From positions 1-35,654 of the forward strand of contig JACQUD010000015.1 of assembly GCA_016210485.1 (NCBI GenBank): a stretch of DNA of 35,654 nucleotides. Direction: 5' to 3'. A program made the position numbers and the translations under genes. Below, one piece after another: positions 1 through 35,654 of this stretch. This DNA is from Chloroflexota bacterium (GTDB lineage: Bacteria > Chloroflexota > Dehalococcoidia > JACQUD01). The notes beneath the pieces were generated by a model. That model had not been told where the DNA came from and ran no database searches. It saw nothing but the letters and a program-made list of their open reading frames with translations. Each line of letters starts with the position of its first letter. Within the stretch, counting starts at the first letter, position 1.

Positions 1-52
1 CACGGCCTCAGCCTCCGCAGGGCTGCGCTCTATCCAATTGAGCTACAAGCGC
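1..52 (-). tRNA. tRNA-Arg (GCG anticodon), truncated by window start
   Basis: Reverse complement GCGCTTG-TA-GCTC..GAGC-G-CAGCC-CTGCGGA-GGCTG; acceptor 5' strand, D-arm and anticodon arm are present, 3' half is outside the window. Confidence 0.8.
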
Positions 53-55
53 CTA

Positions 56-141
56 TGGTGCCGAAGGGGAGATTTGAACTCCCATGCCCGTTTGGACACT
101 ACGCCCTGAACGTAGCGCGTCTGCCATTCCGCCACTTCGGC
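56..141 (-). tRNA. tRNA-Leu (CAG anticodon)
   Basis: Reverse complement GCCGAAG...CTACG-TTCAGGG-CGTAG...GGGAGTTCAAATCTCCC-CTTCGGC-A-CCA; long variable arm, T-arm intact, encoded CCA. Confidence 0.93.
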
Positions 142-152
142 CCGCGGATAGT

Positions 153-224
153 GGGCGGCACTGCACATTAACCCCTGACTACTTGCGTGTGAAGCAAACG
201 CTCTTACCGCTGAGCTAGCCGCCC
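153..224 (-). tRNA. tRNA-Val-like (CAC anticodon), T-arm degenerate; possible pseudo-tRNA
   Basis: Perfect acceptor GGGCGGC/GCCGCCC, D-stem GCTC/GAGC, anticodon arm TTTGC-TTCACAC-GCAAG; the T-stem (AGGGG vs GCAGT) does not pair and the loop TTAATGT lacks TTCRA; no encoded CCA. Confidence 0.65.
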
Positions 225-414
225 AAGCATCCCCATATTATCGCAAAGGATAGCCCGAAATCAAGATGGCATTCTTGTTGACTACATTAGTAAATAATCC
301 CCCTCCTCCCCAAACTTTACAAAGTGAATGATACCGAGTTATAATCCCTTAGCCCCCAGGCTGGCTGCCCAGGTGCCCCAGGGGGCTACGTTATGTAACC
401 AGAGGAAGCCGAGC

Positions 415-897
415 ATGGCAGTACGACCTATCCTGATAGCCGATGACCCTCGCCTGCGCCGCAAGGCCAAGCGAGTCTCAACTGTAGATAGTTCCATACA
501 GCGCCTCATAAATGATATGATCGATACTATGAAGGCGGCTCCGGGGGTGGGGTTGGCGGCAACCCAGATAGGTGTCCCCCTGCGCATCGCCGTCATCCAA
601 CTCCCCGACGAGGAGGATGTCTTCACCCTCATCAACCCCGAGGTGGTGAAGAGGTCCGGCGAGAGGGAGGTAGAGGAGGGATGCCTCTCTGTCCCTGGCT
701 ACCGGGGCCGCCTCAAGCGTTCCCTCACCATCACCATCAAGGCCCAGGACCGGCACGGCAAGGCGGTGCGTATCAAAGGAGAGGACCTCCTGGCCCAGGC
801 CCTGGAGCACGAGCTGGACCACCTCAATGGCATCCTCTACATAGACCACCTGGAGACCCCGGAACACTTGTGGAAGACAGAGCTGCCCAGTGAGTGA
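415..897 (+). CDS. def: peptide deformylase
   Basis: Motifs GVGLAATQIG, EEGCLSVP and HELDHLNG; start taken at the internal ATG (MAVRPILIADDPRLR) preceded by aggaag; the ORF track opens upstream at 328. Confidence 0.95.
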   Translation: MAVRPILIADDPRLRRKAKRVSTVDSSIQRLINDMIDTMKAAPGVGLAATQIGVPLRIAVIQLPDEEDVFTLINPEVVKRSGEREVEEGCLSVPGYRGRLKRSLTITIKAQDRHGKAVRIKGEDLLAQALEHELDHLNGILYIDHLETPEHLWKTELPSE

Positions 898-984
898 AAT
901 TCGGCGCAGCTTGACGCAGCGCAAGAGCCACACCTCCCTCAGCACCCTGGAGTACTCGGGGATGCCGTCGGCGAAAGGCACGCC

Positions 985-2496
985 ATGATGGCCAGAGTTG
1001 CTCCCTCGCAAGGTAAGCTGTTCCCCGAAAGAAAGGTGGCCCAAGGCCTGGCCAAGGCCCAGGGCTATCTGGAGTCTCAGGGCATCGCCGCCTACCTAGT
1101 GGGTGGCTATCTCAGGGACCACCTCCTGGGGCGACCCAGCCGAGACATAGACCTGACGGTGGCCGGCGACGGCTTAGGTGTGGCCCGGGGGCTGTCCCAG
1201 ATTCTCAAAGGGAAGCTGGTGGTCCTGGACGAGGTGGGCGGCGTGGCCAGGATAGTCCTGGGCCGCAAGCCCCAACAGTGGCATCTGGACATCTCCGGAT
1301 TCGCAGGCTCCATCCAGGAAGACCTGGCACGCCGGGACTTCACCGTGGACGCCATGGCTTTGGGGTTAGGGGAGGCCCTTTCGCTACACTCAAGGCAAGC
1401 CCTGGCAGATCTCCCTTCTTTCTATGACCCCTTCGGGGGGCGGAGGGATACGGAGACAGGGCTGGTGCGGGCCGTCTCCGAGTCCGCCTTCCCTGAAGAC
1501 CCTGTCCGCCTGCTCCGAGCGGTGCGTCTGGCCAGCCAACTTGAGTTCTCGCTGGAACCAGGGACGGCCCGGATGGTGCAGCGCAACGCACCCCTCATCA
1601 CCACCGTGGCCGGGGAGCGGCTCCGGGAGGAGTTGAACGGCATTATAGCCCCCCGCGGCGCCGGCCAGGCCACTCTCTGCCTGGACTCTCTGGGGCTCCT
1701 GGAGCCTCTACTTCCGGAGCTAGTGACCTGCCAAGGCGTGGCCCAGCCCAAGGAGCATCATTGGGATGTCTTCCGCCACTCCATAGAGGCCCTATCGGCG
1801 ACAGAGGGTCTCTTAAGACAGTCCACACAACCCCAGGCCGCCCTAGAGGCTCCCTGGGATGAAGGATTAGAGGATCACTTTCAGCAAGAGGTGGCCTCAG
1901 GGGTAAGCCGTGGTCTGCTACTCAAGTGGACCGCCCTCTTCCATGACCTGGGCAAGCCTTCGGCAAAGACCGTCGAGGCCGGGGGACGCATCCGCTTCCT
2001 GGGCCACTCCCAGGTGGGGGCGGGACAGGCTCGGGCCATCCTGGAACGCCTTCGCTTCAGCTCTCGGGAGGCTGACCACGTGGCCGCCCTGGTGGAGCAC
2101 CACCTACGCCCTGGCCAGCTCTTGCTCCTGGGACAGCTCAGCCGCCGCGCTGTCTACCGTTACTTCCGGGATGCCGGCGACGTGGGCCTGGATGCCATCT
2201 TCCTCTTCCTGGCCGATTACCTGGCCACATCCGGCCCCGCCCTGAACCTGGAACAATGGCGACAGGACCTGGCCCAAGTGACGGCCCTGCTGGCTCAGTA
2301 TTTCCAGGAGAGGGAGACCATCTCGCCTCCCAAGCTGCTGGACGGGCACGATATAATGAAACACTTCCACCTCCCCCCCGGCCCTCATGTCGGTAAGCTG
2401 CTAGAGGCAGTGCGGGAGGCCCAGGCGACTAGGGAGGTTTCCAGCAGAGAGGAAGCTCTGGCCCTAGTGGAGCACACCTTAAGGGACTTGCCTTGA
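985..2496 (+). CDS. cca: CCA tRNA nucleotidyltransferase / poly(A) polymerase family with HD domain
   Basis: GGYLRDHLLGRPSRDIDLTV nucleotidyltransferase motif, RRDFTVDAMA, DPVRLLRAVRLASQL, HD motif LFHDLGKP. Confidence 0.92.
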   Translation: MMARVAPSQGKLFPERKVAQGLAKAQGYLESQGIAAYLVGGYLRDHLLGRPSRDIDLTVAGDGLGVARGLSQILKGKLVVLDEVGGVARIVLGRKPQQWHLDISGFAGSIQEDLARRDFTVDAMALGLGEALSLHSRQALADLPSFYDPFGGRRDTETGLVRAVSESAFPEDPVRLLRAVRLASQLEFSLEPGTARMVQRNAPLITTVAGERLREELNGIIAPRGAGQATLCLDSLGLLEPLLPELVTCQGVAQPKEHHWDVFRHSIEALSATEGLLRQSTQPQAALEAPWDEGLEDHFQQEVASGVSRGLLLKWTALFHDLGKPSAKTVEAGGRIRFLGHSQVGAGQARAILERLRFSSREADHVAALVEHHLRPGQLLLLGQLSRRAVYRYFRDAGDVGLDAIFLFLADYLATSGPALNLEQWRQDLAQVTALLAQYFQERETISPPKLLDGHDIMKHFHLPPGPHVGKLLEAVREAQATREVSSREEALALVEHTLRDLP

Positions 2497-2519
2497 GCCA
2501 CGCGAAAGGAGATTGAGGC

Positions 2520-3827
2520 TTGTTCCGTAGAAACTCTCTAGTCCTTTTGTTCATCGCCCTGCTCTTCGGCCTCGCCATCTGGTCCGTGGCCCAGCCGAAT
2601 ATTCATCTGGGTAGCTTCCGCCGAGAGGGTATCAAGCTGGGGCTGGATCTCCGCGGTGGTGCCCACCTGGTCTATCAGGCCGATCTCACGGGCGTACCCG
2701 AGGGAGATAAGGGGGCCCGCATGGACGAGGCGGTATCCAAGATCCAGCGCCGGATCAACGCCTTCGGCATAACGGAGCCTGTCATCCAGAAGCAGGAGCC
2801 CAACCGCATCTCCGTTGAGCTACCAGGCGTCAGGGGGGTGGCCCAGGCCATTGACCTCATTGGAAAGACGGCCCAATTGGAGTTCAAGATCAGAACCTTC
2901 GACGCCCAGGGCAACCCTATAGATACACCACTGAACCTCACCGGCAAGAATTTGAAGAGGGCTTATGCCAGCACCCAGACAACTAGCACAGGCACACCCC
3001 AACCCGTTGTCAACTTCGAGTTCGATGATGAGGGAGCCAAAATCTTCGCCGAGGCGACCCGCCAGATCGTAAACACCAATAACCGAATCGCTGTTTTCTT
3101 GGACAACGAACTCCTGACCGATCCCACGGCAAAATCAGTTATAGAAGGTGGGAAGGGCTTTATCGAGGGCAACTTCACCTTCGAGTCAGCCCGGGCCTTG
3201 GCCACACAACTGAACATCGGCGCCTTGCCCGTCAATTTGAAGCTCATCGAGCGAGAGGATGTGGACGCCTTCCTGGGCAAAGACTCCCTGAGAAAGAGCG
3301 TCCTGGCCGGGGAGATAGGGCTGGGGGTTATCTTGCTGTTCATGGTCATCTACTATCGGCTGTCCGGCGCCCTGGCATCGGCGGCCCTATTGGTCTACGC
3401 CTCCCTCATCCTGGCCACCTTCAAGCTCCTGCCGGTGACTCTGACCCTGGCCGGCATCGCCGCCTTCATCCTGTCCATTGGAATGGCTGTGGACGCCAAC
3501 ATCCTCATCTTCGAGCGGATGAAAGAGGAGGTGATGGCAGGCCGAACCCTGAGGGCAGCCATATCGGCCGGGTTCGCCCGGGCGTGGCCCTCCATCCGGG
3601 ACTCCAACGTTTCAACCTTCATCACCTGCGGCATACTTTATATGTTCGGCAACTGGTCCGGGGAGCCCAGCATTGTGGGCTTTGCCCTTACCCTGGCCAT
3701 TGGAGTAGCGGCCAGCATGTTCACCGCCATCGTGGTCACCCGGGCATTCATGGGCCCCGCAGTGAAGGTCCTGGGCCACCACTTGGGGCTTTTCACCCAG
3801 GCCACACCACCCCGGGGGGAGGGCTAG
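2520..3827 (+). CDS. secD: protein translocase subunit SecD (TTG start)
   Basis: GLDLRGGAHLVYQ, SecD/SecF membrane domain with FILSIGMAVDANILIFERMKEE; SD aaaggag upstream. Confidence 0.95.
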   Translation: MFRRNSLVLLFIALLFGLAIWSVAQPNIHLGSFRREGIKLGLDLRGGAHLVYQADLTGVPEGDKGARMDEAVSKIQRRINAFGITEPVIQKQEPNRISVELPGVRGVAQAIDLIGKTAQLEFKIRTFDAQGNPIDTPLNLTGKNLKRAYASTQTTSTGTPQPVVNFEFDDEGAKIFAEATRQIVNTNNRIAVFLDNELLTDPTAKSVIEGGKGFIEGNFTFESARALATQLNIGALPVNLKLIEREDVDAFLGKDSLRKSVLAGEIGLGVILLFMVIYYRLSGALASAALLVYASLILATFKLLPVTLTLAGIAAFILSIGMAVDANILIFERMKEEVMAGRTLRAAISAGFARAWPSIRDSNVSTFITCGILYMFGNWSGEPSIVGFALTLAIGVAASMFTAIVVTRAFMGPAVKVLGHHLGLFTQATPPRGEG

Positions 3828-5000
3828 ATGCTAGACCTGGTAGGCCGTCGTCGCTGGTATTTTCTGATCTCCGCACTCATCATCATTCCCGGGATCATCT
3901 CTCTGGCCATCCCTCCCCGCCTGAAGGTGGGCCTGGAGTTCACATCGGGCACTTCTCAGACCATCTCCTTCCTCCAATCCGTGACCCAGGAAGACCTTCG
4001 AGCAGAGATGGCGACCCAGGGCCAAAGCGATGCCATAATCCAGGGCTCTCCCAAGGATGCCTATCTGATTACCACAGCACCCCTGGCGGAGGCCGATCGG
4101 CAGCTCCTGGAGGAGAAGCTGGGCGATGCCCTGGGTCTGCAACGAGTCGTTACCTTTGAGCGGCCTGAAAACCCGGAGCAGCAAATCCAGGGCTTTATCT
4201 TCTCCAACATCGAGGAAGTGACTCCAGAGAAGCTGATCCAAAAGCTGACCGACCTGGGCTACTCATCAGAGGCGGCCCCGGAGCGAGCCGGGCTGGACAC
4301 TTACCTAATCCGAACCAGGGTGCTGGAGAAGACGGAGGCTGAAAGCCTTAGGGCCGCCCTGGAAACCAGGTTTGGCCCCCTAGCCTCCTATAACTTCTTC
4401 GAGGTGAGCCCCCTGGTGGCTGCGGAGCGGGCCCGCAATGCCTCCTTCGCCGTAGTGGCTGCCTCAGCAGCCATCCTGCTCTACATCACCTGGGCCTTTC
4501 GGCGGATGACCAGGCCGTTTCTCTACGGGACCTTCGCCGTCGTTGCCCTCATCCATGACACCCTGGTGGTGCTGGGCATCTTTTCCATCCTGGGCAAGGT
4601 GCTGGGCACGGAGATAGACTCCATGTTCATCACCGGCATCCTCACAGTCATTGGATACAGCGTCCACGACACCATCGTAGTCTTCGACCGCATTCGGGAG
4701 AACACGGCCCGAGGCATGGCGCGAGACCTGGAGACCACTATAAACATCAGCCTCAACGAGACCATGAGCCGCTCCCTGAACACCAGCCTGACCATCTTCT
4801 TCACCCTTTTCGCCCTAGCCCTCATAGGAGGGGTCACCCTGAGAAACTTCATGCTAGTGCTCATCATCGGGATAATAGTAGGGACTTACAGCTCCATTTG
4901 CATCGCCAGCCAGCTCCTGGTGGTCTGGGAGCGAGGTGAGCTAAAGAAGCTGACAAGATGGCTGCCCTTGAGGCAAAGAGGGCCCCAGCAGCCATCCTGA
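3828..5000 (+). CDS. secF: protein translocase subunit SecF, enlarged extracytoplasmic domain
   Basis: Immediately follows the secD stop codon; VGLEFTSGT, GYSVHDTIVVFDRIREN and SRSLNTSLTIFFTLFAL motifs. Confidence 0.93.
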   Translation: MLDLVGRRRWYFLISALIIIPGIISLAIPPRLKVGLEFTSGTSQTISFLQSVTQEDLRAEMATQGQSDAIIQGSPKDAYLITTAPLAEADRQLLEEKLGDALGLQRVVTFERPENPEQQIQGFIFSNIEEVTPEKLIQKLTDLGYSSEAAPERAGLDTYLIRTRVLEKTEAESLRAALETRFGPLASYNFFEVSPLVAAERARNASFAVVAASAAILLYITWAFRRMTRPFLYGTFAVVALIHDTLVVLGIFSILGKVLGTEIDSMFITGILTVIGYSVHDTIVVFDRIRENTARGMARDLETTINISLNETMSRSLNTSLTIFFTLFALALIGGVTLRNFMLVLIIGIIVGTYSSICIASQLLVVWERGELKKLTRWLPLRQRGPQQPS

Positions 5001-5179
5001 TATCCGGGACCTTCCCCCGAACTCCCCTGTAGCACATTATTTGCAACAAAGATACCATCATTTGCAACTGCCATTCCATAATGTTATCATTTAGTAGTGC
5101 AACAGTCTGGCTGTAAGGAGATATCCCCAGACACACCAAGGAGCTCATCCTGACTGCTCCAACGGAGAAAAGAATTGCC

Positions 5180-6121
5180 ATGCTCCGGACGCCTACCGGT
5201 GCCGCCGGCCTGTCCATAGCCTCCAACTCGCTGCTGATAACCTTCAAAGTAACGGTCGGGCTCCTGTCCGGCAGCGTAAGCATCCTATCCGAGGCTATTC
5301 ACAGTGCCACTGACCTCCTGGCCTCTCTCATCGCCTTCTTCAGCCTGCGCATCGCTCGCTCCCCCGCCGACAGAGAACACCCCTTCGGCCACGGCAAGTT
5401 CGAGAATATCAGCGGTGCCCTGGAGGCGGGACTTATCTTTTTAGCCGCCCTGTTCATAGTGTATGAGGCTATAGATAAGATAAGGGTCGGCACCGGTATA
5501 GAGTTCGCCGAGCTGGGCATCGCAGTCATGTTTATCTCGGCCCTGGTGAACTTTGTCGTGTCCCGCTACCTTCTCAGCATGGCCAAGGCGCACGACTCCC
5601 TGGCCCTGGAGGCCGATGCCCGCCATCTGACTACCGATATCTTCACCTCCCTGGGCGTATTGGTCGGGCTGGGGATAGTCCGGCTAACCCATGTCCACTG
5701 GCTCGACCCCGCTGTGGCCATCGCCGTGGCTTTGCTCATCACCAGGACGGCCTTCGACCTCAGCCGGAAGGCCGCCACGGGACTGGTGGACACCAGCCTG
5801 CCCCAGGCAGAGCTGGACATCGTCCGTGCCGCCGTCAGCGAGCACTCCGGGGAGATCATCGGCTTCCACGAGCTGAGGAGCCGCAAGGCCGGTAGGGAGA
5901 GATACATCGAGCTACACCTGGTGTTCGCCAAGGACGCCCACGTGGAGGACGCCCACCGCCTTTGTGACCACATGGAGGCCGACATCCAGTCGAGGCTTCC
6001 CCACAGCAACGTGACCATCCACATCGAGCCTTGCCCCATCGACCCGAAGGACTGCCCCGCACTGTGCCCTCTGGGACGGACCAGCAAATGTGAGCCTGCC
6101 GAGGCCGAAGCTCAGCGGTAG
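5180..6121 (+). CDS. cation diffusion facilitator (CDF) family transporter
   Basis: SGSVSILSEAIHSATDLLASLIAFFSLRIARSPADREHPFGHGKFENISG; typical CDF TM pattern and C-terminal cytoplasmic domain; Cys-rich C-terminus. Confidence 0.93.
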   Translation: MLRTPTGAAGLSIASNSLLITFKVTVGLLSGSVSILSEAIHSATDLLASLIAFFSLRIARSPADREHPFGHGKFENISGALEAGLIFLAALFIVYEAIDKIRVGTGIEFAELGIAVMFISALVNFVVSRYLLSMAKAHDSLALEADARHLTTDIFTSLGVLVGLGIVRLTHVHWLDPAVAIAVALLITRTAFDLSRKAATGLVDTSLPQAELDIVRAAVSEHSGEIIGFHELRSRKAGRERYIELHLVFAKDAHVEDAHRLCDHMEADIQSRLPHSNVTIHIEPCPIDPKDCPALCPLGRTSKCEPAEAEAQR

Positions 6122-6195
6122 CGCCTACAGCGTAAGTATCAAGGCGAAGAGCATCGACCGAGACCCGAGGAAGAGAGAAACCATGAGGGAGCTTG

Positions 6196-6498
6196 TTATT
6201 CCCTGTTTTTGCGGCTGGCCTTCTTGCCTTTGGGCTTCCAGCCCAGGATCCGAAGGAGGTCGCCCACGGCCACATCCAGATAGGTGGGATGGCGCAGGCT
6301 GAGGTCAGGGTTAATCTCATACCGGTTGCGCCGCCCCTCGCGCTGGCGTTCCAGGTAGCCCTCCTCCACCAGGTCGGTGATGAGCTTGCGCACCGCCCGC
6401 TCAGTGATGCCGACGGCTGAGGCCAGCTCTCGGGCAGTGGCCCTGGAGTTCCTGGCGATATAAGCTAAGAGCAGTCCGTAATTGGTCAAAAAACCCAT
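6196..6498 (-). CDS. small winged helix-turn-helix transcriptional regulator
   Basis: NSRATARELASAVGITERAVRKLITDLVEEGYLERQREGRRNRYEINP is a wHTH pattern; ATG at 6498 preferred over TTG at 6507. Confidence 0.8.
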   Translation of the reverse strand: MGFLTNYGLLLAYIARNSRATARELASAVGITERAVRKLITDLVEEGYLERQREGRRNRYEINPDLSLRHPTYLDVAVGDLLRILGWKPKGKKASRKNRE

Positions 6499-6530
6499 GG
6501 GGGACAAAGGGTAAATCCTCCTCCAAAATA

Positions 6531-6559
6531 CTTGACAAATATGCTATAAGCGTTACTAT
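6531..6559 (+). promoter_or_regulatory. candidate sigma70-type promoter upstream of the 21-aa ORF
   Basis: cTTGACA perfect -35 followed after about 16 nt by TACTAT/TATTAT-like -10 (ttgacaaatatgctataagcgttactattat). Confidence 0.5.
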
Positions 6560-6780
6560 TATAGACAATCGGAGCAAGGTTATTCTAATATAATTTTAAG
6601 GAAGCATGCAAGGGTATTCGTGAAAAGCTTTGCCTATATCGAAAGCGCCTCTCAATAGAAAATCGAGGCACAAAAAGGTGGCCGAGCTTGGGCTTCCACG
6701 GGCAAACAATGCCTGGGAAGCCCAAAGGCTTTTGGGCTGAATCTGTGCCGGAGTCGAAAATCAAAAAGGAGGTGAATACA

Positions 6781-6846
6781 ATGCCAGTGAAAAAGGCTGC
6801 TGGCAAGGCTGCCGCCAAAGCCAAGCCCGCGACCAAGAAGAAGTAA
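6781..6846 (+). CDS. 21-aa Lys/Ala-rich basic peptide MPVKKAAGKAAAKAKPATKKK
   Basis: ATG preceded by aaaggaggtgaataca (near-perfect SD), in-frame TAA, followed about 30 nt later by a strong terminator; below the ORF-track size cutoff. Confidence 0.65.
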   Translation: MPVKKAAGKAAAKAKPATKKK

Positions 6847-6875
6847 CATCGGATAGGTCCATAGGCTTAGGCCTG

Positions 6876-6912
6876 AAGCAGTGAGGCCCCGCGGGGTCTC
6901 ACTGCTTTTTTC
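6876..6912 (+). terminator. Rho-independent terminator after the 21-aa ORF
   Basis: aagcagtgag-gccccgcggggt-ctcactgctt followed by a T tract. Confidence 0.85.
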
Positions 6913-7123
6913 TTGGCTCTTTCCAGAGAAGGCTGCTGCGATAACCTAAAGGCCAGGACACGAGCCATGATAATGGATGGCAGCCTGCTGTGTCTGATTG
7001 GTCAACTTGCGCTCGAAGATATCGATGACGAGCCTGCGAAATATCCCCGTATAAAAAGGGATGAAGTGAAAAACCTCACATCGATTTCTTAGCTGCTGTC
7101 GCCACTCCTGCGCCTCTCTGGAG

Positions 7124-7199
7124 TGGTGGAGATAGGGGGACTCGAACCCCCGACCTCTGCGATGCGAACGCAGCGCTCTCCCGGCTGAGCTATATCCCC
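7124..7199 (-). tRNA. tRNA-Ala (CGC anticodon)
   Basis: Reverse complement GGGGATATAGCTCAGCCGGGAGAGCGCTGCGTTCGCATCGCAGAGGTCGGGGGTTCGAGTCCCCCTATCTCCACCA; contains the G3:U70 identity pair. Confidence 0.96.
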
Positions 7200-7392
7200 A
7201 GAAAACCGCCCTTTGCCTTAGAGCATGATACCAGCTCCAGCTTCGGAGTGTCAAGAAGAGCAAACTCGGGGGCGCTCCAAACCCCTCATCACTATTTCAT
7301 ACCCTTCTGAACGAGCACATTCCCGAGGTAGCTCCATCCCAGAGGATGACCGGGTGCTCCATCTGAGGCTGCGCTGACCTGTGAGCCTAAAT

Positions 7393-8031
7393 TCAGAAGG
7401 GACTCAGTAGATCAAAGAGACGCCCCATGCCCCAGTAGCCAGCATAGGCCACCGCCAGGGACTTTATGGTCTTGCCCGCCCAGACCGCCATGAGAAACTT
7501 CCATACCGGGTAGCGAGACGCCCCAGCACTGATACCCACGATGTCCACGAAAGGGTTGGGGATGGCGGAGAACACGAAAAGGGTGAGCATGCCATGCCGA
7601 TGCATCCAGCCCTCCAGCAGGGCCAGTATATGGCTTCGCTCTACGATGCGCCGGCCGGCCATACCTGCGCCATACCCCGTTAATTCCCCCAGGGGCTCGG
7701 CCACCCCCGCCACCAGACCCACGAATAGGGGATTGAGCAGTCCGCCGCCGACGAAGGTAACTATGGGGCCAGGGAGAGGGAAGCCGATGCTGGCTGTGCT
7801 GATCAAGTTGCTGAGGAAAATGCCGGCATAGCCATACCTGGCTAGCTGCTCCTGCCCCTGGAACTGGGATAGCCACTTCCCCAGAAGCAGATATAAGACC
7901 CCGGAGGCTGCCAGGACCAGGGCGAGAAGAAGAGCAAGAAAAAGCAACCTGCGCGACAGGCCCTTGGTCAATGTCGGCAGGGCTCTTTTTATTTCCCCCA
8001 GGCCTGCGCCCGAGGTGGCAGGATCTTTCAT
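7393..8031 (-). CDS. DedA/VTT-domain (SNARE-associated-like) membrane protein
   Basis: GYAGIFLSNLISTASIGFPLPGPIVTFVGGGLLNPLFVGLVAGVAEPLGELTGYGAG...FVFSAIPNPFVDIVGISAGASRYPVWKF; hydrophobic profile. Confidence 0.8.
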   Translation of the reverse strand: MKDPATSGAGLGEIKRALPTLTKGLSRRLLFLALLLALVLAASGVLYLLLGKWLSQFQGQEQLARYGYAGIFLSNLISTASIGFPLPGPIVTFVGGGLLNPLFVGLVAGVAEPLGELTGYGAGMAGRRIVERSHILALLEGWMHRHGMLTLFVFSAIPNPFVDIVGISAGASRYPVWKFLMAVWAGKTIKSLAVAYAGYWGMGRLFDLLSPF

Positions 8032-8167
8032 AGCCGGGCCTTATCAGTCCACTCCAATCATGCTATAGCTTGCTGTTGCCAGCGTCAAGGCAACCTGAAG
8101 ATAGCTGGCTGGAACTTCGCGGGGGCTACGGAGTTTTAGACGAGCTTGCTTGAGGCAGCGCCGCTTT

Positions 8168-9052
8168 TCACCGAGCGCGCTTTCCCCAGCTCAGCCCACC
8201 GTCCTCGCTCTTGTAGACTAGGCCTTGTTTCTCCTTTATAGCGATGGCTAGCACGACCTGGGGTTTTGCCGGACTCACTGCCACTGATATGGCGTTGTCA
8301 CCTGGGAACGGGAGCTTATCCCATGAGGTGCCTCCGTTGGTGCTCTTGTAGAGGCCACCATCTGTGCAGGCATAAACCGTCAGGGGGACATTGGGATCTA
8401 CCGACAAAGCCGTCACAGTAAGTGAGCCAAGGCCGTTCACGGCGCGGGCCCAGTTCTGGCCTCCGTCGATGCTCTTAAGCACACCCGAGTTCATGCTGCC
8501 AGCGTAGAGTATCTCCGGCATGCCCTCGGCCGCTGCTAGTGCCATGATATCCTGCGGAAGCTGGCTGCTGAGCTTGTGCCATACCTGACCGCCATCATCG
8601 GATTGGAAGAGGCCAAACCTTACTACAAAAGCGTAGAGGCGATCAGAGACGTCTAGGCTCATGGCGAAGCCATGGATATCAGTACCCGGAAGGTTGTGTC
8701 TGATCGGCTGCCAGGAGGCTCCGCCATTTGTGCTCCTCTGGAAGATGTCGTGGCCAGCCAAATAAACTTGGCTGGGGTCAGACCGGCTTACGCCGAGGGC
8801 CATGGCATCGAAGTTGGAGCGGTTCACTAAGGAACTCCATGTCTGGCCTCCGTCGTCGCTCCGCATTATGCCATTGTGGTGGCCGAAGAAGACGATATTG
8901 GAGTCGTTGGGACTGAAGGCCAGGGCATGGAAGTCGGTCGTTCGCAGCACCGACAGGGCACTACTATTGCCACCGCATCCTGCTCCCAGGGCAAGCGCTA
9001 TTGCAGTGAGGAGCGCAACCATGAGGAAGCGTCGCCTCGGTTTTAGTGTCAT
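8168..9052 (-). CDS. lipoprotein with BNR/Asp-box repeats (YCF48/sialidase-like beta-propeller)
   Basis: Lipobox-like ALGAGCGG; repeated SDDGGQTW, STNGGASW, SDDGGQVW, SIDGGQNW, STNGGTSW, SEDGGLSW. Confidence 0.85.
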   Translation of the reverse strand: MTLKPRRRFLMVALLTAIALALGAGCGGNSSALSVLRTTDFHALAFSPNDSNIVFFGHHNGIMRSDDGGQTWSSLVNRSNFDAMALGVSRSDPSQVYLAGHDIFQRSTNGGASWQPIRHNLPGTDIHGFAMSLDVSDRLYAFVVRFGLFQSDDGGQVWHKLSSQLPQDIMALAAAEGMPEILYAGSMNSGVLKSIDGGQNWARAVNGLGSLTVTALSVDPNVPLTVYACTDGGLYKSTNGGTSWDKLPFPGDNAISVAVSPAKPQVVLAIAIKEKQGLVYKSEDGGLSWGKRAR

Positions 9053-9121
9053 TTATTTAGGAGATTGGTTCCTGATTTCGATGTGCCGATATAGTATATC
9101 GCAGTTATGAGCCGCACTGCC

Positions 9122-10664
<1,543 letters not shown>

Positions 10665-10672
<8 letters not shown>

Positions 10673-12479
10673 GGAGGTCTGCCTCCTTGTGAGCTGGGGT
10701 TCGCTGATGAAAGAGTTGCTTCAAGTTTTGAGCTGCGGCCAGGCTGCTGCCCTCGGCTTCCAGGTCAGCCCCGGCCTGTATCAGATGTCTCAGGCTTCGC
10801 TCTTGAAGGCGGCTGAGGCATTGTGCCAGGGCCTGCTCGGCTTCACGAGGGCTCAGGGGCATAGCACTGGCCACCCCCTGGCGATAGCGTTGGGCCCGCT
10901 CATAGGGGTTGGGGGGGAGAGGCCTTTCTTCCAGCCCCAGGATTTCATCCAGGTGCTCCGCCAGGGCCGGCTCCAGGCCGGCGCGCATCGCATCCAGACT
11001 ACCCGAAGCCAGCCATTGGCCGAGCAGCTCCCGGTTCTCTGTGCCAAGGAAAAGAGCAGGGGACGTCTCTCCGGCCTGGGGGGCATAGTGGAACAGGAGG
11101 TAGAGGCAATATTCCTCCAGAGGGTCCCGCCAGGTGAAGGCCGTATCCGCAGGGGAAGCCCCAGCGCGGGAAGCCCGTCCCAGGAGGGCAGCTTGTTGCA
11201 TCAAGGTCCTCTCAGAAACGCCTGTGAGCCGACTCAGCTTGCCCAAATATAACTCCCGTTCTACCGGGCCTTCCACCTCTCGAATATAAGGCAACAGTTT
11301 ATTCACCACCATTGAGGCCACTTGGGGTCGGCTAAGGTCCACCCCAGCCATGGCGGTTTGGAACAGGTAGTCCATGAGGGGGAGGGCCGAGGCCACCAAC
11401 CTCTCCCACTCCTGGGGACTGCGATTTATGACTTCATCCGGGTCCTGGCCTTGAGGCAGGAGGGCCACCTTTATCTCGGCCTGGAGTCGCTCCGATGCCC
11501 CCAGGAAGTCGGGCACGGGGAGCTGTGTCCTCTCCAGAGCCTGGCGGGCGGTCTGAATGCCGCGAAGGACGGCCTCATTCCCGGCGGCGTCAGCGTCCAG
11601 GGCCAGCACCAGACTCCGGGTCGCCCCTTTGAGGAGGGCCACCTGTCGAGGGGTGATGGCGGTGCCCATGGAGGCCACCACGTTCTTGAACTCGCCTTGG
11701 TGGGCAGCGATGACATCGAAGTACCCCTCTACCACCACAGCCTCTCTTTTACCTCGGATAGCCGGGAGGGCTTTATCCAGGCCGTAGAGGGAACCGCCCT
11801 TATCGAATATAGCGGTCTGAGGGGAGTTTAGATATTTGGGCTGGGAGCCATCCAGCTCCCGTGCCCCGAAGCCTGTGGCCCGCCCCTGGCTATCACGGAT
11901 GGGAAACATCAGACGGCCCCGGAAGAGGTCCAGCTTGCCTTCATCCCTGGCCAGCCCGGCGGCCAGAATGTCCTGAGCTGTCCCTCCTTTGCCTCTCAAA
12001 TGCTCTGTAAGGGCGCGCCCGCTGCGAGGGCTGTAACCGAGCTGGAAATCGGCGATGCTCTGCTTTCCGATGCCCCTTTTCTCCAAATAGCTCCGAGCTA
12101 TACCAGCCTCGGGGCTTTCCAGAAGCGCTCGGTGGTAGAACTCGACGGCGGACTGATTCAGCTCGAAGATGGGCTGGCGCTGGCTGGCCTTCTCCTTTTC
12201 TCTAGTTAAGGTTACACCCGCTTTGTCTGCCAGGAGGCGCAGCGCTGCACCGAAATCCAGGTTCTCTTTCTTCATCACCAGGGATAAAACATCGCCTCCA
12301 GAGCCACAGCCGAAGCAATGCCAGCTTTGTTGCTCTGGGAAGATGTAGAAGGAGGGGGTCTTCTCAGTATGGAAGGGGCACAGGGCCTTGAAGTTGCGCC
12401 CAGATCGCTGTAGAGGCAGATAGCCCGAGGCCACAGCTACAATATCCAGCCTCTGCTTAACTTCGGAGATGTCGCTCAT
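10665..12479 (-). CDS. dnaG: DNA primase
   Basis: CHC2 zinc finger [25 protein letters not shown], toprim [14 protein letters not shown] and LALDADAAG; overlaps rpoD by 8 nt. Confidence 0.96.
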
Positions 12480-12553
12480 AGTGTTTTTACAGGCAACAGG
12501 CTACAGGGAAACTCGTAGTTTTGCTTTTCAGGCACAGACTTCCCCTTTTATTT

Positions 12554-12582
12554 ATTATACAAATGTTTTGGGGACATAGCAA
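12554..12582 (-). promoter_or_regulatory. candidate sigma70 promoter for dnaG-rpoD
   Basis: Minus strand TTGCTA-17 nt-TATAAT (ttgctatgtccccaaaacatttgtataat) upstream of the dnaG start. Confidence 0.6.
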
Positions 12583-12677
12583 GGTGAGCAGTGCCGTCCG
12601 TGACTAGCCTTATGGAGAGAATGAGCTAATTGTTGATTCAGAGCCTCTCCTGCCCCCTTTCGCCACCTCAGGTTTGA

Positions 12678-12686
12678 TGGTATAAT
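12678..12686 (+). promoter_or_regulatory. candidate extended -10 (TGgTATAAT) for the NAD-salvage genes
   Basis: gatggtataataaag about 37 nt upstream of the ATG at 12724; no convincing -35. Confidence 0.45.
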
Positions 12687-12723
12687 AAAGAATCTCAAAA
12701 GTCCCGGTCACAAAGAGGGTGGC

Positions 12724-13257
12724 ATGGCCAACGCGGTGCTAGTAATAGACATGTTGAGAGGCTTTCTGGAGGAGGGTTATCCTCTCTACTGCGGTCCTAC
12801 AGCGCGCGCCATCGTTCCCCGTATTCAACGCCTCCTGGAAAGGGAACTGAAGAAAGACTCCCGCATCTTCTTCCTCTGCGACCACCACGCTCCCGATGAC
12901 CTGGAGTTCCGGATGTTTCCTCGCCACTGCGTCCGGGGGACGGTGGAGGCTGAGGTCATACCAGAGCTGGCCTCCTACCCGGGGGAAGTCATCCCCAAGA
13001 CCCGGTATAGTGCCTTCTTCGATACTGACCTGGAGGCCAGGCTCAAGGCCCTGAGGCCAGAGAGGGTCATTGTTGTAGGGGTGTGCACCGACATCTGCGT
13101 CATGCACACTGTGGCCGATGCCAGAAACAGAGACTACCCAGTGGAGGTCCCAGAAGACTGCGTAGCCACCCTCAACCCCGAGGTTAACAAGTTCGCTTTG
13201 GACCATATGCGGCGCATACTGGGGGCCAAGGTGATAGCTTCGGCAGAAGTGAAGTAG
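12724..13257 (+). CDS. isochorismatase/nicotinamidase-family cysteine hydrolase
   Basis: AVLVIDMLRGFLEEG, KTRYSAFFDTDLEARL, VIVVGVCTDICVMHTVADARNRDYPVEVPEDCVAT. Confidence 0.88.
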   Translation: MANAVLVIDMLRGFLEEGYPLYCGPTARAIVPRIQRLLERELKKDSRIFFLCDHHAPDDLEFRMFPRHCVRGTVEAEVIPELASYPGEVIPKTRYSAFFDTDLEARLKALRPERVIVVGVCTDICVMHTVADARNRDYPVEVPEDCVATLNPEVNKFALDHMRRILGAKVIASAEVK

Positions 13258-13261
13258 GGAG

Positions 13262-14257
13262 ATGACCAAGCCATCCCTCTCCATTCCTCCCCAAGTCCTC
13301 TCCGGGGATACAGCGGACGTGTATTTTGTCCGCACCCTGGAGGTGCTCCAGAGGGAGGGCATCAACCCCAGGGTGACGATGGAGGTATTCTCCAGCGGGC
13401 CGGGGGTCCTGTGCGGGATGGAAGAAGTAAAGGCCCTTCTGGAAAGGGTTTTGCCTCCCAATAGCCAGGCCTGGGCCCTGGCTGAAGGGGAGTTCATGGA
13501 GCGAAAGGAGGTGGCGCTGCGCATCACGGCTCCCTATCAGTCCTTCTGTCTCTATGAGACGGCCTACCTTGGCATCATGGCCCACTGCTCAGGTTGGGCT
13601 ACGGCGGCCCGGGAATGTGTAGAGGCAGCCCAGGGGAAGCCGATCATAAGCTTCGGCGCACGCCATGTCCATCCAGCCGTTGCCCCCATTATGGACTACG
13701 CCGCCGCAGTGGGAGGATGCCAGGGCTGCTCCACCACAGGAGGGGCCAGATTGATGGGAGGGCAACCCATAGGCACTATGCCTCATGCTCTCATTCTGAC
13801 CATGGGGGATACCGTAGATGCTGTCCTGGCCTTCGATAGGCATATGCCCCCGGATGTCCCGCGCATCGCCCTGGTGGACACCTTCAAAGACGAAGTAGAG
13901 GAGAGCATCAGAGTGGCTCAAGCCCTGGGTGACAGGCTAGAGGGAGTGAGGCTGGACACCCCGCCGGAGCGGGGTAGAGTAACCATGGATCTGGTTAAAG
14001 AGGTGCGGGCCAAGCTGGACTTAGCGGGCTTTCCCAAGGTCAGAATAGTAGTCAGCGGCGGGCTGAATCCAGAGCGCATTCGAGCTTTCATGGAAGCCGG
14101 GGCGCTGGTGGATGTGTTCGCCGTAGGAAGCTACATCTCCGACGCCGCGCCCATCGATTTCACCGCCGACCTCCACGAGGTGGAGGGGAAGCCGGTGGCC
14201 AAGCGGGGCCGTCTCCCTGGCATCACCCCTAACCCACGCTTGAAACGCATCCTATAA
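13262..14257 (+). CDS. nicotinate phosphoribosyltransferase
   Basis: SGDTADVYFVRTLEVL, GARHVHPAVAPIMDYAAAVGGCQGCSTTGGARLMGGQPIGTMPHALIL, VSGGLNPERIRAFMEAGALVDVFAVGSYI. Confidence 0.92.
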   Translation: MTKPSLSIPPQVLSGDTADVYFVRTLEVLQREGINPRVTMEVFSSGPGVLCGMEEVKALLERVLPPNSQAWALAEGEFMERKEVALRITAPYQSFCLYETAYLGIMAHCSGWATAARECVEAAQGKPIISFGARHVHPAVAPIMDYAAAVGGCQGCSTTGGARLMGGQPIGTMPHALILTMGDTVDAVLAFDRHMPPDVPRIALVDTFKDEVEESIRVAQALGDRLEGVRLDTPPERGRVTMDLVKEVRAKLDLAGFPKVRIVVSGGLNPERIRAFMEAGALVDVFAVGSYISDAAPIDFTADLHEVEGKPVAKRGRLPGITPNPRLKRIL

Positions 14258-14290
14258 TAAGAGTAGAAAACAAATCGGAGGTGAAAGGTC

Positions 14291-14530
14291 ATGGCTACCC
14301 GAGCTTACGTACTCATCGAGACCGCCATAGGCAAGACCAGGGATGTCCGGGATGCCCTGAAGAAGCTCCCTGACATGAAAATGGTGGACGCCGTCACCGG
14401 CCCCTACGATATCATCGCCCTTGTGGAATCCAACACCCTGACGGCAGTGGGGGACATGGTGACCAAGAATATCCATGTGGTGCCTGGCATCACTCGCACC
14501 GTCACCTGCCTGGCCATAGATATGGTCTAG
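14291..14530 (+). CDS. stand-alone Lrp/AsnC ligand-binding (RAM) domain protein
   Basis: 79 aa: AYVLIETAIGKTRDVRDALKKLPDMKMVDAVTGPYDIIALVES...VPGITRTVTCLAI; no HTH; SD cggaggtg. Confidence 0.88.
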   Translation: MATRAYVLIETAIGKTRDVRDALKKLPDMKMVDAVTGPYDIIALVESNTLTAVGDMVTKNIHVVPGITRTVTCLAIDMV

Positions 14531-14665
14531 GCAAGTAAACGCGCGTTAAAATCACTGATTCTGAGGCCTATAAAGGGCTTGGGCCTTTATTCTGAGGTTG
14601 TCTTCAACACAAGAGAAGATACTGCCTGAGATCATGAGTTTATTGTAATAAGAATCGAGGGTATC

Positions 14666-15475
14666 ATGATAAAGAAGCTGGACCACGTAGCGATAGCCGT
14701 AAAAAGCATCACGACAGCCATGGATACTTTGGAGCAAACCCTGGGCTTATCCGGCCCACGGCCAGAGCCGCGGGAGGGCCGTGGAATGAAAATAGTTATG
14801 TTGCCTATGAGAAATACCCAACTCGAGCTCTTCGAGCCTGTAGACCCTCAAGGGGCCGTGGCCAGCTTTCTGGATAAGACGGGCGAAGGCATGTATCACA
14901 TCTGCCTGGAGGTGGACTCGGTAGATGAGACCCTCAGCGCCCTAGCCACGAGGGGCGTAGAGCTCACCGAGAAGGTGAGTAGATCGGTGGGCTTCGCCAA
15001 AATAGCCTTTCTTCCACCCCAGGCGGCCCGAGGAGTAGTCATCGAGCTTATGGAGAGGGTGGAGGAGCTCGTCCCCGGCCCCCAGGCTGCCCCATCGGTG
15101 AGCACTGTGATAGTGGCAGTCAAGGACCTGGAACAGGGGATAAAAGACTTCAGCCAAGTCCTGGGCATCGGCCCTTCGCGGGTATCCCAGAACCCACATA
15201 TAAGTGTGCGTAACGCCCTCTTCCCCGTGGGCGACACTCACATCGAGCTGATGCAGCCCACCAGTACCGCCGGGGCCCTCGTCCGTTTCCTGGAGAGGCA
15301 AGGCGAGGGTCTTTACTCACTCTTCGTGGCGGTTGAGAACTTCGACGCCCATCTTCACGCCTTGGTGAGCAAGGGTATAGCGGTCACGGAGGGGGCAGAC
15401 CCCTCTAGGCGCCGGGGATTCCTGTCTCCCAAGTCTACCTGCGGCGTCTTGGTAGAATTTCATCAGAGAGACTGA
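14666..15475 (+). CDS. tandem VOC-domain protein (methylmalonyl-CoA epimerase/glyoxalase-like)
   Basis: LDHVAIAVKSI...QLELFEPV...GEGMYHICLEVDSVDETL, then a second module STVIVAVKDLEQGIKDFSQVLGI...HIELMQPT...GEGLYSLFVAVENFDAHL. Confidence 0.85.
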   Translation: MIKKLDHVAIAVKSITTAMDTLEQTLGLSGPRPEPREGRGMKIVMLPMRNTQLELFEPVDPQGAVASFLDKTGEGMYHICLEVDSVDETLSALATRGVELTEKVSRSVGFAKIAFLPPQAARGVVIELMERVEELVPGPQAAPSVSTVIVAVKDLEQGIKDFSQVLGIGPSRVSQNPHISVRNALFPVGDTHIELMQPTSTAGALVRFLERQGEGLYSLFVAVENFDAHLHALVSKGIAVTEGADPSRRRGFLSPKSTCGVLVEFHQRD

Positions 15476-15548
15476 GCGGGTTTTGAGCGCGTCCCTCTCC
15501 TTTGGTCTCGGGATAGGGTGGAAGAACTAGGGCCAAGAGGCTGGCTGT

Positions 15549-15585
15549 GGGAAGGGGGCATTCAGCGTTCCCTTCCCGCTTTTTT
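15549..15585 (+). terminator. Rho-independent terminator after the VOC gene
   Basis: gggaaggg-ggcattcagcgtt-cccttccc-gcttttttcc. Confidence 0.75.
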
Positions 15586-15774
15586 CCGGCATTATCTTCT
15601 GAGTTCTATCCCCTCTCAGAGAGGTCTGGGCGCAGCTCGACAGAAAGCCATCAGGGGAGACATAGCGTCCAAGGGCATCGCGCGAAGCGTCGCACATAGG
15701 ACCTCGGCCTGCCCGGGGCAGGGAGAACTGGTTAACCAGACAAGAAGCAATTAACATACAGTAGAGGTAAAAAT

Positions 15775-16458
15775 ATGCCAGACGATAGCTTCACTGCCGC
15801 GGACCCTATTAAGAAATTCCTCATGTGGTACTCGGAGGCGCAAACCGGCAGAAGGGGAAAGGGACTCAAAAACTACCTGGTATCATCAGGCTTTGGACTG
15901 CTCAGAAGAGTGCTTTCATCCATTTTCCCCGAGTCGAACTTGTTCAGGCCCGATGTTTCCACGCTCGCTACTATCAGTCATGATAATAAGCCTTCAGCAA
16001 GGTCGATCCTGTTCCACGGACTTGCAGAAGGTGGATTTTCTTTCTACACAGATTATGAAAGCGAAAAAGGGATAGAACTTGAATTGAATCCATCAGCAGT
16101 AATAGTTTTCTATTGGCGCTTGCCCCCTCGTCAGGTCAGAATTGACGGAAAGGTTCAGAGACTCTCTCGTGAAGCTGCGAAATTCTATTGGGAATCACGC
16201 ACAAGGGCAAACCAGGTTGCGGCTGCGGCTGTCAGACAAAGCAGCACTATCAGTGGCAGGGAAGAGCTCATCAAGAAAACGCGATACATTGAACAGCTTT
16301 ACAGAGGCAAACCCATACCTTGCCCCGATTCCTGGGGGGGATACAGCCTCGTGCCTGAAAAGATAGAATTCTGGGAGGGAAGGCGTGACTGGCTTCACGA
16401 CAGAGAAAGATACATTTTGAATGATGGACGCTGGACCAATGTTAAACTTGCGCCCTAA
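15775..16458 (+). CDS. pyridoxamine 5'-phosphate oxidase-like (PdxH family) protein
   Basis: NPSAVIVFYWRLPPRQVRIDGKVQRLSREAAKFYWESRTRANQVAAAAVRQSSTISGREEL and C-terminal IEFWEGRRDWLHDRERYIL resemble the PdxH core and C-terminal motifs. Confidence 0.82.
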   Translation: MPDDSFTAADPIKKFLMWYSEAQTGRRGKGLKNYLVSSGFGLLRRVLSSIFPESNLFRPDVSTLATISHDNKPSARSILFHGLAEGGFSFYTDYESEKGIELELNPSAVIVFYWRLPPRQVRIDGKVQRLSREAAKFYWESRTRANQVAAAAVRQSSTISGREELIKKTRYIEQLYRGKPIPCPDSWGGYSLVPEKIEFWEGRRDWLHDRERYILNDGRWTNVKLAP

Positions 16459-16623
16459 TCAGAAGAGGCCCCCCCCAAGATCAGATGCCTAGATAGAAGT
16501 ATCAGCATTGGCCAGGCTTGGTGTCCGGATATCTGAAATTACCCATTGGGGGACTTGTAAAAATATGACAAAGGTATTACTATCCCTTGGTCGAAGGCCG
16601 TAATATAATAAAGGTGAGATGGT

Positions 16624-17463
16624 ATGTACCCGGTGATGGAAGATAAAGGAAAGCTGCGGCGGGAGCAAAGCCGGAGGGCCATATCCTTGGCCCTGCAGAA
16701 TCGTTGGGACGAGGCTGCTGCCCTGAACCGGAAGATCCTGGGGCTATTCCCCGAAGATGTGGACACCTATAATCGTCTGGGCAAGGCCCTCATGGAGCTG
16801 GGGCGATATCGAGAGGCCAGGGAAGCCTATGCTAAGGCGCTGGAAATCTCCCCCAGCAATGACATCGCCAGGAAAAACATTCAGCGTCTATCGCAGCTCC
16901 GGGAGGCGGAACCGACTAAGGAAGCCAAGGTGGACCTTCGCTTCTTCCTGGAAGAATCCGGGAAGGCCTCGGTGGCTCCTATTTGTAATCCAGCGCCGGC
17001 TGAGGTCTTGGCGCAGGTTTCTCCCGGAGACCCCCTTCGGTTAAGGCCAAAGAAGGGAAGGCTAGAGGTCCTCACTGCTCCAGGACAATACCTGGGAGAG
17101 GTGGAACCCAAGCTGTCGGTAAGGCTACTGAACTTGATGAAAGGCGGCAATCGGTACGCTGCTGCCTCTGCTGGCTGCGGTGAGAATGGACTGAAGGTCA
17201 TCATCAAAGAGATGTATCAGCACCCCTCCCAGTCAGGGCGTCCCTCCTTTCCACCTCGCATTGAGGAGACTACCCGCCCTTATCTGCGGGACATAGTCCG
17301 ACGCTATGAGTTGGAGGAGTCAGAAATCCATGATCCGGCTAGCCCTTCCCACCAGTGGGGAGAAGCAGAGGCCACCTATGCTGGGATAGCGTCCTTGAGT
17401 GAGGAAGAGCAGATGGAGGAGGAGACACAACGGAGCGAAGAAGAGGAGGGAGAGCTGGAATAG
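16624..17463 (+). CDS. TPR-repeat protein with a possible HIRAN-like middle region and acidic tail
   Basis: TPR NRWDEAAALNRKILGLFPEDVDTYNRLGKALMELGRYREAREAYAKALEISPSN; C-terminus EEEQMEEETQRSEEEEGELE. Confidence 0.75.
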   Translation: MYPVMEDKGKLRREQSRRAISLALQNRWDEAAALNRKILGLFPEDVDTYNRLGKALMELGRYREAREAYAKALEISPSNDIARKNIQRLSQLREAEPTKEAKVDLRFFLEESGKASVAPICNPAPAEVLAQVSPGDPLRLRPKKGRLEVLTAPGQYLGEVEPKLSVRLLNLMKGGNRYAAASAGCGENGLKVIIKEMYQHPSQSGRPSFPPRIEETTRPYLRDIVRRYELEESEIHDPASPSHQWGEAEATYAGIASLSEEEQMEEETQRSEEEEGELE

Positions 17464-17537
17464 GGGCAGCGGCTCGTTAGACGGCATAAACCCTTAATGC
17501 TATGCCGAGGCCCAGCTCCTTAACCATATAAGTCAAC

Positions 17538-20054
17538 ATGCAAGTCCAAGATAGAGTCCGGCCAATCAGGATCGAGGAGGAGATGAGAACCTCCTATCTT
17601 GACTATGCCATGAGCGTCATCGTGTCCCGGGCTTTGCCCGATGCCCGGGATGGCCTGAAGCCGGTGCAGCGACGCATCCTCTACGCCATGGAGGAGCTGG
17701 GGCTGAGGCCCACTAGCCCCACCAAGAAGAGCGCCCGCATCGTGGGCGAGGTCCTGGGGAAGTATCACCCTCATGGGGACACCGTCGTCTATGAAGCCAT
17801 GGTGCGCCTGGCCCAGGACTTCAGCCTTCGCTATCCCCTTGTCCAGGGACAGGGTAACTTTGGGAGCATAGACAACGACCCTCCCGCCGCCATGCGCTAT
17901 ACCGAAGCCCGCCTCTCTCCCCTGGCTCAGGAGATGCTGGCCGACATCGACCAGGACACCGTGGACTTCGTGGCCAACTTCGATAGCTCCCTGGTTGAGC
18001 CCACCGTCCTCCCCGCCCGCCCCCCCAACCTCCTGCTCAATGGCGCCATGGGCATAGCCGTAGGCATGGCCACCTCTATCCCTCCCCACAACCTGGGTGA
18101 GGTATGCGATGCGGCAAGCTATCTCCTCGGCCATCCCGAGGCCACAGTGGAGGAGCTTCTCAAGATCGTCCGGGGGCCGGATTTTCCCACCGGCGCTATA
18201 GCCTATGGAGGCGAGGATGGAAAAGACCTCATCTCCAGCTACTCCACTGGACACGGGCGTGTCGTGGTCAAAGCTCGGGCCACTATAGAGGAGGCCCGGG
18301 GAGGCCGCTCCCATATAGTCGTTACGGAGATCCCTTATCTGGTGAACAAGGCGGCCCTGGTGGAAAGGATCGCCCTTCTGGCCCGGGACCGGAAGATCCA
18401 GGGCATCTCCGATGTGCGGGATGAGTCGGACCGGGAGGGGCTGCGCCTGGTGGTGGAGCTGAGGAGAGAGGCCCAGCCCAAGGTGGTGCTGGAGAACCTA
18501 TATAAGCATACCGCCTTGAAGTCCGCCTTCTTCATCAACATGGTGGCCCTGGTGGACGGCCAGCCCCGCACTCTGAGCCTCAAAGGGGTTCTCCAGAGCT
18601 ACGTCGAGTTCCGTCGCCAGGTTATCGGAAGGCGGACCGCCTTTCAGTTGAAGCGGGCCCAAGATCAGGCTCATATCCTCCAGGGCCTGTTGCTGGCCCA
18701 GGAGCACCTGGAGAGGGTCATCGCCCTCATCCGCGGCTCCCAGGACACCGAGGCTGCCCGGCAGGCCCTCATCACGGAGCTGACCCTCAGCGACGTCCAG
18801 GCCCGAGCCATCCTGGACATGCCCCTGCGCCGCCTAGCGGCCCTGGAGCGCCAAAAGCTGGCTCAGGACTACGCTGAGCTCCAGAAAACCATTGCCGAGC
18901 TGCAAAGCATTTTGGCTGACCCCAAGAAGGTGGATGACCTCATCCGAGAGGACATGGACTACCTCAAAAAGAAGCATGACAACCCCCGGCGTACCCAGAT
19001 GGTGCACCTGGATGATCGGGAGCCCTTGGAAGAGGATCTCATCCACCACCACCGGGTGGCGGTGATCTTGAGCCAGCGAGGCTATATAAAAAGGGTGCCC
19101 GCAGAGGCCTTCCGCCTCCAGAACCGGGGCGGCCGGGGCAGCAGCGGTCTCGGGCTTAGGGAGAGCGATGCCGCCCAGAGCCTGCTGGTGGCTGATACCC
19201 AGGATAGCCTGCTCGTCTTCACTGAGCGGGGAAAGGTTTTCCATGTAAAGGTTTACCAACTCCCCGAAGATGCCTCCCGCACTGGCCGAGGCTGGCCATT
19301 GACCAACATCATCTCTATCGACCCTGGCGACCAAGTCTCAGCCATAGTCAATATGCCCAAAGCCGACCAGCGTATCTACATGCTCCTGACTACCCGCATG
19401 GGTCGGCTCCTGAAGACGCCACTGGCTCAGTTCACCTCCATAAAAGGCCGCGGCCTCATCGCCATCAAGCTAAAGGGTAAGGATAGCCTGGCCGGCGTCC
19501 TGATGGCCAGCAACGATGACGACTTGCTTCTGGTCACGCAAGGGGGCCAGGCAATTCGTTTTTCTGTTTCAGGAGTCTCCTCCTTGCATCGTGGCGCTGG
19601 GGGCGTGAGGGGGATACGCCTGGCTTCCGGAGATCAGGTGATAGGCATGGAAGTGGGGAAAAGGCCAGGCCATCTGCTCGCCGTCACCGCCCTGGGCTAT
19701 GCCAAGCGAGTCCCCATAGACTCCTATCCGAGCCACCGAAGGGGAAGCAAAGGTGTACTCACTTTCAGACTCACCGACAAGACGGGCCCTCTGGCCGCCG
19801 CCAAGGTGGTCTCCGCAGGGCAAGAGATCATGCTCATGTCAGCTCAGGGCAATATCCTCACCACTAGAGCCGAGGATGTCCCGGCCCAGGGCCGGATCAC
19901 TCAAGGAGTTAGCCTCATGAAGCCCGAGGAAGGAGATGCGGTGATCTCCATCACTTGCACCGACAGCCGCGCCTCGTCGGAAAAGGGGGGCCAGCCTCAA
20001 AAGAAGAGTGTCTCCCGGAAAAAGAGCGGGGGCGAGCCCAAGGTTTCATCTTGA
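17538..20054 (+). CDS. gyrA: DNA gyrase subunit A (type IIA topoisomerase A subunit)
   Basis: [80 protein letters not shown]; GyrA-box-like QNRGGRG. Confidence 0.94.
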
Positions 20055-20086
20055 ACTTGAACTAGTATCGAAGATAGGAGAGAGTC

Positions 20087-20533
20087 ATGCTGAGTTTACG
20101 ACAGGACTGGCTGGACCACCTGGGAGCCATGCAACAGGAGATGGAGCGCTTCCTGGAGCATTTCTCCAGCTCCAAGCCACCCTCGGTGCGCTTCTCCTCC
20201 AGAGCCTGGCAGCCGGCAGCGGACATCTACGAGACGGAGGAGGAGGTGGTGGCCATCATAGAGCTGGCCGGTGTGGCTAGCCAGGACCTCCAACTGGTTG
20301 TGCAAAATAACGTCCTCATCATCAGCGGTCAGCGGGAGGACAAACATCCCGAGTGCCGAAAGTCTTACTGTCAGATGGAGGTTTCTTGGGGGCCTTTCCA
20401 AAGGGCATTGCCCCTACCGTGCCCGGTAGATGGGGATGCCGCTAGAGCCGAAGCCCACGAGGGCCTGTTAGAGGTCTTCCTGCCCAAGGCCAAGGAGAAC
20501 CAAGTTCGCAAGGTCACCGTAAAAGAACGCTGA
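20087..20533 (+). CDS. Hsp20/alpha-crystallin family small heat shock protein
   Basis: WQPAADIYETEEEVVAIIELAGVASQDLQLVVQNNVLIISGQRE...EAHEGLLEVFLPKAKE. Confidence 0.9.
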   Translation: MLSLRQDWLDHLGAMQQEMERFLEHFSSSKPPSVRFSSRAWQPAADIYETEEEVVAIIELAGVASQDLQLVVQNNVLIISGQREDKHPECRKSYCQMEVSWGPFQRALPLPCPVDGDAARAEAHEGLLEVFLPKAKENQVRKVTVKER

Positions 20534-20566
20534 GACCGCCGGAAGTAGCGAAAGGAGACCACCACG

Positions 20567-22942
20567 ATGACCCATCATGGCCATGAGCCCAAGGAGGCTC
20601 ACCAGCAAATACCTGAGGAGCTCCCCATTCTGCCCAGCGGCGACGCTATTGTCTTCCCTTCCATGGTGGCCCCCATGGCCAGCGATAATCCCATGACGGT
20701 TCAAATCATAGACTATGCCGCCGCCAGCGATAAAATGGTGGGCATCTTCGCTCAGCGCCCCAATGCCGAGGGGGCCACGCCGACCAACCTCTACCCCATA
20801 GGCACTGCCGCCGTCATTGCCCGCATGTTCAGGCTCCCCGATGGCTCCATTCGCGCCCTCCTCCAGGGCCTGGAGCGCATTCGGCTCAAGGAGGTAACCC
20901 AGAAGGAGCCTTTCGGTAAAGGTAAAGTGGAGGTTCTCCTGGAGACGGAGGAAAAAAGCACCGAGCTGGAGGCCCTGGCGCATAACCTGAAGAGCCTCTT
21001 TCAGAAGGTGGTATCCCTCTCCCCCAACCTCCCCGACGAGATAGCCATAGCCGCTCAGAGCATGGCTGAGTCCGGTGCCCTGGCTGACTTCATCGCCGCT
21101 CACATCAACCTCAGTCTGGAGGAGAGGCAGCAGCTCCTGGAGACCCTGGACGTGGGGGAGCGCCTCAAGCGCATCACTGCCCTCATCAATCGGGAGCTGG
21201 AGCTCCTGGAGCTGGGCTCCAAAATCCAGTCCCAGATCAAGGGAGAGATGGAGAAGGGCCAGCGGGAATATTACCTCCGGGAGCAACTCAAGGCTATCCA
21301 GAAAGAGCTGGGAGAGCTGGATGAGCGCAGCGTTGAGATCAATGAGCTGAAGGCTCAGATCGAGCAAGCGGGCTTGCCCGAGGTGGCCCGGAAGGAGGCG
21401 GAGCGGGAACTGGACAGGCTGGCCAAGATGCCCCCCCAGGCTGCGGAGTACTCAGTATCCCGCACTTACCTGGACTGGCTCGTCACCCTGCCCTGGAACA
21501 AGAGCACCCAGGACAGCATGGACGTGGCCCAGGCGGCACGCATCCTTGACGAGGACCACTATGACCTGGAGAAACCCAAGCAGCGCATCCTGGAGTACCT
21601 GGCGGTGCGCCAACTCAAGAATGGGGAGATGCGAGGCCCCATCCTGTGCTTTGTGGGGCCTCCGGGGACGGGCAAGACCTCCCTGGGCCAGTCCATAGCC
21701 CGGGCTATGGGCCGCAAGTTCGTCCGCCTCTCTCTGGGGGGCATCCGGGATGAGGCCGAGATAAGGGGACATCGCCGCACCTACGTGGGCGCTCTGCCCG
21801 GCCGCATCATCCAGAGCATGCGTCGGGCTGAGTCCAATAACCCCGTCTTCATGCTGGACGAAGTGGACAAGATAGGAGCCGACTTCCGGGGTGACCCCGC
21901 GGCGGCCCTCCTGGAGGTTCTGGACCCGGAGCAGAACTTCGCTTTCTCTGACCACTACCTAGACGTACCCTTCGACCTCTCCAAGGTAATGTTCATCACC
22001 ACAGCCAACCTGGCGGACCCCATCCCGCCCGCCCTCCTCGACCGCATGGAGACCCTGGAACTACCCGGATATACCGAGATAGAGAAGCTCCACATAGCCC
22101 GCAAATACCTCATCCCTCGCCAGCTCAAGGAGAACGGCCTGACGGCAGAGAATCTAGAGTTCCAGGATGAGGCGGTGCTGGCCATTGTCCGGAGCTATAC
22201 CCGGGAGGCGGGCGTGCGCAACCTGGAGCGAGAGATAGGCTCGGTGTGTCGCAAGGTGGCCAGCCGGGCTGCCCAGGGCGAGAAGGGCAAGATAGCCATC
22301 GCCGCCCAGGATGTGGCCGAACACCTGGGCCCACCCCACTTCCGCTACGAGATGGCCGGGGAGGCCGACGAGGTGGGGGTGGCCACGGGCCTGGCCTGGA
22401 CCCCGGTGGGGGGGGATGTCCTCTTCGTGGAGGCGGCCGTCGTGCCGGGCAAGGGGAGCCTCACTCTCACCGGAAAGCTAGGCGATGTGATGCAGGAGTC
22501 GGCTCGGGCTGCCCTGACCTACGCCCGCTCCCGAGCTCGGGAGCTCAACCTGCCGGAGCATTTCTACGAAAAGAACGACATCCATATCCACGTCCCCGCC
22601 GGCGCCATCCCCAAGGACGGCCCCTCGGCGGGCATCACCATGACCGTAGCCCTGGTCTCGGCCCTGACCCGGCGACCCGTGAGCAAGAAGATGGCCATGA
22701 CTGGCGAGATCACCCTGCGGGGCAAGGTCCTGCCCGTGGGGGGCATCAAGGACAAGGTGCTGGCCGCCCACCGGGCCGGCATCAGGAAGGTGGCCCTGCC
22801 CAAGGAGAATGAGAAGGACCTGGCCGAGGTGCCGGAGCACGTGCGCCAGGAGCTCCAGTTCCTCCTGGTGGAGCACGCCGACGAGGTGCTGGAGGCGGCC
22901 CTGGAGTCGGCGGAGAAGGAGCCAGCCTCCGCCGCCCGCTAG
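20567..22942 (+). CDS. lon: ATP-dependent endopeptidase Lon
   Basis: [52 protein letters not shown] and protease motif [12 protein letters not shown]. Confidence 0.97.
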
Positions 22943-22970
22943 TTCCTTGTCCCTGAAATGTTCTGAGGAA

Positions 22971-23022
22971 TCCGCTCATCCTGAGCCGTTCGGCTGAGCT
23001 CACGACGAAGCCTGTTGGAGGA
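22971..23022. repeat. dispersed palindromic repeat / hairpin downstream of lon
   Basis: cgctcatcct...aggatgagcg 10-bp inverted ends with internal agccgttcggct hairpin. Confidence 0.6.
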
Positions 23023-23178
23023 TGAGCGAGCTACCAAGGTCGGCAGATTTCATAACTAATTTCCAAGACAGGACACTAGGTTAGGCGGGAGCGAAATCGG
23101 AGGGGGAAAAGGTAATGGGCCGCCCCTTCTGATGCCTGGAAGAACCGAGAGCTATTTGATAGGCGTCCCCGAGCAGGC

Positions 23179-24441
23179 CTATTTCTTGGCCACTGTCTCC
23201 CCGTTGGGGATGAAGAGGCTCGGGAAATCGCTCTCTGTCACCCAGGGGTTGACCTTGCAATTGCGCCCTATTCGGGCGCCCGCAGGTATCCGAGCGCCCT
23301 TGCCCACCAAAGTTATCCCGGTGTTTAGATAGCTGGGCTCCTCTTTGTTGGGAGTGCCACCATCTCCGAAGCCGACGCAGCTCCCCTCCCCCACGTAAAC
23401 CTGCTTGTCCAGAATGCTCCGGTTGATGGATGATCCCCTCTCGATACGCGTATCCTCGAAGATGATGGCGTCTTCCACCGCCGCCCCGTGCTCTACATAC
23501 ACGGTGCAGAAAAGGATGGAGTTGGACACATAGCCATTGATAATGCTGCCTGAGGAGACCAGGCTTCGAGAGATATGGGCCCGGGGACCCACTTTGACCG
23601 GCGGATGGGCGTGGAAGGGGGTGCGCACCCTTGTCGCGGGGTCATAGAGGTTGAACTCGGGGAGGTCTACGATGAGCTCCATGTTGGCATCGAAGTAGCT
23701 CTGCACCGTGCCCACATCCCGCCAGTAGCCCCGAAAGGGGTAGCCGTAGATGCGGGACTGGCCCAGGAGAGCGGGCAAGACATCCCGCCCCAGGTCTCGC
23801 GCCTCCCTGGTGGCCCTGTTGGCTCGAAGACAAGAGATGAGGAAGTCCTTATCGAAGATGTAGATGCCCATGGAGGCCCAATCCCCCACGGGCGGCTGGG
23901 CCGGCTTCTCGTGGAACTCGGTGATGCGCCCCTCCTCGTCCAGAGAGGCCATGCCGAAGCGATGGGCCTCGCTGGGAAGCACCTGGACCAGGCCAACAGT
24001 GACGTCCGCCTTCTTCACCCGGTGGAAGGCGATCATCTCCTCGTAGCGCATGGTGTAGATGTGATCCCCCGCCAGGACCAGCGCCCGCTCCGCCCCTTGC
24101 TCCTCGATAAAGTAGAGGTTCTGGCGCAGGGCGTCTGCAGTCCCCTGATACCAGCTTCCGCCCTCTCGGGTCATATAGGGCTGAAGGATAAAGAGCCCCC
24201 CACCCACCCGGTCCAGGTCCCAGGGACGCCCCGTGCCCAGGTGCTGGGCCAGGGAGCGGGGGTCATACTGGGTGAGCACAGCCACCGTGTTGATGCCAGA
24301 GTTGACGCAGTTGCTCAGGGTGAAGTCAATAATGCGGTATCTCCCCCCGAAGGGAAGGCCGGGCTTGGCCCGCTCCGCCGTCAGGATACTCAGCCTCTCC
24401 CCCGCCCCTCCTGCCAAGATCATCGCAACTGTCTTATCCAT
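23179..24441 (-). CDS. glgC: glucose-1-phosphate adenylyltransferase
   Basis: [79 protein letters not shown]. Confidence 0.95.
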
Positions 24442-24694
24442 GGCCGTCTCCTTTGTCTGCCTGCTATTGGCCCCGTTCCCGTTACCCGCAGGGGATAGCT
24501 TGCTACGGGCAGGAAACGAAGTTGGTGAAGACTACTCTAATTATAGAGAGTCGAGCTAGTAAATTAAAGATTAGCTAATATAGCAATAAATCCCTCTCAA
24601 AATTAATGGTGAATAATATGAGAAGCTTTGGGGTCGGAGATTGTGAGCAGAGGGGCAGGTTAAGGGAGAGGTGGTTGAAAGGGACTGGTGTTCT

Positions 24695-25285
24695 TCACTC
24701 CAGGGGGGCCTGAGAAGAAAGGAGAAAGGCTGCCAGACAGCGATAGCGGGCTCCTTGCAGGGTGAGGGTGCTTTGCATCAGGCTCACCTGCTCTACCCGG
24801 AAGGGACCGAGAGGCTCTGGTGGCAAAGCTTGAGCCGCCTCGCCCAGGCGCCGCCTCTCCCCCGCCGCCGCCCCCTCTCGGACCCTCCCCAGGGTGAGGT
24901 GAGGGGAGAAAGAGCGAGATTCCCTGAGGTAATGCAGGGAAGCCATGGCCTCCTCCACCGAGGTCTGGAGGGCCACCAGGGAATCGGGGGCCTTCAACCC
25001 TATCCAGAGGACGCGAGGTGACATCAGGTTGGGGAACCCCCCAAGTCCCTCCACCTCCACTATGAAGGGCGATATGCCCTGGGCGAGCTGCCCCAGAGCC
25101 TGGCCTATGACCTCCACTTGGTCGGTGGGGACCTGCCCCAGGAACTTCAGGGTGAGGTGGATGCCCTCGGGCTCCACCCATTTCACTGAAGAGAAACGGG
25201 GGCGGAGCTGGGCCTGAACTCGAGCCAGCCCCTCCCGCAGGGCTGGAGGCAGCTCTACAGCTATGAAGGCCCGCACCGACTCCAC
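24695..25285 (-). CDS. thpR: RNA 2',3'-cyclic phosphodiesterase
   Basis: RAFIAVELPPALREGL, two H-x-T-x motifs HLTLKFLG and HLTLGRV. Confidence 0.92.
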   Translation of the reverse strand: MESVRAFIAVELPPALREGLARVQAQLRPRFSSVKWVEPEGIHLTLKFLGQVPTDQVEVIGQALGQLAQGISPFIVEVEGLGGFPNLMSPRVLWIGLKAPDSLVALQTSVEEAMASLHYLRESRSFSPHLTLGRVREGAAAGERRRLGEAAQALPPEPLGPFRVEQVSLMQSTLTLQGARYRCLAAFLLSSQAPLE

Positions 25286-26130
25286 TAGCGCTTTTCCAAC
25301 AGCCGGCGGGCGTTCCCTCCCAGCAGTAGATCTTCTATTTCTTTCTCCAGGCCCAGCTCCCGAACCCGACCCAGGGCTTCAGCCTGGGAGATAAGGGGAT
25401 AATCGCTGCCGAAGAGCACCTTATCGGGCCCTACCAGCGATGTCACCAGGGAGTAAATCTGAGGCCGGTAGAGCAAGTGAGAGGCGGCGGTATCGAAGTA
25501 GACGTTTTTCAGGGCCTGGGCTACCTCGGGCATAAGGCTGTAGAAAGGAAGCCCACCCCCCCAGTGGGCCGCCACCAGAGGCAGGTCCGGGTAGAGGCGG
25601 CAGAAGGCATATAGCTGATCCGGGGTGATAGTCCCTTTGCCGGGATAATGGTGCCCCACAGGCTCTGAAGCGTGTATAAGAAAGATGAGGCCCCACCTCA
25701 TCGCCTCGGAGACCAGGGGGGTGAGGAGGGCTTCATCCTTTAAGCTGTAGCCCTGGACATCGGGGCGGAGCTCTCCCAGCCCCCTGGCCCCGCCTTTGGC
25801 GCACCGGGCAAGCTCATTGATAGCGGCCTCCCCAGCCCGGGGCTGGACGGCGCAGAAGGGGACCAGCCTATGGGGATAGCGCGCCGCCGCCTCCAGAAGG
25901 TAATCGTTGGTCTCCACGCAGAGCGCGTGCTCAACCCAGCCGATGTTGAGGGCCACTGACTTCTCCACGCCGGCCCGGTCCATGCTCTCGATAAGCTCCT
26001 CGGCGGTGGCAAGGCTAGCCTTAGGGTCAGAGTAGAGGGCGACGAAGGTAGCATCGCGCTTCAGAAGCTCGGAGTGCCGCTCCTGAACCCAGGGAGGGAA
26101 CAGATGAGTGTGAAAATCAACCGCCATCAA
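25285..26130 (-). CDS. amidohydrolase-family (TIM-barrel) metal-dependent hydrolase
   Basis: VDFHTHLFPPW, LIFLIHASEPVGHHYPGKG, PLVAAHWGGGLPFY, KVLFGSDYPL; 1-nt overlap with thpR. Confidence 0.9.
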   Translation of the reverse strand: MMAVDFHTHLFPPWVQERHSELLKRDATFVALYSDPKASLATAEELIESMDRAGVEKSVALNIGWVEHALCVETNDYLLEAAARYPHRLVPFCAVQPRAGEAAINELARCAKGGARGLGELRPDVQGYSLKDEALLTPLVSEAMRWGLIFLIHASEPVGHHYPGKGTITPDQLYAFCRLYPDLPLVAAHWGGGLPFYSLMPEVAQALKNVYFDTAASHLLYRPQIYSLVTSLVGPDKVLFGSDYPLISQAEALGRVRELGLEKEIEDLLLGGNARRLLEKR

Positions 26131-26248
26131 AGGAAATTATAGCACAAGGGCGCTTCTAGGCAGCTTGACCGAGGGGCCACTGGCTTTTATAATGGGCGCA
26201 GCGTAGCGTTAATCATGACAAGAAGATAGCTCTATCTATATTTCCATA

Positions 26249-26276
26249 TGGAGCGGGCGAAGGGATTCGAACCCTC
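26249..26276. repeat. 28-bp direct repeat, distal copy of tRNA-Gly 3' end (att-like)
   Basis: tggagcgggcgaagggattcgaaccctc identical to 27182-27209 inside tRNA-Gly. Confidence 0.9.
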
Positions 26277-26362
26277 CCAAATATCAAGGGCCTCTTGACA
26301 GCGGGCGGCTTGCAGTGTATGAAAGGACTGCTAAGCAAGAAGGGCGTCAAGGAGGTGCAGGC

Positions 26363-26914
26363 GTGAAGGCTACAACTCTTATCATCCTAGCCTTAGTCGT
26401 GGTCGGCATGCTGGCAACCGCTTGCCAGAGCAAGCCGAGTGAGGAGGAGCTAAGGGCCTTAGTAGCCGCAGAGGTGAAAACGCAGTTGGCAAGCGTGAAA
26501 CAAGGGCCACCAGGCCCCCAGGGGCCACGAGGCCCAGCAGGTGAGCGAGGGCTAGCTGGGCCACCAGGGGAGCAAGGCCCGACCGGGCCAGTAGGTGCTC
26601 AAGGGCCTGTAGGCCCGCAGGGGAGTCCTGGCCCTTCACCGAGAGCAGAACTACAGGCGGAACTGGACAAGCTAAATAACACCGTATATGGCCGATTTCT
26701 ACTGGATGGCTTGGAGGCTACAGTCAAGACGCTGAAGACAGACCTAGCCGCCTTGCAAGCGCAAGTCGGTTCCAAGAGGCTTTTCAGCTCTAGCCTGGAG
26801 ACAAGGGTAAGCAGCCTGGATGATACAATGGCTAAAGTGATAGTGTGTCTAAGAGCGCCCGTTACCTATAATAGCTTTTCTGGCGTGTCAAGGCTATCAT
26901 GTTTCCCGCCATGA
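26363..26914 (+). CDS. collagen-like repeat lipoprotein
   Basis: GTG start with SD ggaggt 6 nt upstream; signal/lipobox [10 protein letters not shown]; 15 G-X-Y triplets [45 protein letters not shown]; coiled-coil-like C-terminal region. The ORF track opens at 26315. Confidence 0.8.
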
Positions 26915-27181
26915 GGCTTGCCTGGGGGTTTCGTCTAGCGCCTCTTTGTGTGTCTCCACCAAGTGGCACACATTCGGCTAGCTTTGGGGCCGGCCCCAGG
27001 GCAGCGCAGTTCGGCAGCTCAGCGCACGCCCAAATACCCCAGGCTGCCCCCTTTTCTCCCTATCTTGGCCTAACTCGCCCAGGGTGTTGGTCTCTCCGTG
27101 TCCGCCCGTGTTAAGGCACAAAGGGGAGAGAGCTTTGACAGAAGGGTCAGCACGCCCTATAACTGGCAATGATGGAACCAT

Positions 27182-27256
27182 TGGAGCGGGCGAAGGGATT
27201 CGAACCCTCGACGTCTTGCTTGGGAAGCAAGCACTCTACCACTGAGTTACACCCGC
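27182..27256 (-). tRNA. tRNA-Gly (CCC anticodon)
   Basis: Reverse complement GCGGGTGTAACTCAGTGGTAGAGTGCTTGCTTCCCAAGCAAGACGTCGAGGGTTCGAATCCCTTCGCCCGCTCCA; complete cloverleaf with encoded CCA. Confidence 0.95.
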
Positions 27257-27274
27257 CCGCATAACGGATTATAG

Positions 27275-28180
27275 GTGGGGAGGCTAGAGGTGTCAACGGT
27301 GCTGCTCACCGGCGCCACGGGGTTCGTGGGCCGGAACATCGCCCGGGAGCTGGCCTCGCGCCAGGTGTCTTTACGTTGCCTGGTGCGCCGCTCCTCAGAC
27401 CTCAAGCCCCTGGCCGGGCTGCCCCTGGAGCTGACCTATGGCGACGCCACAGACGAGGCGTCCCTGGAGGCAGCTTGCCGGGATGTTCACACGGTCATCC
27501 ACCTGGTGGCGGTCATCCGGGAACGGGGCCGAGCCACCTACGAACTCATCAACCGTCTGGGCACTGCCCATCTGGTGCGGGCCGCCCAGCGGGCGGGGGT
27601 GAGGCGGTTCATCTATATGAGCAACATCGGCGCCAGCCCCGACCCCACCTACCCTTTCCTCCGCTCCAAGTGGCAGGGAGAGGAAGAGGTCAAGGTCAGT
27701 GGCATCCCGCACATCGTCTTCCGTTCCTCCCTCATGTTCGGCCCCGAGGACGAGTTCACTCGCAAGCTAGCCCAGCTGGTCAGGCTGACCCCCATCGTCC
27801 CTATTATCGGCTCGGGGCGGACCCGCTTCCAGCCCATCTTCGTGGCCGATACCGCCCGCTGCGTCGCCCTGGCCCTGGGGTCCGAGGCTTACCTGGGGCG
27901 GACGATAGACATCGGCGGCCCGGAGCACCTCACCTACGAGGAGATGGTGGACGCCATCATCGCTGCCCTGGGGCGGCGCCGCCTCAAGCTCCACCTGCCT
28001 ATCCCCATCATGAGACCGCTGGTCTGGCTCATGGAGCGAGTCCTGCCCAACCCGCCCGTGACCTCGGGCCAGCTCAGGATGCTCTCTGTGGATAACATAA
28101 CCTCGCCCGACGCTGTGGAGCGAACCTTCGGCTTCAAGCCCGTCGGGTTCCGGCAAGGCTTGAGCTACTTGAGGACCTGA
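27275..28180 (+). CDS. NAD(P)-binding atypical SDR / epimerase (complex I NDUFA9-like)
   Basis: VLLTGATGFVGRNIARELASRQ, RRFIYMSNIGA, RSSLMFGPEDEF; GTG start at 27275 or at 27290 (after ggggagg). Confidence 0.88.
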   Translation: MGRLEVSTVLLTGATGFVGRNIARELASRQVSLRCLVRRSSDLKPLAGLPLELTYGDATDEASLEAACRDVHTVIHLVAVIRERGRATYELINRLGTAHLVRAAQRAGVRRFIYMSNIGASPDPTYPFLRSKWQGEEEVKVSGIPHIVFRSSLMFGPEDEFTRKLAQLVRLTPIVPIIGSGRTRFQPIFVADTARCVALALGSEAYLGRTIDIGGPEHLTYEEMVDAIIAALGRRRLKLHLPIPIMRPLVWLMERVLPNPPVTSGQLRMLSVDNITSPDAVERTFGFKPVGFRQGLSYLRT

Positions 28181-28198
28181 GCTCGGCAAGGTAGTGTA

Positions 28199-28345
28199 TC
28201 AGTTTGGCCGTTTCAAGAGTCCCACAATCTCGCTGACCGTCCAGATTCGGTCATTTAGGCCAACCGTCATAGCTAAAGTCCTATCATAGTGGTTGCGCAG
28301 GCTCTTGTGAATACGGGCAAAGTTGTAATTGCATTAATCTCTTAT
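28199..28345 (-). pseudogene. C-terminal remnant of an IS-type DDE transposase
   Basis: Minus frame reads NYNFARIHKSLRNHYDRTLAMTVGLNDRIWTVSEIVGLLKRPN-stop, matching the YNF.RIHK.LR..PAM..G..D..W...EIV.LL tail of such transposases; an upstream in-frame stop and no N-terminal part. Confidence 0.6.
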
Positions 28346-28404
28346 GCCGCCCAAAAAGTATGTCTGGCGCGTCTGCTCCATTCAGATGTTAGCCAGTCAC
28401 GTAC

Positions 28405-28659
28405 TTACTTGTACTTGCTACGAATCTTTGCCCCAGATAGCGGCCCACCCAGCACAGCACTGATGTAGCAATTATCAAACACTCCGGCGCTTAATGGGAA
28501 AGCACTCCACACCATAGATAGCACACCGAGCACATGGTCTCGATACACGTAGCCGACTGCGAAGAATCCTATACCGGCAACCAAACGAAAGATGCGGCCC
28601 GCCGGACTGTTGAGGAATTTCGAGAAACCCGATTGATTGAAGGATTCGCGCCATCTCAT
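28405..28659 (-). CDS. DUF2892/YgaP-like small membrane protein
   Basis: NSPAGRIFRLVAGIGFFAVGYVYRDHVLGVLSMVWSAFPLSAGVFDNCYISAVLGGPLSG; start at the second ATG preceded by aaaggggg. Confidence 0.65.
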   Translation of the reverse strand: MRWRESFNQSGFSKFLNSPAGRIFRLVAGIGFFAVGYVYRDHVLGVLSMVWSAFPLSAGVFDNCYISAVLGGPLSGAKIRSKYK

Positions 28660-28819
28660 AGAAAACCCCCTTTGGTGCATATTTTACCCGAGATTTATCT
28701 TGGCTCTGGCTTCTTCTCCATGCCCTGAGCATACTACCCCGCTCAAGCATGGTCAACAGCCTTTGATTTCAAATGATACACTACCGATAATAAATGAGGG
28801 TAGTCCGCAGAGAACATTT

Positions 28820-30178
28820 CTACCCCAGCGCCACGGAGAGGGCCTCGGACAGAGTCGCTGCTGGGCGCAGCTCCAGAGGGAGAGGGCCTGTAAGGCGTCT
28901 GGCGGCGGTGCGGGGCAGCAAGCAGGCCCGGAACCCCATCTGGGCCGCCTCGGCCAGCCGGCGCTCCATCTGCCCCACAGACCTCAGCTCCCCGGATAGC
29001 CCCACCTCCCCCACCGCCACGAGCCCCGGGCTGATCCGAATATCCCTCAGGCTGGACACCAGGGCCATGGCTATGGCCAGGTCCGCCGCTGGCTCGGTCA
29101 CCCTCAGCCCTCCCACCACGTTGACTATGATGTCCTGGCTACCGAGAGGGAAGCCCAACCTCTTGGACAGGACGGCGGCTACCATGAGCAGGCGGTTGTA
29201 GTCCACACCGTTGGCTACCCGGCGCGGCGTGCCGAAGGGGGTGGGGCTGGCCAGGGCCTGGACCTCCACCAGCAAAGGACGGGTCCCTTCCAGAGTGGGC
29301 ACCACCGCAGAGCCGATGGCTGTCTCCATCCTCTCCTCCAGGAAGGCCCGAGAGGGGTCGGCCACCTCCTCCATCCCCCGCTCCCCCATCTGAAAGATGC
29401 CCACTTCATGGGTGGGGCCAAAACGGTTCTTGACACTGCGCAACAGCCGGTATGGGCTGTGGGGCTCTCCCTCCAAGTAGAGCACGGCGTCTACGATGTG
29501 CTCCAGCGCGTGGGGCCCAGCGATGGCCCCCTCCTTGGTGACGTGCCCCACCAGGAAGGTGGCCAGGCCCCGCCCCTTCACCCAGGGGCGCAGGTGCTGT
29601 GCGCACTCCCGAACCTGCCCCAGGCTGCCCGGCGGCGTCCCCAAGCCCTCCAGTTGCACCGCCTGGATGGAGTCCACGATGAGCAACCGCGGAGCCGTCT
29701 CCTGGACCTGTTCCAGGATGGTCTCCAGGTCGGTCTCCGCGGACAGATACAGGCCTTTTCCCTCCAGCCCCAGCCGCCGCGCCCGCATCTTGATCTGGGT
29801 CTCGGACTCCTCGCCGGAGACGTAGAGCACCGGCCCGGCAGCCTCGGCCATGAGGGCCGTTGCCTGAAGGAGCAGGGTGGACTTGCCCATCCCCGGCTCT
29901 CCCCCCAGGAGAACCATAGAGCCAGGCACGATGCCGCCCCCCAGCACCCTGTCCAGCTCAGCGAAGGGGGTCTTTAGGCGAGGGGCATCGGCAGTGGGGA
30001 TGCGGGAGAGTTCTCGAGGGCGGGCAGCTCCTGCCGAGGCTGCCCGCCTCTGGGGTGATTCCTCTCTCTGGACGAAGGTGTTCCACTGCTCGCATTCCGG
30101 GCACCTTCCCATGGGCTTGGGGCTATGGTAGCCGCACTCCTGACAGATGAAAACCATCTTGCCTCGGGCCTTGCTCAT
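28820..30178 (-). CDS. radA: DNA repair protein RadA/Sms
   Basis: Zinc finger CQECGYHSPKPMGRCPECEQW, Walker A GGEPGMGKSTLLLQ, KNRFGPTHEVGIFQM, Lon-like C-terminal domain. Confidence 0.96.
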   Translation of the reverse strand: MSKARGKMVFICQECGYHSPKPMGRCPECEQWNTFVQREESPQRRAASAGAARPRELSRIPTADAPRLKTPFAELDRVLGGGIVPGSMVLLGGEPGMGKSTLLLQATALMAEAAGPVLYVSGEESETQIKMRARRLGLEGKGLYLSAETDLETILEQVQETAPRLLIVDSIQAVQLEGLGTPPGSLGQVRECAQHLRPWVKGRGLATFLVGHVTKEGAIAGPHALEHIVDAVLYLEGEPHSPYRLLRSVKNRFGPTHEVGIFQMGERGMEEVADPSRAFLEERMETAIGSAVVPTLEGTRPLLVEVQALASPTPFGTPRRVANGVDYNRLLMVAAVLSKRLGFPLGSQDIIVNVVGGLRVTEPAADLAIAMALVSSLRDIRISPGLVAVGEVGLSGELRSVGQMERRLAEAAQMGFRACLLPRTAARRLTGPLPLELRPAATLSEALSVALG

Positions 30179-30182
30179 GGCC

Positions 30183-31517
30183 TCATCGAATCAACACCGG
30201 CTGAGCTGGCTTTTGGGGGTGCCGGGCTAACAATATGAGAGTGACGCCTATGGCTGAGGGGATGGCATAGAAGGGGAAGATAGGGCGGTAAGTTTTGGTG
30301 AAGTCCCAGACAAAGCCAGTCAAAATGGGCCCCAGGGGGCCGTAAATGAAGGCTTGAGCAGGCATGGCCATGCTGCGTGCCTTCCCCTGACTAGACCGTC
30401 CGAAATAGCCGGCCCATAGAAACCCCTGGAGGGGAATATCGCCCCCCCTTCCGATCCCCAGGAAGACAGCAGCCAAGATGATCACAGCCAGGTTGGTTCC
30501 GGCCAGCGCTATCAGGGCCATGCCAGCACCGACGGAGAAAAAGCATATAGCCAAAGAATACCTTATCGGTGAGCGCTCCATGATGAAGCCCCAAGGCATT
30601 TTAACGGTCAGCGCAACGATGGATATGGTCATCATTATCACAGCTGCCTTCTCGCGGCTGAAGTTGATTTCGGGGTCCGTTAAATAGGGGATGAGGTGCT
30701 GTCCGATTACCATCATGCCCAGCAAGCCTAGAGGAGAGGCGAAAGCGACGAGCCAGAAGGTGGGGGCGCGCAGGATCTCCCTGCGGCTCCAGGTCACCTC
30801 AGGGTTTAATATGGTCTTTACTGTGTCATCTTGAGGGCGAGGGCTATCCCCATCGGGCAAGAGGCCCAAGTCCTCCGGCCGGCGTCGCATAAACAAAGCC
30901 GCAGGTATAACATTGAGCACTATGATCGCCAGACCCGTGACTATCCAAGCATGCCGCCAGTACAGGATTGATAGGAGGTAGGTGAGCAGGGGCGGCGCCA
31001 CTATGGCTCCCAAAGACTGGCCCATGACGGTAAAAGCCAAGACCCGCCCCCGCTTTTTAACGAACCAGTTGGGCACCACTAGCGTGGCCATCACGCCCCC
31101 CAAACCCACGGAGCCTAGAGGCATGACGATGCTCTTTATGACAGCGAAGTGCCACTCAGCTTGAACCAGGCTCAGGGCCATAGTTCCGAGCCCCAAAGCT
31201 AAGCCGCCTCCCATCATCACACCCCGAGCGCCGTGCCTGTCTATTATAGGCCACAGAACCATGGCGATGAGGCTGGAGATGGGTGTGTTTATCCACACTG
31301 CCGTAGAGAAAAAGCCCCGGCTCCACCCCAACTCCTCGGTCATGGGCTTGAGGAAGAAGGCCGGAGCGGAGTTGTTGAGGCTAGCCATGGAGAAGCTAGA
31401 TATGAAAAGGGCTCCTACAATGTACCAGCCATAATAGAAGCGCCCTTTAGCCAGCCGGGTAGCGATGGCCATGCCTTCCCTCCCAATGGCCCTGATGTTA
31501 GCAGGAAACCTGGGCAC
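30183..31517 (-). CDS. major facilitator superfamily (MFS) transporter
   Basis: About 12 TM pattern; YYGWYIVGALFISSFSMASLNNSAPAFFLKPMTEELGWSRGFFSTAVWI and central FWLVAFASPLG. Confidence 0.85.
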   Translation of the reverse strand: MPRFPANIRAIGREGMAIATRLAKGRFYYGWYIVGALFISSFSMASLNNSAPAFFLKPMTEELGWSRGFFSTAVWINTPISSLIAMVLWPIIDRHGARGVMMGGGLALGLGTMALSLVQAEWHFAVIKSIVMPLGSVGLGGVMATLVVPNWFVKKRGRVLAFTVMGQSLGAIVAPPLLTYLLSILYWRHAWIVTGLAIIVLNVIPAALFMRRRPEDLGLLPDGDSPRPQDDTVKTILNPEVTWSRREILRAPTFWLVAFASPLGLLGMMVIGQHLIPYLTDPEINFSREKAAVIMMTISIVALTVKMPWGFIMERSPIRYSLAICFFSVGAGMALIALAGTNLAVIILAAVFLGIGRGGDIPLQGFLWAGYFGRSSQGKARSMAMPAQAFIYGPLGPILTGFVWDFTKTYRPIFPFYAIPSAIGVTLILLARHPQKPAQPVLIR

Positions 31518-31556
31518 TGTCCAGAGAAGAGGAGAGGTTATTTGCTGTTGTGGTCA

Positions 31557-31593
31557 AATTAAAAAGGTCTGGGGAAGCTAACGCTTCCCCAGA
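31557..31593 (-). terminator. Rho-independent terminator after clpC
   Basis: Minus strand tctggggaagc-gtta-gcttccccaga-cctttttaattt, perfect 11-bp stem. Confidence 0.85.
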
Positions 31594-31617
31594 TAGTTTA
31601 AATTAGAAAGGGCCGAG

Positions 31618-34074
31618 TCAGGCCTTGGCCAGGGCGGCGGTGCGCACCACTATGTTTCCATTCTCGCAGTCCACCACCGCTGTGTCCCCGGGGTGGAACT
31701 GGCCCTGGAGCAGCCCTTCGGACAGATTGTCCTCCCCCAGGTCTTGGAGAGTGCGCCGCTGGGGGCGGGCACCGAAGATGGGGTCGAATCCTTTATCGCA
31801 CAGGAGCTCCTTAGCGGCAGGGGTGACTTCCAACCCCACTCCCTTCTCGATGAGGGGTTTGGCCACCTGGGAGAGCATGAGGTCCACAATCTGGCGGATA
31901 TGCTCCCGGCTCAGAGCATGGAAGACCACGATGCCATCGATGCGGTTGAGGAACTCGGGGCGGAAGGTCTTTTTGACCTCACCCAGCACCTTATCCTTCA
32001 TTTTCTCGTAGTCTATGCGGGACTTGGCGTCGCTGTGCTGAGTAGAGAAACCCAGGGTCGTATCGCGACGGATGAGCTCGGCCCCGATGTTAGAGGTCAT
32101 GACCAGGATGGTATTGCGGAAGTCTACCTTCCTCCCCTTGGCATCGGTGAGATGGCCGTCGTCAAAGATCTGGAGCAGGATGTTGAAGACATCGGGATGA
32201 GCCTTCTCGATCTCATCCAGCAGGATGCAGGTGTAGGACTTGCGACGCACGGACTCGGTGAGCTGGCCACCTTCATCGTATCCCACATAGCCTGGGGGTG
32301 CTCCTACCAGCCGAGCCACAGTGTGGCGCTCCATGAACTCGGACATGTCCAGCCGGATGAGGGCCTCCTCAGTGCCAAACATGAACTCGGACAAGGCCCG
32401 CACCAGCTCTGTTTTACCCACGCCGGTGGGCCCCAAGAAGATGAAACTCCCAATGGGTCGCCGGGGGTCTTTGAGGCCAGCCCGAGCCCTGCGCACCGCC
32501 TTGGCTATGGCGGTGATGGCCTCATCTTGGCCGATGATGCGCCGGTGTAGCGCCTCCTCCATTTGGAGGAGGCGGCTGGACTCCTCCAGCGTGAGGCTGA
32601 CCACGGGGATGCCGGTCCACATGCTGACAACCTCAGCGATGTCCTCGCTACGGACCTGGGGCTGTTCGCTCTCCTGGCTCTCATGCCACTCCTGCTGCAT
32701 CTTCTCGATCTTCTCAGCCAGCTTCAGCTCCCGCTCCCGGAGCTCGGCAGCGTAGTCATACTCTTGGGCAGCCAGAGTGTTCTCTTTCTCCCGGCGCAGC
32801 TTCTCCAGGGCCGTCGCAGCCTCCTTCAGGCTTACCGGTGGCGCCGACTTCCGAATACGCACCCGGGAGGCGGATTCATCCACCAGGTCTATGGCTTTGT
32901 CCGGCAGGAAGCGGTCCGGGATGTAGCGGGCAGACAGGTTGGCGGCCGTCACCAGGGCCTCGTCTGTTATGGTCAGCCGATGGTGAGTCTCATAGCGTTC
33001 CTTGATACCTCGGAGTATATCTACGGTCTGCTCTACTGTTGGCTCCTCTACCAGGACGGGCTGGAAGCGCCGCTCCAGGGCAGCATCCCTTTCCACATGC
33101 TTGCGAAATTCGTCCAGGGTGGTGGCGCCTATGCATTGAAGCTCTCCCCGGGCCAGGGGAGGCTTGAGGATGCTGGCAGCATCCACTGCGCCCTCGGCAG
33201 CCCCGGCCCCCACCAGGGTGTGGAGCTCATCGATGAAGAGCATGCAATTTCCTGAGGTTTTCAGCTCTTCCAGGACCTTCTTAAGTCTCTCCTCGAACTC
33301 GCCCCGATACTTGGTGCCCGCCACCAGAGCGCCTATATCCAGAGTGACCAGGCGTTTGCCCTGGATGGTCTCGGGGACGTCCCCCGAGGCGATGCGGTGG
33401 GCGATGGCCTCGGCGATGGCCGTCTTGCCCACTCCAGGCTCGCCAATGAGGACTGGGTTGTTCTTGGTGCGTCGGGACAGGATCTGGATGACCCTCTCTA
33501 TCTCTCGGTGTCGGCCTATGACAGGGTCTAGCTTCCCTGCTCGGGATAGGGCGGTGAGGTCCACTCCTAGCTGATCTAGGAGGGGAGTGCGGCTGGGGGT
33601 GCGGGGTGAGTTGGATTGAGGCAGGCTCTGAGAGAGGACACGGTGCACCTCCGAACGCACCTTCTCCAGGTTCACTCCTAGGCTCTCCAGAACCCCGGCG
33701 GCCACCCCCTCACCCTCCCGCAGTAGACCCAGCAGGAGGTGCTCCGTGCCGATATAGTGGTGGCCCAGGCGGCGAGCCTCGTCCACGGCCAACTCAATGG
33801 TCTTCTTGGCACGAGGGGTTAGGCCTATCTCCCCCGTGGGGGCGCGCTCCCCACGCCCGATGATGAACTCCACGGCAGAGCGCACCTTGTCCAGGTCCAC
33901 CCCCATGTTGCCCAGGACCCGGGCCGCTACTCCCTCACCCTCCCGTACTAATCCTAGGAGGATGTGTTCAGTGCCAATGTAGTTGTTATTGAGGCGCTGG
34001 GCTTCCTCCTGGGCCAGGCTCAGGACCTTCCTTGCTCGTTCGGTGAACTTCTCAAAGCGGCTAGCCAAGGCCAA
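31618..34074 (-). CDS. clpC: ATP-dependent Clp protease ATP-binding subunit ClpC
   Basis: Clp_N repeats ([33 protein letters not shown]), two AAA+ modules ([27 protein letters not shown]), UVR-like linker. Confidence 0.96.
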
Positions 34075-35221
34075 CCTCCTCAGAGGGGGGCGTCATTATC
34101 TCCTCGTCCAGGGCTTGTCCTGAGCCTGTCGAAGGGGCCTGTCTCAGGCTCAGCCCCAGGCGCTTCCGCTCCCTATTTATACTAACTATTTTCAGGGTGA
34201 GGAAATCCCCTTCTTTGACCACTTCCTTGGGGTGCTGCACTCGCTTGTCCGCCAGCTCAGAAATATGGATGAGACCCTCCACTATGTCATCCAGTCGGGC
34301 GAAGGCGCCGAAGGCGGTAACTCGGGTGATCACTCCGCGCACCAGTTGTCCTTCCTCATAGCGCTCTAGGAAGGTATCCCAGGGTTGTGTCTGGGCACGT
34401 CTCAGGCTTAGGGCTATCTTTTTAGCCTCGGTGTCCACCCGCATCACATAAACTTCTACCTCATCCCCCACCTTCACCACCTGATCGGGGGAGGCCACCC
34501 GGTCCCAGGAGAGTTCGGAGATGGGCACCAGGCCATCGGCTCCGCCCAGGTCCACGAAGGCGCCAAAGGGATGGAGGCTGGACACCCGACCTCGTCGAAC
34601 CTCCCCCTCTTTGACTTCAGCGATGAGCCGCTCCCGCCGCTGGGCGCGCATCTCTAGGGCCATCTCCCGCTCCGAGAGGATGAGGCGGTTTCGCCTCCGG
34701 TCCATCTCCAGGATCTTGAGCTGGAGGGTCTCTCCCATTCTAGCCTCCATCCCGGACTCTCCTGGCCGAGGTAGCATCTGGGACTGGGGGACGAAGCCCG
34801 AAGCGCCTCGGATATCCACCAGCAGGCCACCCCGGTTATAGTCCACCACTCTACTCTCCACCGCCTCCCCGGCCTCGAAGGCGCGCTGAAGTTGGTGCCA
34901 TGTCCTTTCCCCTATGGCTCGGTCCACGGAGAGGATGGGTTGGCCCTCAGCGTTCTCCCGCCCCAGGCTGTAGACCAGAATGCCATCCCCCACTTTTATC
35001 CGGGTCAGCTCCTCGGCGGCCAGAGTGTGCATCTCGGGGCTGGGGACGAAGCCCTCGGTCTTGGCGCCGATATCCACCAGGATACCATCCCGATCCACTC
35101 GGGCCACGGTTCCCTCCAGGATCTGCCCCCAGCGCAGGCTGGGCAAGGCTCTTTCCTCCGGGAGCCAGCCTATGGCACCCTCATTTTGCCTCAGCCCTCG
35201 CCGGGGTTCTATAGCTACCAT
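34061..35221 (-). CDS. S1 RNA-binding domain protein (ribosomal protein S1-like, four S1 modules)
   Basis: GQILEGTVARVDRDGILVDIGAKTEGFVP; GLLVDIRGASGFVPQSQM; RRGRVSSLHPFGAFVDLGGADGLVPISEL; VRGVITRVTAFGAFARLDDIVEGLIHISEL; overlaps clpC start by 14 nt. Confidence 0.92.
   Translation of the reverse strand: MVAIEPRRGLRQNEGAIGWLPEERALPSLRWGQILEGTVARVDRDGILVDIGAKTEGFVPSPEMHTLAAEELTRIKVGDGILVYSLGRENAEGQPILSVDRAIGERTWHQLQRAFEAGEAVESRVVDYNRGGLLVDIRGASGFVPQSQMLPRPGESGMEARMGETLQLKILEMDRRRNRLILSEREMALEMRAQRRERLIAEVKEGEVRRGRVSSLHPFGAFVDLGGADGLVPISELSWDRVASPDQVVKVGDEVEVYVMRVDTEAKKIALSLRRAQTQPWDTFLERYEEGQLVRGVITRVTAFGAFARLDDIVEGLIHISELADKRVQHPKEVVKEGDFLTLKIVSINRERKRLGLSLRQAPSTGSGQALDEEIMTPPSEEVGLG
34111..34137. 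repeat. dispersed palindromic repeat inserted in frame at the C-terminus of the S1 protein
   Basis: gggcttgtcctgagcctgtcgaagggg, read in the S1 frame as APSTGSGQAL. Confidence 0.7.
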
Positions 35222-35327
35222 TTGCCCCCGCCTAAGAAGTTAGTTAAGGGAATTATTCATTTATATTATATGCCAGATCCCAAGGAAGGTCAAAGCTCTT
35301 TAGACTTTAATGCTAGCACAAAGCGAG

Positions 35328-35365
35328 AAAAAAATAAAAGAGGGCTCGTTCTGGAGCCCTCTTTT
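35328..35365 (-). terminator. Rho-independent terminator downstream of 5S rRNA
   Basis: aaaagagggctc-gttctg-gagccctctttt with a minus-strand T tract. Confidence 0.85.
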
Positions 35366-35375
35366 GGTTGTAAAA

Positions 35376-35494
35376 TCCCGGCAGTGGCCTATTTTCCTCA
35401 AGGGGTTGCCCCCTCAGTATCGTTGGCGCTGAGGCGTTTCACTTCCGTGTTCGGGATGGGAACGGGTGGTGCCACCCCGCTCAAACCGCCGGGA
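35376..35494 (-). rRNA. rrf: 5S ribosomal RNA
   Basis: Reverse complement TCCCGGCGGTTTGAGCGGGGTGGCACCACCCGTTCCCATCCCGAACACGGAAGTGAAACGCCTCAGCGCC...; canonical 5S core CCCATCCCGAACACGGAAGT. Confidence 0.95.
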
Positions 35495-35520
35495 AAAAAT
35501 TCCTGATATTACTACGAAAA

Positions 35521-35620
35521 TGTCACTCCCGAGCCTTTCCTTCTGAAGGGCGAAGAATCTAACCTTTGCCGGGACCCTTCGCGGAGTTTATCCTGAGGAA
35601 CGAAGGGCTCCAAGGTGACA
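35521..35620. repeat. candidate dispersed repeat unit upstream of 5S rRNA
   Basis: Bounded by tgtcac ... gtgaca inverted ends, with internal gaagggcgaagaatct and cccttcgcggagtttatcctgaggaacgaaggg. Confidence 0.5.
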
Positions 35621-35654
35621 CAGAAGCTGTTCTGAGCAGGATTTAATGTAGGCC

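Follow-up and report, generated by a model that had tools for sequence, protein, structure and literature searches.

How did a single lipoprotein gene come to lie between an intact tRNA gene and an exact copy of that gene's 3' end, with no integrase beside it? The question is raised by a locus in a 35,654-nt stretch of DNA, here called the window, that belongs to assembly G000 (1,235,940 bases in 76 contigs, 69% complete). The original prediction was that the locus had formed by site-specific integration into the tRNA gene, and that the DNA between the copies was either a decayed element or a minimal cargo cassette moved in trans. The part concerning site-specific integration is upheld by the analysis given here, while the two origins were not separated from one another.

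The 3' end of tRNA-Gly(CCC) is duplicated around the islet

The features of the locus, from left to right, are as follows.

24695-25285: thpR-like (2'-5' RNA ligase-like) gene, adjoining the amidohydrolase gene
25285..26130, minus strand: amidohydrolase gene of the left flank (PF04909)
26249..26276, minus strand: truncated copy of the tRNA-Gly(CCC) 3' end, read as the distal att site (exact 28/28 match to 27182-27209)
26277..27181, no strand: 905-bp islet without integrase, between the two repeat copies
26295..26323, plus strand: likely promoter of the lipoprotein gene, TTGACA-17-TATGAA, assigned by consensus and lying inside a 5' block conserved in genome G036
26363..26914, plus strand: collagen-like lipoprotein gene, GTG start, 183 aa (ORF; Pfam Collagen PF01391, E 2.9e-8)
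26925..27008, plus strand: conserved non-coding segment 3' of the lipoprotein gene (74% DNA identity to G036:C59:520-605)
27182..27256, minus strand: intact tRNA-Gly(CCC), the target gene, its 3' end read as the proximal att site (ARAGORN; Rfam RF00005, 69 bits)
27275..28180, plus strand: NAD-dependent epimerase-like gene of the right flank (PF01370)

The 28-mer TGGAGCGGGCGAAGGGATTCGAACCCTC is present with 0 mismatches at both 26249-26276 and 27182-27209, as had been predicted. With up to 3 mismatches allowed it occurs at just these two sites in the 35,654-nt window, and at none in 100 shuffles. Identity between the copies is exactly 28 bp, with neither edge extending further. Across the whole G000 assembly the 18-base core of the repeat is found at two sites only, both within the window; the 28-mer is thus not a dispersed repeat, the alternative named beforehand. 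The right copy forms the 3' end (T-arm, acceptor strand, discriminator and CCA) of the intact tRNA-Gly(CCC) on the minus strand, a gene with its own promoter, a perfect TTGACA-17-TATAAT at 27296-27268 (minus strand). At the left copy neither ARAGORN nor Rfam detects a tRNA, consistent with the claim that this copy stands without the remainder of the gene.

Stretches around the Rfam-found tRNA genes of G000, G036 and G025 were scanned for exact 18-mers of each tRNA lying outside the gene itself. Among the tRNA neighbourhoods examined, the window tRNA-Gly(CCC) was the only G000 tRNA with a nearby non-tRNA 3' fragment. Derivation of the fragment from tRNA-His was considered, given a similar 3' end (2 mismatches, in related genomes), but was rejected as the match to tRNA-Gly is exact. 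Elsewhere in the window, a tRNA at 152-224 (minus strand) that adjoins tRNA-Leu(CAG) is recognized by Rfam (38.7 bits) and missed by ARAGORN.

The islet carries one convincing gene

The two copies are 933 bp apart from start to start, leaving a spacer of 905 bp that holds only one convincing gene, the collagen-like lipoprotein of the original prediction. The encoded protein has a signal peptide with lipobox (LATAC), about 15 Gly-X-Y triplets and then a hydrophilic tail, and from this layout is likely a cell-surface collagen-like lipoprotein. A well-matched Shine-Dalgarno sequence, aggaggtg, lies ahead of the gene at 26350. The conserved segment behind the gene folds weakly better than shuffled sequences (z -1.7). 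The GC content of the islet (57.8%) is ordinary when compared to 905-bp pieces of the sampled genome (59.2%, SD 4.3), and composition therefore gives no hint of foreign origin.

Searches of the islet with tyrosine recombinases of its own and related genomes returned neither an integrase nor a remnant of one, as anticipated. Two tyrosine recombinases were detected in the assembly, both of XerD/XerC type by NCBIfam, and the genome has no match to PF07508 Recombinase. Beyond these XerC/D-type enzymes, no cognate or helper integrase was seen in the assembly, which is 69% complete with about 31% missing.

Two further candidates were tried for the islet and discarded. A reading frame crossing the junction of the joined circle, as would be expected of a gene split by attP, has no Pfam match; its downstream half is unconserved as protein in G036, where the corresponding DNA is promoter-like. 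Viral contigs matching the lipoprotein were rejected as relatives because they have the collagen stretch alone in common, which in the two contigs read lies amid phage structural genes. A comparison of the lipoprotein with phage records gave no match.

Similarity to a relative of the islet begins at the repeat edge

A search of 393 class genomes with the islet DNA gave a single clear relative, G036:C59; the other, weak matches are collagen-coding repeats or short alignments. The closest relative of the lipoprotein, G036:C59:133, is 53% identical over residues 1-68. Common to the window and G036 are the promoter region, the lipoprotein N-terminus and the non-coding block behind the gene. The similarity to G036:C59 sets in about 3 bp or less from where the 28-bp copy ends on the islet side, as predicted for an integration joint. 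The G036 lipoprotein gene sits at a contig end with no recognizable tRNA beside it.

No other sampled genome of the class has the islet at this site; the outcome raised beforehand against integration, the same content in all relatives, was thus not seen. An empty site with a single copy of the repeat was found in none of the 393 class genomes, which hold no genus or family mate; this is attributed to the sample including no close relative. Nor was an excised circle found.

The neighbourhood of the islet is rearranged

On the left, the pair of amidohydrolase and thpR-like genes is kept in the relatives examined. On the right, relatives of the epimerase-like gene occur in Chloroflexota and Planctomycetota, and no tRNA adjoins those scanned. 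Upstream of the amidohydrolase gene a strong promoter-like site, TTGACC-17-TATAAT at 26165-26193 (plus strand), points into the islet and has no gene behind it except that of the islet. Several relatives instead carry, next after the amidohydrolase gene, a divergent transketolase gene served by a TATAAT-like promoter. The place of that gene is occupied in the window by the promoter-like site and the islet, indicating that the neighbourhood has been rearranged, and a syntenic empty site could not be reconstructed. Loss of the transketolase through insertion of the islet was rejected as a direct consequence, since the genome has this gene at another place.

The same tRNA 3' end in other genomes and viral contigs

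The 3' pattern of tRNA-Gly(CCC) is found in 88 of 393 class genomes, ten of which have at least 2 copies. Fragments of the 3' end without a tRNA, besides that of the window, are present in five genomes (G126, G086, G149, G180 and G030, the last with two). In G180 the intact tRNA-Gly(CCC) 3' end is followed immediately by a Phage_integrase gene, which encodes a tyrosine integrase. Viral contigs hold 93 stretches that match the 28-mer when its variable base is written as Y. Among the copies read across viral contigs, the class genomes and the window itself, 56 partial 3'-end copies stand outside any complete tRNA; for 32 of them a tyrosine-integrase-like gene lies no more than 2.5 kb away. As a control, the tRNA-His 3' end was found in 2 copies in 1/16 genomes, against 10/88 for tRNA-Gly(CCC); numbers of this size are too small for a difference to be claimed, and the idea of tRNA-Gly(CCC) as a hot spot relative to other tRNAs was dropped.

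Most of the other fragments reach the anticodon (about 45 bp), whereas the window copy ends in the T-arm at 28 bp. The integrase responsible would then belong to another sublocation class, unless the copy was once longer. In the fragments of G126, G086 and G149, three genomes of one family, the motif aattaccg adjoins the repeat, which suggests a single element lineage. An integrase-less region also extends for 6.1 kb from tRNA-Gly(CCC) to its 45-bp fragment in G126 (L185, G126:C24, 4499-10697), with a cargo of PIG-L, GNAT, glycosyltransferase, FemAB-like, metallo-beta-lactamase and DinB genes. In G036 an 84-bp exact repeat with two complete tRNA-Gly(CCC) genes surrounds a 0.78-kb islet (L086, G036:C57, 147-1095) which has no integrase and carries a DUF2204 nucleotidyltransferase gene together with a small ORF; the two may form a toxin-antitoxin-like pair. 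Among 146 genomes of the class DUF2204 has a patchy distribution, being present in 11.

Two other arrangements were observed at this tRNA end. The viral contigs L219 (9485 and 10196) and L249 (792 and 1503) each have two inverted copies of the tRNA-Gly 3' end, 711 bp apart, flanked in L219 by divergent tyrosine-integrase-like ORFs at 8191-9342 (minus strand) and 10492-11706 (plus strand). The G125 contigs C111 and C182 (end of L196, start of L197) overlap by 121 bp and one stops exactly at the CCA of tRNA-Gly(CCC), suggestive of a mixed population behind this gene.

Comparison with known integrase-less islands

Cis-mobilizable elements (CIMEs), as described among ICESt1-related elements, keep their att sites and have no genes for integration or transfer (PMC5704250). 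The islet resembles them in being bounded by attL and attR from the 3' end of its target gene, in the exact 28-bp direct repeat, and in carrying cargo only, with no integrase or transfer genes and no visible sign that such genes were earlier present. It differs in its tiny size (0.9 kb, one gene), in having no known sister ICE or IME, and in the lack of a neighbouring element for accretion. Neither remnant genes of an ICE or IME in the islet nor an intact sister element among the 393 class genomes were found.

Islands at the ssrA (tmRNA) gene of Dehalococcoides, of which 15 have no integration module and were proposed as possible cis-mobilizable elements, have a 20-bp repeat, the serine recombinase DsiB and a cargo that often includes reductive dehalogenases (PMC3146451). 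They share with the islet a site of integration near the T-loop, direct repeats derived from a tRNA-like 3' end and probably their class of bacteria, Dehalococcoidia going by the names of the nearest named relatives; in the islet, however, the target is tRNA-Gly(CCC) rather than ssrA, and the genome is without PF07508, which sets it outside this group. Tycheposons, which range from 4 to 200 kb and carry a tyrosine recombinase (PMC10872708), are similarly cargo-bearing and bounded by a tRNA, yet at 905 bp and with no recombinase the islet is not one of them. A complete and a partial tRNA copy also serve as bounds in elements of about 9-23 kb that leave partial tRNA genes on integration (PMC9897764), compared to 0.9 kb here. 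The islet boundaries fit a tRNA end rather than the attC/attI joint of an integron cassette. As integrase-less, att-bounded islands have already been described, also in Dehalococcoides, the missing integrase of the islet is not new in itself.

Origin of the islet

That duplication of a tRNA 3' end marks an integration event, as first proposed, is well supported at this locus by the inclusion of the CCA, the sharp edge in the T-arm, the edge of the G036 similarity, the five genomes with fragments and the integrases near viral copies. The islet is therefore read, with reasonable though incomplete confidence, as a decayed element that once integrated at the tRNA-Gly(CCC) 3' end by site-specific recombination. 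In such an event the incoming element would have brought a copy of the tRNA 3' end with which the gene at 27182-27256 was rebuilt, and the original 3' end, displaced to the far side, would remain as the 28-bp fragment at 26249-26276. Later deletion would have taken the integrase and all else, leaving one cargo gene with its own promoter. The recombinase was probably of the tyrosine type, and the small size would stem from deletion rather than from an originally small element. Given a helper integrase, the att sites might still recombine. The anatomy is CIME-like, with att sites kept and the integrase lost. Decay is deduced, as no integrase remnant is present in the islet, and this absence counts against it, as do the ordinary GC content, a copy of 28 bp rather than about 45 bp, and the lack of an empty site among the sampled genomes.

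An unlikely alternative is that the islet is a minimal one-gene cassette, never provided with its own integrase, which another element's tRNA-Gly(CCC)-recognizing integrase inserted in trans. The lipoprotein gene is whole, has both a promoter and a ribosome-binding site and is surrounded by no remains of other genes; G036 has another sub-kb integrase-less islet (0.78 kb) at the same tRNA, and a tyrosine integrase at tRNA-Gly(CCC) is known in the class from G180. Against it, no second integrated copy was found at a tRNA, the G036 lipoprotein gene having none recognizable beside it, and XerC/D-type enzymes aside there is no helper integrase in the MAG (69% complete). An extension of this idea, by which sub-kb single-function cassettes with the tRNA-Gly(CCC) 3' end as their sole mobility determinant move in trans, and the window (lipoprotein) and G036 (nucleotidyltransferase) islets are two members of an overlooked class too small and too short of integrases for island catalogues to admit, is speculative and judged quite improbable.

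It is also rather improbable that the tRNA 3' end was duplicated or recombined by a rearrangement that was not site-specific, the gene between the copies having arrived by ordinary means. The two complete tRNA copies in G036 are also compatible with a duplication or with a circle that recombined homologously, and the left flank keeps the rightward promoter at 26165-26193 where several relatives have transketolase, but such a process gives no reason for a duplication to end exactly at the CCA and inside the T-arm, with the copy exact and the remaining tRNA absent. A misjoin of two genomic places at the shared 28 bp is very improbable: assemblers usually need an overlap longer than 28 bp, and the error must also have put the complete tRNA, in matching orientation, 0.9 kb further along one and the same contig. 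This holds even though the assembly is fragmented, incomplete and probably a MAG, and although the G125 contigs that end and begin at tRNA-Gly(CCC) with a 121-bp overlap indicate that the site disturbs assemblies.

Small islets and gene turnover at tRNA genes

The islet is a known kind of remnant that is unusually small, and its size, below the 2-kb limit of a large island catalogue, is chiefly what makes it interesting. To enter that catalogue, TIGER/Islander, an island must have an integrase gene and be no shorter than 2 kb (PMC12424338), and islets of this kind are consequently unlisted there. For the locus itself the meaning is modest: tRNA-Gly(CCC) is documented as an integration site in the class, with a surface lipoprotein as cargo. 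Should tRNA genes often harbour one-gene islets, the turnover of genes at such sites would be underestimated.
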